A stretch of DNA of 46,745 nt from a virus, in IMG/VR virus record IMGVR_UViG_3300046477_000310, positions 1 to 46,745 of that record. The stretch is one strand, 5' to 3'. Positions 1-46,745 of the stretch are shown here, piece by piece. The notes beneath the pieces were generated by a model, which saw only the letters and a list, made by a program, of their open reading frames with translations, made no database searches and had not been told where the DNA came from. Both the position numbers and the translations under genes were made by a program. Position 1 is the first letter of the stretch, and each line of letters begins with the position of its first letter.

Positions 1-24
1 GGTTCCACGGGCACCACTTCACCG
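1..24. repeat. Terminal direct repeat, copy 1 (circular overlap)
   Basis: These 24 bases are identical to 46722-46745. A long open reading frame is continuous through the join in the same frame, so the two copies are one locus seen twice in a circular or circularly permuted molecule. The repeat is short for a physical terminal repeat, and headful-packaging phages give circular assemblies. Confidence 0.9.
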
Positions 25-2677
25 TGCCGCCCAATGCAACCTCGTGATAGTCGGCAACCAGCCCGCGTTTCACTCCCTGCTTGTCAACATAGGCGATGTA
101 GACCCGCTCAAAGTCCGGGTCATCGTAGATGTTCAGTACATTGGCAACGTTCCGCCAGGTCGGGGCAATCGTGGCTGAAACCTTGTCCGGTATCTGCCCG
201 CTAAACCACTGCACGCCCTCCTGCCCTGCCCAGAGCGTCCAGCCTCTTCCCGTAGCCACGGCGTTGGAATTGAACGCCCCGCACTTGTCAGCAATCCTGT
301 TTACATACCAGGAAGACGGCTCTGTGTTGCCGATCTGCTGCGTGTAATAGACCCCGCGCTGGGTAACGAAGTACAGCGACTCCTGCTGAACAAACGTTGC
401 TCGCAGCTCCGTGCTGTCATCGTTCGGCCCAATATTGCCCGTCAGCGCATCGTATGCCTCTGGGTTCTGAATGTAACTCGGTCGCGCCACAGGGTTGCGG
501 TTCGGGTTATCCGCGTAGATCATCTGCAGGTCGCGGATAAGCACCACGCCAAGCTCCACGCTGAACGTCATGTCATCAGGGATAGTCGCGGGCATCGCAG
601 CCGAGAAGTTCGCCGTGACGTAGTTGATGCCCGTCAATGTCGCGGTGGAAGAGAAGCCAGTGCTCGCTGAACTGATGGTCGCCGTAATCGAGCCATTGGA
701 TAGCCACGCCCGCAACGAATACCGCAGATTCGGCTGCAGAATCGCCGCTCCCTGTGCTGTCTTGGCCGCTGGCTGCGAGATTGTTCCCGGCCCGCCCAGC
801 ACCGGCATAAAGCCCGTCTGCGAAATCGAGGGAGTACCCACCCGCGTCCAGCCCAAAGGCCCGGTCTGCCCTGACAGCGTTCCGCCATCCATGCCCATGT
901 TCAGGAAGCCGATAACCGTGTTGGCCTCGCCAATCGGTATCATCCGGTCGCCATACCAGTTCATGCCACGCGGAAGATTCAATGCGACCTGCTGAAACAG
1001 GTTGTTGCCCGGTATATCAATCGCAATCCCGCCGAACAGTGCCTGGTCGGTGAAGTTCATCGTCCCCGAAGAGGTCGTGTTGTCGTTCACCACCGTAGAG
1101 GTTCCCAAAACTACGCCGTTGACTTGCGGAACGATGGGCAGAAAGAAGAAATTCCCGCCATTGGCTCCGGTAAAGGCGATGCCGCGGGCTACAACGTTGT
1201 TCGGTCCGATGGGGAGACCGGAGAAAGCAATCGCGTTCGTGTTCGAAGGCAGCGTGAACTTGGCAATCGGCCCTACTGCGGTCGTCAAGCCGGTTTCAGT
1301 AATGAAAAAAGCCACCGCAAGCCGTGTACCGGAGGCCATTTCAGGCGCATTTCCAGCAAAGTCAATCTCTCCGCCCGTCGAATCTCCGAAAATCGCGGCC
1401 GGATCGAAGATGAACTGCGTTCCCGCCGTTGTTCCGCTGCCCGTCTCCACCGTATTGGGGAAAGTTACCGAAGGATCGAAGCCGGTAATCGTGAACGTCC
1501 CGCTGGAGCCGCCAGCAACCGTCGCGATGGTAAGATTCTCGCCATTCAGCGAGCCATTCGCGTTCAGCGTGTTCGTAATCGTGATCTTTTGCCCTGCTGT
1601 CGGGTTCGCGCCGGAACTTACTGCGTAATGATAGGTTGCTGTTCCACCTGAGAGTGATGTTTGCGTGATGCGCAGCGTGCCAGAGTCCAGCGTCTGCGTT
1701 ATCGTCCAGGTGTTGTCGTAATCCGCCACTGAAGCGCCGGAAATCGGTATCTGCGTGCCTGCCGTAAGCCCCGGAACCGGCGTTGCCATCGTCAGGGTTG
1801 CCCATGTGATCTGGTACTTCCCTGTGATGCCTGCGTTGATGCCACCGCGGTTGTGCGCAGAGCTATTGTCAACCGTAAACGTGATGTACCAGCGCTCCGC
1901 CGTAGCTCCGGCAAAGGGTGGAACGCCCATCCCGATCGAAGTAACAAGCTGCGTGCCGTTGTAAGGGCCAAACTCATCAGAAAGGCCGCTAAACACCACG
2001 TTGACGGGAAACCCTGAGTTGAATGCCGCAGTTAGAACAGGATCGCCGCCGGGGAAGTGCCCTGCGCGTGCATTGGCCGTGTAAACCGTCACCACATTGC
2101 CGACAGCGGTTGTGCCCGGCCCTGAAGACTGAAGAATGCCATCGAAGTTCCCGAGCTGGCCAGGAAACCCCGGAGCGGGCTGCGTGATGGTTGAAATCTC
2201 ATATGTCGTGCCCGATACAGCCACCGCAGAGAACGAAGGCGCTGCCCCTGGGCCGCCCTGTGATACTCGCGCAAGATTACGGCCGTCCCACTGCCGCGGA
2301 GCGTCACATGGGCCGTTATCGTTGAAGAATGCCATGTACTCGCGCCCGTAGGCGGTCACGGAATTGACTTTGCTGCCCGGCGTAACGGCATCCACCTGCG
2401 TATACGAACCGTCAGCGCGAACCACATACAAAGCGCCGTTGATTCCAAGAGCCACAACCTGCGTTGTGCCGTCCTTGCAAAGAAACTCTTTGCGGTAGAC
2501 GATCTCCTGCGGCAGCGTGACTGTAGCCCGGAACGGGTTGCGTGTAGCCATGCCGTTAGGCACAAACACCATATCCGAGCAGTCCGGCGAATGGTCCGCG
2601 GGGCAGTTAGAGGATGGAGTATCGGTGCGCAGGCCATTGAACTGGCTGTAAGCAGCCGCCTGAATCTTTACTGTCAA
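1..2677 (-). CDS. Large tail/structural protein, N-terminal ~890 aa (continues across the window join)
   Basis: This minus-strand frame is open from 2677 to base 1 and continues in frame into 46743-46297, for about 1033 residues. The chosen start is a TTG that overlaps the upstream gene's TGA, because the first residues (IQAAAYSQFNGLRTDTPS, then SPDCSDMVFVPNG) look like the conserved opening of large podovirus structural proteins. The first ATG lies 35 codons later. The protein is rich in beta-forming Gly, Thr, Ser and Asn residues and has no signal peptide or membrane segment. It sits right after the connector-type gene at 2674-3492, where short-tailed phages place tail hub or stabilising proteins. 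It has no recognised catalytic motif, so the role is inferred from position and composition. Confidence 0.75.
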   Translation of the reverse strand, partial: MTVKIQAAAYSQFNGLRTDTPSSNCPADHSPDCSDMVFVPNGMATRNPFRATVTLPQEIVYRKEFLCKDGTTQVVALGINGALYVVRADGSYTQVDAVTPGSKVNSVTAYGREYMAFFNDNGPCDAPRQWDGRNLARVSQGGPGAAPSFSAVAVSGTTYEISTITQPAPGFPGQLGNFDGILQSSGPGTTAVGNVVTVYTANARAGHFPGGDPVLTAAFNSGFPVNVVFSGLSDEFGPYNGTQLVTSIGMGVPPFAGATAERWYITFTVDNSSAHNRGGINAGITGKYQITWATLTMATPVPGLTAGTQIPISGASVADYDNTWTITQTLDSGTLRITQTSLSGGTATYHYAVSSGANPTAGQKITITNTLNANGSLNGENLTIATVAGGSSGTFTITGFDPSVTFPNTVETGSGTTAGTQFIFDPAAIFGDSTGGEIDFAGNAPEMASGTRLAVAFFITETGLTTAVGPIAKFTLPSNTNAIAFSGLPIGPNNVVARGIAFTGANGGNFFFLPIVPQVNGVVLGTSTVVNDNTTSSGTMNFTDQALFGGIAIDIPGNNLFQQVALNLPRGMNWYGDRMIPIGEANTVIGFLNMGMDGGTLSGQTGPLGWTRVGTPSISQTGFMPVLGGPGTISQPAAKTAQGAAILQPNLRYSLRAWLSNGSITATISSASTGFSSTATLTGINYVTANFSAAMPATIPDDMTFSVELGVVLIRDLQMIYADNPNRNPVARPSYIQNPEAYDALTGNIGPNDDSTELRATFVQQESLYFVTQRGVYYTQQIGNTEPSSWYVNRIADKCGAFNSNAVATGRGWTLWAGQEGVQWFSGQIPDKVSATIAPTWRNVANVLNIYDDPDFERVYIAYVDKQGVKRGLVADYHEVALGGTVKWCPWN

Positions 2678-3492
2678 AGCGTCCGCCGCCTACGCCCGAA
2701 GCCGTAGCCCCGTTTCCTTGTCTGCGCCCGGTTCTCGCGCTTGGCAGAACGGTTGGCGATGATCTCCAGCTCTGCATTCGCCTTCATGCGCAGCGCCGCC
2801 GCGTTAGGTGCGTTGCGGATCTCGGCAAACTCAGCCGCAATCATGTAGGCCAAAGCCTCTCCAGCCTTGGCGAACCAGATAATCGGAACGTCGGGATTCT
2901 CCGCCGTGGGCTGTGTCAGCTCCACCACCGAAGGCACGTAGCGGATGCGGAGGTCGGTTGGCTGATACGCCCCGCCCAAGATATAAATACTGTTCTGACG
3001 GAACTCCCACGACCCATAGACCGAGCCGTATGTCCCACCATTCCACCCGTAGTTCCATGCGTTGTCCAGCCCTCCCAACTGCTGCTTCATCTCGTAGAAA
3101 GGGACGTTCTGGCCTGTGGGCCGCTGCCACATCTGCAACGGCTCTAAGAGGTCAGGAGGCAGTGAAGGCGTGTCGTAGAAGAACCCTGAGGCATCCGCAA
3201 AGCCGTCATAGCCCAGCCGCGACTGAGCCGAAGGGTCGTTATACGTCGCGCTCACGGGCAACTGGATGATCGCCTCGGCATACATTGCCGACTCAACGTT
3301 GTTATCCTCCAGCCAGTTCGCCAGCCGCCCATAGCACAGGTTTAGCAGCGGCCAGGTATACGGCTTGTCGTCTGACAGTTCCTGCCCCGACAACCCACCC
3401 TGAGCATCGTTCACAAGGATGCGAGCGAAGTTCAGGATGTCGGTTGTGGTGTAGAAAACTTGAGACCCAGGAGGTCCGTCGGTAAGCGGCAC
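2674..3492 (-). CDS. Head-tail connector / tail adaptor-like protein
   Basis: 272 aa. It opens with TTTDILNFARILVNDAQGG and then SDDKPYTWPLLNLCYGRLANW. This helical layout, in which a short N-terminal helix is followed by a region describing columns of a ring, is common in head-completion and tail-tube adaptor proteins of podoviruses. The C-terminus is strongly basic (RKRGYGFGRRRR), which would suit a protein at the DNA exit channel. It lies between the coat-module genes and the giant tail protein, the usual adaptor position. The start abuts the 226-aa gene (3493), and the stop overlaps the TTG of the tail gene. Function is inferred from order and general look, not from a diagnostic motif. 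Confidence 0.6.
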   Translation of the reverse strand: MPLTDGPPGSQVFYTTTDILNFARILVNDAQGGLSGQELSDDKPYTWPLLNLCYGRLANWLEDNNVESAMYAEAIIQLPVSATYNDPSAQSRLGYDGFADASGFFYDTPSLPPDLLEPLQMWQRPTGQNVPFYEMKQQLGGLDNAWNYGWNGGTYGSVYGSWEFRQNSIYILGGAYQPTDLRIRYVPSVVELTQPTAENPDVPIIWFAKAGEALAYMIAAEFAEIRNAPNAAALRMKANAELEIIANRSAKRENRAQTRKRGYGFGRRRRTL

Positions 3493-4173
3493 TTACTTGG
3501 CCCCTGCAATCTTCATCTTCACGGCATCGAAGGCAGCCTGATTGATGACCTGGTTGCAGCCGTGGCAAATGCTGGCTGCGGGGCTTACCGCAACCGAGCA
3601 GAACGGGCAAACCGACATCTCTGCCGCCTCGCTCATCCACGGCTTCTTGATATTCAGATACCGCGCCGCACGGAGGAACTTGTCGTCGTAGACGCTCTTG
3701 CGCTCTCCCGGCTCGACAGAAGCGAAGAACTGGTCAGCCTGCGCAATCTGCTTCTGCAACTTCGGGATGAGCAGCTTCTTGGCCGCGGCGATCTCCTGCG
3801 GTGTCGGCTTGGCGTTATGTGAAACGAAGACGCCGAAGTTGGCGATGTTTTCCTCTGGGCGGTCGGTTCCCAGGATGGCTACAGCAATGTCATCTGCGAC
3901 TCTTGCCCGCGCACGGAACTCCTCGCCATCGGTGAAGTGCGGATAGTTCTCTTCCATCGTTCCGGGGATGGCCTTCGGAGCACGGACGTACTCCCGACCT
4001 TCCGGGCACGCGGGGATGTACCACAGCCCGCAGGTGCCGAGATTGATGGTGTACTCGTTCGAATAGATGTTGAAGATGTGTAGCGGCTCGCCCGTCAGAG
4101 TACGGGGATCTAATCTCTCAACCGACCTGCGCCCGTGGTTAATTGAGCCTTGCTGCATTTCCATTGCAACCAT
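3493..4173 (-). CDS. Hypothetical virion-module protein with C-terminal zinc ribbon
   Basis: 226 aa, unrecognised. The N-terminal half contains a folded segment (EPLHIFNIYSNEYTINLGTC, GLWYIPACPEGREYVRAPKA). The middle is helical and lysine-rich (AAAKKLLIPKLQKQIAQADQ). The C-terminus has a four-cysteine ribbon, CPFCSVAVSPAASICHGC, probably zinc-binding. It lies in the coat-to-tail stretch with 9 nt to the 205-aa gene upstream and directly abuts the adaptor-like gene, so it is co-expressed with virion genes. It could be a minor capsid component or an assembly factor. Confidence 0.7.
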   Translation of the reverse strand: MVAMEMQQGSINHGRRSVERLDPRTLTGEPLHIFNIYSNEYTINLGTCGLWYIPACPEGREYVRAPKAIPGTMEENYPHFTDGEEFRARARVADDIAVAILGTDRPEENIANFGVFVSHNAKPTPQEIAAAKKLLIPKLQKQIAQADQFFASVEPGERKSVYDDKFLRAARYLNIKKPWMSEAAEMSVCPFCSVAVSPAASICHGCNQVINQAAFDAVKMKIAGAK

Positions 4174-4182
4174 GATTTCTCC

Positions 4183-4800
4183 TTAGTTCAGAACCTTGCC
4201 GCCCTGCTTGGGCAGTCGTGCATCCTTGTGTGCGCCGATGCGTTCCTGATCGCGCTCAAAGTCTTCAGGAGTGCGGAAAGTGTTCTTGGGTCCACTCACG
4301 CCCTGCTGAATTCTTCCCATCGCTGCTGAATCGAACATCTCCACAATCGCGTCTGCCGTCTTCTCGATGCCTTCGCGCTCCTTGGCTTGCAGGGATTCAC
4401 GAATGGCAGCCGCACGCTGCTCTAATGGAAGATGGCGCGACATCTCAATTCCCTTAGCGAGCAACCGAACGTTCTCTTCTGAAGGCGTCCAATCCTGCGG
4501 GAAGTTTGTGCAGAAGAAATAAAGCCCTTCCCTTGGGTACTCGCCTACAACTGCTTCCAGCGCTTCGTTCCAGTTCGCCAGCGGGCCTGCACACTGCTGC
4601 CCTGTCAACCAGGTCTCCAGAATCCAACAGGGTTCGAGATAGACATACTCAGGGGCGATCTCACCCAGAAACCAAATCTGTTTACGCTCCGACCAAATCA
4701 GGCGGAAGTTCGGCTCACCGTAAGGATTGGTGCCGAAGATAGCGAGAATCTTTTCGATGAACTCCGGCGTTGACTTGCCGTCGCGCAGGGGAATTTTCAT
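4183..4800 (-). CDS. Hypothetical virion-module protein
   Basis: 205 aa, no family recognised with confidence. The N-terminal half is aromatic-rich and probably globular (FGTNPYGEPNFRLIWSERKQ, then WFLGEIAPEYVYLEPCWILE). The C-terminal half is charged and helical and ends in a lysine-rich tail. It is the first gene after the terminator that follows the coat gene, so its expression depends on read-through or a separate start of transcription. An AGG-type ribosome site lies within the terminator's T tract, 9 nt before the ATG. It may be a head-associated accessory protein. Confidence 0.65.
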   Translation of the reverse strand: MKIPLRDGKSTPEFIEKILAIFGTNPYGEPNFRLIWSERKQIWFLGEIAPEYVYLEPCWILETWLTGQQCAGPLANWNEALEAVVGEYPREGLYFFCTNFPQDWTPSEENVRLLAKGIEMSRHLPLEQRAAAIRESLQAKEREGIEKTADAIVEMFDSAAMGRIQQGVSGPKNTFRTPEDFERDQERIGAHKDARLPKQGGKVLN

Positions 4801-4810
4801 GTATGACCTA

Positions 4811-4838
4811 AAGAAAAGGGGCCGGGATTAGCGGCCCC
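4811..4838 (-). terminator. Rho-independent terminator after the coat gene
   Basis: On the minus strand a perfect 7-bp GC stem (GGGGCCG / CGGCCCC) with a 7-nt loop is followed by TTTTCTTT. It begins 6 nt after the coat gene's stop and ends just before the next gene. It would cap the abundant coat transcript while letting some polymerase through to the tail genes. Confidence 0.9.
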
Positions 4839-4844
4839 TCAGGA

Positions 4845-6125
4845 TTACAGGTTGGTGGGGATGGTGAGGCCGGTAAGGGCCGATTCCTGAGCCGGGTTGA
4901 TGCAGAACACGTCTGCCTCAAGTGCCCAGTACTTCAGGTTGGAAGCCACGACAGAGCCATCCGTGGTCGAGATGACCGGGAAGACAGTCTGCGAGCTACC
5001 AGGAGGCGAGTAAGGCCCGAGCGCCTTGGTTGTCGCCAGTCCCCAGTTCTTCATGAGGATGGAGTCAACGCGGGTCGGGTCGCCGTGGAGCTGGGTAATC
5101 AGCTCGCGGCCCGCCATCGTGTTTGGCGTGGTCTCGGGCAGGCCATCGAAGGTCTTCAGCCCCGATCCACTCTGCGGACGGAAGATCTGCGAGATGGACG
5201 TACCAGCCGCTTCCCATGCCGCCGCCTGCTCAACACCCACAATGAACTTGAGGGAGTTCAGCAACTGCGCGTTGTTCGTGCCGATCTTGCGAATCGACAA
5301 CTGCAACATTGCCCGAACCAGAACCGTAGTCAGCGCACCACCCGCTGCGATAGCAGAGATGTTGAGCTGTCCAGGGTAGGCCGAGCGGTTGAGGGTGAGG
5401 ACGGTTCCGGTGTTGGCCGAGACGTGATAGTCGTAGATGCTCGAAAGCGAAGCACCCGCAACTGCGCCCGTACCGTCAGCAATCAGCAAGTCGCCAGCGG
5501 TGGGTGAGGTCAGGGTTCCGGTAAGCGTAACCTGCTTATTGTTGGCGTCCACCGCGGTGACGGTAATGGTGCCGGTCGCACGGTTCGTGCCGCCAAGTGC
5601 CGAATAGACCAATACATCCTGTCCGATGTAGAAGTTGTTCGCGTTGGCGATCGTGGCGACGTATGGACCCGAGCCGGTGAAGGCAGTGGTTACGCCGAGA
5701 ACGCCGTTCGCAGAGAAGAACAGCGAATCGAGGAACTGTTTGAAGTTCTCCATCTGCTGCGCCTGCTCAAGAGCTGTGAGCGAAGCAATGGACTTCTCCT
5801 GCGAATCGGTTCCCCAATACGCTTCGGTCGTGGACTCAAGCGCCCAGACGAAGCCCTTGGTGGAGACGAAGCCGGGCACCGTGTTGATCGAACCACCACG
5901 GCCAAGCGTGCCGCCGTCGAAGTTCGCGATGCGTCCCTTGCCACCAGGGGCAACCTGGAGCGGGATGCGGAGAGAACGCTTGGACACGGGAACCGAGCCA
6001 AGCCCACCGTTCCTCATGATCTGGGTGAAGATTTTGTCCTCGCCCATGAGGAACAACTTAGGAAGATTCGAGAGAACCTTCTCTTTCTGGAGTCCAATTA
6101 CATTGGACGTGTTAGAAGCAGCCAT
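4845..6125 (-). CDS. Major capsid (coat) protein
   Basis: 426 aa. It is called coat from its position directly downstream of portal and scaffold, its size, and its HK97-fold-like layout. An N-terminal arm (GLQKEKVLSNLPKLFLMGED) leads to a long spine helix. A beta-rich insertion at about residues 150-220 (ANNFYIGQDVLVYSALGG, TGTITVTAVDANNKQVTLTG) resembles the extra I-domain of P22-type coats. The core then resumes with RAMLQLSIRKIGTNNAQLLN. An AGGTG ribosome site lies upstream of the ATG. The gene is bounded by a 300-nt structured leader and a strong terminator, suggesting dedicated control of its level. The family is inferred; a structure prediction would settle it. Confidence 0.8.
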   Translation of the reverse strand: MAASNTSNVIGLQKEKVLSNLPKLFLMGEDKIFTQIMRNGGLGSVPVSKRSLRIPLQVAPGGKGRIANFDGGTLGRGGSINTVPGFVSTKGFVWALESTTEAYWGTDSQEKSIASLTALEQAQQMENFKQFLDSLFFSANGVLGVTTAFTGSGPYVATIANANNFYIGQDVLVYSALGGTNRATGTITVTAVDANNKQVTLTGTLTSPTAGDLLIADGTGAVAGASLSSIYDYHVSANTGTVLTLNRSAYPGQLNISAIAAGGALTTVLVRAMLQLSIRKIGTNNAQLLNSLKFIVGVEQAAAWEAAGTSISQIFRPQSGSGLKTFDGLPETTPNTMAGRELITQLHGDPTRVDSILMKNWGLATTKALGPYSPPGSSQTVFPVISTTDGSVVASNLKYWALEADVFCINPAQESALTGLTIPTNL

Positions 6126-6425
6126 GAAGACACCTGTTGGTGTGCTTGCTGGTCACCCCTTCCGCCTAATGGCGCAGCCTGGGCACTGCTGTGTATGGAC
6201 CTTGCAGCGAATCGTTTTGAATTGTGGTGCGGGTGTTACAGGGTCACGCTTGCGAGTTGCGATCTTACGTTTATCCCTCTTTCGAGGCCGGGTGACGCCT
6301 CCCCGGTATCGCTATCGACTTGGTGACGAAACTTTATGCAGGGTGGAGGGCATCGACATCCCTCCCGCTACAGACCTTGAATCTGTCCTTGGGTTGGCTT
6401 TCCGCCAATGGACCCTGCAATCTTG
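6126..6425 (-). ncRNA. Structured leader RNA upstream of the coat gene (candidate)
   Basis: This 300-nt stretch has no plausible gene but is dense in helices. On the minus strand 6419-6412 pairs with 6344-6337 (TGCAGGGT/ACCCTGCA, 8 bp). That closes three hairpins: TTGGC-GGAAA-GCCAA, ACAGA-TTCAAGG-TCTGT, and GGAGGG-9 nt-CCCTCC. The third abuts the closing helix directly, as a T arm abuts an acceptor stem. Further downstream are CCGGG/CCCGG, a CCTC-GAAA-GAGG tetraloop hairpin, and the helix pairs GCGAT/ATCGC and GTCAC/GTGAC. The GAAA loop favours transcription on the minus strand, like the coat gene. A canonical tRNA is unlikely: the T-loop consensus is missing and 7 nt separate the first two hairpins. 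It may control coat expression or act in trans. Confidence 0.5.
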
Positions 6426-6764
6426 TTAGGCAGACGGCGCGGGGTCGGTCGGTGCCGCAGCGGGTGCGCCGGGATCGTCAGTGGTTTCCTTGTCCACTAC
6501 CGCCTGAAGTGCATCGACCTCAGACTGAAAGTCTGCCGATGTACCAACCTTGGCCTGCAATGCAGCGATGACCGCCTTGATGTTGGCAATGGTGCTGTCA
6601 TACTTCGCTGCTACTTCCTGAATCTTGGCGTCGAGTGCTGCGCGGTCTGCGGACATTGTTTTCTCCAGTCGGTGTGTTCTGTGTTCAAGTTTGTTGAGCT
6701 TGCTTTCGATAGCCCATAGGCCGTAGATGAACGGCACGAATGGAATCAGCCAGAGGAACATCAT
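6426..6764 (-). CDS. Small membrane-anchored coiled-coil protein in the head module
   Basis: 112 aa. A hydrophobic N-terminus (FLWLIPFVPFIYGLWAI) is followed by a heptad-rich helical region (IESKLNKLEHRTHRLEKTMS, then AALDAKIQEVAAKYD) and a Pro/Ala-rich tail. The layout is that of a membrane-tethered coiled coil. It lies between scaffold and coat, where decoration or assembly proteins are often found. Translation appears to start behind a run of nine G residues in the ribosome-binding position (6770-6778). Function is unknown. Confidence 0.65.
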   Translation of the reverse strand: MMFLWLIPFVPFIYGLWAIESKLNKLEHRTHRLEKTMSADRAALDAKIQEVAAKYDSTIANIKAVIAALQAKVGTSADFQSEVDALQAVVDKETTDDPGAPAAAPTDPAPSA

Positions 6765-6769
6765 TTAGG

Positions 6770-6778
6770 CCCCCCCCC
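6770..6778 (-). repeat. G9 homopolymer in the ribosome-binding position
   Basis: Nine C on the plus strand read as G9 on the minus strand. The tract ends 5 nt before the ATG at 6764 and takes the place of a normal Shine-Dalgarno sequence. A change of tract length would alter spacing or strength of ribosome binding. A homopolymer sequencing error in the exact count cannot be excluded. Confidence 0.7.
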
Positions 6779-6782
6779 GACT

Positions 6783-6974
6783 TTATTTGCAGATAGCACA
6801 CTGGCCTTCGATACAGCCGTGCGAGCAGATGGGCCGCACATTCTTCTTAGCCTCTCTGTGCAATTTCAGGAGTTGGTCATAGTCGGACGACAGAACATAT
6901 CGACCATTGGGCGATGGGTCTTCACCACCGGCAACATCCATATCGAACCGCTCGATCTTCTCGGGGTCAAACAT
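6783..6974 (-). CDS. Small protein with C-terminal cysteine cluster
   Basis: 63 aa, unrecognised. I chose the ATG at 6974 because it overlaps the scaffold gene's TGA (TGATG), the coupling seen throughout this operon. The C-terminus, ICSHGCIEGQCAICK, has four cysteines and a histidine that could bind zinc. Upstream are SSDYDQLLKLHREAKK-type helical residues. It may assist head assembly, but the sequence alone does not say. Confidence 0.65.
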   Translation of the reverse strand: MFDPEKIERFDMDVAGGEDPSPNGRYVLSSDYDQLLKLHREAKKNVRPICSHGCIEGQCAICK

Positions 6975-8260
6975 CACGCCCACCCGCTCGCCTTCTTGCC
7001 GTTCTTCAGAATTGCGTGGCCCTGCATCACATCGGCCACCGTGCATTTGTTGAAGTCAATCTGCGAGTAATCGGGCATCTCTTTCAGCACAACTTCGCCA
7101 GGCCCGGAAGGTTGTCTTGCTCCCGTTACGGGGTTCTTAGCAACAGGCTTTGCAGCTCCCGGTGCGATGTTTCTCAGGAAAGGCTCGATTACCTTCGCAG
7201 CGATCGGCAGAATGCGGTTGTACTGGCTCTGAACATAGGCCACAGATTTGGCAGCGTCCCCGGTGCGGTAATGCGCCTCCAGCGTTGCTTCGAAGCCCTT
7301 CACTTCGCCAAGCATCTTCATGACCTTGGCCTGCACCATCTCCTGATAACCCTTCATGGCCTCAGGATCGACCTTGCGGGTTCCGATGATGCGGTCAATC
7401 TCCGGCTGCATCTTCTCTGCCAGGAACTTCTCAGCCTGAGAAGCTACGCTGCCTTCAAAGTCTGCCCTGCGCTTCTCCTCGAACTGCTGCTCCCGCTGCT
7501 TCAACTGCTCTTCGCGCGGATCGACGCGCTTCTGTTCGAACGCTGCAGCCTTTTCCTTCAGCCCAACCAGCGCATTATGCACATCGGCAATCACTGCCTG
7601 CGCCTGCGGGTTGTCGGCAAACTTGTGATATGCCGCGGCTAGTGAATCAAGCGACAGGCCAGCACTCGCCAGCGTGTTTACGGCAACGTTGTTCGCGTAG
7701 TACTGATATTGCTCGGGTGCCCGCTGCGCAAATTCGTTGATAACGTGCGGCGCGGTCTTCAGGAACGCTTCGGGGTTGCCCTCGGCTAGTCCTTTGACGA
7801 ACTCAGGCTTACCATCTGAGAAATCCTTGTCGATCTGCTGCCACTCTTCGCGCTCTGCGGTAATGCTCTGGATACCGTCAGGCCCGCCAATCTCCTCAAT
7901 CAGGTTCTTGGCTGCTACGGCATCGGCTGGCTTGGGGAAGGCTGCGCGGTACTCCTGATCGCTCCAGTAAAGCCCCTTGATTGCCTTAGCCGCCTCGGGG
8001 TTCGTGGCCTTGATACCTGCAATGGCCTTCTTGAGACCGTCCGGCATCTTACGGCCATCGGCTACGACTGGAGGCGCGTTGGGGTCTTCTGGCTCATCCG
8101 GCGTGTCTAGGTCGTCTTCTGCAGGCTCTTCGCCTTCGGGCTGCTCTTCGCCTAACTCTGTTACTTCATCGGGCTGCTCGAGCGCACTCGAGTCACTCGA
8201 GTCAACCTCATCGGGCGTCTCAAGCTCGGGACTTTCGAGGATTGCTGTCTCTTCTGCCAT
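6974..8260 (-). CDS. Scaffold-like head assembly protein
   Basis: 428 aa, placed between portal and coat. It has the expected composition: a very acidic, proline-rich N-terminus of about 65 residues (EQPDEVTELGEEQPEGEEPA), a long helical, charged middle (EEQLKQREQQFEEKRRADFE), and a basic C-terminal segment. Scaffolding proteins of P22-like phages are elongated helical dimers whose C-terminus binds the coat protein, and this arrangement agrees. There is no protease motif, so the scaffold is probably recycled rather than cleaved. Its ATG lies directly after the portal stop reading upstream, and its TGA overlaps the next start. Confidence 0.75.
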   Translation of the reverse strand: MAEETAILESPELETPDEVDSSDSSALEQPDEVTELGEEQPEGEEPAEDDLDTPDEPEDPNAPPVVADGRKMPDGLKKAIAGIKATNPEAAKAIKGLYWSDQEYRAAFPKPADAVAAKNLIEEIGGPDGIQSITAEREEWQQIDKDFSDGKPEFVKGLAEGNPEAFLKTAPHVINEFAQRAPEQYQYYANNVAVNTLASAGLSLDSLAAAYHKFADNPQAQAVIADVHNALVGLKEKAAAFEQKRVDPREEQLKQREQQFEEKRRADFEGSVASQAEKFLAEKMQPEIDRIIGTRKVDPEAMKGYQEMVQAKVMKMLGEVKGFEATLEAHYRTGDAAKSVAYVQSQYNRILPIAAKVIEPFLRNIAPGAAKPVAKNPVTGARQPSGPGEVVLKEMPDYSQIDFNKCTVADVMQGHAILKNGKKASGWA

Positions 8261-10480
8261 CTAAACTCCTGCGGGCGCGTTCTGCGCCGCGTCTTGTATC
8301 GCCGCCTGCTGAACATCCTCGGGCGTCAACTGAATGCCCGCCTTCGCCGCGGCCTGAACTTTTCCACCCGGAGGCAGCGAGTCGTAAGGAATCGCCACCT
8401 TCGGTAAATCCGGCGGAAGTGGAGGCTGGTTGGCCTGGGCCTTCGCCGCCTGTGCAGCTTCCATGCCCTGCTTGTACTCAAGGCCGTAGAGCCGCACATT
8501 CTCAAACCACATCGGGTTCGATACCTTGGCTTCCTGCCCTACTGCGGACTGAACCCAATGCTTCACTGTCTTCCAGCCGACTTCATAATCCTGATCTTCC
8601 AGGTAGTCAGGATCTAGCTGAATGCTGCTCACTAACTGCGGCTGCATCGGTGGAGCTCCGGGCGCGGGCAGTGCCTGCTGTGGCATCTGGTTTGGGTCGG
8701 GCTGCGGTGCCTCGTGCTCCATCTGCGCAATATCCGCAAGCACATTGTTCCGCATATCCTCGCCGGGGATCACCAACTCCTCAAGCCCGATAAGCTGCTT
8801 GAGCATGTAAAGGTTGTCCGGCTCTTCCTGCAACACCCAATCCGCAACCTCGCCGCCCATCTGCAGCAGGTTCATTACCTTGTTGCTCTTCTCCGTCCAG
8901 GTCTCGGGGAAGTTCTCGTCTGACTCATTGGTGAACGACAGCCCAACCAGGTCGGCAGGCGAAAGCTTTACTGCTTCTGGCTTGCCGCCCTTGCGCTGTG
9001 CCGGTAGTGTCGTCTTGATCTCGTCTGGGCGATTCGAAGCCATCCTGACCGCCCGCGTCATCTCTCGCGCAAACCATGCGGTGTACGGCTTCCATACAAT
9101 CGCCATCTGCCCCAGTGCCATGCTGCGGGCCTGTGCATAGCCACTGGCTGTCTTCTGGTCTTGCATCTCAGCACCGAACAATGCTGGCTGCTGCCCGGAT
9201 ACAAACTGCGCCTCTGGACCGCGGAGGTTCTCCGCGTAGTTGAATAGTTGCTGCGGAGGATTGACCGGAACCGTCTGGTAGAACAGCGACTCCAATGGCT
9301 GCCCTGCTACTCCGGTAGCCTTCCTGCTCTGCCCCGGCTGTTCGCGTGACTTGTTCAGTCCGTCAATGTCGCTGCGCTTGTCGAAGTACGTTGTCGGGAT
9401 GCCGTGATCGAATTGCTCTTCAATCAGGTTCTTGCTTGTGTTGTAGGCATCCTGCAGCGGCATCGTGGTTGCGCCGATGCTCGGACGGCTCATGCCATCG
9501 CCCGGCAGTGCGTGGATTACGTCCAGCTCTGCGTCAATCTCGCACGGATAGCTCTCAAGGTAGATGTCACCAGAACGAATCAGGCAAAGGCCCGTCGGAA
9601 ACATTTGCTCAAGCTCTACCCTGTCTGCCTCCTGAAAGTGCTCATAGAACTCAGGCCGCATGTAGCTCCACGTCTTTGTGGCTAGCCCATAGTTATCCTC
9701 GCCCGTCGTCGCGTCCAGGCTCGTATCCGTCCCCGCCTGCCGCTTGACTGCCAGCCGTGCGTTGCGCTCGTAGCTGTCGCCGTTGCCGCTGGAAATCTTC
9801 TTGCGAATCTCTTCGCCCTTGCTGTTCTGCTTGTCTCCCACGTCGCGCTTCATCTGCACGATGGGGTACTCGTCTTCCAACTCGATCAGCGGGCAATTCT
9901 TCAGCGGAACTTCAATGTCATCCTTCGCCGTAATCGGTACGCGAGACTCAAGCACGCCCCAGAACTCGGTAATCTCTTTGCCGTCCCGCTGCGAGGTGCG
10001 CGTGACTATCCGGCCATCCGTCCACATCAGCCGCGCAGCCTCTAGCTGCTGGGTAGGCGTGTCGTTGAACTTGCGATACACTCGCTCGTAGGTCTGCGCC
10101 TTCGCCGTATTCCTTATGCTGGTCGAGTTGAACGGATCATCAGCCTCAGCCCTAACCTTCGGACGTGCGCCCATGAAGGTGGATTGGAATATCTTGCCGT
10201 AGCCCTGGAAGATGTTGAACGTGCGATCGTACGGCGAGTCATCATCCGACTCAAACACCACGTTCTCGGTATCTTCCGACCAATAGAACTGCTGAATGCC
10301 GCGATAGTAAAGCCTCTGGTCGCGTGCGTTCTGCACTTCGGCCATGCGGTTGGCTTTACCCTTGGCGTTGTGCTCGCGGATCTTGGACAACACCGCACGC
10401 TGAAGGTCCTCGTCGCCGTCGAGGGATGGCGGGCCGGTCTGCTCTTCCTCTTGTGGCTGCTCTACGGCTTCTTCGTTCAC
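8261..10480 (-). CDS. Portal protein (P22-like)
   Basis: 739 aa, close to the length of P22 portal (725 aa). The portal forms the 12-subunit ring at one vertex through which the terminase pumps DNA. Recognisable features are DQRLYYRGIQQFYWSED early on, the segment NIFQGYGKIFQSTFMGARPK, and the later AFLQAARTMS-like stretch here written TASGYAQARSMALGQMAIVW. The C-terminal 150 residues are Gln/Pro/Ala-rich, as in the barrel region of long portals. It lies downstream of the terminase genes and upstream of scaffold. The start overlaps the end of the 51-aa gene by 4 nt. Confidence 0.85.
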   Translation of the reverse strand: MNEEAVEQPQEEEQTGPPSLDGDEDLQRAVLSKIREHNAKGKANRMAEVQNARDQRLYYRGIQQFYWSEDTENVVFESDDDSPYDRTFNIFQGYGKIFQSTFMGARPKVRAEADDPFNSTSIRNTAKAQTYERVYRKFNDTPTQQLEAARLMWTDGRIVTRTSQRDGKEITEFWGVLESRVPITAKDDIEVPLKNCPLIELEDEYPIVQMKRDVGDKQNSKGEEIRKKISSGNGDSYERNARLAVKRQAGTDTSLDATTGEDNYGLATKTWSYMRPEFYEHFQEADRVELEQMFPTGLCLIRSGDIYLESYPCEIDAELDVIHALPGDGMSRPSIGATTMPLQDAYNTSKNLIEEQFDHGIPTTYFDKRSDIDGLNKSREQPGQSRKATGVAGQPLESLFYQTVPVNPPQQLFNYAENLRGPEAQFVSGQQPALFGAEMQDQKTASGYAQARSMALGQMAIVWKPYTAWFAREMTRAVRMASNRPDEIKTTLPAQRKGGKPEAVKLSPADLVGLSFTNESDENFPETWTEKSNKVMNLLQMGGEVADWVLQEEPDNLYMLKQLIGLEELVIPGEDMRNNVLADIAQMEHEAPQPDPNQMPQQALPAPGAPPMQPQLVSSIQLDPDYLEDQDYEVGWKTVKHWVQSAVGQEAKVSNPMWFENVRLYGLEYKQGMEAAQAAKAQANQPPLPPDLPKVAIPYDSLPPGGKVQAAAKAGIQLTPEDVQQAAIQDAAQNAPAGV

Positions 10481-10632
10481 TTGCCCGTAAGCCTCTTGAC
10501 CAGTCCACCCTTGACCGGCATAGCCTCAGGCTTCTTGAACTTCTTGATGAAGCCCTGCTTTTGGATGCCAGCCGTGGGAAGCTTAGGCATGGCGTCTGCC
10601 GTGTCCATCTTTGCCGCGAAGAGTTTAGCCAT
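10477..10632 (-). CDS. Small basic protein between terminase and portal
   Basis: 51 aa, unrecognised. The start is ATG at 10632, which overlaps the preceding gene's TAA, and the stop overlaps the portal start. It is lysine-rich (GFIKKFKKPEAMPVKGGLVK) with proline-containing linkers. Its constant location between terminase and portal suggests a packaging or portal-assembly accessory, but this is positional inference only. Confidence 0.6.
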   Translation of the reverse strand: MAKLFAAKMDTADAMPKLPTAGIQKQGFIKKFKKPEAMPVKGGLVKRLTGK

Positions 10633-10966
10633 TCTCAATGCTCCTGAACTGCTCAATCTGCTTGCGCTTGGTGCGGGCTGCTGCCTCAAGCTCTTTGCGG
10701 CGCTGATTCCACGGGGCGCGGCGGGGCTTGCCGGTTACGTTGAAGTCGGGGACGCTCCCCCTACCTATGTCGCCAGCGTCCTTAGTGTCGAAAGGCATTC
10801 CGCCCGACAGCTTCACCAGCTGCCAGTTATCCATGCTGAGCGTTTCGCTGCCGTCCTTCGCCACCCATACCGCTTCACGCTCACGCGGGTAAAACGCGAC
10901 CAATGCGCCGCCAGCCGCCATGCCAATCAGAAAGACGACAAAATACATCTCAAAGAATTCAATCAC
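10625..10966 (-). CDS. Small membrane-anchored protein in the packaging operon
   Basis: 113 aa. The N-terminus is a single hydrophobic segment with a glycine-rich face (MYFVVFLIGMAAGGALVAFY), followed by a short globular stretch and a strongly basic C-terminal helix (RRKELEAAARTKRKQIEQFR). ATG overlaps the large terminase stop and its end overlaps the next gene, so the cluster is translationally coupled. Function unknown. Confidence 0.7.
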   Translation of the reverse strand: MIEFFEMYFVVFLIGMAAGGALVAFYPREREAVWVAKDGSETLSMDNWQLVKLSGGMPFDTKDAGDIGRGSVPDFNVTGKPRRAPWNQRRKELEAAARTKRKQIEQFRSIENG

Positions 10967-12594
10967 CGTCGCCGCCTCCCGCTCACCTGAAACTCTGGGC
11001 CATTCTGCTGCGCCCTGAATGTAATCTCCGCCATGTACGCCGCCTGGTAATCCTGCTTCTCAATCCGTGCGTGCTGCGCTTCGCCGTGAATTACCTTGTC
11101 AGGCTTGCGACCAGAGCCAAGCATCGACTGCAGCCCGTACCGCAGATCATCAGCCACGTCCATTGCCAGTACAGCCATGCCTTTGTCCGTCTTTACAACG
11201 TCGTCCAAATCCTTGACGTTGCGCATCAGCACCGGAATGGTCTCTAGCGCCTCTGGACACTCCGAAGAGATGATCCAGACCGTATCGCCAGCCTCGGCTT
11301 CCATCTCTGCCGTACGACTCTCAGGCGGTGTTGCCCAGATGCGTGTGTTATTTAGTAGCTCGTACATCAACTGCCAGCCCGGTTTGCGGCTGTTGTCTGC
11401 CTGCTCGGGGTGTGGCATACCGTACTTCGCCAGTTCCCTGCCAATGATGATCGGAACCGTATCTTCCGAATCGCGCTCACCAAACTGCTCAGGCGAGAAT
11501 GGATAGCGGCTCAATCTCTCCCGCTCATGCTGTGGTGTCTTCTGAATCAGCGCCGCGGCTACTTGAGAGCTGGTTTGCTCGTTCACAATCAGGCGGCGGT
11601 AAGTCGTTACGACATTCAACGCTCGCGGTACATCCCAGCCCAGCCACTTCTTTACCTCGCTCGGACTCAGTAAGGACTTGCCATGCCAGTGCGTCGAGCA
11701 GAAGTGCGACTTGCCCCAGTCCGTAGACAGCCAGCGCGAATCCCACGCCCGAATGATGCCTTCGGCTACTTCGGCTGACTTTAGTGTTGCTTTGTAATCA
11801 AAGACTCGGCCAAAGTAAGCGCCTTCAAGGCTCTCCCAAGAGCCGAGTAAGTCTCTCGCACGAGTGGCGTCATCGAGGGCGTTGAGCTTTCTTCCGTATG
11901 CCGATCGTGTTGTGAAGTAGTCGAATCTCTGCTGGTCTGTCCACGCATAGTAATCATCCTCAGTCAGCCCGTCCGCTTCTAACTCGCTGCGTGACCACTC
12001 AACGTTGTCTTGCGGAAACACATGCAGGAACGTGTAATCGTTCGGATCTTCGTTCTCGTTGAATCTCTTCTGCGGGCCAAACCGGTTACGTAAGTCCTGA
12101 ATTCCGATCCCGCCCATATTGAAGAGCAGAATTGTCTTGGCGATAGCCCCCCTGCAGCGGTTGGCTAGCATGATTTCCTGCAGTTCTTCCCACGTGAACT
12201 GCTCGGCCTGGTCAACGATGATGCGGCGGTAATTCGCCGACCGGAAGCGGCGCTTTACATCTTCCAGCGATTCGGCATAGCTAAAGTCAAGCTGCGATAA
12301 CTTGCCGCCAACCGGGATGACCAGCTTGGACTCTGATTTGTTGTAATACTCTTCGAGGGCTGGCCACTCCCTCGTTATTGGTTCAATGTGATACTTGCGA
12401 ACCTGATCGTAGTTCCGCATCACAATGCAGTCCACGAATCCAGGCTCTTCCAGCATCGAAGCTATTTCGATTCGATCTGCACCGCCAGACTTAGCAGCTC
12501 CGCGCCCACCGCCTACGCCTATAACCGTGGCGCGATGGTATTTGATGAGGTCTTCTAACTCTCCCTGCCTCATCTGCAGGTGGATGTTGTACAA
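10963..12594 (-). CDS. terL: Terminase large subunit
   Basis: 543 aa. This motor ATPase and nuclease packages DNA through the portal. A Walker A loop is seen near residue 30 (VGGGRGAAKSGG), in the deviant form typical of terminases. The Walker B region reads YRRIIVDQAEQFTWEEL near residue 130: the strand and first aspartate are present, but the usual catalytic glutamate after it is a glutamine. The coupling-motif region contains GAIAKTILLFNMGG. The nuclease half begins with WLSTDWGKSHFCSTHW (first acidic residue) and has later acidic positions near VLAMDVADDLRYG. It follows the small subunit by 3 nt. The length and order strongly support the call. Confidence 0.93.
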   Translation of the reverse strand: MYNIHLQMRQGELEDLIKYHRATVIGVGGGRGAAKSGGADRIEIASMLEEPGFVDCIVMRNYDQVRKYHIEPITREWPALEEYYNKSESKLVIPVGGKLSQLDFSYAESLEDVKRRFRSANYRRIIVDQAEQFTWEELQEIMLANRCRGAIAKTILLFNMGGIGIQDLRNRFGPQKRFNENEDPNDYTFLHVFPQDNVEWSRSELEADGLTEDDYYAWTDQQRFDYFTTRSAYGRKLNALDDATRARDLLGSWESLEGAYFGRVFDYKATLKSAEVAEGIIRAWDSRWLSTDWGKSHFCSTHWHGKSLLSPSEVKKWLGWDVPRALNVVTTYRRLIVNEQTSSQVAAALIQKTPQHERERLSRYPFSPEQFGERDSEDTVPIIIGRELAKYGMPHPEQADNSRKPGWQLMYELLNNTRIWATPPESRTAEMEAEAGDTVWIISSECPEALETIPVLMRNVKDLDDVVKTDKGMAVLAMDVADDLRYGLQSMLGSGRKPDKVIHGEAQHARIEKQDYQAAYMAEITFRAQQNGPEFQVSGRRRR

Positions 12595-12597
12595 AGC

Positions 12598-13029
12598 TTA
12601 CTTGTCCTTCGCGCCTGCGCGGGTCACAACAAACTGGACCGGGCCTTCACCATCTGCGCCGGTATGCGCGATCTTGTCTGAATACTCAGGCTTGAACCGA
12701 ACTAACATGCGAGCCAACAGCCCATCGCTATACTCGCGGATCGTGCCCACCTGCATTCCCTGCTGGAATACCGGCTTATCAATTCCGTGATACGCCCGCC
12801 GGAAGGCTTCAGCCTCCAGCATGTCGCCGTAATCAGCTATTCTCGCGTCCCATGCAGCCTTGAAATCAGGATCGTCCCGCCGCCATAAGTACACGGAATT
12901 CTTAGAGATGCCAGAATCTTCCGCCGCCTGCTTCACGTTTCCGCAAGCTTCTAGCGCGTCCAGAAACTTTTTAGCCACCTCAGGAGTCCTAATGGTCACC
13001 ATGAACCGACCCTCTCCATCTCGCTCCAT
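12598..13029 (-). CDS. terS: Terminase small subunit
   Basis: 143 aa. The small subunit recognises the packaging site and controls the large subunit. A helix-turn-helix is visible at about residues 25-60 (ACGNVKQAAEDSGISKNSVY, then LWRRDDPDFKAAW), followed by a helical oligomerisation region and a C-terminal tail (GPVQFVVTRAGAKDK) that may contact the large subunit. It lies directly upstream of terL. ATG at 13029 has GAGGAG 10 nt upstream; an inner ATG at 13002 is also possible. Confidence 0.85.
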   Translation of the reverse strand: MERDGEGRFMVTIRTPEVAKKFLDALEACGNVKQAAEDSGISKNSVYLWRRDDPDFKAAWDARIADYGDMLEAEAFRRAYHGIDKPVFQQGMQVGTIREYSDGLLARMLVRFKPEYSDKIAHTGADGEGPVQFVVTRAGAKDK

Positions 13030-13212
13030 CTAGCGCAAACTCCTCTTCAATTCCAGCCGTGCCTTAGCCTGCCTTAGCTGATCTTCGGCTTCGCTGATCT
13101 TCTCCAGCGCAATCTTGAACTGAATCCGAGCCGCATCGCACTTTTCAAAAGCCTGCCGGTATTCGTATTCAAACGTGCCGATGGGGGTTTCAAGAAAGCC
13201 GTCCCAGCTCAT
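13030..13212 (-). CDS. Small coiled-coil protein upstream of terS
   Basis: 60 aa, unrecognised. The ATG at 13212 overlaps the upstream TGA, and the stop abuts terS. After a short start (SWDGFLETPIGTFEYEYRQA) it is one long amphipathic helix rich in Glu, Lys and Arg. This shape fits a small dimeric partner or regulator. Confidence 0.6.
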   Translation of the reverse strand: MSWDGFLETPIGTFEYEYRQAFEKCDAARIQFKIALEKISEAEDQLRQAKARLELKRSLR

Positions 13213-13403
13213 GCCCGTCCCAATGTCTGTATTTGCCCCATGCGAGCCGCGTAAATGTCTAAGCAGGCTTGGATCGCTGTGGAGTTGTTCGCTTCTCGCC
13301 AAGCATTGCATAGTTCGTCGAATGTATCGCGGGCATAGATCGCGGTCTTGGTGCGCAGTGTCCAGCCCCAGCCGGGTACGAATTCGATGCGAGCCTTCGC
13401 CAT
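13209..13403 (-). CDS. First gene of the late operon, hypothetical
   Basis: 64 aa, unrecognised. The start at 13403 has a strong GGGGAGGG ribosome site. The N-terminal half could be a small beta sheet (IEFVPGWGWTLRTKTAIY), and the C-terminal half is helical. It stands at the head of the late minus-strand operon, immediately beside the intergenic strip with a promoter pointing the other way. Confidence 0.6.
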   Translation of the reverse strand: MAKARIEFVPGWGWTLRTKTAIYARDTFDELCNAWREANNSTAIQACLDIYAARMGQIQTLGRA

Positions 13404-13437
13404 TGAACCCTCCCCGAAAATAAATCTCATTTCCCCC

Positions 13438-13466
13438 TTGACAAACTACTGTTGTTGATCTAATCT
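13438..13466 (+). promoter_or_regulatory. Sigma70-type promoter for the plus-strand gene island
   Basis: A perfect -35 box TTGACA (13438-13443), a 17-nt spacer and a moderate -10 TAATCT (13461-13466) are followed 26 nt later by ATG with an AAGGAGG ribosome site. The 89-bp strip between this island and the late operon must also hold the opposite-direction late start, for which I see no good consensus; late transcription may need an activator. Confidence 0.75.
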
Positions 13467-13492
13467 GTATTTGTAAGCAAGGAGGCAACACA

Positions 13493-13606
13493 ATGACTGC
13501 ATACGTAGTAGTAAAAGAAGATGGATCGGGAGTCATCGTAAAGGCTGTATCCAAGAAGCAGGCTATGGCCAAGGTTGCGAATGCGGTAGATTGCTGGAAA
13601 GACTAA
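13493..13606 (+). CDS. Tiny protein, first gene of the plus island
   Basis: 37 aa, too short for many gene finders. It is preceded by AAGGAGG at ideal spacing behind a strong promoter. The sequence (TAYVVVKEDGSGVIVKAVSK) reads as a short beta hairpin followed by a helix. As a highly expressed first product it could be a small inhibitor or regulator, but no family is recognised. Confidence 0.6.
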   Translation: MTAYVVVKEDGSGVIVKAVSKKQAMAKVANAVDCWKD

Positions 13607-13629
13607 TGACTTTTACGGAGGCAACACAA

Positions 13630-13809
13630 ATGAATCATGGCCTGATCACTCCCCGCGACTGGAAAGCATATGGAAGTGGATACCGCAACCGCCCCAACCC
13701 GAACCAAGAGTTCACTTGGCTTTGGGCTAACCTGATTGCCCACCAAGGCACGACAAACCAAGACCGTCTCGAATCCTTCCATGCATTCATGGAGGGCTTC
13801 AATGCTTAG
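13630..13809 (+). CDS. Small hypothetical protein of the plus island
   Basis: 59 aa. The ATG at 13630 has GGAGGCAACACAA just upstream, almost the same leader as the previous gene. The content (ITPRDWKAYGSGYRNRPNPN, TWLWANLIAHQG) suggests a compact domain, but no family is recognised. Confidence 0.6.
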   Translation: MNHGLITPRDWKAYGSGYRNRPNPNQEFTWLWANLIAHQGTTNQDRLESFHAFMEGFNA

Positions 13810-13960
13810 CCCCGATCGAATCCGCGAGATAGCGCGAGACTGCGAAGCGCAGCCAGTAATAACTGGATTGCAGAATGCGGCGGATTTGCGAGCCCTTGCC
13901 GATGAACTTGAAATGAATCAGCGGCCCCAGTGTGATGCCGAGCGAAGGATCAAGAAATGA
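13802..13960 (+). CDS. Small helical protein of the plus island
   Basis: 52 aa. Start ATG at 13802 with GGAGG 6-7 nt upstream, overlapping the end of the previous gene. The sequence is mostly helical and charged (SPDRIREIARDCEAQPVITG). No family recognised. Confidence 0.55.
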   Translation: MLSPDRIREIARDCEAQPVITGLQNAADLRALADELEMNQRPQCDAERRIKK

Positions 13961-14175
13961 CCGACCATAATAACCACCGCATGATTTGCCCCTGCTTCAA
14001 CTTCAATTGCGGGCATGGATGCCATTCGTGCCTATGTGATGCAGCCGCCCAGCTACGAGAGGAGCCAGCCGCTCCAGAAGATGATCCCTGCAAGATGACT
14101 GACTCCCAATATGAGGAGTATCTGTATGGGCCTAACCGTGCGAAATGGCCAACTAGCGCGGAGGATGCCAAATGA
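13957..14175 (+). CDS. Cysteine-rich small protein (MTDH family member 1)
   Basis: 72 aa. It overlaps the previous stop by ATGA. A dense cysteine and histidine cluster (ICPCFNFNCGHGCHSCLC) suggests one or two bound zinc ions. A later acidic segment (TDSQYEEYLYG) follows. Its first four residues, MTDH, and the bases around the start recur in the next two genes. Confidence 0.6.
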   Translation: MTDHNNHRMICPCFNFNCGHGCHSCLCDAAAQLREEPAAPEDDPCKMTDSQYEEYLYGPNRAKWPTSAEDAK

Positions 14176-14342
14176 CCGACCACGAAACGATCAACTTTAC
14201 ATATCTCGCCCAAATCCAATCTCTAAATTCCGCTCTAACTGTCGCGCTAAACCGTATCAAGGAATTAGAGACTAACTACCAGACCCTATTGGACGATGCA
14301 GTGGAAATGCGGACCAAAGACCGCGACAAGAGGTTGAAATGA
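14172..14342 (+). CDS. Small coiled-coil protein (MTDH family member 2)
   Basis: 56 aa, not long enough for most callers. It overlaps both neighbours by ATGA. After MTDH it is a single helix with heptad pattern (LAQIQSLNSALTVALNRIKE). Probably dimeric; function unknown. Confidence 0.6.
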   Translation: MTDHETINFTYLAQIQSLNSALTVALNRIKELETNYQTLLDDAVEMRTKDRDKRLK

Positions 14343-14554
14343 CTGACCACGATCAAATCCGCGAATGGCTCCGCTCTCTCGATAAAGGGGAGCGGAAAGT
14401 CGTTAAATCAGTTGTTGCCGCGTGGGACAACCAAAAGCGTAAGACTCGTGCCGGTGGGCGTCCTAAAGTCCTGCATACCTGCCCGAAGTGTGGAGGCCAG
14501 TTTGGAGCTCGTGATGTTGCTGCTGCCTGCCCGAAACACGAGGCTAGGCGCTAA
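14339..14554 (+). CDS. Small zinc-ribbon protein (MTDH family member 3)
   Basis: 71 aa. The N-terminal half is a charged helix (EWLRSLDKGERKVVKSVVAA). The C-terminal half is a zinc ribbon with CPKCGGQFGARDVAAACPKH. It may bind nucleic acid. Its TAA overlaps the TAG of the converging minus-strand gene by 3 nt, leaving no room for a terminator between the opposing units. Confidence 0.65.
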   Translation: MTDHDQIREWLRSLDKGERKVVKSVVAAWDNQKRKTRAGGRPKVLHTCPKCGGQFGARDVAAACPKHEARR

Positions 14555-14784
14555 TCCTTACTGCGATTCGAGGCAGCGTTATAGCCTTCCTTCCACGCTT
14601 CCATGCGCGTAATCGCTTGGCCGTGGCTGTCCAGCTTCACATCATGCCCGTCCAGGCGCTTGCCGTGCTCCTTCACTTCCCATGAGAACTGGCCTGCAAT
14701 GTAGATCGCAGTGCATACAGCCACTATGGTTGGACCCCATGCGCTCCAGTTCAACCTATTTGCCTGCCGCCGCTGGAGTGTCAT
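14551..14784 (-). CDS. Single-span membrane protein with coiled coil (lysis-region candidate)
   Basis: 77 aa. A transmembrane segment (GPTIVAVCTAIYIAGQF) is followed by heptads with repeated histidine (LDGHDVKLDSHGQAITRMEA). The layout resembles XhlA-like or spanin-like accessory proteins of lysis cassettes. The ATG at 14784 lies inside the end of the previous gene; a TTG closer to that stop is an alternative start. Function is inferred from topology and neighbours. Confidence 0.55.
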   Translation of the reverse strand: MTLQRRQANRLNWSAWGPTIVAVCTAIYIAGQFSWEVKEHGKRLDGHDVKLDSHGQAITRMEAWKEGYNAASNRSKD

Positions 14785-15127
14785 CAGCCGACAAAGCATT
14801 CAGGAAGGCCACAATTGCGTTATTGGCGTTTGTCAGCTTCTCAGTTGAGGCGTTCGGAAAGTAAGCAGCTACCAATGGCCCCATCTCTTTCAGCACAGCC
14901 GCAGCCTTTTGCTCGCCATTACCCGCACTCTGGCCTGCTGCTACCGCTATAGCCTCAATGGTGATTGCCTTGGTGATCCAGGATTCAGCTAGGGTTACAA
15001 GAATGGCCGGCGCCCCAAAAGCTACCGCAACAGATCCAGCCGTCTGCACGACAACCTGACCCTTTGGGCTTGCGAGCCACTTGAACACGCCGCCGATATC
15101 TTTTCCAACCGTGCCAAGAAAGCTCAT
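14756..15127 (-). CDS. Membrane-associated protein (holin-like candidate)
   Basis: 123 aa from the ATG at 15127. It begins SFLGTVGKDIGGVFKWLASP and then has long hydrophobic, Ala/Val-rich helices (VQTAGSVAVAFGAPAILVTL, ITIEAIAVAAGQSAG), followed by a helical, soluble C-terminus. Small hydrophobic helices of this type occur in holins and in membrane accessory proteins. It sits in a run of membrane proteins after the terminator at 15.9 kb. Confidence 0.6.
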   Translation of the reverse strand: MSFLGTVGKDIGGVFKWLASPKGQVVVQTAGSVAVAFGAPAILVTLAESWITKAITIEAIAVAAGQSAGNGEQKAAAVLKEMGPLVAAYFPNASTEKLTNANNAIVAFLNALSADDTPAAAGK

Positions 15128-15137
15128 GGGAATCTCC

Positions 15138-15437
15138 TTATTTGACTTCGGGGGGAGCGGGGTCACCAGATACGCTGGCTTGCTCTGTCTTTGTGCTGCC
15201 ATCCGATTCTTGCGTGCTGCGTGAGGCGTCGGAGGAACCTCGAAAGGCCATCATGGCACCGGCCACAATGATTCCGCCCAATCCAGCCAGGCCCTTTTCA
15301 ATGTCATGATCTGCACTTGGATAATGAGCAATCACCAGAAAGCTCACGATCGCCAGGCCACTGCCCAGGATGAAGAGGAACATGACCATGAGGTTGTGAT
15401 TGATCTTGTTCAGCGCAGTAATCAGCTTGTCAAGCAT
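15138..15437 (-). CDS. Two-span membrane protein (holin-like candidate)
   Basis: 99 aa from the ATG at 15437. After an amphipathic N-terminal helix it shows two membrane segments (LMVMFLFILGSGLAIVSFLV and GLGGIIVAGAMMAF), then a hydrophilic, Ser/Thr/Pro-rich tail. Two spans, small size and a charged tail fit class II holins, but no family is certain. Ten nt separate it from the next gene. Confidence 0.6.
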   Translation of the reverse strand: MLDKLITALNKINHNLMVMFLFILGSGLAIVSFLVIAHYPSADHDIEKGLAGLGGIIVAGAMMAFRGSSDASRSTQESDGSTKTEQASVSGDPAPPEVK

Positions 15438-15508
15438 CACCGATAGCCCCTCGCTCTCCACCAGAAACAGATAATCACCGCGCCGAAATAAGCCAGTTCA
15501 AGCTTCAT
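15437..15508 (-). CDS. Membrane microprotein
   Basis: 23 aa (MKLELAYFGAVIICFWWRAR and three more residues). It has one hydrophobic stretch and a basic end, and its TGA overlaps the next ATG (TGATG). The ribosome site is weak, so it may be a translational leader for the following membrane gene rather than a functional protein. Confidence 0.35.
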   Translation of the reverse strand: MKLELAYFGAVIICFWWRARGYR

Positions 15509-15568
15509 AAATTGCGCGTGGGTTTGACTCCGCCTGCGGCTAGGAGCCTCGGATGCGTCCCCCGAAGT

Positions 15569-15838
15569 TTATGCGGCAAATGCCCAAGAGTTGATGATTG
15601 CCACAGCGTACGGCTTGCCTTCTACAAAGGCATCCATCGTGCGAACGTTCGGCTTCAGGCTGGGCGCTGGCCGGTACATCTCAGACTCAAGGCGCTTCAT
15701 GATGAGCACTGTCCGCTTCTTATTGAACTCTGCGCATCCGTCAGTTTCGAGTTCAAGAGCTTTTGCTGGAGGGATGCTGTACATTGCCTGTTTGCGTCGA
15801 TCCTGCCCACGGGAATATACCGGAATCCATCGCTCCAT
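15569..15838 (-). CDS. Hypothetical protein downstream of the terminator
   Basis: 89 aa from the ATG at 15838, which has GGGGAGAGG upstream; an earlier ATG at 15868 is possible. It contains ERWIPVYSRGQDRRKQ and a lysine/arginine-rich middle, with no membrane segment. It is the first gene after the strong terminator, so it may have its own promoter. No lysozyme-like catalytic residues are visible. Confidence 0.55.
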   Translation of the reverse strand: MERWIPVYSRGQDRRKQAMYSIPPAKALELETDGCAEFNKKRTVLIMKRLESEMYRPAPSLKPNVRTMDAFVEGKPYAVAIINSWAFAA

Positions 15839-15900
15839 TAAAGACACCTCTCCCCTTGGGCCATACATTCAGCTTTTGGCGGGCAGCTTACCCGTGATTC

Positions 15901-15940
15901 AAAAATTGCCGCTGGTCCAGCGACGGACAACAGCGGCAAT
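15901..15940 (-). terminator. Strong rho-independent terminator ending the replication operon
   Basis: On the minus strand the stem ATTGCCGCTG / CAGCGGCAAT is perfect over 10 bp. It is extended inside by GTCC/GGAC past a 2-nt bulge, and it is followed by a T run. It separates the replication and nuclease genes from the membrane-protein group. Confidence 0.92.
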
Positions 15941-15974
15941 GAAGAAGGAATTACGTTGTTGAGTTTGACACTGC

Positions 15975-16193
15975 TTAATTAACTGCACAAGAACTGATGC
16001 ATACACCTTCATGAAGTTCTCGCTCTGCCCTCTTCTCGCGCCTGCGATACTCGCGCAGAATCAGCTCCTCCATGAATGACCCGATATGGCCGCTCCCCAC
16101 CATTTGTCGGAGCTTGGTATGCGCCTCTTCCTGGATGATGTAGTTCAGGTGATACACGGGGCCGGTGAACTTACGCTTGGGGCTACTCTTCAC
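15975..16193 (-). CDS. Ribbon-helix-helix-like small regulator
   Basis: 72 aa. I chose the GTG at 16193, which overlaps the previous TGA and has AAGGAGG 5 nt upstream. A basic N-terminus leads into a strand-helix-helix pattern (GPVYHLNYIIQEEAHTKLRQ, then IGSFMEELILREYRRREK), resembling ribbon-helix-helix DNA-binding proteins. It is the last gene before the terminator and could regulate the operon. The family call is tentative. Confidence 0.55.
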   Translation of the reverse strand: MKSSPKRKFTGPVYHLNYIIQEEAHTKLRQMVGSGHIGSFMEELILREYRRREKRAERELHEGVCISSCAVN

Positions 16194-16330
16194 GCTGCCT
16201 CCTTGGGCCACTTATCGCTCTTCACGCCTTCACGCTTGGCATCAGCCTTAGCTTGGTCGTGGTGATCTTTGCAGTAACCGCGTGAGCCTACGGTGTACCA
16301 AGCTACTCGGGGGCAAAGGTGGCAGGTCAT
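16190..16330 (-). CDS. Tiny zinc-finger-like protein
   Basis: 46 aa (TCHLCPRVAWYTVGSRGYCK then DHHDQAKADAKREG). CxxC and CxxHH pairs could bind one zinc ion, followed by a charged helix. It overlaps both neighbouring genes by 4 nt, so it is surely part of the translated chain. Confidence 0.55.
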   Translation of the reverse strand: MTCHLCPRVAWYTVGSRGYCKDHHDQAKADAKREGVKSDKWPKEAA

Positions 16331-16665
16331 GGCTGCACCCACTTATGAATGAACCAGCCGATAAGCAGAGCTAGAGCTGGGGAGATTGCGGCTGTAAGGA
16401 ACAAATTCGACCAGTCAATCTTCCTGTCCTTAGCGAAATCCTGATAGGCATAGCGCCCGATGAGGACGTTAATTCCCCACATCACAAGGAAGGTGATGGG
16501 CCGAAGGTTGAAGTATGGGGCAGCGAACCAATTCCATAGCTTCTGCGTTACGAAAGCAGACCATAGGCTGAAAGGGATACCGACCAAGACTAGGCCCGCA
16601 TATACAAATGGAGCCGCCACAATCATCGTTGCCACTTCTCCCGCTGAATATTTCTTATCGCTCAT
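16327..16665 (-). CDS. Three-span membrane protein
   Basis: 112 aa. Three hydrophobic segments are visible (ATMIVAAPFVYAGLVLVGIP, ITFLVMWGINVLIGRYAY, LFLTAAISPALALLIGWFIH), with a short charged N-terminus. It overlaps the next gene by 4 nt. It might be a holin or an inner-membrane exclusion protein. It lies before the terminator, with replication genes, which argues for an early role. Confidence 0.65.
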   Translation of the reverse strand: MSDKKYSAGEVATMIVAAPFVYAGLVLVGIPFSLWSAFVTQKLWNWFAAPYFNLRPITFLVMWGINVLIGRYAYQDFAKDRKIDWSNLFLTAAISPALALLIGWFIHKWVQP

Positions 16666-16961
16666 GCTGCCCTCCGCTTTACCCAGCCCTTGCGTGCTCG
16701 CTCACTGTTAGCTGCCCTCACACTCTCAACCTGCTCGCGTAATGCGTCACGCTCTGCCTCTAAACGCTTGATCTCGGCTATGTGTAACTGGCAGGCTTGG
16801 GTTAGGCTGTCAGTGCCGTTGCCCTCTTTGATGGTGCGATCAGCTCGTTCTTGGGCTAACTCTTCGCGTAGGACCTTGGCTTGCTTCTGCCAAGACCTTG
16901 AGTCAAACCACATGTAAAGTCCTGCCGCCGATAGGATTATTTGAACCAGATAAATGCTCAC
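16662..16961 (-). CDS. Membrane-anchored coiled-coil protein
   Basis: 99 aa from a GTG that overlaps the previous TGA. It has an N-terminal membrane segment (IYLVQIILSAAGLYMWF) and then a long coiled coil (QKQAKVLREELAQERADRTI; HIAEIKRLEAERDALREQVE) ending in a basic tail. The topology resembles inner-membrane spanins (Rz type), but no outer-membrane partner lipoprotein gene is seen beside it. Confidence 0.6.
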   Translation of the reverse strand: MSIYLVQIILSAAGLYMWFDSRSWQKQAKVLREELAQERADRTIKEGNGTDSLTQACQLHIAEIKRLEAERDALREQVESVRAANSERARKGWVKRRAA

Positions 16962-17137
16962 TGTTTGCCTCCTGTCACTGCCATTACTGCCTCATCAGCT
17001 AACCATTCGCAATTCTCAATCCCATGCTCTATGCAGAAGCGGCTTCCGATGGACTCTAGATATGCCGATGCGAGGCGCTGGCTATCTGTCACCTTCAGCG
17101 GCGGAATGAGTAGTCTTTCAGCGTCGTCAATCTTCAT
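16958..17137 (-). CDS. Small hypothetical protein
   Basis: 59 aa. It is linked to both neighbours by ATGA/GTGA overlaps, with GGAGGGG upstream. The sequence (DAERLLIPPLKVTDSQRLAS, AYLESIGSRFCIEHGIENCE) suggests a compact helical domain with two cysteines. No family recognised. Confidence 0.55.
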   Translation of the reverse strand: MKIDDAERLLIPPLKVTDSQRLASAYLESIGSRFCIEHGIENCEWLADEAVMAVTGGKQ

Positions 17138-17451
17138 TTCCCCTCCAAGAACTCAATCACTTCCGTTAGCGTCGTTGCTTTGATATGCCGGTGGCCCAAC
17201 TTCACAACCTTGTCGGCGAATGCTGCCTGCTTCTCTGCCCGTTCCTTCTGTGTCTTGCAACCTTCGGCCTTGATCTCAATCCAGTGGGGGACCGCTCGAA
17301 TCACCAGAAAGTCCGGCGTTCCAGTCGGGCACAGATGCATGAAGCCCCCGCGAACTTTCACTATTCCGCTCTGAAGGCGCAGGAAGTGCTCCCCTGTCAT
17401 CTCCAGATAGTCTCGGATCTCGCCCTTGATAATCCCTTCCGGTGTTGGCAT
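17134..17451 (-). CDS. VRR-NUC domain nuclease
   Basis: 105 aa from the ATG at 17451, chosen because AGGAGG lies 9 nt upstream; an ATG 9 nt earlier sits directly on that ribosome site. It has the compact PD-(D/E)xK core of VRR-NUC nucleases: TGTPDFLVIR, then HWIEIKAEGCKTQKERAEKQ, then GHRHIKATTLTEVIEFL. Stand-alone phage VRR-NUC proteins cut branched or flap DNA, and this one lies in the replication operon, which suits a junction-processing role. Confidence 0.85.
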   Translation of the reverse strand: MPTPEGIIKGEIRDYLEMTGEHFLRLQSGIVKVRGGFMHLCPTGTPDFLVIRAVPHWIEIKAEGCKTQKERAEKQAAFADKVVKLGHRHIKATTLTEVIEFLEGK

Positions 17452-17533
17452 CCCTCGCATCCTCCTCGTTCTCTAGCCGCCGATCCTTACAGAACAGGCA
17501 TTCCGGTCTGCCGCAATCATTGAATCGCCTCAT
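17276..17533 (-). CDS. Short Cys-rich reading frame overlapping the VRR-NUC gene
   Basis: The ATG overlaps the HNH gene stop (ATGA). The first residues (RRFNDCGRPECLFCKDRR) look like a small metal-binding phage protein. After about 27 codons the frame runs inside the VRR-NUC gene, where its composition looks like a shadow. Either it is a genuine overlapping gene or the start of a product whose remaining part has no function. Confidence 0.3.
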   Translation of the reverse strand: MRRFNDCGRPECLFCKDRRLENEEDARDANTGRDYQGRDPRLSGDDRGALPAPSERNSESSRGLHASVPDWNAGLSGDSSGPPLD

Positions 17534-17790
17534 GCGGTTACCTTCCTGGGGCATGGCTTTGGGTTGTGCTCCTCAACCAAATGGCATCGCAGGCATTTCG
17601 TTTTTACGTTCGGCAAAGTGTCCGATCCTCCTCTGCTCCGCGGGATGATGTGCGCCATATGGCCTTGCACGAGGTAGAAGCCCTGCCACAGCACGCCAGC
17701 GCCGCATTCCACGCAGGTATAGCCATCACGCTCGAAGCAGGCCCGACGCAGGGCTGTGAGAGCTTTGCCTTTGAGACGGATTGGCTTCAC
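17530..17790 (-). CDS. HNH endonuclease
   Basis: 86 aa. It has two CxxC pairs and the HNH core: CFERDGYTCVECGAGVLWQG, then MAHIIPRSRGGSDTLPNVKT, then KCLRCHLVEEH. The conserved histidine pair, asparagine and final histidine are all present. This small size is usual for free-standing phage HNH proteins, which act in packaging, recombination or homing. It overlaps the gene before it by ATGA. Its place in the replication operon next to VRR-NUC suggests DNA processing. Confidence 0.9.
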   Translation of the reverse strand: MKPIRLKGKALTALRRACFERDGYTCVECGAGVLWQGFYLVQGHMAHIIPRSRGGSDTLPNVKTKCLRCHLVEEHNPKPCPRKVTA

Positions 17791-17957
17791 AGTCCAGCCC
17801 TCACATCGCTTGCCAGTTGGCAGAGCAGCATCACAGCCTCTTGGTGTGGGCCGGGTACCATGTTTCCGTGCGCATCAGGAACGCGGTCATACCAGATCGA
17901 CCGCTCGCGCATCAGGTACCACGCGGCATTACGCAGGATTTCGTCGGGCATCTTCAT
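17787..17957 (-). CDS. Small hypothetical protein
   Basis: 56 aa from the ATG at 17957 with GGGAG upstream. Contains MPDEILRNAAWYLMRERSIW and HQEAVMLLCQLASDV, mostly helical. It overlaps both neighbours by 4 nt. No family recognised. Confidence 0.55.
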   Translation of the reverse strand: MKMPDEILRNAAWYLMRERSIWYDRVPDAHGNMVPGPHQEAVMLLCQLASDVRAGL

Positions 17958-18118
17958 CGGCTCACTCCCAAAAGCAACCTTCTCGATGCATCGTCCTTGC
18001 ACGCCTCCAGGCGATCCGCTTGGGTGCGTGTAAGGTGTTTGCGTTGCGCGAAGGTCAGCTTGTACCGCTCCGCGTAAGCGTCTCGCCACTGCTGGCGCTT
18101 GCGTCCACCGGGCCTCAT
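17954..18118 (-). CDS. Small basic protein
   Basis: 54 aa, overlapping the genes on both sides by ATGA. Very rich in Arg and Lys (RPGGRKRQQWRDAYAERYKL, FAQRKHLTRTQADRLEACKD). It may bind nucleic acid. No family recognised. Confidence 0.5.
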   Translation of the reverse strand: MRPGGRKRQQWRDAYAERYKLTFAQRKHLTRTQADRLEACKDDASRRLLLGVSR

Positions 18119-18294
18119 GCTGCTGCCCTCGCCTTCTCACGCGCCCGCTCCCAGCATGGGCAGGAATCGTTGGTCTCGTAATGGCTGTGGCGTTGTTCGT
18201 CAATCGCCTTGATAAGTGAAGCCGCTGCGAACGGGCTTAGGTTCGCTGCCTCACGTCTTAGCCTCAGCATCTCTACCGCGTCTGCACAGACCAT
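18115..18294 (-). CDS. Small hypothetical protein after the helicase
   Basis: 59 aa. The start overlaps the helicase stop (TAATG). The sequence is helical (AVEMLRLRREAANLSPFAAA) and carries HYETNDSCPCWERAREKA with a CxC pair. It may assist the helicase, but only the coupling suggests this. Confidence 0.5.
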   Translation of the reverse strand: MVCADAVEMLRLRREAANLSPFAAASLIKAIDEQRHSHYETNDSCPCWERAREKARAAA

Positions 18295-19580
18295 TAGCGT
18301 CTCTCCTCAAAACGTAGATTTGTGGTGTTGTAAGTCACTTGAATGGAACCGATGCCGCCATTGCGCTGCTTGGTGATCAGAATTTCGTCTTCCTCGGTGA
18401 ACTTTCCGGTCTGCGTGTCCACTGGTCGGTAAGGCATGAGAATCACATCAGCGTGCGCCTCAAGGTCTCCCGACTCTTTCAAGTCCTGCATCGTTGGCCT
18501 GGCGTTCAAATCTCCCTTGCGTGAAAGCTGAGAGAGCGCAATAACGCAGCAGTCATGCTTCTTCGCGAGCTGTTTTAGCCGCTTGGCTATGTCGCCGATC
18601 TGGTGGCGCAGTTCCCTGCCCTCGCCGCGAATGAGTTGGATGTAATCCACTCCCACCACTCGCGTACCATCACGCATCGCACTCAGTCGGCTCTTGGCAA
18701 TGACTGCCTCAATCCCCACATCGCTGTCATCGTCCAGCACCAAAGGCCACTTGGAAATCTTCATTGCTGCCTGCATCAGGCGGTCACGATCTGCCGGGGT
18801 TAGGAGGTGAGGCTGTCTCAGCTTCCATGCCGGAACATTGCCCAGCGCAGCGGCGTGCAACAGTACCCACTCCTCTTTCGGCATCTCGCATGTATGCGTA
18901 TAAACCGACTCGCCCGCATGAACTGCTCCCGACTCTAGCTGGCGAAGCAACGATGACTTACCGCGTGAAGGATTAGCACCCACGATCCAAAGTTCTTTCG
19001 TCCGCATTCCTCCGTTGGTCATCTCGTCCAACAGCCTCATGCCGGTGGGTATCAGGCGGCTGTCTGCCGTCTCCAGCGATTGCAGCGCAGGGCCGATGAT
19101 GTCTCCGGCCCGCACGCCGCTGTTCTTGCGCTCACCCGTCAACACTCGCGTTAGGTCGTCGCATACCTCCTGCGCTCGCTCTGAGGGGTCGTGGAACCTT
19201 CGCAGGGCTTCCTCTGCTGCCGCCGCCCCACGACGCGCCAGAGAGCGTTCCTGCAAGCGTGAGACGTACTCCTGGGTGTTCGGTCTGCGCGGTACGCCCT
19301 CCACAAGCTGCATCAGGTAGCCAACGCCGCCAATCGCGTCCAGCTCATGCCGCTGCTTCAACTCGTCGGCTAGTATCCGCGTGTCTACGTCGATCCCCTT
19401 GCCATGCAGCCCAACCAACGCAGTGAAGATCCGGCGATGGCTGTCCAGCGCGAAGTCCCCCGCGTCCAGACGCGATACGCCTTCACATGAAGAGATTCCG
19501 TCAGCGATCATTGCGCCGAGCAGTGTTACTTCCATCTCCACCGCCTCAATCGGAGCGTCAACCGGCGTTCTTGAGTTCAC
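18294..19580 (-). CDS. dnaB: DnaB-like replicative helicase
   Basis: 428 aa, a normal length for DnaB. The N-terminal domain (VEMEVTLLGAMIADGISSCE, SRLDAGDFALDSHRRIFTAL) is the DnaB hexamer collar. The RecA-like C-terminal domain has Walker A (WIVGANPSRGKSSLLRQ), Walker B (RVVGVDYIQLIRG), and the DnaB motif VIALSQLSRKGD followed by LKESGDLEAHADVILM. It unwinds DNA at the fork. It overlaps the end of the initiator gene upstream by 23 nt. That placement, initiator followed by helicase, matches lambda-type early replication modules. Confidence 0.93.
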   Translation of the reverse strand: MNSRTPVDAPIEAVEMEVTLLGAMIADGISSCEGVSRLDAGDFALDSHRRIFTALVGLHGKGIDVDTRILADELKQRHELDAIGGVGYLMQLVEGVPRRPNTQEYVSRLQERSLARRGAAAAEEALRRFHDPSERAQEVCDDLTRVLTGERKNSGVRAGDIIGPALQSLETADSRLIPTGMRLLDEMTNGGMRTKELWIVGANPSRGKSSLLRQLESGAVHAGESVYTHTCEMPKEEWVLLHAAALGNVPAWKLRQPHLLTPADRDRLMQAAMKISKWPLVLDDDSDVGIEAVIAKSRLSAMRDGTRVVGVDYIQLIRGEGRELRHQIGDIAKRLKQLAKKHDCCVIALSQLSRKGDLNARPTMQDLKESGDLEAHADVILMPYRPVDTQTGKFTEEDEILITKQRNGGIGSIQVTYNTTNLRFEERR

Positions 19581-20427
19581 GGTCTACCTCCTCCTGAGCC
19601 TTGCGGTTGCGCTCGCGTATCTCGTCCAGTGCGGTGGTCGGTGTCGTCACGATCTGCGGCTTGGAACCGCCCATTGGCTGCCCGAACCGGTCAATGGGGC
19701 CGTTGGCGTAGTCGGTGATTCTCGCCAGCCAGACGCGGGGCCGCTCTGCGTGGTTCACTTCGCTCTTGTGCCAGTTGTTCAGGAAGCGTCTGAGGGTTGC
19801 CACGTCTAGCGAAGGGCTTGCCTGCAACAGGCTGGAGAGCTGCGCCGCCTCGCTTACGTCCCAAGGCATCTCAACGCCGGGGTTCTTGTGCGCCCACGCC
19901 TTGCCGAGTTGATCCCTGAACGGGGTATGCCTCGGGTCAGGTTCACCCTTCGCCACTCGCTTGCGAGAAGGTATTCTCTGCTCTGCTCTGCTCTGCTCTG
20001 CTATATAGCACTTGCTAGCACTTGCCGACACTTGCTCAGCACTTGCTGGCACTTGCTGGGCATCTGCTTGATTCTGTTCAGCACTTGCTGACGCTAGCCG
20101 AGCAATTGCTGCATCTTTCGCTGCTTTAGCACGCTTCACCCGCAAAGAGTCGAGGTCGGTTCTCATGGAGTCCATCTTGGCGTTGACCAGGCCGCCTTCA
20201 GTGACCTCCCAGCAGCCCGCCATCTCAGGCCAGAACTTCGAGAATTCCTCAGTCGTGCAGCCGCAGATGTCTGCAAGCTCTGCATGATCCAAAGGAAGGA
20301 TTCCTTCAGCCCAAAACTCGTCTAGCAGCTCGCGGTACAGTCCCTTCGCCTGCCAGCTCATGCGCTGGACGCGCCGGTTTGCCCGGTAGTCTCTCCACTG
20401 CCATTTGTAGTAAGGGAGCGGCTCCAC
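19558..20427 (-). CDS. Replication initiator, DUF1376-like N-terminus
   Basis: 289 aa from a GTG right after the preceding TGA. The N-terminal 70 residues match the DUF1376 pattern of phage replication proteins (YKWQWRDYRANRRVQRMSWQ, then AKGLYRELLDEFWAEGILPL), which contain a winged-helix fold. Residues about 100-155 are low complexity (Ala, Ser, Glu, Gln) and correspond to the iteron and pentamer repeats in the DNA. The C-terminal part (LSSLLQASPSLDVATLRRFL) could recruit the helicase encoded next. As in lambda O, the gene seems to contain its own origin. Frame changes in the CTCTG tract would remove the C-terminal half. Confidence 0.8.
   Translation of the reverse strand: MEPLPYYKWQWRDYRANRRVQRMSWQAKGLYRELLDEFWAEGILPLDHAELADICGCTTEEFSKFWPEMAGCWEVTEGGLVNAKMDSMRTDLDSLRVKRAKAAKDAAIARLASASAEQNQADAQQVPASAEQVSASASKCYIAEQSRAEQRIPSRKRVAKGEPDPRHTPFRDQLGKAWAHKNPGVEMPWDVSEAAQLSSLLQASPSLDVATLRRFLNNWHKSEVNHAERPRVWLARITDYANGPIDRFGQPMGGSKPQIVTTPTTALDEIRERNRKAQEEVDRELKNAG
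19976..20002. repeat. Pentanucleotide tandem repeat (CTCTG)5 inside the initiator gene
   Basis: Five perfect CTCTG units plus CT. Five is not a multiple of three, so gain or loss of a unit shifts the initiator's frame. The encoded peptide is AEQSRAEQ. Confidence 0.9.
20008..20110. repeat. Iteron-like array, candidate replication origin
   Basis: The 9-mer GCACTTGCT, exact or nearly so, begins at 20008, 20018, 20028, 20039, 20049, 20060 (GCATCTGCT), 20081 and 20102 (GCAATTGCT). The intervals are 10, 10, 11, 10, 11, 21 and 21 bp, so all units face the same side of the helix. The copies fall in all three reading frames of the surrounding gene, so protein repetition cannot explain them. Origins inside the initiator gene with phased iterons are known from lambdoid phages. 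Confidence 0.75.
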
Positions 20428-20529
20428 TCAGTCGCCCTCCAGATCCGGCAGGGCCATTTCCTCTTCAGTCAAAGGCTCAAGAGGCCATACAAAATCAATT
20501 GGCGGAGGTATGAGGTAGGCAGTCTGCAT
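20428..20529 (-). CDS. Leader peptide / tiny first gene of the replication operon
   Basis: 33 aa (QTAYLIPPPIDFVWPLEPLT, then acidic residues). Its TGA touches the GTG of the initiator gene. It is the first reading frame after the promoter. The ribosome site is poor, so it may serve mainly to couple translation. Confidence 0.45.
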   Translation of the reverse strand: MQTAYLIPPPIDFVWPLEPLTEEEMALPDLEGD

Positions 20530-20561
20530 CTGAGCGCGGCACGATTGTGCGGTACTCAGAA

Positions 20562-20590
20562 ACACTAAGTCTGCTAGGTTACGAAGTCAA
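20562..20590 (-). promoter_or_regulatory. Leftward early promoter (replication operon)
   Basis: On the minus strand: -35 TTGACT (20590-20585), 17-nt spacer, -10 TAGTGT (20567-20562). It lies 33 nt upstream of the first small gene of the replication operon. An operator-like dyad overlaps its -35 box exactly as at the rightward promoter near 22.7 kb. Confidence 0.65.
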
Positions 20591-20601
20591 GAACATTCTT
20601 G
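20588..20601. promoter_or_regulatory. Operator-like dyad, left copy
   Basis: CAAGAACATTCTTG is a perfect inverted repeat (CAAGAA/TTCTTG, 2-bp spacer). Read on the minus strand it ends in the TTG of the -35 box, so a bound dimer would block polymerase. Confidence 0.65.
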
Positions 20602-20617
20602 CTTTTTTCGCTAATTC

Positions 20618-21004
20618 TTATTTACTTCGCGTCTTCGGGCGTCCAATAAGCTCATCCCTTAGAATCAGGAGACCTTTTTTGACGTGGTAATTGATGCTGT
20701 CATTAAGCAGGCCGCGAGCCTTTTTAGGGACTGCGGCCTGATACCCGCCCTTCATGATTTCGCCTATGATTTCCGTCTTAGTCAGCTTGAAATCTCCGAC
20801 TAGATCCAGGCACTTAATGATCGCGTCCCACGGGGCATTAGCGTTGCTATAGATCAAGTCCGTATCTAATTCCATCGAAGCCAGGGTGCTTTCGAGAGAC
20901 TTCTTTTCCTTCATCAGGGCGGGGTTTCGCCTTTCGAGTTCTTCATCGACCTCCTGCAGCCTGCGCCGCATAAGCTCGTACGTGGTTTTAGGAAACTTAG
21001 GCAT
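20618..21004 (-). CDS. Candidate repressor/regulator with winged-helix-like C-terminus
   Basis: 128 aa. An N-terminal coiled coil (YELMRRRLQEVDEELERRNP) may dimerise. The C-terminal half (LTKTEIIGEIMKGGYQAAVP, then ARGLLNDSINYHVKKGLLIL) has the helix spacing of a winged helix. AGGA lies upstream of the ATG. Within the 57 nt before it an AT-rich promoter (TTGATT, 17 nt, TAAATC) is possible. The gene lies between two outward promoters that share an operator, the place where lambda keeps its repressor. Regulator function is inferred; a replication or partition role is also possible. Confidence 0.6.
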   Translation of the reverse strand: MPKFPKTTYELMRRRLQEVDEELERRNPALMKEKKSLESTLASMELDTDLIYSNANAPWDAIIKCLDLVGDFKLTKTEIIGEIMKGGYQAAVPKKARGLLNDSINYHVKKGLLILRDELIGRPKTRSK

Positions 21005-21061
21005 TTGTAATTCCTGATATTACAACAAGTAACGCAGATTTATGGGGTACATGAAAATTAA

Positions 21062-21514
21062 TCAATACTGGATAGTGAAAAGGTTCTCGGCCCTCAGAAC
21101 AAGGTCGCAATAGAACTTCAGGGCGCGGAGTGCGGCTGCGTGATGGTTTCCGAATAGACGGCACAACACCGCCTCCGGGATGGCCAGGATCGTAAAGAGA
21201 AGTTGACCGGCTAGAAGCCACCAGACAACAGCAGCATCGGCTGTAGAGATACGCCCTTCAGCGCGGCGGGCCTGCACAATGCGAAGGTCGTAACGGGACA
21301 GCCTGATTCGATTGAATGACCCGCGTATACCTTCGCTCACTGCCCAAAATCTTGACCGGTCGTCTACTTCTCCTTCCGTAGCGAAATCACATAAATCTTC
21401 ATATTTATCGGCGGGGCGGCGATTGATTAGATCGTCGGAGTTTTCAATGGCACCATGCCAAGGCATTAGATTCAAGAGCAATACAGCAATTAAACCGACA
21501 AGAAGGTTCCTCAT
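21062..21514 (-). CDS. Membrane protein of the putative conversion cassette
   Basis: 150 aa. It has an N-terminal hydrophobic segment (LLVGLIAVLLLNLMPWHG), a charged soluble loop (RPADKYEDLCDFATEGEVDD), and another membrane segment (AVVWWLLAGQLLFTILAIPE). It overlaps the 260-aa gene by ATGA, so the two are probably made together and may form a complex in the inner membrane. No family recognised. Location in the silent part of the prophage map suggests expression in the lysogen. Confidence 0.65.
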   Translation of the reverse strand: MRNLLVGLIAVLLLNLMPWHGAIENSDDLINRRPADKYEDLCDFATEGEVDDRSRFWAVSEGIRGSFNRIRLSRYDLRIVQARRAEGRISTADAAVVWWLLAGQLLFTILAIPEAVLCRLFGNHHAAALRALKFYCDLVLRAENLFTIQY

Positions 21515-22293
21515 CGTTCAGTCCTTAACTTTCTCTGCCCAAGACTGAGCGTCGTTAGCAGCTTTGAAAAATTACCATCCAGGGTTTCCGCGTCAAACTC
21601 GTCCAGGGCGCGGTCGTGATATTTAAGCGGTCTTACCAGCAGGCAAGACCAGGAGACATAGAGCACAATCGAACAAAATGTATCAATGAACATGCCTGAA
21701 ACTTTTACATTCCTTGTTTGTGAGGCATACAGCTTCGCTACCAGTAGATCCGTACAGACGCGCACAAAGAGACAGCAGGCTACGCTGGCCCCTCGCGGTT
21801 CCCATCCCATATTGAACAGCTTGATTGAGCCGAGCAGTGCTATCCCGAACATGGCCCAGCCGATGCTTACAGCCTGATTGATAAGCACGATCGATTGCTT
21901 GAATTGCGTCATCGGGGTGATATATGCCTGATGGCAGTACCAGACTGAGGCAAGAACGATTGTCCCGCCGAAAACAGCCACGAACAGGTGCAACTTTCGG
22001 GGGAGGAAGTCGAGGCCGGGGAACGATCTCAGGATGTCTACGATCATCCACAGCCGCAGTAGCGACAGAACGCCTTGACTGATCCAGTAGGTAAGCGTCG
22101 AGGCCCGATGGTGGCTTGAAGGGTATAGCCACACCATCAGCACGATATTGCGGGAAAACTCCACCAGAACATAGAAGCAGCACGAAGGCCATTGCGCCCA
22201 AAGCTTTGGCTTACGGACAACCAAAACGAGCGCAATGGCGATCACGCCGACCTCAATCCATGAGAGCGAGGTCAACCAGCGGTTAGAAAGCAC
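21511..22293 (-). CDS. Polytopic (about seven-span) membrane protein
   Basis: 260 aa with roughly seven hydrophobic segments, such as WIEVGVIAIALVLVV, FYVLVEFSRNIVLMVWL and LFVAVFGGTIVLASVWY. The C-terminal 40 residues are soluble (ALDEFDAETLDGNFSKLLTT). No transporter motif is recognised. Proteins like this are unusual in virion or replication modules. With its overlapping partner downstream and the secreted peptide upstream it forms a possible lysogenic-conversion or superinfection-exclusion cassette. Confidence 0.7.
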   Translation of the reverse strand: MLSNRWLTSLSWIEVGVIAIALVLVVRKPKLWAQWPSCCFYVLVEFSRNIVLMVWLYPSSHHRASTLTYWISQGVLSLLRLWMIVDILRSFPGLDFLPRKLHLFVAVFGGTIVLASVWYCHQAYITPMTQFKQSIVLINQAVSIGWAMFGIALLGSIKLFNMGWEPRGASVACCLFVRVCTDLLVAKLYASQTRNVKVSGMFIDTFCSIVLYVSWSCLLVRPLKYHDRALDEFDAETLDGNFSKLLTTLSLGQRKLRTER

Positions 22294-22315
22294 AATTCCC
22301 CCTTAACGGAGGGCC

Positions 22316-22480
22316 CTAATTGACGCCGCCAGGCGTGCAGGGGTCGTCCGGATTGCAAAGCGGGACCGGGATTGCTTCTTGAGCCTGTGAGGTTGTGGGC
22401 GGGGGAACGGCGGGCTTGGCAGCGGCAACGCAGCTCAGACCCAAAACCACGGCGAGGGCAACGATCAGCGAGTTTTTCAA
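22316..22480 (-). CDS. Small secreted peptide with signal sequence
   Basis: 54 aa from a TTG at 22480 with GGAG 7 nt upstream; longer forms would start at a GTG or ATG further up. A signal peptide is clear (LKNSLIVALAVVLGLSCVAA then AKPAVPP). The mature part is about 33 residues and ends in CNPDDPCTPGGVN. The cysteine could also be a lipoprotein site, but the context lacks a good lipobox. First gene of the leftward membrane cassette. Confidence 0.55.
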   Translation of the reverse strand: MKNSLIVALAVVLGLSCVAAAKPAVPPPTTSQAQEAIPVPLCNPDDPCTPGGVN

Positions 22481-22559
22481 GGGAAGGCTCCGGGCGCAGT
22501 AGCGCCATAGAACCATTATCCTCCCTCGCCGTTAGCACGTCCTGTCTCACAGAACCCAA

Positions 22560-22588
22560 ACAGTACACCCCTGACCAACGACAGGCAA
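22560..22588 (-). promoter_or_regulatory. Possible leftward promoter of the membrane cassette
   Basis: On the minus strand TTGCCT (22588-22583), 17-nt spacer and TACTGT (22565-22560). The match is moderate. The -35 box lies inside an inverted repeat (next entry). Confidence 0.3.
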
Positions 22589-22603
22589 GCGGAAAGTTGC
22601 CTG
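22582..22603. promoter_or_regulatory. Inverted repeat CAGGCAA / TTGCCTG
   Basis: Perfect 7-bp arms around 8 nt. No T tract follows on either strand in the right place, so it is more likely a protein-binding site overlapping the leftward -35 box than a terminator. Confidence 0.5.
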
Positions 22604-22664
22604 AAAAAGAAGAATCTTTCATTTGCATCACTATCCGTGCATTTTTAACTAATCGTAATTTTTT

Positions 22665-22678
22665 CACGAATGTTCTTG
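22665..22678. promoter_or_regulatory. Operator-like dyad, right copy
   Basis: CACGAATGTTCTTG differs at one base from the left copy read on its minus strand (CAAGAATGTTCTTG). Its last three bases are the TTG of the rightward -35 box, the same register as the left copy. Confidence 0.65.
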
Positions 22679-22705
22679 ACACGTTTGTGCCACATGCCCC
22701 ATAGT
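22676..22705 (+). promoter_or_regulatory. Rightward early promoter
   Basis: TTGACA (22676-22681), an 18-nt spacer and CATAGT (22700-22705), 31 nt before the first gene of the long plus-strand operon. The shared dyad overlaps the -35 box. Confidence 0.7.
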
Positions 22706-22735
22706 TGTTTTGCGATGAAAACGACGGAGCAAAAC

Positions 22736-23038
22736 ATGACACAAGAACAGGCGCAGGAACTAGCAATCACGACTTGGGGAGCCACTGCAATCGCTGAAAT
22801 TCATACCTTTGCCGATGGCATTCCTCACTGCTTTGTCTCACGCACGAAATATGGTCTGTCGGCTCCGTATGGTCACGGCGATACGTGGGAGCAGGCCTTC
22901 TATAACTCTCAGTTTGGGTATTCGACACGAGCGGTTCACGAGGAAGGCAACCAACTCTGCCACTTCGATGGCTTCACGGGAAACCGTTCGCAGTGGCCTA
23001 ACGATTGGGCTGTAGCCGCTTCGGCGGTGGCAGCGTGA
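22736..23038 (+). CDS. First gene of the rightward early operon, hypothetical
   Basis: 100 aa from the ATG at 22736 with GGAG 7 nt upstream; an ATG at 22715 lacks a good ribosome site. The sequence (AITTWGATAIAEIHTFADGI, FVSRTKYGLSAPYGHGDTWE) suggests a small alpha/beta domain. No family recognised. As the first early product it might be a regulator or anti-host protein. Confidence 0.65.
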   Translation: MTQEQAQELAITTWGATAIAEIHTFADGIPHCFVSRTKYGLSAPYGHGDTWEQAFYNSQFGYSTRAVHEEGNQLCHFDGFTGNRSQWPNDWAVAASAVAA

Positions 23039-23304
23039 AGACACCTATCTATGACGGACACATATCAGCAAGGCTCTCAGAGGAAGAAGTTGCCGTTCTG
23101 AAGGCGATTGCAGGCCATATCAAGAAATTCGGCAACTCCCCCAGCTATGACGAAATCGCTCGGTACGTGGAGCGCAGCAAATCCACAGCCAAGCGCACGA
23201 TTGACCGGCTGATCCGTAAGGGCATCCTGGCCACCACCATCAACGTACACCGCAGCCTCACCATCACCGAACTGGGCAAACGTGCAGCACGGAGGCGCAA
23301 ATGA
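23035..23304 (+). CDS. LexA-type winged-helix DNA-binding protein
   Basis: 89 aa from a GTG overlapping the previous TGA. The segment LSEEEVAVLKAIAGHIKKFG, NSPSYDEIARYVERSKSTAK, RTIDRLIRKGILATTINVHR follows the layout of the LexA N-terminal domain. The LexA protease domain is absent, so it would not be cleaved in the SOS response. As the second gene of the rightward operon it is placed like a Cro-type early regulator, and the operators at 20.6 and 22.7 kb are candidate targets. Confidence 0.8.
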   Translation: MKTPIYDGHISARLSEEEVAVLKAIAGHIKKFGNSPSYDEIARYVERSKSTAKRTIDRLIRKGILATTINVHRSLTITELGKRAARRRK

Positions 23305-23414
23305 GCCGTTCCGCCTGCTTCCTCCTCGTCCTGATTCTGATGTTGGCCCTGGCAGACTTTGCAGCGCCCATCGCACACGCCTTCAACCATCTTTCAACCC
23401 TACTAGCGAGGTAA
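23301..23414 (+). CDS. Tiny single-span membrane protein
   Basis: 37 aa. Hydrophobic segment SACFLLVLILMLALADFAAP with a short tail. ATGA overlap with the upstream gene and GGAGG 11 nt before the ATG. Function unknown. Confidence 0.5.
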   Translation: MSRSACFLLVLILMLALADFAAPIAHAFNHLSTLLAR

Positions 23415-23419
23415 CGCCA

Positions 23420-23593
23420 ATGAACACCATCGAATCTCAACTCGCGGCGCTGATCGACGCCGAAGACATCCTCAACCGGGCACAAACCTTACTTTCAATC
23501 GGGCCAATGTTCCCCTACGTCAATGTGAAGCACGCCAAGGCATACATCAACCAGCAGATTGCCGACTACTTCAAGGAAGAGGTGGCGGCATGA
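23420..23593 (+). CDS. Small helical protein
   Basis: 57 aa from the ATG at 23420 behind GAGGT. Helical (TIESQLAALIDAEDILNRAQ, KHAKAYINQQIADYFKEEVA). Its end overlaps the next ATG. No family recognised. Confidence 0.55.
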   Translation: MNTIESQLAALIDAEDILNRAQTLLSIGPMFPYVNVKHAKAYINQQIADYFKEEVAA

Positions 23594-23751
23594 ACGTCCC
23601 CGCCAGCATAACGCCGTACAGCATCGACTGCCCGAAGTGTGGTCGTCACTACGAGTCAACACCGGACGACGACCTAAGCGACGTAACCGAGGCGCTCGAA
23701 GTCACTGGCTACTGCTGCGACATCTGCGAGCAGGCCGACGTAACCAACTAA
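23590..23751 (+). CDS. Cys-rich small protein sharing its N-terminus with the next gene
   Basis: 53 aa. It begins MNVPASITPYS, the same 11 residues as the following gene. It then has CPKCGRHYES and, after an acidic linker, GYCCDICEQAD, which together form a four- to five-cysteine zinc site. Confidence 0.6.
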   Translation: MNVPASITPYSIDCPKCGRHYESTPDDDLSDVTEALEVTGYCCDICEQADVTN

Positions 23752-23781
23752 CTCGCAGCTCATTGTTGAAAGGGTAACGCC

Positions 23782-24045
23782 ATGAACGTTCCAGCCAGCA
23801 TCACGCCGTATAGCTCGCGCCGCACGTCGATCTTTGACGCGAACAACCGCCACATTGCCTACACGCTAGGCTCCAACGAGCAGTCAGAGGCTACCGCCGC
23901 TCTGATGGCTGATTGCGTGAACTTCGTCACCGAGGCCGAATCCCTGGCTCAGACCGATGTGCGCGTAGCAGCGGCATACAAGGAGCTGCGTGAGGCGGTA
24001 GAGGCAACGCGGGCCGAGTTTAGCGAAAGTGAGGCAGCGGCATGA
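23782..24045 (+). CDS. Small protein with N-terminus shared with the previous gene
   Basis: 87 aa. It starts MNVPASITPYSSRR, then a beta segment (TSIFDANNRHIAYTLGSNEQ) and a charged helix. Similar short early proteins with a DxxGRxI-type loop are common in temperate phages of Proteobacteria and relatives. The role is unknown. A GGGTAACGCC leader precedes it. Confidence 0.6.
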   Translation: MNVPASITPYSSRRTSIFDANNRHIAYTLGSNEQSEATAALMADCVNFVTEAESLAQTDVRVAAAYKELREAVEATRAEFSESEAAA

Positions 24046-24320
24046 AGACCTTCCAGATGAAACATCGCTTCGTGAAGGCCGACCAGCTCACGCGAGAAGC
24101 AGCGGAGGCTTATCTGTGGAATGGGGTTCCCCTCCCTGATGGCATCCGGCTAGCTAGCGCAAACCATCATCCCGGCAGTAGGACAATCAGCCAATTCTGG
24201 GCAAGAACAGAAGAGGGCCTGAAGGTCGAGATAGGGGACTGGTTCGTGGAATATCCCGATGGCTCTATGGAAGTTTTCAACGACAGCCAATTTCACTCTC
24301 AGTTCGAGGCAGCCGCATGA
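24042..24320 (+). CDS. PGDYG-like small phage protein
   Basis: 92 aa. The C-terminal half (LKVEIGDWFVEYPDGSMEVF) matches the shape of PGDYG-family phage proteins, in which a GDW/GDY turn is followed by a beta pair. Biochemical function of that family is unknown. Overlaps neighbours by ATGA on both sides. Confidence 0.65.
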   Translation: MKTFQMKHRFVKADQLTREAAEAYLWNGVPLPDGIRLASANHHPGSRTISQFWARTEEGLKVEIGDWFVEYPDGSMEVFNDSQFHSQFEAAA

Positions 24321-24535
24321 TCGACACCATGCTCCACTCCCTGGACCTCATCCACGAAGTAACGCTGGTGGATGCCATTTACCCCAACACGATAGCCGAT
24401 CAGCCACCTTACACCGGCATCAAGCTACCGGCGGGGAACCGCAATGTTTCAGTGCTGGAAGACGTGGATGACTGGTGCCTTGGCTGTGACCAATTGGATT
24501 GCATTTGCGATAGAGATTTGGACTGTGGGTACTAG
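24317..24535 (+). CDS. Small acidic Cys-rich protein
   Basis: 72 aa. N-terminal part TMLHSLDLIHEVTLVDAIYP; C-terminal part DDWCLGCDQLDCICDRDLDC, with six cysteines among acidic residues, which might bind metal. No family recognised. Confidence 0.55.
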   Translation: MIDTMLHSLDLIHEVTLVDAIYPNTIADQPPYTGIKLPAGNRNVSVLEDVDDWCLGCDQLDCICDRDLDCGY

Positions 24536-24544
24536 GAGGAAGTG

Positions 24545-24718
24545 ATGAGCTACGACATCGGAGAAAGCAACGCTAGGATCAACGACTTCATGCGCAACAC
24601 CCCTGATAACTACGGAGGCTCTCCCGCGAAGTATTGCAGCGAATGCGAGCAGGAGATGTGCCGTTGCTGTGACCGCTGCCCTGCTTGCGATGGATGCGAT
24701 GCGACGGAGGCCGCATGA
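24545..24718 (+). CDS. Very Cys-rich small protein
   Basis: 57 aa, with AGGAGG before the ATG. The segment CSECEQEMCRCCDRCPACDG has eight cysteines in about 20 residues, dense enough for two zinc ions. The N-terminal half is hydrophilic. No family recognised. Confidence 0.55.
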   Translation: MSYDIGESNARINDFMRNTPDNYGGSPAKYCSECEQEMCRCCDRCPACDGCDATEAA

Positions 24719-24882
24719 CCACATATTCAAAGAATGGCTACTGGATTTGCGTTTGCGGTGTTGTCGCCATGCCTCTTACAGACGACACGAAATGCGACTG
24801 CAAAGACATCTACGGGCAGGAATGGAATTTCGTGGAAGTGGCGAAGGCTGCATCCACCTCCAAAGCGGAGGGCAAATGCTAA
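24715..24882 (+). CDS. Small Cys-containing protein
   Basis: 55 aa from the ATG at 24715. Contains YWICVCGVVAM and TKCDCKDIYG, two CxC pairs that could hold zinc. ATGA overlap with the previous gene. Confidence 0.5.
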   Translation: MTTYSKNGYWICVCGVVAMPLTDDTKCDCKDIYGQEWNFVEVAKAASTSKAEGKC

Positions 24883-25058
24883 CCGCCGCCTACACCACCC
24901 CACGCCACACGCACACCTTTGATACCCATTACGGCTTTATGCCTGCTGATGGGTTTGTACCTGCCATCATCTTTTGCGTATGCGGAACCTTTCGGTCGAT
25001 TGGAGATGGAGATGCGGATGGCGTGTGCGATCCGAATGTAACGGAGGTGCTTCAGTGA
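24876..25058 (+). CDS. Small protein with His and Cys pairs
   Basis: 60 aa from the ATG at 24876, which overlaps the previous TAA. Contains TPRHTHTFDTHYG and IIFCVCGTFRSIGD. No family recognised. Confidence 0.5.
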   Translation: MLTAAYTTPRHTHTFDTHYGFMPADGFVPAIIFCVCGTFRSIGDGDADGVCDPNVTEVLQ

Positions 25059-25138
25059 CCGATAGATTCTTCTCTGCCCTTGGCTACCTCTGTGCTTTAG
25101 CTCTGCTGCTGGTTATCTTCGTGGGGGTGTGGCTGTGA
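25055..25138 (+). CDS. Membrane microprotein
   Basis: 27 aa. One hydrophobic span (ALGYLCALALLLVIFVGVWL). GTG start overlaps the previous TGA; its own TGA overlaps the next GTG. Function unknown. Confidence 0.4.
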   Translation: MTDRFFSALGYLCALALLLVIFVGVWL

Positions 25139-25380
25139 GTGAGTGTGAAAAGAGATGGGTGCCAAGCGAATACCTCGTCCAAATTAGGCATCGGGTGCCT
25201 AAGCGCAACAGCCCTTATTCGGTTGCCGATCTTGGCCTTGAGTCCAGTTTTGATACGTGGGAAGAAGCAAAGGATTACCTCGTAGCTCGATGCCAAAGAG
25301 AGATGGATAAAGCAGAAAAAGAATTTCTCAGAGCCGAAGCGGCTTTGGAGCGAGCTAAGGGTATGGAGCCACCCAAATGA
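25135..25380 (+). CDS. Small protein with C-terminal coiled coil
   Basis: 81 aa from GTG at 25135; a GTG two codons earlier is possible. N-terminal beta region (WVPSEYLVQIRHRVPKRNSP), then a long helix (RCQREMDKAEKEFLRAEAAL). No family recognised. Confidence 0.5.
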   Translation: MSECEKRWVPSEYLVQIRHRVPKRNSPYSVADLGLESSFDTWEEAKDYLVARCQREMDKAEKEFLRAEAALERAKGMEPPK

Positions 25381-25517
25381 ACCCCGACCCTCTCTTCGAC
25401 TACTCGCACGAACCTGAGCCGGATGTAATGCGGGCCGCGTTCTACGGAGTGATCTTTAGCCTGCCATTTTGGGGCGCACTGGCAGCGGTGGTTTGGTATC
25501 TGTGGAGGCATAAATGA
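25377..25517 (+). CDS. Small single-span membrane protein
   Basis: 46 aa. An acidic N-terminus (DPLFDYSHEPEPDVMRAA) is followed by a span (YGVIFSLPFWGALAAVVWYL). ATGA overlaps on both sides. Confidence 0.5.
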   Translation: MNPDPLFDYSHEPEPDVMRAAFYGVIFSLPFWGALAAVVWYLWRHK

Positions 25518-25708
25518 GCAAGCGAACGTTCTTTCAGTGCGACAAGTGCCTTTATCAGCTTGAGCGAGACGCTATGCCTGCAGATTGGCGGGAAGCCTCC
25601 ATTACTCAGCCGACCCAAAGGATACTTGAGGCTGCCACCGTAAAGATGTGGTGCCCCGACTGCTGGAGAGGAATAAGCGAGCCGTACGCGCAGGTGGCCA
25701 AGCCATGA
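25514..25708 (+). CDS. Small zinc-ribbon protein
   Basis: 64 aa. CDKCLYQLERDAM near the N-terminus and KMWCPDCWRGIS near the C-terminus form a two-pair zinc ribbon. It directly precedes the annealase gene with ATGA overlap. No family recognised. Confidence 0.55.
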   Translation: MSKRTFFQCDKCLYQLERDAMPADWREASITQPTQRILEAATVKMWCPDCWRGISEPYAQVAKP

Positions 25709-26499
25709 CCACTCTCAATCAGCAGCTAGTTGGCTCTCTGGCACTACTAGATTCAGCGAAGGAAGGAACTATGCAAACCACAGCGATAGCACGAACTGAA
25801 CCCGTAGCCATCAGGCCGCGAGACCAGGATTTCTCCCGCGAGAAGATCGAACTCATCAAGCGCACCATAGCGGTAGGCGCGACAGACGATGAGCTTGAGC
25901 TTTTCCTTTACACGGCCAAGAAGACCGGCCTAGATCCGTTGGCCCGGCAGATTTACGCCATCAAGCGGGGCGGCAAGATGACCATTCAGACTGGCATTGA
26001 TGGCTACAGGCTGATTGCCGATCGCACGGGCCAGCTCGCGGGTATCTCTGATTACACCTTCGACAGCGAGGACGACAAGTTCCCTAAGCGGGCATCCGTC
26101 ACAGTAAAGAAGCTGATTGAGGGCAACATTGCCGAGTTCACCGCAACGGCTCGCTGGACCGAGTACAGCCAGATGCAGAGCCAGATGTGGCAGAAGATGC
26201 CTTACCTCATGCTGGGCAAGTGCGCTGAGGCCCTGGCGCTGCGTAAAGCGTTCCCTGCGGATCTGAGCGGGGTTTATACGGCAGAGGAGATGTCGCAGGC
26301 TGATATGCCCACTGCGCAGCCTGTGATGCCGCTGGACGCCTACGTGAACCACGAGGAAGCCATCGCAGCGGCAGCCGACCTGGACACGCTGCAGGAAGCC
26401 TTTACGAAGGCATATAGGGCAGCCCATGTCATGCGTGACCAATCGGCAATGAAGGGACTGATCGACGCCAAGGACAAGCGCAAGAAGGAGCTGGCCTAA
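25705..26499 (+). CDS. RecT/Bet-type single-strand annealing protein
   Basis: 264 aa. The core TAKKTGLDPLARQIYAIKRG, then KMTIQTGIDGYRLIADRTGQ, is the hallmark of the Bet/RecT superfamily, together with the later MLGKCAEALALRKAFPADLS. The protein pairs complementary single strands and works with the exonuclease encoded next. Start at 25705 overlaps the previous stop; an ATG at 25771 behind AAGGAAGGAA is a good alternative. Such pairs repair or concatenate phage DNA, giving a substrate for headful packaging. Confidence 0.9.
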   Translation: MTTLNQQLVGSLALLDSAKEGTMQTTAIARTEPVAIRPRDQDFSREKIELIKRTIAVGATDDELELFLYTAKKTGLDPLARQIYAIKRGGKMTIQTGIDGYRLIADRTGQLAGISDYTFDSEDDKFPKRASVTVKKLIEGNIAEFTATARWTEYSQMQSQMWQKMPYLMLGKCAEALALRKAFPADLSGVYTAEEMSQADMPTAQPVMPLDAYVNHEEAIAAAADLDTLQEAFTKAYRAAHVMRDQSAMKGLIDAKDKRKKELA

Positions 26500-27212
26500 T
26501 GCGCGTTATTGAGTGTGAACAGGGGGACGATCGCTGGCTCGCGGAGCGCCGGGGCAGAATCACAGCCTCGCGCATTGCAGATGTGCTTGACGTGCTCAAG
26601 AAGGGCGGCGAGGGCGCACAGCGGAGAAACTACCGCTTTGAGGTTGCCGCAGAGAGAACGACGGGGCGGTCATCAGATAAGTACGTCAGCCCCGAGATGA
26701 AGTTCGGAACCGGCACCGAGCCATTCGCAAGGGCTGAGTATGAGATTGAGATGGGGCTGATGGTGAGCACCGTTGGGTTCGTGATACATCCCACGCTGGA
26801 CTACACCGGAAGCAGCCCCGATGGGCTTGTCGGCAATAACGGCGGCATAGAAATCAAGTGCGGCAAGTCGGAGACGCACCTGAAGTGGCTAGACGAGAAG
26901 GTTGTCCCCGAAGAGCACCGGGACCAGATGCAGTGGAACATGGCCTGCACCGAGCGGTCATGGTGGGACTTTATCAGCTACGACCCGCGACAAAACAGGG
27001 TATGCGATCTGTTCATCGTGCGCCTGGAACGCGACGAAGCGCACATAAAGAGGATTGAGGCAGAAGTTACCAAGTTCCACGAGGAAGTGGAGGCTTTGCT
27101 TGCCGGTCTGCCTAAGCGCGTGAAGCCTGCCCCGCCAGTTGAGTCTGCGCCGGATATCGGTGATTGGGCAGCGCAGTTTGAGAGCTTCACTTCACAGGAG
27201 ATTGTGCCATGA
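26499..27212 (+). CDS. YqaJ/lambda-Exo-type exonuclease
   Basis: 237 aa. The YqaJ viral recombinase pattern is clear: WLAERRGRITASRIADVL near the start, YTGSSPDGLVGNNGGIEIKC in the middle (catalytic Asp and Glu-x-Lys of the PD-(D/E)xK fold), then HRDQMQWNMACT. It resects double-strand ends to expose the strand bound by the preceding annealase. Starts in the last base of the annealase gene. The two genes form a Red-like system. Confidence 0.92.
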   Translation: MRVIECEQGDDRWLAERRGRITASRIADVLDVLKKGGEGAQRRNYRFEVAAERTTGRSSDKYVSPEMKFGTGTEPFARAEYEIEMGLMVSTVGFVIHPTLDYTGSSPDGLVGNNGGIEIKCGKSETHLKWLDEKVVPEEHRDQMQWNMACTERSWWDFISYDPRQNRVCDLFIVRLERDEAHIKRIEAEVTKFHEEVEALLAGLPKRVKPAPPVESAPDIGDWAAQFESFTSQEIVP

Positions 27213-27364
27213 GCGAACAGATTCCAGATTTTCTGGCGGTGGTAAGAACTTACCGCACAGTTCGAGAGTTGAGTTTTTTAGACGCCCGAGACGAGGCGTT
27301 GCGCATATTCAGGGCAAAGGGCTGGCCTGTTCCAAGATCATTCGAGAAGACGGTGACGCTATGA
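27209..27364 (+). CDS. Small hypothetical protein
   Basis: 51 aa, ATGA overlaps on both sides. Helical (SEQIPDFLAVVRTYRTVREL, DARDEALRIFRAKGWPVPRS). No family recognised. Confidence 0.5.
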   Translation: MSEQIPDFLAVVRTYRTVRELSFLDARDEALRIFRAKGWPVPRSFEKTVTL

Positions 27365-28482
27365 ACCAGTTTGGCGATGCATACAAGAAGCTGGAGGCGT
27401 TGGGTGACCGCGAGAGGGTGTTGGCTGTGTGGCCGGATGCCGCTGCGGTCCAAATCGTTAGAGGTCACTGGAACGTTGTCTATGGCGACGACCCAGCACG
27501 TCCCGGCTACGCCAACATAATTGAACCCGCGAGTAATACTCAGGCCGAAGCATGGTCCTATGCAGCCAGCCGCGTGCCTGTAGCCGAACTCGCTAAGGGG
27601 GTTGGTTGCCGCACAAATGAAGATGTTTGCGATCACAAGCAGCCCTCGCCGGAGCAGGGTGAGCCACGGAAGCACAAATGGGGTGGACTTCAGCGCGGAG
27701 GAAGCCCATCGGAAGCAGAATCCCTTGAATATGTCCGTTACTGCTTAGTTTGCGGCATGGAGGATACATGTGAAGACCCGCTACCGCCATGTGTTGCCGA
27801 GCCGAATCCCCCACAGCCTGCTAAACCGGAGGCGTTGGGCCGGACAGTAAACGAGGCCTTCGATGAGGTCAATATAGCCTTGGCCGACAAGCACGATGCG
27901 GTTAGCTTCGGAACCTATAGCGGCGATGAATGGCTCGGAATCTCGAAGAAGTCGCTGCTGACAATTGCCGCTCTCCGTAGCAGACAGGGGGAGAGTGAGC
28001 GCGTAGCTGAATTGGAAGACAAGCTACGCGGCGAGTTGATGGAATCTGATCGACTCTGGAAGGCATATCAAGCCAGTGGAGAAGCGCACCGGCAAACCTT
28101 CTCTGGCTGGATGAATCAGCTAGTCATCAATGCCGCGCAATCTGCCCCTGCCGATTCGCGGAAGCAGGGTAGGCTGGATGCGCTTAGGGTTGCCGTCAAC
28201 TATCAGCGGAGCAATTCCGAGCCTGCCAGCTACGAAGGTAACGTTTGGGCGAATGCCGTTACAGGGCTTATTACGGAACTGAAGCAACTTGCTGAATCTG
28301 ATGCATCTGCCCCTGCCGGTTGGGAGGAGCGGGAAGTTGTGGCCTTCAATGAAGGCGTGGAGGCTGCGGCAATGTTTGTTGGTGGGATACGGCCAGAATT
28401 AGCTACCGCCGCTGACTTCATACGACAACTCAAGCGCACCGCACCAAAGCCAGCGCAGGATGTTTTGAAGGAGGGGGAGTGA
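27361..28482 (+). CDS. Large early protein of unknown function
   Basis: 373 aa, unrecognised. Three parts are visible. The first is a small alpha/beta domain with WNVVYGDDPARPGYANIIEP. The second is a middle section with YCLVCGMEDTC and proline-rich linkers. The third is a helical half with AALRSRQGESERVAELEDKL and a repeated motif (RLDALRVAVNYQRS; FNEGVEAAAMFVGG). The end overlaps the next GTG. It may be a composite of small early domains that often vary between related phages. Confidence 0.6.
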   Translation: MNQFGDAYKKLEALGDRERVLAVWPDAAAVQIVRGHWNVVYGDDPARPGYANIIEPASNTQAEAWSYAASRVPVAELAKGVGCRTNEDVCDHKQPSPEQGEPRKHKWGGLQRGGSPSEAESLEYVRYCLVCGMEDTCEDPLPPCVAEPNPPQPAKPEALGRTVNEAFDEVNIALADKHDAVSFGTYSGDEWLGISKKSLLTIAALRSRQGESERVAELEDKLRGELMESDRLWKAYQASGEAHRQTFSGWMNQLVINAAQSAPADSRKQGRLDALRVAVNYQRSNSEPASYEGNVWANAVTGLITELKQLAESDASAPAGWEEREVVAFNEGVEAAAMFVGGIRPELATAADFIRQLKRTAPKPAQDVLKEGE

Positions 28483-28664
28483 TACGCCTATTCACTGAAA
28501 TTATCAACGCAAACGATCATTGCAATGTGGACGGTCCCATCAAGAAGATTTACCGATCCTTTGAAATTATCCATCCAGAACTAGAAGCTATTTTGCGTGG
28601 CAATCCAAGCCAATTCACAACAGGCTCCGTTATCGGTGCCGAAATAATCGAGGAGAGCCGATGA
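28479..28664 (+). CDS. Small hypothetical protein
   Basis: 61 aa from a GTG overlapping the previous TGA. Sequence IRLFTEIINANDHCNVDGPI and SFEIIHPELEAILRGN. No family recognised. Only a short gap with a 14-codon frame separates it from the excisionase-like gene. Confidence 0.5.
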   Translation: MIRLFTEIINANDHCNVDGPIKKIYRSFEIIHPELEAILRGNPSQFTTGSVIGAEIIEESR

Positions 28665-28697
28665 CCACCCAAGCAAGGGGAGTGAAGGAGAAGGCCA

Positions 28698-28925
28698 ATG
28701 GCTGATGTGCAACCGATCCGGCAACCGGAAGAGGAGCTGCTTACGCCTCAGGAATTGGCAAAGCTCTGGAAGTTTGATGAGAGCACCATCCGGCGATGGT
28801 TTATGGATGAGCCTGGAGTCGTGGTTTTCGGAGAGGAAGACCGACGCGACGGAAAGCGGCAACACACGAAGCTTAGAATCCCCCAAACGGTGGCCCAGCG
28901 TGTCCTTAAATCCCGCATGCGGTAG
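28698..28925 (+). CDS. Excisionase-like HTH protein
   Basis: 75 aa with AAGGAG upstream. The segment LLTPQELAKLWKFDESTIRR, WFMDEPGVVVFGEED is the winged-helix layout of MerR-like or AlpA/Xis proteins. It stands directly before the integrase, the usual place of a recombination directionality factor. It would bend attP DNA and favour excision. A transcription-factor role is also possible. Confidence 0.75.
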   Translation: MADVQPIRQPEEELLTPQELAKLWKFDESTIRRWFMDEPGVVVFGEEDRRDGKRQHTKLRIPQTVAQRVLKSRMR

Positions 28926-28935
28926 AATTCCCGCC

Positions 28936-30063
28936 ATGCTCACCATATGGCGACGCCACGTTCCCGCCTGCCCGCACAAGGCAAAGGGCCGAGACTACCT
29001 GAAATGTAGTTGCCCGATCTGGGCAGATGGCTATGTCAATGGAAAGAGGGAGTTTCGCAAGAGCCTAAAGACCAGGGATATGGCCCGCGCCCGCAAGAGG
29101 GCGGCTGCTCTGGAAGATCCGGGCGAGGCGAAGGTATCCAAGCCGGTGCGCGAGGCTGTGTCTCAGTTCCTGGCGCATTGCAGAGCGCACGGAACGCAAG
29201 ACTCGTCACTCCGAAAATACACCGGCAGCATGAACGCCTTCCAAGCCTACTGCGAAAAACGCGGCTTCGATAGCGTGGACGAACTGGATGTGGTCGCACT
29301 GGATGACTACCGCACCGATCGCAATGTGGCTCCGGTAACAATCAAGAACGAGTTGCGCCTGTTGCGCTACTTCTTCAAGTTCTCTCAGGCCCGTGGATGG
29401 CACAATGCGAACCCGGCCAAAGAGATTCCCTTCCCAAGCATCCAGCCCACAGACAAGCAGCCCTATACACGGGGGGAGTTCGATGCCATCCTGAACGCCG
29501 CCTCTCGCATCGGTCACGTCGATTATGAGCGGCTGAGGGCTAGGGCGATGCTTCTCACTATGCGCTATACGGCGCTTCGTATCAGCGATGTGGCGTTATT
29601 GGCGCGAGACCGCATTACGCTGGATGGGAAGCGGTGGAGAATCTTCGTACGTACCGGCAAGAAGGGCAATCCAGTCTTCCTCCCCGTCCCGCAGGAACTC
29701 AAAGACGCCTTGGACGCTGTGCCCAAAAAGAGCGAGGCTTACTTCTTCTGGCTAGGCCAGAACTCTCCCCGAACCATGACGGGCATTGCTAACCGGGTCA
29801 TGCGCTCAGTCTTCAAAAAGTCAGGGGTTAAGAAGGCCCATGCGCACCGATTCCGGCATACCCTGGCGACGGAACTACTAGGCCAAGGGGCGACCTGTGA
29901 CGAGGTGGCCGACGTTCTGGGCAACAGCGCAGAGATGATCCGCAAGTATTACGGCCAGTGGTCGCCGGTGCGTCAGGCCCGCATAGATGATTTAATGGAG
30001 AAGGTTCACTCGGCGGCGACCTATACCCCCACGAATATTGTACCGATCAGGAGGAAGGCGTGA
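28936..30063 (+). CDS. int: Tyrosine-family integrase
   Basis: 375 aa. The N-terminal region has CSCPIWADGYVNGKREFRKS, an arm-binding-like domain; a SAM-like core-binding domain follows (VSQFLAHCRAHGTQDSSLRK). The catalytic domain shows the first arginine (RYTALRISDVALL), the lysine in a beta turn (VRTGKKGNPVFL), HxxR in AHAHRFRHTLATELLGQG, and the tyrosine in EMIRKYYGQWSP. The start at 28936 has a weak ribosome site. It makes the phage temperate. The attachment site probably lies just downstream (30.4-30.6 kb). Confidence 0.94.
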   Translation: MLTIWRRHVPACPHKAKGRDYLKCSCPIWADGYVNGKREFRKSLKTRDMARARKRAAALEDPGEAKVSKPVREAVSQFLAHCRAHGTQDSSLRKYTGSMNAFQAYCEKRGFDSVDELDVVALDDYRTDRNVAPVTIKNELRLLRYFFKFSQARGWHNANPAKEIPFPSIQPTDKQPYTRGEFDAILNAASRIGHVDYERLRARAMLLTMRYTALRISDVALLARDRITLDGKRWRIFVRTGKKGNPVFLPVPQELKDALDAVPKKSEAYFFWLGQNSPRTMTGIANRVMRSVFKKSGVKKAHAHRFRHTLATELLGQGATCDEVADVLGNSAEMIRKYYGQWSPVRQARIDDLMEKVHSAATYTPTNIVPIRRKA

Positions 30064-30434
30064 AGCACAGACCGCGTTATGGCTCTAAAAAATATCATCG
30101 AGAACGCCTTCTGTCGGCGCAAAATTGGCTTTGTTTTTGGTGCTCGCGTCGATTGAATTGGGCTCAAAAAGATATACGCCCGACACTGGATCACGTAATA
30201 CCTCAGTCAGAAGGAGGAAGCCATGAAGCCGAGAATTTAGTAGTGGCGTGCTATCGGTGCAATTCGGAGAGGAATTTCGATCTACTTCACGCGAGGAGGA
30301 ATGGGATTCACTGGAACGCCTCAAATCCGCCGTCAACGCTCGACGGGTCAATGACGCGAAACCGAGGTGCCACTCATACTGCCACTGAGAAAATCGGGCA
30401 CAATTTAGGCACAGAGCTAGCAGTAGCGCAGTAA
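30060..30434 (+). CDS. HNH endonuclease overlapping the integrase end
   Basis: 124 aa from a GTG overlapping the integrase TGA. It has the HNH signature WLCFWCSRRLNWA, then LDHVIPQSEGGSHEAENLVV, then ACYRCNSERN. The C-terminal 15 residues are encoded by the first copies of the attP direct repeats, so the reading frame may differ in the integrated prophage if crossover occurs here. It may be a free-standing homing-type or processing nuclease. Confidence 0.85.
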   Translation: MKHRPRYGSKKYHRERLLSAQNWLCFWCSRRLNWAQKDIRPTLDHVIPQSEGGSHEAENLVVACYRCNSERNFDLLHARRNGIHWNASNPPSTLDGSMTRNRGATHTATEKIGHNLGTELAVAQ

Positions 30435-30583
30435 GTAGCTGAAACACAAGGAGAAGCAAATGTATCCAGAGATTATGGTGATTTTGTCCCGCCTACGAAG
30501 AATCAGTAAGTTGCTGAAACTGCATAATGCCTAGATGGTATAAACGGCATAAAGTGCAGGGTCTGGGCACAATTTGGGCACAG
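30396..30583. other. attP: Candidate attP region with paired direct repeats
   Basis: Two repeat families are nested. The outer pair is GGGCACAATTTAGGCACAG (30396-30414) and GGGCACAATTTGGGCACAG (30565-30583), each itself two GGGCACA-type heptamers 11 bp apart. The inner pair is CAGTAAGTAGCTGAAAC (30429-30445) and CAGTAAGTTGCTGAAAC (30504-30520). Heptamers on one helical face flanking a core are usual for integrase arm sites. The location right after the integrase agrees. The crossover core cannot be fixed without the host junctions. Confidence 0.6.
30460..30534 (+). CDS. Microprotein reading frame inside the attP region
   Basis: 24 aa (YPEIMVILSRLRRISKLLKL plus 3). It has a textbook AAGGAG ribosome site 6 nt before the ATG. 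The predicted helix is amphipathic and basic. It contains the second inner repeat. It could be real or a by-product of the repeat region. Confidence 0.35.
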   Translation: MYPEIMVILSRLRRISKLLKLHNA

Positions 30584-30632
30584 TGGTTAGCCTCAAGTCC
30601 CCCATCAGCCGCGAAGTAGAATAGGAGCCATA

Positions 30633-30962
30633 ATGAAAGTCCTTATCGTTCTCTTGATGGCGCTGCCTGCGTTGGGTCAGCGGCACCCCGCTCCTGGCTG
30701 GATCGAGGTCGCGGATAATCCCGCGTATTACGACACAAGGACGCTCTACCGCGGAGACACGTTCCACAATCTAATGGATACCGCCATCTACGATCCATCG
30801 CCGTTTACTGGCTGGGATGGCTATCGTCTTTGGATAAACACGATTCCCGGTGAGCCAGTCCGCTGCAACGGTGACGATATGAGGGGCCAACAGGTATGCG
30901 TCGGAATTCACAGTTATGCGGGGATGTTTTTACTGCCATCCTATTTGGAGTCACCCATCTAA
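30633..30962 (+). CDS. Secreted protein near attP (possible conversion gene)
   Basis: 109 aa with AGGAG before the ATG. A signal peptide is clear (KVLIVLLMALPALG then QRHPAPGWIEV), with glutamine at the predicted +1 position. The mature part has DNPAYYDTRTLYRGDTFHNL and two cysteines (PVRCNGDDMRGQQVC) that may form a disulfide. It stands alone on the plus strand next to the attachment site, as lysogenic-conversion genes often do. Its 3' end overlaps the converging minus gene by 12 nt. Confidence 0.65.
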   Translation: MKVLIVLLMALPALGQRHPAPGWIEVADNPAYYDTRTLYRGDTFHNLMDTAIYDPSPFTGWDGYRLWINTIPGEPVRCNGDDMRGQQVCVGIHSYAGMFLLPSYLESPI

Positions 30963-31121
30963 TTTCTCCCGCAAACTGTTCATCAGCCGAGCCAGCTCTT
31001 TCCGCGCCGGGTGATTCGGCCCGAGGTAGCGGCTTAGAATCTCGTCCACCTGCGTAAACTCCTGCAGAACCAGCGTGCAGTGGCGGCGATCTACTTTAGT
31101 TGAATCTTGAATGGCTACCAC
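30951..31121 (-). CDS. Small helical protein, last gene of the late operon
   Basis: 56 aa from a GTG with AGGAG 6 nt upstream. Helical and charged (VDRRHCTLVLQEFTQVDEIL, PARKELARLMNSLREKLDG). It follows the 69-aa gene by 8 nt and converges with the secreted-protein gene. Confidence 0.6.
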   Translation of the reverse strand: MVAIQDSTKVDRRHCTLVLQEFTQVDEILSRYLGPNHPARKELARLMNSLREKLDG

Positions 31122-31129
31122 TGTTACTC

Positions 31130-31339
31130 CTAGTTCCCGCTCTTGATGGATCGAAGCTCTTTCAGCGACAGAATCAGCCGCTCCTCGGGGAAATACTGCA
31201 CTTCCTGCAGCTCCCCTTCTTCACTCAGTCTTGGCTGAATTCCCCACATCACCCCACCGGCGATGTATTCGACGCGCTCCACGGCCACCCCACAGAAGCC
31301 CGTTACGCAGTCTTTGACCGTATCGCCGAAGCCGATCAT
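31130..31339 (-). CDS. Small hypothetical protein after the phosphoesterase
   Basis: 69 aa. Beta-rich (GFGDTVKDCVTGFCGVAVER, then VEYIAGGVMWGIQPRL). The sequence KDCVTGFCGVAVERVEYIAG resembles short phage proteins that have an SH3-like barrel. The ATG overlaps the previous TGA. No firm family. Confidence 0.6.
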   Translation of the reverse strand: MIGFGDTVKDCVTGFCGVAVERVEYIAGGVMWGIQPRLSEEGELQEVQYFPEERLILSLKELRSIKSGN

Positions 31340-32652
31340 GCGGCCCTCTCGTCAATCTCTGTGTGGAAGAAATGATTGGTCAGGCCCTCATGCTTGTTCC
31401 ACACAAGGCCCTCAGCAATACGCAGATTGCCGGTAAACAGGTTGTTGGCGTGCCACTCGTCGGGAGGGCATAGTGCGCCGAAGCCACGCACCCTGATTCC
31501 AAACTTCTCCGCTAGAGAAACGGTGTGCTTATGCCCCACGTGGATCTCGCGGAAGAGGGCTGCTGCGAACTGTTCGGGGTAGGTTGTCGCCAGCCATATT
31601 CCGTAATCAGCCTGCTTCCCCTTGTCGCCGTGCATCAGGGCGAGGAGCACTTTTCCCCAGGCAACAAGCTTGTGGGGGATAGGCTGGTTGTCTACGAACA
31701 CATCAGGGTAGCCGTCAAACTTGCACTCAAGGGAATCGCCCAGAGTGAAGGTTGATAGAGTGTCGTGGTTTCCGGGTATGGGCTTTACGTCTACCGGAGC
31801 GATCATGCGCAGCTTCTCGATGTTCCGGCAGAACATGATGCGGACTTCCTTGTAGCTCTTGCGATAGCGGGAGTCTACGTCTACCTTCGTCCCGCCGAAT
31901 GTCGTGCCCTGGACATTGTCGGCCTGCAATACGTCATTGCCTACGCCGAGCACAATCCTGGATATATTGGCTCTGGATGCCCTCTGAATCAGCTTGTCTA
32001 TAGCCCGGTCATAGGTCTCTATAGCGATGCCGGTGTCGTAGTTCTGAAAGCCTGTCTCTTTGGAATAGGCGAGTTTGGCCGCGTGAAGGTCGGGAATCAA
32101 GAGCTCTAGAAGGTTGTCCGAGTCCTGCGTGGTGTAGATGACAGGCTTCGGGACAAACATGTGCTTCTTGGCTTCGGCCTTCAGTGCCTCAATCTCTGCC
32201 CTAGCGTCAACGATGTGCCGCTTCTGCTTTAGCCATGCCTTCACCTGAAACAGAGGCTCGGCAACCAGCTTGTCATTGACCTTGGCCCCAACCTCCCACT
32301 TGTTGCAAACGAACCGCTCAACCTCCCATACCTGCAAATCAATCTCGCAGTGCTCTACCAGTTGGTCGAGCGTGCAGATGCGCGTCTTGGGAAGTGAGAT
32401 GGTCCAGTTGTCGCCGTTGATTTCCTCGGACCGTCTTAGTTCGTCTACAGGAGGCCGTGAGACCGCTCCGGGGTCTTTGTATGGCCCTGAGAGTCCCATC
32501 GCTAGCTTCATATCGTCAATCGTGCTGCTTCCCACTCCATTGCGGAGCCGAATCTGGTCTCTGCTGAATTGCTTCGACCGGATATCTGCTTCTACTGCCC
32601 GCATCTTTGCTTCAGACAGTCGCGGTGTTGGCAAAGAACCCCCTTGGCACAA
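31336..32652 (-). CDS. Calcineurin-like metallophosphoesterase with N-terminal HTH region
   Basis: 438 aa from GTG at 32652; a TTG behind GGGGG and an inner ATG are alternatives. The C-terminal 260 residues carry the metallophosphoesterase motifs in order: LLIPDLHAAK (D-x-H), LGVGNDVLQADN (GND), IPGNHDTLS (GNHD), LALMHGDKG and REIHVGHKHTV (GHxH). The N-terminal 60 residues look like a helix-turn-helix (FSRDQIRLRNGVGSSTIDDM). Relatives in phages are thought to act on nucleic acids or nucleotides. It lies directly downstream of the tailspike-like gene, unexpected for a DNA enzyme. Confidence 0.85.
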   Translation of the reverse strand: MCQGGSLPTPRLSEAKMRAVEADIRSKQFSRDQIRLRNGVGSSTIDDMKLAMGLSGPYKDPGAVSRPPVDELRRSEEINGDNWTISLPKTRICTLDQLVEHCEIDLQVWEVERFVCNKWEVGAKVNDKLVAEPLFQVKAWLKQKRHIVDARAEIEALKAEAKKHMFVPKPVIYTTQDSDNLLELLIPDLHAAKLAYSKETGFQNYDTGIAIETYDRAIDKLIQRASRANISRIVLGVGNDVLQADNVQGTTFGGTKVDVDSRYRKSYKEVRIMFCRNIEKLRMIAPVDVKPIPGNHDTLSTFTLGDSLECKFDGYPDVFVDNQPIPHKLVAWGKVLLALMHGDKGKQADYGIWLATTYPEQFAAALFREIHVGHKHTVSLAEKFGIRVRGFGALCPPDEWHANNLFTGNLRIAEGLVWNKHEGLTNHFFHTEIDERAA

Positions 32653-32693
32653 CCTTTAGGCTCTAAAAACAGCAGGACTTCACAACAAATGAG

Positions 32694-35600
32694 TTATTGC
32701 TGGATTGCTACAGACCCTGAAAACGACACGTTTCCGCCGATCTTCATGGTCTGAGTCGGCGCGGCTCCGGTCACCGTAAAGGCATCTCCCGGCGCGGTCA
32801 GGGTCTCAGCCGTGCAGTTCAGCGTTCCCGTCCCAGGCGTGCTCGTGGCCGTCCAGTTGAGGCCGCTTATCGTCATGCTGCCCGTATTGGTGGACGTGCA
32901 GGCTGGGGCGAAGCAGGCCCGCGTAGACGAATCGCTCAGGGTCGCCGTGCAGACCAGCGTTCCGCTCGTGCTGATTGGCGTCGATAGCGGATTAGGAGTT
33001 ACCGCAATGGATACGACTGTAGGGCCGCCGCTCGGGTCGTAGGCTCCCAGCGTCGTGAGGTCCGTGCGCAGGGTGAATGGACTCATGTTCGCGTCCACCG
33101 CGTTGAAGCGGGGCGGATACATCGCCGCCACACCCGTCAGCGGTGTAGCCTGCCCAATGGCCTGAGAGCCAGAAACGAGCTTTAGCGAGGATAGGTCGAC
33201 CGGATAGACGGAGTAATTGATGAAGTTGGGTGCCGTCCAGCCATTCAAGCGCTTATTGATTGGGTCTGGGTTGCCCCATACATCAAAGAAGCTCGGCTCG
33301 ATATAGAGACCAGCCTGCGGGGGCGCATTGGAATAGGTGACGTTGACAGTTGAGCCGGGGGTATAGCCGCCCGCTGTCGTCATGTTGCTCTGAAAGCTGA
33401 CGAATGCGGTTTCCAGATACGTGAAGGCGTTGCATGTGCCGATGCCTCCAGCCTGACAATTGGTGTTGTCGTAGCTGGGCATAATGTTGTTGGCCCAAAA
33501 GTCTTGAGGGTAGTAGAAGGGCCAGAACCAGCGGTCGGGAGGCTCAAGGCCAGCGAACCCAACCCTGATGTTCTCCCACGTCCGAATTCCACCCGCAGCC
33601 ATTGCCGTGGGGTTGTAGATGATGGTGTTGTAGCTAACCCACTGCTTCTGGGTCAGGTTGCCGGGATAGTAGGCGGCGGCGGGGTAAGCGTAGGTCTGGA
33701 ATGACTCGAAGTTGTGTGTCATGGCTGAACCAATAGCAGCCACGCCGTACTGATAATAGAGTGCGTTGCCGATAACGAAGTCGGTCTGCGCGTGCTCTTC
33801 GAGACGGGCTGCAAACCAGTCAACCGGATTGACTCCGGTAACGCCAAGGCAGAATGGAGCGCTGGCATAGAGCGTGTTGCAGTTCGGTGCGCCCTGGTAG
33901 CCATAGAACTCATCCTCGTTGTCGTAGTTGTAGGAATCCTGCCGCTCTGAATGCCCACCGCCATAGCTTGCTGAAGTGTTCGAGCCGGTCGGCTGGAGGC
34001 GGTTGTACATATGGAAGCTGCGCGAGCCGCGGTCAGAGAAGAACGACGTTCCCTGAGATCCCGCTACCGCCCCATCCTCAAGGTTCAGGAAGGCAGCAGC
34101 GCGATCGGCTTGCAGATAGAAGGGGTGGTCGAGGAAAGAACCGTTACTCCCATACGCCTCCATGTGGTTGCCTTCATAAAAAGTGTCTATTGAGCAAGCC
34201 TGCCATCCGCTCTGTTGGGGGTTGCAATCATCGAAGTTTGAATTGGCGACTCTCTCATCATGAACGCCGATTTTGTTGAAGTTCTGAATACCAGTAGGCC
34301 GGATGCCCATTGAGCCGCCCCATGCGGCAGTCCCGCCAGTAACGGCGTTGTAGTTGTATCCAGGGCTTACGTTGCGAACGTGAACGCCGGAGATGAGCAC
34401 GTAAGAAAACGGCTGTGTCTGACCGTTGAAGGTGCCGAAGCCTACGCTGGCATTGGTGAGGCCGAACAGCGCATAAGGCCCAACAATGTAAGGCGAAGCC
34501 CATGAATTTACGGTGGCGTTCGCGCCGTCGATGATCGGCAGCTCGCCCGTCGTGGGGTTTGGTACGCCGCACATCTTGAATGCGGGCTTGCGGTCGGTGA
34601 AGGGTCCACCCGAAGGTGTGTTGATCTGGACCTGATTGTGGTACTCGGTGGGGCTTCCGTTCGCTCCCTCGTTGTGCAGTCTTACCTTGACGGGGCCGGT
34701 AAGCGTCTGCGGAATATCCAGCAGGCTGTGATAGGTCTGAGTAGGGCCAATCTCATAGATGGTTCCCCACGTCACGCCATCGGTATTCCCTGCTGGGCAA
34801 GGAACCTGCTCAACCTTGTCTGCATTTGCCGCTGGCAGGGTCGTGTGATCGAAGACGTTGATGGCAATTTCCGTGCAGGCATTTGTAGATGAATCGACGT
34901 GCGGGCAGGCTTTAATGTAATACGTTCCGGCTACGGTTCCTGAGTAGAAAACGGGCTGCGGAAAGGTCGCGAATTGCAGCGTTGCATTACCGCCGCCTGG
35001 AGCCGAAACAATCGTCCAGTCCATCGCCTGATTCGTGTTGCCGTAGACCTCGCCCTTTAGCGGGATATAGCGGTCGGTGAACGCATCCCTGGTGCCGGGA
35101 TTAGCAAACGCTTTGCCGAGCACGCCTGCATATCCGCCGCCGTTAGCGCCTACGACGTAGTGATGAATGCTGAACTTGGTTGGGTCGTCGTCGCTTGTCC
35201 ACTTTACGTCAAACTCAACCGTGGAATGGATGGCGAAGTTGCTGCTTGTGATTGATCCGGTGGTCGAGGTTACGCCCGCAACCGGCCCGACCTGAAAGTT
35301 GAAATATGCAGGCACATGCGCGATGGTCGGATGAGCCACAAGGCCCGAATCGGCGGTGTGATCTTCACTGTAAAGCCGAAAGGTTTCGGAGGCGTCACTG
35401 CCCGTGCTGATAATCTCCGCTGTGCCCAAACCGGTAAATCCCGCGCCCTGAGTTTTGAACAGAAATGCATTGGCCTCAGTCCCTGAGCCAGAGCCGCCGC
35501 TGTAGTTCAGCACAATGGTGGTGGATGTGCGCGAGACAATCGTATACGGGTGGTAGTTCAGATACGCCAGCGCCGACGAAGTAAACCCGTTGGCCCAGAC

Positions 35601-35840
35601 CACATCTCCCGCGGTGTAGGTGTTGTTGCAGGTAAGCGTGAGCGTCGAGCCGCTGAAACTGTAGGCGGTGCATTGCGCGTTACCGCCCCATACGCGGGCA
35701 AGCTCCTGACGCTCCGAACCGGCGAGCACATGGCCGGGATAGTTGTACTTGCTATAGGGCGGGGTCGTTACGACAACCTGGCTGAAGATCCAGCCGTTCG
35801 CAATGCCGAGTAAGACGAGCAGGGGCAGGAGCTTTTTCAT
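32694..35840 (-). CDS. Large exported tailspike-like / beta-helix protein
   Basis: 1048 aa. N-terminal signal peptide (KKLLPLLVLLGIANGWIFSQ, with Q at +1). The body is beta-rich. A jelly-roll-like first part leads to a section rich in Asn, Gly and aromatic residues (ISGVHVRNVSPGYNYNAVTG, NSNFDDCNPQQSGWQACSID) typical of right-handed beta-helices of polysaccharide-cleaving enzymes. The C-terminal 110 residues resemble an Ig-like fold (VSIAVTPNPLSTPISTSGTL). This composition suits a host-surface polysaccharide binder or depolymerase. The signal peptide suggests export. Overlaps the 151-aa gene by ATGA. Confidence 0.7.
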   Translation of the reverse strand: MKKLLPLLVLLGIANGWIFSQVVVTTPPYSKYNYPGHVLAGSERQELARVWGGNAQCTAYSFSGSTLTLTCNNTYTAGDVVWANGFTSSALAYLNYHPYTIVSRTSTTIVLNYSGGSGSGTEANAFLFKTQGAGFTGLGTAEIISTGSDASETFRLYSEDHTADSGLVAHPTIAHVPAYFNFQVGPVAGVTSTTGSITSSNFAIHSTVEFDVKWTSDDDPTKFSIHHYVVGANGGGYAGVLGKAFANPGTRDAFTDRYIPLKGEVYGNTNQAMDWTIVSAPGGGNATLQFATFPQPVFYSGTVAGTYYIKACPHVDSSTNACTEIAINVFDHTTLPAANADKVEQVPCPAGNTDGVTWGTIYEIGPTQTYHSLLDIPQTLTGPVKVRLHNEGANGSPTEYHNQVQINTPSGGPFTDRKPAFKMCGVPNPTTGELPIIDGANATVNSWASPYIVGPYALFGLTNASVGFGTFNGQTQPFSYVLISGVHVRNVSPGYNYNAVTGGTAAWGGSMGIRPTGIQNFNKIGVHDERVANSNFDDCNPQQSGWQACSIDTFYEGNHMEAYGSNGSFLDHPFYLQADRAAAFLNLEDGAVAGSQGTSFFSDRGSRSFHMYNRLQPTGSNTSASYGGGHSERQDSYNYDNEDEFYGYQGAPNCNTLYASAPFCLGVTGVNPVDWFAARLEEHAQTDFVIGNALYYQYGVAAIGSAMTHNFESFQTYAYPAAAYYPGNLTQKQWVSYNTIIYNPTAMAAGGIRTWENIRVGFAGLEPPDRWFWPFYYPQDFWANNIMPSYDNTNCQAGGIGTCNAFTYLETAFVSFQSNMTTAGGYTPGSTVNVTYSNAPPQAGLYIEPSFFDVWGNPDPINKRLNGWTAPNFINYSVYPVDLSSLKLVSGSQAIGQATPLTGVAAMYPPRFNAVDANMSPFTLRTDLTTLGAYDPSGGPTVVSIAVTPNPLSTPISTSGTLVCTATLSDSSTRACFAPACTSTNTGSMTISGLNWTATSTPGTGTLNCTAETLTAPGDAFTVTGAAPTQTMKIGGNVSFSGSVAIQQ

Positions 35841-36292
35841 TTGCCAGCCTTTGTGCAGGAGGTGGAGGCATAGGAGCCGTCCGAGTAGAGGTTGACTGTG
35901 CAGGTAAACGTGGCTACAACCGTGGCTTTCGTTGCGCCCTGGGTCACAGCAAGCGCAGGTACTGTCACCGTGGAGGTCTGCCCATTGGTCGTCAGCTTTA
36001 CCGTCTGCGGAGAGGCTGTTTGCAGAACGTCCAGCTCTTTCACCACATTCGGCGCAGGGTCACAGGCAAAGCTGGTGTAATAGGCAGGAAGAGGAACCCC
36101 GGTAGAGAAGCCAGAGAGCCATCCCAGCGCCCCACACGCCCCGCTGGTGCTCGCGGTCGCACCGAAGCGATAGGCGGCACCAGACGGCAGCGTTACCGTT
36201 GTGGCGGGGTTCTCTACCGCAACCTTGAACCACGTCTGGGCGCAGGCAGGCAACGTCACCGCCATCCAGAGGATGATTATTTTTAAGTCCAT
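35837..36292 (-). CDS. Small exported beta-rich protein
   Basis: 151 aa with AGGAG upstream. Signal peptide KIIILWMAVTLPACAQTWF, cleaving after ACA with glutamine at +1. The mature part is an Ig-like or carbohydrate-binding-like sheet (TVTLPSGAAYRFGATASTSG, LTTNGQTSTVTVPALAVTQG) with cysteine pairs. It is coupled to the tailspike-like gene and may be its partner. Confidence 0.65.
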   Translation of the reverse strand: MDLKIIILWMAVTLPACAQTWFKVAVENPATTVTLPSGAAYRFGATASTSGACGALGWLSGFSTGVPLPAYYTSFACDPAPNVVKELDVLQTASPQTVKLTTNGQTSTVTVPALAVTQGATKATVVATFTCTVNLYSDGSYASTSCTKAGK

Positions 36293-36325
36293 GAAATGTC
36301 TCCTGTGGTACGCTCAGAACCGCCG

Positions 36326-36454
36326 ATGCCTAAACACCTGTTTTCCATCTCGTTAGCAGTCAGTGCCGCTACCCTGACTTACCTGGTGGCATCACCCACC
36401 GCCCTACACAGATTCGTGCTAGCCTTTTCCTCGCTGGGCGGGCTAATGCGCTAA
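36326..36454 (+). CDS. Small opposite-strand membrane protein in the tail cluster
   Basis: 42 aa (PKHLFSISLAVSAATLTYLV, then ASPTALHRFVLAFSSLGGLM). One to two hydrophobic segments. It fills the gap between two exported-protein genes on the other strand and overlaps the next one's end by 4 nt. No good ribosome site, so the call is uncertain. Confidence 0.35.
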   Translation: MPKHLFSISLAVSAATLTYLVASPTALHRFVLAFSSLGGLMR

Positions 36455-37497
36455 GGGTGGTAGGTGATTACAACGATCCCTTGTCCACCCGACCCACCTG
36501 CACCATTCGCTCCCCTGAATCCACCAGATCCACCGCCGCCGCCATAGAGTCCTCCGGTGCCTCCATTTGCCCCTACCCCGGAATTTGAGCCACCACCGCC
36601 ACCAGCCCCACCGCCAGAACCATACGCCCCCCATTCGAGACCATTGCCGCCATTGCCGCCAACATAGGCGACGACGCCCACGCCACTCTTCGATCCGCCA
36701 CCGCCGCCGCCTGATGCTCCATTGCTATCGCCTGTCCCATTTCCAGCAGCAGATGTATCCGCCACTGCTCCTGCGCCACCGGCTTTCGATGCGCTGAAGT
36801 TCGCTCCGCCAGCACCGCCATTGTTTACGTTTCCGGGGGGTGAGCTTCCCGCCGCTCCACCGCCCGAACCACCACCACCGCCTGCACCACCTGCACCGCT
36901 GCCCGTATTACTCGCTCCACCTGCAGCTCCTGCGCCATTAGGCCCAGCCGCTCCACCACCACCAGCGAAGGCTGTGTGAGAATCGGGAGTACCAGCGGCA
37001 CCGCCGTTGAAGTGAGTCGTTCCCGTTCCGCCTGAGCCACCTGCCGCAGGCGTGCTGGTTCCATCACATCCTTTGCCACCCTTAGCGACTACCGAAGTGG
37101 TAAATGATGAGTCGCCACCGTTGCCACCAGTGCCGCTGGTTGTCCCGCCCGTGCCTGCCGCGCCTATGGTTACGGTAATGTTGGCGGTCGATGTATAGCT
37201 AACCGAATCGGCTCTGTATTCTCCGCCACCGCCGCCGGTGACATTCGATCCACCACCCAGGCCTCCTCCACACCCTCCGCCGCCTGCACCAATCGCAGCA
37301 ACCGTGATGGCGCTGCCATTTGTCGCAGCGTGCCATGTGACAGAGGCAGTGCAATACTCCTGAATGTTGCCGCCGCTAACGTATGCTCCAGTGCATACCG
37401 TTCCGGGCGGGGTAGTCGAGAGCATAGCTCCCCCTGGTCCGGGGATGCGAGATTGACCGCCAACCAAAAGCAGAAAGAAGCAAAGAAGGTAGCGCAT
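36451..37497 (-). CDS. Exported glycine-rich adhesin-like protein
   Basis: 348 aa. Signal peptide RYLLCFFLLLVGGQSRIPG with Q at +1. The rest is dominated by glycine (runs such as GGGGGSGGGAAGSS). The C-terminus, GGSGGQGIVVITYHP, is the ending seen in many glycine-rich phage tail adhesins. Glycine-rich sheets at tail-fibre tips bind surface sugars or proteins. The start overlaps the previous gene's TAA (TAATG). Confidence 0.75.
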   Translation of the reverse strand: MRYLLCFFLLLVGGQSRIPGPGGAMLSTTPPGTVCTGAYVSGGNIQEYCTASVTWHAATNGSAITVAAIGAGGGGCGGGLGGGSNVTGGGGGEYRADSVSYTSTANITVTIGAAGTGGTTSGTGGNGGDSSFTTSVVAKGGKGCDGTSTPAAGGSGGTGTTHFNGGAAGTPDSHTAFAGGGGAAGPNGAGAAGGASNTGSGAGGAGGGGGSGGGAAGSSPPGNVNNGGAGGANFSASKAGGAGAVADTSAAGNGTGDSNGASGGGGGGSKSGVGVVAYVGGNGGNGLEWGAYGSGGGAGGGGGSNSGVGANGGTGGLYGGGGGSGGFRGANGAGGSGGQGIVVITYHP

Positions 37498-40184
37498 TAG
37501 TTCACCGTGTAGATGACGTGCACAACGAAGAACTTCGCTGTGCCGCCCGCTGTGCCGCTCACCAGTTCGAGATAGTCACCGGCTGACAATGACGTGTTCT
37601 GTAGCGTAGAAGAACAGGTCGTGGCTCCGTTGATCCCTGTTGTGCCGCCAGTGTTCGAGCAGGCAATACCGCCAGATGCTGCTGTCGCAAGGGCCGATGA
37701 AACAATGTTGACTATGGTGCCAGCGTGATTCCTTCCGATAATGACGTTGGGTGTCCCCGCATCAGCGTTAACGTCCATCTCTACAACCGTTGAAGCGGCA
37801 GGGATGAAACACACCCTCGACTGTGGGCCAAGCTGGGCGTTAGTTATTGCGGCGCTGGCTGAAGTATCACCAACGGGTATATCGCACGTGCGGTAGGTGT
37901 TGACGACGGCAAGCTTCGCGCTTGTGACGGCGTTATTTACGAGTCCGGCAGTAGGCAATCCGGTTGCATTGGTCAGGACCAGAGCAGATGGCGTGCCGAG
38001 GGCCGGAGTGACCAGCGTGGGCGAGGTGGCCTTCACGTAGTTTCCCGTACCAGTCACCGTTACGCCTTGGATGACCGTCGAGCTTGTCCATTCAGCAGCC
38101 TGTCCGCTTGTCGGGGTGCCCGTGTTGGAGACATTGCCCCCGCCTCCGGGGGATGCCCACGTACCATCGCCACGCCAAAACGTAGAGCTTGATGCGCTGG
38201 TTCCGCTGTTGAGATTAGCTACGGGGAGGTTGCCCGTTACGCCAGTGCTTAGAGGGAGGCCCGTTGCGTTCGTCAGCACACCGGATGCGGGGGTTCCCAG
38301 TGCAGGCGTCGTGAATGTCGGGGCAGTCAGGGTTAGGCCTGCGATGGTTGTAGTCGTGCTGCTCGCCGCGACGGAGGTTGAGCCGATGGTGATGGGAAAA
38401 CCAGACGTACCGCCGCAGGGGGAGCCGCTATCTACAATGTCAATACCGTTAGCCGCCAATTTGGGGCAGTTGTTAGCTGTTCCCGCCGTCGCAATGCCAA
38501 CCGCCTTCACTGCCCCGGCGTTGTTGTTGTTCATCACCCAGCGGTGAGCCGCGGAGTCGGGATAGAGAAGATCGCTGGACGCCACGCCTGATGGTGCGGT
38601 TCCTTCCACCGCGGCAAAGCCATTGCCGGGGCCACTGACTGCGAATGCTTGGGATACCGTAGTGGTATTGGCTGTCGTAACGCCATCGTCCATGTGTGAA
38701 TTCGCAATCGAGGTGGAGGATGCGGCCTTTGGAATATACCCCGTCGTCAAGCCAGAGATTCCGCCAGCTACAGCGCAGCCCGTAGCATTGCCGTTGGCTA
38801 GAACGCCGGTAGGAGCTTGGCCTAGTGGGCAGAGTGTCGGAGTCGAAGCCAAGGCCGTGGCTGTGGCCGCGTTGCCCGTCGTGCTCTGGTTCCACGTCGG
38901 CACTGTGCCGCCAAGGTCGCCGTACTGGATCTGCACATAATCCGGGGCTGCCGTCGAGCCGGTGTTGTTGCCGAAGAACCGATGCGCCGCCGCGTTGCTA
39001 AGATTGAACTGAAGGAACGGCGTGGTCGTGCTGGTTGCTACCGAAGTGGTGAATAGCGGGGAGAGCGCACCCGCAGAGAAGTTGGTTACGCTTCCCACGC
39101 CCGAACCGCCACCGCCCGCCGCAAGGTTGAGAATCGTTGCGGTGGGTGTAATGCTGGAGGCGGTGTGATTGCATACCCGCCAGTTGACCGTATCGGTCGA
39201 GGGCCATGCCTGAAACTCCAGCCCTCCGTCCCATCCGCTTCCCGCCGGGCTTGTGCTGAAGGCAGCAGCGAAGGCCGTAGAGGAAACTACGCCGGGCATG
39301 GATGCTGTCGTAGCCCCTGTGCAGGAATTGGCCGAGATGGTTGAGGTCGGCATGGATATCTGGATAGGCGTGACCGCCGAAGGGATGATCGGGCAGGTTC
39401 CATCTGCCTTGAGGAATCCAGTGCAGGAACCGCTTGCCCAGAGTTGAACGATATCGCTGAAGGTCGCATTACGGCTGGCTACACCCGAAGTGTTGTAGAC
39501 GACACCAGGACTGCCGGGAAAGGTAGCGCCACCGCCACCGCCGCCGCCCGCAGGTGCCCATGATCCATCGGCCCGCAGGAAGTTGCTCGTTCCACCGCCC
39601 GAAGCAGGAACCGCGCCGCTATTCGCAGAGCCGAAGAGTGGGATGCTTCCTGAAATGTCACTGTAGGTCAGGGTAAAGAAACTTGGAAGTGCGCTGCCTG
39701 CGGTACGGTTTCCGAAGACGGTATGCGCCGCGGCATTTTGCAGGTTGAGGCTTGGCGTAGTCGTTGGGTTGGAGACGGCAAACAGCGGAGATCCGCCACC
39801 GACATTCGTTACCGAACCCGAACCACCACCGCCTGAGCCGCCGAGAGTAACCGGATACGTCCCAATGACTCCCCGCGTGGTCGAAACCTGATACCAGTAC
39901 GTCCCCGCCGCCGCCCAGAATCCAAACCGGCCCGCCGTATCCGTCAGGAACTGGCTAGAGGTTGGCACCGTTAGCGCCTGGTCGAGATAGATGGTAGCCA
40001 GCGAAGAGCAGGCAGAGGTGGTGCAGACTTTGATGTTGGCCTTGGAATAGGCCAGCACCGGAGCACTCGCGCCCGTAGGTACATTGGTCGCAACCGTCGT
40101 CACTTGCTTATCAAGGCGGAAGCCTTGCCCGTGGCAGGTTACGGCGAGCGCCGCGAAGAGTCCGGCGTAGCGGAGAAGTTTCAT
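37497..40184 (-). CDS. Exported long tail-fibre-like protein
   Basis: 895 aa with AGAGG upstream. Signal peptide [19 protein letters not shown] with Q at +1. Residues about 40-130 form a beta-sandwich ([20 protein letters not shown]) shared with the next fibre gene. After a glycine linker come several fibre repeats of the type found widely in phage tail fibres, for example [20 protein letters not shown] and [20 protein letters not shown]. The C-terminus ([20 protein letters not shown]) looks like a beta-sheet head. It resembles a receptor-binding fibre but is built for export. Confidence 0.8.
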
Positions 40185-40210
40185 TATGACCTCTTGTGGG
40201 GTTGGGGGTA

Positions 40211-41422
40211 TTACTTAGCCGCTACAGTCCAGTTGGTGCCGTTGCAATAGGCAAGGACGTGATTCGTGCTTCCGCCTGTGACAGTCGCGCCCCATGTGTT
40301 CGTTGTGGAGTCGGTGACAGGGCGCATCGTTCCTTCCAATCCGCTAATGCAGGCCGGGAGGGAAGAAAAGGTTGTCGTGGTGATCTGGACTGTACCGTTT
40401 AACGTGTTGGCGTGGGTCGGGCCGCAGCCCAGCCCAACACGGACCCCTAAAGTGTTCTGGTCTCGGCCTACAAAGTCACAGAAATTGGAGGGGGTTGACG
40501 TGTTATTGGCTTCGGACAGGAAGCCGTAATTCTCACCGGTGATCTGGTCTGTGCTTAAGGGGGCCATCCCTGAATAAAACCCCCAATGCTTATTAACCGT
40601 GGCCCCGGCGTTTACGTGGGGTTCGTCCGCTTCGAAGTTGGTAAGGTTTACTCCTGCGGCTCCGGCAGTGGGAGAAACTTCTATACCAATTGCGTTCTTC
40701 CCTGCGCGATAAACGCCGGTAGTGTCGAAGAGTCCAATGATCCCAGCCGAACTTCCGGTATAGTCTCCGTCATCAATCGAAATATCGACTCCGGGGGTTT
40801 GCAGGCTCCCTCCCCCTGCCGCTCCAGTCCCTCGATAAAATAGGTGGTTGCCGTCCGTCGTTAAGTAGTTGTCGCTAGGCGTATCAGCGGATTTTACGGA
40901 AAGTGAGGCTGTAAGCTGACCGCCGTTGATAATCTGCACTTCTCCGACGCTGTTCGTGATGAAGTTCGCGGAGCCTGCGCAGTTTCCTCCACTGTTGTAG
41001 ACGACAGATGTAAATGGAACGCCATCCAGCGAGCATCCCGAGCCACCGCCGCCCGTCCCGCCTACGGTAAAGGGGTAAGTCCCCACCACCGCGCCTGCCT
41101 GATTCACCACGCTGTAGGAATAGGTTCCCGCGGCCACCCAGAAGGCAAAGCGGCCCGTCGCGTCGGTCGTAATCGGCTGAGTAAGGGGCTGCGCTCCCGC
41201 CTGGTCAAAAAAGATGGGCACCGCATTGGTGCAGGGCGAATTCACCGCGGGGTAGGCACACACCGTAATGGTGGCAAAGGGCACCGTCATAATCGCCGCC
41301 GCAGCCCCAGCAGGCACGTTATTGGCGGGCTGGGTGGCATTGCCGGTGAAGCTTCCCAGCGTCTGCGCGTACATCGGTGCAGCAAGGGCCAGCAACAGTA
41401 CCCATTTCGGGAATCGCTTCAT
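40211..41422 (-). CDS. Exported tail-fibre-like protein
   Basis: 403 aa with AGAGGAG upstream. Signal peptide [20 protein letters not shown], cleaving after MYA with Q at +1. The following domain ([20 protein letters not shown], then [16 protein letters not shown]) is a paralogue of the one in the 895-aa fibre. The C-terminal half is beta-rich and ends with [20 protein letters not shown]. First gene of the exported-protein cluster. Likely a fibre or a surface protein. Confidence 0.75.
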
Positions 41423-41448
41423 AGTTCTCCTCTGTTAGTCTTGGCCGC

Positions 41449-41565
41449 ATGGCCGTCATATGGGTTGCACTGCTGATCGCCGCAGTCGTCCTGGGGCGCT
41501 ATCTGCGCCGCAGAATCATGCGTTGGCCGCATAAAAACCCCCGCTCAGGGCAGGGGTGGGAGTAG
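41449..41565 (+). CDS. Opposite-strand membrane microprotein
   Basis: 38 aa (AVIWVALLIAAVVLGRYLRR, then a basic tail). One hydrophobic span with positive residues after it. Located 10 nt before the next plus-strand frame, in the gap between minus-strand genes. The ribosome site is weak. Confidence 0.4.
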   Translation: MAVIWVALLIAAVVLGRYLRRRIMRWPHKNPRSGQGWE

Positions 41566-41575
41566 AATTCTTGGC

Positions 41576-41818
41576 ATGTTCACGGTTGCCGGTGGAATCC
41601 TGATTGCCGTTGTGGTGATCGTCGGGCTAATGCTTCTGGTCCCGGCAATCGGCTTAGTTCGTAAGGTTCTTCGAACTGAGATTTCAGACGAGACGCCCGA
41701 ACAGTGGGCAGCCAAACAGCCTACCTACGACGAGTACCTGAAGAAGCGAGTACGGGAACGGCGTATGGATTCAGCAGCGGAATCTTCCGACCAGCCCTCT
41801 CTACGGTCTGACCTATAA
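41576..41818 (+). CDS. Opposite-strand single-span membrane protein
   Basis: 80 aa. N-terminal span (GILIAVVVIVGLMLLVPAIG) then a charged soluble tail (ETPEQWAAKQPTYDEYLKKR). GGGAG lies upstream at a longer than ideal distance. Its last 98 nt overlap the end of the ejection-like gene antisense. The span and tail look like a real protein, perhaps a lysis or exclusion function. Confidence 0.5.
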   Translation: MFTVAGGILIAVVVIVGLMLLVPAIGLVRKVLRTEISDETPEQWAAKQPTYDEYLKKRVRERRMDSAAESSDQPSLRSDL

Positions 41819-43334
41819 CTGAAGTAGCTTGCGGCAAATATCCAGGCCGAGCCGGTAGGTTAAGTTCGTTGGGCGAGCGGTAGCGGTCGAGTGCAGCGTT
41901 CGTAACCGCGTCTGAATCGGTGAGGTTCTTGAACATGCGGGATGTGCCTAAGTTGTAAGCCTGCGTTACCGGATTGCCGTGCAGTTGTAGGCTCTCCTGA
42001 AGGCTCAAGGGGTTTGCTCGTCCAGCGACAGTCGCTCGCTTCCCTGCTACCTTCGCCACATCCGAAGCGTGACCATAAAGTTCCTGATTCTGTGCAATGT
42101 CGTCAACCGGCACTCCGCTCTGCCGCGAAAGCTCGTCATAAACCAGATCCCGCGTCCCGCTATTGACCGCTTCAGTTCGTGCCGTCGCTGGGTTGGAGCG
42201 TGCAGCGTTACGATCGCCGCCCTCCTTATTGAAGAAAGACTTCAGTTTGGCGTTCGTGTCCTTACGGATTGCGTCCACCGTGTTCAATGACGGCTTCTTG
42301 GGAACGGTCGTCACCTCGCGAGTGAAGGGCTGCCCATCGGGGCCAAGAATCGGGCTGGTTACGGTCTCGGTTTTGGGCCGCATGTCGTAAACAGAAGCCC
42401 GCTTGAGCGTGGCTGGGCCAATGCCCGGCGTCTCGAACATATCCGTCGCCGGGATGCTCCTGACCTGATCGCCCACCAAAGATGTCGTGTCAATCGGGTT
42501 ACGCAGGTAAGGTGACTTGAGGTTCTGATACCAGTCGTTCGCCGCGTCTCTGACCTTAAGAGCAGCATCTGAGAATCCCTTTACGCCCTTGGGATTCTGC
42601 TTGGCAATCTCAGGCAGTGTAGCTTCAACCGACTGCTCAAAGTCAGGCATCGAAACAGGAGGCTTCAGCGAACGGTTCAGCATCTCGCCCGGCGAACCCG
42701 TAACCAGTCCGCGAGTTGCCGCAACCTTCTGCGCCTCCGGGGTAGCCGCGGCAAAACGTAGAGCCTTACCAGAGACATTCGCCGCTCCGCCAAGCACTTT
42801 CCCCGCGGCCTTTGGAGCCAGCAAATCCGTGCCGAGTCCAGCAAGCGCAGGCACCACCCCATAGGTCGCCGCATCGTTCTCAATGCCACGAGCCCAAGGC
42901 CCAACGATCGGAATGGCATCGGTGGCATGGTTCATTACTTCCGTCGCATTCTTGCTACCTGGAATCTGCCGCAGAGCATCGACGGTAGGCTTCACAAACA
43001 TGCGGTGGATGCCGAGACCAGCCGGGCCGAGCGGGGTTGATGTCGCTGCCATCTCATCATCCGATTGAGCGGGTGCGGTAAACGCGCCGATTGGCCCAGC
43101 CACCATGCTCTTCAGGTGCTGCCCTATAACCACTCCGGTGTTACGTATTGGCCTATCGCCAACCAGTTTTTGCCCAGATGTTCCTTCGGGCTGCATGTTG
43201 GCTTCAGGATGAGCCGCGAGCTGAGGCACGCCGTAGGCTCCAGCGCCCGCGACAGAAGGCGCAGCCGTTGGGGAATTCTGCTCAAACCAGTTGCCCGCTT
43301 TAGGTGCGTTCTGCTCAAACCAGCTCTTCGGCAT
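41721..43334 (-). CDS. Ejection/internal virion-like protein
   Basis: 537 aa, no signal peptide. It begins with a repeated motif (SWFEQNAPKAGNWFEQNSP), then Ala/Gly/Pro-rich and helical parts (IVGPWARGIENDAATYGVVP), and a charged helical C-terminal half. In short-tailed phages, large Ala/Gln-rich proteins before the fibres are internal proteins ejected with the DNA. The order (before fibres, after tail hub) agrees. The ATG overlaps the previous TAA (TAATG). No lytic transglycosylase motif is seen. Confidence 0.65.
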   Translation of the reverse strand: MPKSWFEQNAPKAGNWFEQNSPTAAPSVAGAGAYGVPQLAAHPEANMQPEGTSGQKLVGDRPIRNTGVVIGQHLKSMVAGPIGAFTAPAQSDDEMAATSTPLGPAGLGIHRMFVKPTVDALRQIPGSKNATEVMNHATDAIPIVGPWARGIENDAATYGVVPALAGLGTDLLAPKAAGKVLGGAANVSGKALRFAAATPEAQKVAATRGLVTGSPGEMLNRSLKPPVSMPDFEQSVEATLPEIAKQNPKGVKGFSDAALKVRDAANDWYQNLKSPYLRNPIDTTSLVGDQVRSIPATDMFETPGIGPATLKRASVYDMRPKTETVTSPILGPDGQPFTREVTTVPKKPSLNTVDAIRKDTNAKLKSFFNKEGGDRNAARSNPATARTEAVNSGTRDLVYDELSRQSGVPVDDIAQNQELYGHASDVAKVAGKRATVAGRANPLSLQESLQLHGNPVTQAYNLGTSRMFKNLTDSDAVTNAALDRYRSPNELNLPARPGYLPQATSVIGQTVERAGRKIPLLNPYAVPVLASSGTRRR

Positions 43335-44824
43335 TACTGCACCACCTTCGCGCCCTTGCTCTTGTAGTGCTCAACCTGATCTGCCGGAACGGGCATAACG
43401 GTGCCGTCCGGAGCCTGCATCTTCACAGTTCCGCCGGTGTTGCCGCCTCTGTGCTTCACGCCTGCACCCCCCGTAACTCCCACCTGACCCGGAGCGAGTC
43501 GTCTGAGCACTTCTTCCTGCTGATTCAGCTTGTTGTAAGCGCTTGCGTTGGTATCGCTGCCGAACTTTGGCACAACTTCGAGGATGCGTTGCGCTCCTGC
43601 CTCTGAAGACGTGCCGCCCGTGGTCGAGCGCAGGATGCCCGCCTGCTCCATCGTCTGCCGCTGGGCATTGAGCAGATTGATTGCTTCCTTTGAAAGCCCA
43701 CCGGTAACCAACTTGCCCTGAATGATCTTGCCGACCGTCGAGTTCGGGTCTGCCGCTGCCGCCGCGAGTGTAGCGTCGGAAAGGTCGCCGCCCGTCGCCT
43801 CGTATGCCTTGATTGCATCGCGGAGATGCGTCACGGAGCCGGAGAGGTCGTTGAAGGTAACAACCTTGCCCTGCTGCCTGATTGCCGTGTTCGCGTTCCT
43901 GCGTCCAAGGTTGGTAACGTTGCCTTGGTCGTCGGTGATCTGAGGCGTACCCGGAAGCGGAGTGCCATCGGGTCCAGTGCCGTAGAAATCGGCGTTCTGA
44001 TTGTTCTCGCGTAGCTGCAGCCCCTTTGCCCGCAGGCCGAGGCTCCCCATTGCAACCTGAAGCTTTTGGTCTACCTGCTGCAACTTCTTCTGCGCTTCCG
44101 TCCACTCCGGCGTGCCGGGGATGTAGTGATTCTTCTGGATGTCGGCCATGATCGCAGACTTGTCTGCAGTCGCCTGGTGCATTGCCGACAAAGCCTGATG
44201 GTCCTTGAAAGCCTGCGACTCGTGATCGTCCTCGAACGTGGGGATTCCATCGGGGCCGGTGGTCATCTTCAGGCCGCGAGCAGCCGCGACACCGGCAAGC
44301 CTGTCGAGGCTCATCTGGTGCTTCTGCTCTATCTTTGCTTCCTCAATATCAGGCCGCTGGTTGAGGTAATTGGTATTGGCCTCAGTCTGCCCGACCTGAG
44401 CAAGATTCTGCTCGTTGCCAATGTCCTGCCCGATACGTGCCTGATCTTGAGCCAAGAGAAATTGGTGGTGGTTCTCTGTTCCAGGAGTAGCCGCTGCTAT
44501 ACCGGGAGCTAGGATAGACAGGCCGATATCCCCAGCGCGGGCGAGGCCACGCAAGAGCGGATTCTTGATCTGATGAATCCCCGAGCCTGCAGTCAGCTTG
44601 TCCTGATACGCCTGCTGATCACCAAGCAACCGGCTCTGCGTGTTCTGCACTGCCTGATTGGGCTGCCTCAATACGGACAGCGCAGGTGAAGCAATGCCCG
44701 TCAACGGATTCGGTCCCACTGGAGGCGGCGGAGGCGGTGCAGCGGCAGGCATCGTTGCCAGGTTCACGTCAGGCACTGGCAACCGCTGGATGCGCTTGTA
44801 ATCGTCAATGAGAGGGTTGCCCAT
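43334..44824 (-). CDS. Ejection/internal virion-like protein
   Basis: 496 aa. A proline-rich N-terminus is followed by long helical stretches rich in Gln, Ala and Asn (QDQARIGQDIGNEQNLAQVG; TEWTEAQKKLQQVDQKLQVA). The C-terminus is small and basic (TVMPVPADQVEHYKSKGAK). This is the composition of podovirus ejection proteins. TAATG overlaps join it to neighbours on both sides. Confidence 0.65.
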   Translation of the reverse strand: MGNPLIDDYKRIQRLPVPDVNLATMPAAAPPPPPPVGPNPLTGIASPALSVLRQPNQAVQNTQSRLLGDQQAYQDKLTAGSGIHQIKNPLLRGLARAGDIGLSILAPGIAAATPGTENHHQFLLAQDQARIGQDIGNEQNLAQVGQTEANTNYLNQRPDIEEAKIEQKHQMSLDRLAGVAAARGLKMTTGPDGIPTFEDDHESQAFKDHQALSAMHQATADKSAIMADIQKNHYIPGTPEWTEAQKKLQQVDQKLQVAMGSLGLRAKGLQLRENNQNADFYGTGPDGTPLPGTPQITDDQGNVTNLGRRNANTAIRQQGKVVTFNDLSGSVTHLRDAIKAYEATGGDLSDATLAAAAADPNSTVGKIIQGKLVTGGLSKEAINLLNAQRQTMEQAGILRSTTGGTSSEAGAQRILEVVPKFGSDTNASAYNKLNQQEEVLRRLAPGQVGVTGGAGVKHRGGNTGGTVKMQAPDGTVMPVPADQVEHYKSKGAKVVQ

Positions 44825-45378
44825 TATCTCTTCGCTCCGTAGTATGCCGCCGCGCCTTGAATTACCGAATTAACCGGAGCGAGCCAACTGTTTAGCGTCT
44901 GATTCTGCGCTTCCGATTGTGCATTAAGTGCGTTTGTCGACAAACCGAGGGCGTTCTCTCCGGCTCCAACATTCTGCCCATACATCCCCTCAAGTCCCTG
45001 AATCCCCTGCGATCGCTGCTGTTCCTTCAGCATGGCGTTGCGGTTCTGTACTCCCAGCGCCGCGTCTGACAGTTGCGCTGTAGCATCATGCGCCGCCTGA
45101 GTCGCTGCCGGAGCAAATCCGCCCGCATTGTTGGTACGCGCCGCCTGCAGATTCCCTTGCCCCACAGTGCCAGCCACAGCCCCACCGATCGACTGCTGCG
45201 CCGCCGTGTTCATGTTGTTCATGGTCTGCTGGTCAAACCCCTGCGGGTTCGTCGCCATCTTGTTCAGAGTTGGCGTAAGGATGTTGTACGTGCTTGAGGC
45301 GCGGTCTCCGTAACTCCCCGCCATCCCCTGCGCCGTCTTCGAATTTTGCCCCGCTGCCGCTGCGGTATCTCTCGCCAT
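44824..45378 (-). CDS. Small ejection/virion-like protein
   Basis: 184 aa from the ATG at 45378 with AGGAG 7-8 nt upstream. Ala/Gln/Asn-rich and helical (QQTMNNMNTAAQQSIGGAVA; SEAQNQTLNSWLAPVNSVIQ). Resembles the smallest of the internal virion proteins in P22-like gene orders. Ends in a short basic tail (AAYYGAKR). Confidence 0.6.
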   Translation of the reverse strand: MARDTAAAAGQNSKTAQGMAGSYGDRASSTYNILTPTLNKMATNPQGFDQQTMNNMNTAAQQSIGGAVAGTVGQGNLQAARTNNAGGFAPAATQAAHDATAQLSDAALGVQNRNAMLKEQQRSQGIQGLEGMYGQNVGAGENALGLSTNALNAQSEAQNQTLNSWLAPVNSVIQGAAAYYGAKR

Positions 45379-45388
45379 CCCGAGTCTC

Positions 45389-45775
45389 CTATAAGTACCG
45401 GCAATATGATTGCCAGCGTGACCGTACCCACCCAAGTTGCTTTACCAGACGCCTGCCGAATGCCTTGTCCACCACTGGAGGAATCCAGCAATGCGCATCC
45501 GTAAATCCCTTTTGCAACAGAAGCCGGTGCATCCCCTCATGCAGCAGTTTCAGCACATCAAACCTCCATGCAGGGGTTCTCCACTTCGGATCGCCCAGCA
45601 TGTAAACCTCAACCGTCTTCCGCGCCGCCACCGCCTGCACTGGCACGTCATTTTCATCCACCGCAACCAGCACCGCTTCAAACGCCGTCAGGTCGGGGAA
45701 CTCGTAATCGAATCCCTGTTCTGCGTGCAGCTTTCTTAGAATCGGCTCATCTGATGCGCGAAACTCTCGAATCAT
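45389..45775 (-). CDS. GNAT-like acetyltransferase in the virion operon
   Basis: 128 aa. Layout resembles the GNAT fold: IREFRASDEPILRKLHAEQG (first strand and helix), VPVQAVAARKTVEVYMLG (central strands), then RFDVLKLLHEGMHRLLLQKG and VDKAFGRRLVKQLGWVRS. The acetyl-CoA loop (Q/RxxGxG/A) is not clean, so activity is uncertain. It lies between a small structural gene and the ejection-like genes, where similar GNAT-like genes occur in many podoviruses. Confidence 0.6.
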   Translation of the reverse strand: MIREFRASDEPILRKLHAEQGFDYEFPDLTAFEAVLVAVDENDVPVQAVAARKTVEVYMLGDPKWRTPAWRFDVLKLLHEGMHRLLLQKGFTDAHCWIPPVVDKAFGRRLVKQLGWVRSRWQSYCRYL

Positions 45776-46296
45776 TTGCGAATCGGCGGTATAGAAGAAT
45801 TTCTATAAGTCGTTGCCCCGAACGCCGCCGTCCCCTGGTTCTGCTGCATCGGAGGCCCGATGTGCGATCCCGTTCCTACTGCCTCCGGTGTTGAGCCGCC
45901 GTGGTACACGTCTGTAGACGGTGGCGAGCTGGGATAGGCATGGTTCGATTTCCAGTAATACTTCCCCGGCCCCAGAAAGACGCGGTGATTCTGCGATGCT
46001 CCCATATCAATCTTGTGGAAGTTCTGAAAGTCCGGTGTTTGCGAGTAGTAAGCAAAATAGTTGATGCCGCGATAGGCCGGAGCATTGTCGGTGATCTGTA
46101 TATCGTGAATCCCATCCGCCGCGGTCACGCTCATCTGGCTAATGGCCGATGGTGCTGCCTGCTGCGCTCCGGTTGGATCGGTGTTGCCTTGGTCTGCCTG
46201 TGCGTTGATGGCGTCTTCGATCTTCTCCAACGCATTACCCAACTGGCTATCCTTGTTGCGAATGTAACCCTTATTCGGAACCTGAAACCTTGCCAT
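45772..46296 (-). CDS. Small tail/structural protein
   Basis: 174 aa, no signal peptide. Starts ARFQVPNKGYIRNKDSQLGN, then a helical linker, then a beta domain with ISQMSVTAADGIHDIQITDN and ININYFAYYS-like strands (here RGINYFAYYSQTPDFQNFHK). The beta part looks like a fibronectin-type or Ig fold found on virion surfaces. It follows the giant tail protein directly. Probable minor tail protein. Confidence 0.6.
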   Translation of the reverse strand: MARFQVPNKGYIRNKDSQLGNALEKIEDAINAQADQGNTDPTGAQQAAPSAISQMSVTAADGIHDIQITDNAPAYRGINYFAYYSQTPDFQNFHKIDMGASQNHRVFLGPGKYYWKSNHAYPSSPPSTDVYHGGSTPEAVGTGSHIGPPMQQNQGTAAFGATTYRNSSIPPIRK

Positions 46297-46745
46297 CTAG
46301 CGCACTCCTGAAACTGGAGCGTTCGGATCAGGCGTGTACACAATCGTCGCGCTCTGCAGGCTGTAATGCACCCCCGCCTGCCCCAGCTTCGCCCACAGCT
46401 TCCTGCCGCGCGTATTCATCGGCCACTCCGCTACCGAATCAATCAGCGTGCTCAGTTGCTGCCCCTTCAGTGTGTCGGTTACGGTGTCCAACGTCGATGC
46501 ATAGACAAACGGCGTCAGGATGCCAACTCCGTCAATCTCAAAGAACGCCTGCGAGTAGTTCTTCTGCCACGCCGAACTTCCAGCCGCGGCGAAGACGTAA
46601 TAGCCGCCAATGTCTCCAAGGTTGTCGTCCGTCGTGCCCTCTGCCGTATCCAAACGGTAGAACGTCGAGCCGATAACAAAGATCGTCCCGCTTGCCGAAT
46701 TGCAAACCCAGTCGAAAGGACGGTTCCACGGGCACCACTTCACCG
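46297..46745 (-). CDS. Large tail/structural protein, C-terminal part (continuation of 1-2677)
   Basis: This is the carboxyl end of the protein that starts at 2677. Joining through the 24-base overlap gives a continuous reading (YHEVALGGTVKWCPWNRP), and the total of 3102 nt is an exact multiple of three. A gene caller treating the window as linear would wrongly start a 148-aa protein at the GTG at 46743. The part here reads like a beta-propeller or jelly-roll segment (FVIGSTFYRLDTAEG, YYVFAAAGSSAW). It ends with TAG directly before the ATG of the next gene at 46296. Confidence 0.8.
   Translation of the reverse strand, partial: VKWCPWNRPFDWVCNSASGTIFVIGSTFYRLDTAEGTTDDNLGDIGGYYVFAAAGSSAWQKNYSQAFFEIDGVGILTPFVYASTLDTVTDTLKGQQLSTLIDSVAEWPMNTRGRKLWAKLGQAGVHYSLQSATIVYTPDPNAPVSGVR
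46722..46745. repeat. Terminal direct repeat, copy 2 (circular overlap)
   Basis: Exact copy of bases 1-24. Removing one copy gives a circular unit of 46,721 bp. Confidence 0.9.

Follow-up and report, generated by a model that had tools for sequence, protein, structure and literature searches.

Layout of the late-operon block and its signal peptides

The window (the whole stretch of 46,745 nucleotides that was analysed) belongs to a soil phage whose host is probably a member of the Acidobacteria. The five open reading frames of 32694-41422 were located exactly where the preliminary description had placed them, all on the minus strand. They are listed below with their late-operon neighbours and a lone exported protein; signal peptides are predicted, and a hyphen in a motif marks the predicted cleavage site.

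41721..45435, minus strand: upstream late-operon genes of 537, 496 and 203 aa, no signal peptide, no Cys
40211..41422, minus strand: 403-aa tail fibre; signal peptide 41366-41422, P22-type head-binding-like domain at about 41057-41365, C-terminal tip domain 40214-40420
37497..40184, minus strand: 895-aa tail fibre; signal peptide 40128-40184, same head-binding-like domain at about 39837-40127, 14 mature Cys
36451..37497, minus strand: 348-aa glycine-rich tail protein; signal peptide 37456-37497 (VGG-Q), 4 Cys
35837..36292, minus strand: 151-aa exported protein; signal peptide 36239-36292 (ACA-Q), 4 Cys, 4-base overlap with the next gene
32694..35840, minus strand: 1048-aa spike-like protein; signal peptide 35781-35840 (IFS-Q), 16 mature Cys
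30633..30962, plus strand: lone 109-aa exported protein; signal peptide MKVLIVLLMALPALG followed by Q (ALG-Q), 2 mature Cys

The upstream genes are the syntenic anchor of the fibre block. When the same cluster was sought elsewhere, the signal-peptide trait was conserved at this position of the late operon in podovirus-like contigs from uncultured relatives: fibres with signal peptides occupy this slot in the window and in five relatives, the late structural block holds fibre genes in every relative that has the region, and in one of them (G001) all five contiguous genes are kept as a set. The gene for the 109-aa protein lies close to the integrase and is not part of the late operon, and no other receptor-binding candidate was found in the window. 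A terminase-alignment prophage search of genome contigs, a search with the 537-aa gene and INPHARED searches with the 403-aa and 1048-aa proteins gave no match; by terminase and capsid, the closest cultured relatives are distant Arthrobacter phages.

The preliminary description had claimed that all five proteins begin with a Sec signal peptide followed by Gln, and this was borne out, as was the ALG-Q context of the 109-aa protein. Signal peptides were called with rules of our own making, by-eye reading and conservation. The rule-based caller (signal peptide plus [AGS]-Q) was positive for 4 of the 32 window ORFs of at least 130 aa, all four inside the five-gene block, a placement that random calls would reach with a chance of C(5,4)/C(32,4), or ∼1.4e-4. 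N-terminal charge (Asp2) is the sole rule that the 151-aa protein fails, and in G001 a near-identical homologue passes. Rule-based calls and alignments both revealed tripartite signal peptides with small residues at -3 and -1, the cleavage contexts of the 403-aa and 895-aa proteins being MYA-Q and CHG-Q, respectively. In the spike, the signal peptide has accumulated 10 nonsynonymous changes in 20 codons versus 4 in 130 in the mature start, and its signal-peptide character is nonetheless kept; in the G003 fusion the signal peptide is located at the new N-terminus.

That these N-termini are artefacts of wrong start codons or chance hydrophobicity is scarcely credible. The 403-aa gene does have an internal Met at residue 17, and RBS-like sequences are weak for three of the five ATGs (the 348-aa, 151-aa and 1048-aa genes), but the first ATG of the 403-aa and 895-aa genes is preceded by a clear RBS-like sequence, distant homologues preserve the signal peptide, and Gln at +1 is invariant in both module alignments (the module being the domain behind the signal peptide in these two fibres). 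Together, these RBS-like sequences and this conservation rule out wrong start codons.

The 348-aa protein matches PHROG 863 (tail), with a Pfam Gly_rich_2 match below its cut-off. With its lipobox-like LPAC, the 151-aa protein was considered as a possible lipoprotein; this was rejected, as the lipobox Cys is not conserved. Because the same-position protein of G004 (149 aa, SPLYA-QWTKV) is without the Cys, cleavage by SPase I appears likelier than by SPase II.

Gln at +1 was also considered as a phage-specific feature and ruled out, since many host exported proteins have it: in the Acidobacteriaceae sampled the share is 50-62% of soluble exported proteins, compared with 8% in E. coli. Judged from these genomes, it is a host trait, the usual Acidobacteriaceae cleavage context. 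Genomes of the host family also carry genes for VKOR and for the PF05096 (plant-type) glutaminyl cyclase family, and because of the latter an N-terminal pyroglutamate is plausible.

Cysteine pairing, the head-binding-like module and the spike

Among 74 phage proteins with a signal peptide and Gln, 67 had an even and 6 an odd mature Cys count; the split for non-SP proteins of the same contigs was 100 even to 89 odd. With proteins counted singly the 67:6 parity has p=2e-14, a value to be read with the counts being not fully independent, and with one protein per family it is 35:5 (p=7e-7) or 16:3 (p=0.002). Within the spike family, cysteines were gained or lost in pairs (57/71, 99/116, 191/231, 600/615 and 560/573). 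In parity and in paired gain and loss these even, co-varying cysteines thus follow the pattern of disulfide proteins, and disulfides would be expected in the mature chains. Even counts also occur in cytoplasmic tailspikes, P22 gp9 having 8 Cys.

The sole module lineage without a signal peptide (two Acidobacteriaceae prophages, one loss) has lost both module cysteines; this control amounts to one evolutionary event, and in one of the two members the rest of the chain contains 9 Cys. The link between signal peptide and cysteines is not absolute, since L097 has a signal peptide but not the aligned Cys pair, of which L095 retains just one member. In ten CC-bearing module copies the caller missed a signal peptide that was SP-like by eye, so that the counts are partly manual. 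Taken together, cysteine pairing and signal-peptide conservation make real export well supported at the level of sequence, with cleavage in the cell as a prediction.

Structure comparison assigned the module of the 403-aa and 895-aa proteins to the head-binding fold of the P22, Sf6, Pam1 and Pan3 tailspikes. With Foldseek, the module model matched Pan3, P22, Sf6 and Pam1 with a probability of 1.00, and the best rows were all podophage tail proteins. VIA-align gave Z values of 9.2 (Pan3) and 7.0-7.8 (P22, Sf6, Pam1); the mean pLDDT of the model is 72, most Z values are below 8, and CnaB, carboxypeptidase D and further beta-sandwich folds reach Z 6 to 7.8, making the margin modest. In a whole-PDB hmmsearch the top four matches were podophage tailspikes, but with E values of only 0.09-0.15; hhalign of the module versus P22 gp9 alone was similarly weak (E 0.11), and no Pfam family reached its cut-off. 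In BFVD, the leading matches were viral tailspike and depolymerase-like proteins. Because this head-binding-like domain lies directly behind the signal peptide, the modelled fold suggests that the 403-aa and 895-aa proteins are most likely virion proteins and not merely surface decoys. Matches to fibres with this domain came from phage contigs, from clear prophage loci of four genomes and from further genomic sequences; L104 and L105, two weak matches, were discarded as probably false.

No virion-attachment domain was recognised in the 348-aa, 151-aa and 1048-aa proteins. The C-terminal part of the 1048-aa protein looks Ig-like by eye, its AlphaFold model (pLDDT 26) is too low to claim a fold, and no sequence relative was found in the PDB. 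Members of this family are also encoded on Acidobacteriaceae chromosomes as secreted host proteins, homologous over most of the length. In the tree, the copies of hosts and phages are intermingled; transfer may have gone either way, and a common ancestry of the spike and host secreted proteins is supported.

Proposed folding of the fibres outside the cytoplasm and alternative readings

By the textbook account, tailed-phage assembly is cytoplasmic. For this phage we lean towards the view that the block encodes its receptor-binding fibres and spike, which would be exported by Sec, oxidised outside the cytoplasm and attached to virions at or after lysis. The data that support this reading are the signal peptides, the attachment-type fold, the cysteine pairing, the host preference for Gln and the ancestry that the spike shares with the host; from these we infer that the proteins are indeed exported, that the disulfides form and that the virion receives its fibres at or after lysis. 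In this mechanism, late expression would yield fibres and spike with cleavable Sec signal peptides; Sec would translocate them, host SPase I would cut at [AGS]-Q, and a host glutaminyl cyclase may then cyclise the exposed N-terminal Gln. The proteins would form their disulfides and fold outside the cytoplasm, heads and tails without fibres would meanwhile be assembled within it, and lysis would mix the compartments, whereupon the head-binding domain could dock on the tail and complete the virion. Counting against such a model, fibres that crossed the outer membrane before lysis would be lost.

The preliminary description had offered either export to the cell surface or a captured host surface module, an alternative that now looks too sharp. 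Its export half stands, without pure surface decoys as regards the 403-aa and 895-aa proteins; capture from the host is supported for the 1048-aa spike and not supported for the fibres with the head-binding domain, which occur in phage contigs and prophage loci. We consider it unlikely that the whole set is exported but absent from the virion, acting at the cell surface or in the medium in superinfection block, receptor masking, capsule degradation or lysogen adhesion. The export evidence would serve this equally well, three of the proteins have no recognised head-binding domain, the spike family has its secreted chromosomal counterparts and the 109-aa gene lies outside the late operon. It is opposed by the attachment-type fold of the 403-aa and 895-aa module, the placing of the genes among the late structural genes wherever a relative has the region, a homologue without a signal peptide at the same locus of a Granulicella prophage that matches phage tail-fibre families, and the lack of another receptor-binding candidate in the window. 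Distinctly less probable is a mixed block, in which the 403-aa and 895-aa proteins would be exported virion fibres and the other three exported accessories, some derived from host secreted proteins. The restriction of the module to these two fibres and the occurrence of the spike on host chromosomes would fit, but the five contiguous genes are conserved as a set in G001, and the absence of a recognised domain is weak evidence where the structure model of the 1048-aa protein failed.

Very improbable, finally, is that the signal peptides were inherited from host secreted proteins and are unused or serve only as an inner-membrane tether, with virions taking cytoplasmic fibres. The shared ancestry of the spike and the one phage lineage that manages without a signal peptide speak for this. 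Against it, nearly all module copies retain the signal peptide despite sequence turnover, cysteines are gained and lost pairwise, and the cleavage context fits the host preference. That a tailed-phage lineage completes its virions with fibres folded and oxidised outside the cytoplasm, meeting heads and tails at lysis, is a possibility to which we give a little less than even weight. If true, fibre annotation and superinfection models must change for widespread uncultured soil phages, host secreted proteins would be a direct source of phage receptor-binding parts, and tailed phages would gain disulfide-bonded, host-derived secreted spikes, with genes passing between host secretome and phage tail.

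Comparison with known systems

In the literature searched, including phage signal-peptide papers, there was no precedent for Sec-exported tailed-phage fibres; matches for phiCbK and Circe concerned endolysins, spanins or methods, not tail fibres. The P22, Sf6, Pam1 and Pan3 podophage tailspikes share with the present fibres the fold of the N-terminal module, the place in the late operon and long variable C-terminal parts after a shared N-terminal module. Sequence similarity to P22 itself is marginal, and P22 gp9 and T7 gp17 start without a signal peptide, whereas the present module combines a Sec signal peptide with a conserved pair of Cys. Adaptation of phage genes to the host Sec/SPase I pathway is also seen in the Q-rule proteins of Porphyromonas gingivalis phages (PMC10367356); those are five genes of unknown function, whereas the present genes can be identified as encoding tail fibres and a spike, and a virion-attachment-type domain is present in two of the proteins. 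That a spike-like protein can serve a host as a secreted glycan enzyme has a precedent in WceF of Pantoea stewartii (PMC7949094), which this host exports with a Tat signal and which has a tailspike-like fold. In contrast to WceF, the 1048-aa family occurs on phage and host sides with Sec signals. The Q-rule of Bacteroidetes (PMC5837995, PMC10653852) likewise combines Gln directly after the cleavage site with a glutaminyl cyclase family gene in the host. It is called Bacteroidetes-specific in PMC5837995, the main text of which does not mention Acidobacteria, whereas the present case is in Acidobacteriaceae, at the share of soluble exported proteins given above, and our data suggest an Acidobacteriota counterpart to this rule.

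Signal peptides in the fibre block and in related phages

The preliminary description had reported five consecutive fibre- or spike-like genes, each encoding a Sec signal peptide followed by Gln at +1 (the first residue after predicted cleavage). This was borne out: the ORFs are located on the minus strand at 32694-41422 and encode proteins of 403, 895, 348, 151 and 1048 aa, with a small residue before the Gln in each. The N-terminus is hydrophobic in all five and has a basic end in four; the exception, the 151-aa protein, has Asp2 and Lys4 there. When the window ORFs of at least 130 aa (n=32) were filtered for a rule-based signal peptide plus an [AGS] residue, cleavage and Gln, four passed, all inside the five-gene block. 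The 151-aa protein failed on N-terminal charge only, and its 97% identical homologue in the viral contig G001 passed. A clear Shine-Dalgarno-like sequence precedes the ATG start codons of the 403-aa and 895-aa genes; it is weaker before those of the 348-, 151- and 1048-aa genes.

Gene order was common to the window and the relatives, which were retrieved with the terminase. In relatives containing the tail region, fibre genes with signal peptides occupied the same slot (five in G001, two in G002, three in G003, three in G004, and two in G006, including an 897-aa gene), and signal peptides were absent from the head, portal and terminase homologues and from those of the upstream 496/537-aa genes. 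Between the window and G001, the signal peptides of both putative head-binding fibres (403 and 895 aa) were well conserved. The 1048-aa spike had 10 nonsynonymous changes in its 20 signal peptide codons and 4 in the next 130 codons; despite these changes both N-termini are still signal peptides, with predicted cleavage between GWIFS and QVVV in the window and between GWVAQA and QVVV in G001. The G003 spike is part of a fusion in which ~480 extra residues precede it, and a signal peptide is found at the new N-terminus of the fusion.

The 537-aa gene (41721-43334), located between highly similar flanking genes, has only ~50 residues in common with its G001 counterpart. Some relatives encode in their head-gene module a 332-353-aa protein with a signal peptide and Gln at +1 (L048:552-1550, L054:11367-12428 and L022:9382-10389), a mature start of QTYFNAPP or QSYFNAP and 4-6 mature Cys; it had no Pfam match, and no counterpart was seen in the window. 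Because runs of genes encoding a signal peptide and Gln at +1 also occur near fibre-like genes in L071-L072, L070 and L091, contigs without the window-phage terminase or not checked for terminase, the trait may extend beyond this phage lineage.

The window, an IMG/VR virus record, encodes a phage integrase, terminase, major head protein, DnaB-type helicase and late structural operon. An ORF extending past its right edge (46297-46743) corresponds to no more than the final 148 aa of a ~1033-aa G001 gene. The remainder of this homologue probably lies at the left end (1-2673), and the match suggests possible circular permutation of the record. Terminase and capsid searches for cultured relatives returned distant Arthrobacter phages as the nearest, and the 403- and 1048-aa proteins had no match in INPHARED. 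A tailspike-type domain, and no tape-measure or sheath gene being recognised in the window, suggest that the phage, known here from its genes alone, is podovirus-like.

Host export practice and chromosomal spike copies

From the relatives, we infer that the host belongs to the Acidobacteriaceae. In sampled DNA of this family (genomes G174, G111 and G048; L120-L159), [AGS]Q was present in the cleavage region of 25/40, 22/44 and 5/9 soluble signal peptide proteins, versus 2/26 in E. coli; shuffling gave a mean near 10/40. By sequence, exported proteins of the family favour Gln at +1 in a Q-rule-like manner, so the Gln of the phage proteins follows host practice. It had also been proposed that the mature N-terminal Gln could cyclise to pyroglutamate. 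A cyclase is plausible, since PF05096, the plant-type glutaminyl cyclase family, was matched in all six genomes searched (marginally in G048); these genomes also had a VKOR-family protein, which makes oxidising machinery in the host plausible.

The idea that the genes are a captured host module found partial support: the 1048-aa spike family was present in 11 of 300 Acidobacteriaceae genomes. The two nearest host copies, with identities of 48% and 35% along most of their length, bear signal peptides and C-terminal Big_3_5 Ig-like repeats, and are flanked by ordinary chromosomal genes such as Tex, radical SAM, peptidase M19 and a GFO/IDH oxidoreductase. In the spike tree, phage and host copies interleave and well-supported branches force at least three label changes, compatible with transfer in either direction.

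Large secreted chromosomal spike homologues with Big_3_5 repeats; N-terminal ~950 residues common with the phage spike
G146:C1:451914-454688, homologue in Acidobacteriaceae genome G146
G287:C1:794587-797289, homologue in Acidobacteriaceae genome G287

Cysteines and the module behind the signal peptide

The mature proteins contain 16 (1048 aa), 4 (151 aa), 4 (348 aa), 14 (895 aa) and 8 (403 aa) Cys, and several virion genes adjoining the block encode none. Because P22 gp9 likewise has eight Cys, a single even count proves nothing. Across 74 distinct signal peptide plus Gln proteins of viral contigs, a set that includes a few non-fibre genes, the even:odd ratio was 67:6, versus 100:89 for proteins of at least 300 aa without signal peptides; Cys density was 1.84 versus 0.85 per 100 aa. 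With one representative per family the ratio was 35:5, and with stricter clustering 16:3. In the spike family, Cys appeared or disappeared two at a time (57/71, 99/116, 191/231, 600/615 and 560/573). At the sequence level, even counts and paired turnover are the pattern of disulfide-bonded proteins.

The 403- and 895-aa proteins have in common a module spanning residues 20 to ~120, which is present in many viral contigs. In two alignments the Gln at +1 and one Cys were invariant and the signal peptide variable; a second Cys was invariant in one alignment and nearly so in the other. With an AlphaFold model built from 12 sequences (pLDDT 72), Foldseek ranked podophage tailspike head-binding domains first (probability 1.00), and VIA-align gave Z 9.2 for Pan3 and 7.0-7.8 for P22, Sf6 and Pam1. 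Independently, a search of the whole PDB with a sequence profile placed the Pan3 and Pam1 tailspikes on top, weakly (E about 0.1), and viral spike or depolymerase-like proteins led in BFVD. The model thus provides good but not conclusive evidence for a head-binding-type domain, since common beta-sandwich folds also reach Z 6 to 7.8.

A search for the cluster in other acidobacterial prophages and in host loci had been recommended. A first scan with the module matched two Granulicella assemblies only; a wider one found it in nine of 300 genomes of the family, two of them weakly. A prophage of Granulicella mallensis X5P3 (L093) is syntenic with the window, but its module begins MSGIRYDGN without a signal peptide and has lost the two conserved Cys; the 693-aa protein contains a single Cys and gave matches to phage tail-fibre families. 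A second prophage, in G174, is in the same state at the module, its fibre keeping nine Cys elsewhere. As both form one clade among signal peptide-bearing clades in the module tree, this reads as a single event in which the signal peptide and the two module Cys were lost together. Two copies in Granulicella MAGs (L095 and L097) keep the signal peptide and lack the full aligned Cys pair.

Proposed export and attachment, and known systems

The simplest account would be that the fibres and spike are exported from the cytoplasm via their signal peptides, become oxidised outside it, and attach to particles when lysis mixes the compartments. All three steps are predictions, favoured because together they cover the signal peptides, the virion-attachment-type fold and the cysteines. 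In P22, the tailspikes are the final components to join, binding spontaneously to particles that are complete in all other respects. Alternatively, the proteins could act at the surface, outside the virion; this reading has most in its favour for the three proteins with no recognised attachment domain (1048, 348 and 151 aa).

For Sec-exported fibres of tailed phages we found no report in the literature searched, which covered few subscription journals or preprints. In a Bacteroides phage study, phage DGR target proteins were stated to be without signal peptides (PMC6199706). The Gln cleavage context is covered by the Bacteroidetes Q-rule papers (PMC5837995, PMC10653852). Phage genes obeying the Q-rule have been described for P. 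gingivalis (PMC10367356); those genes were of unknown function, whereas the genes described here are fibre and spike genes.
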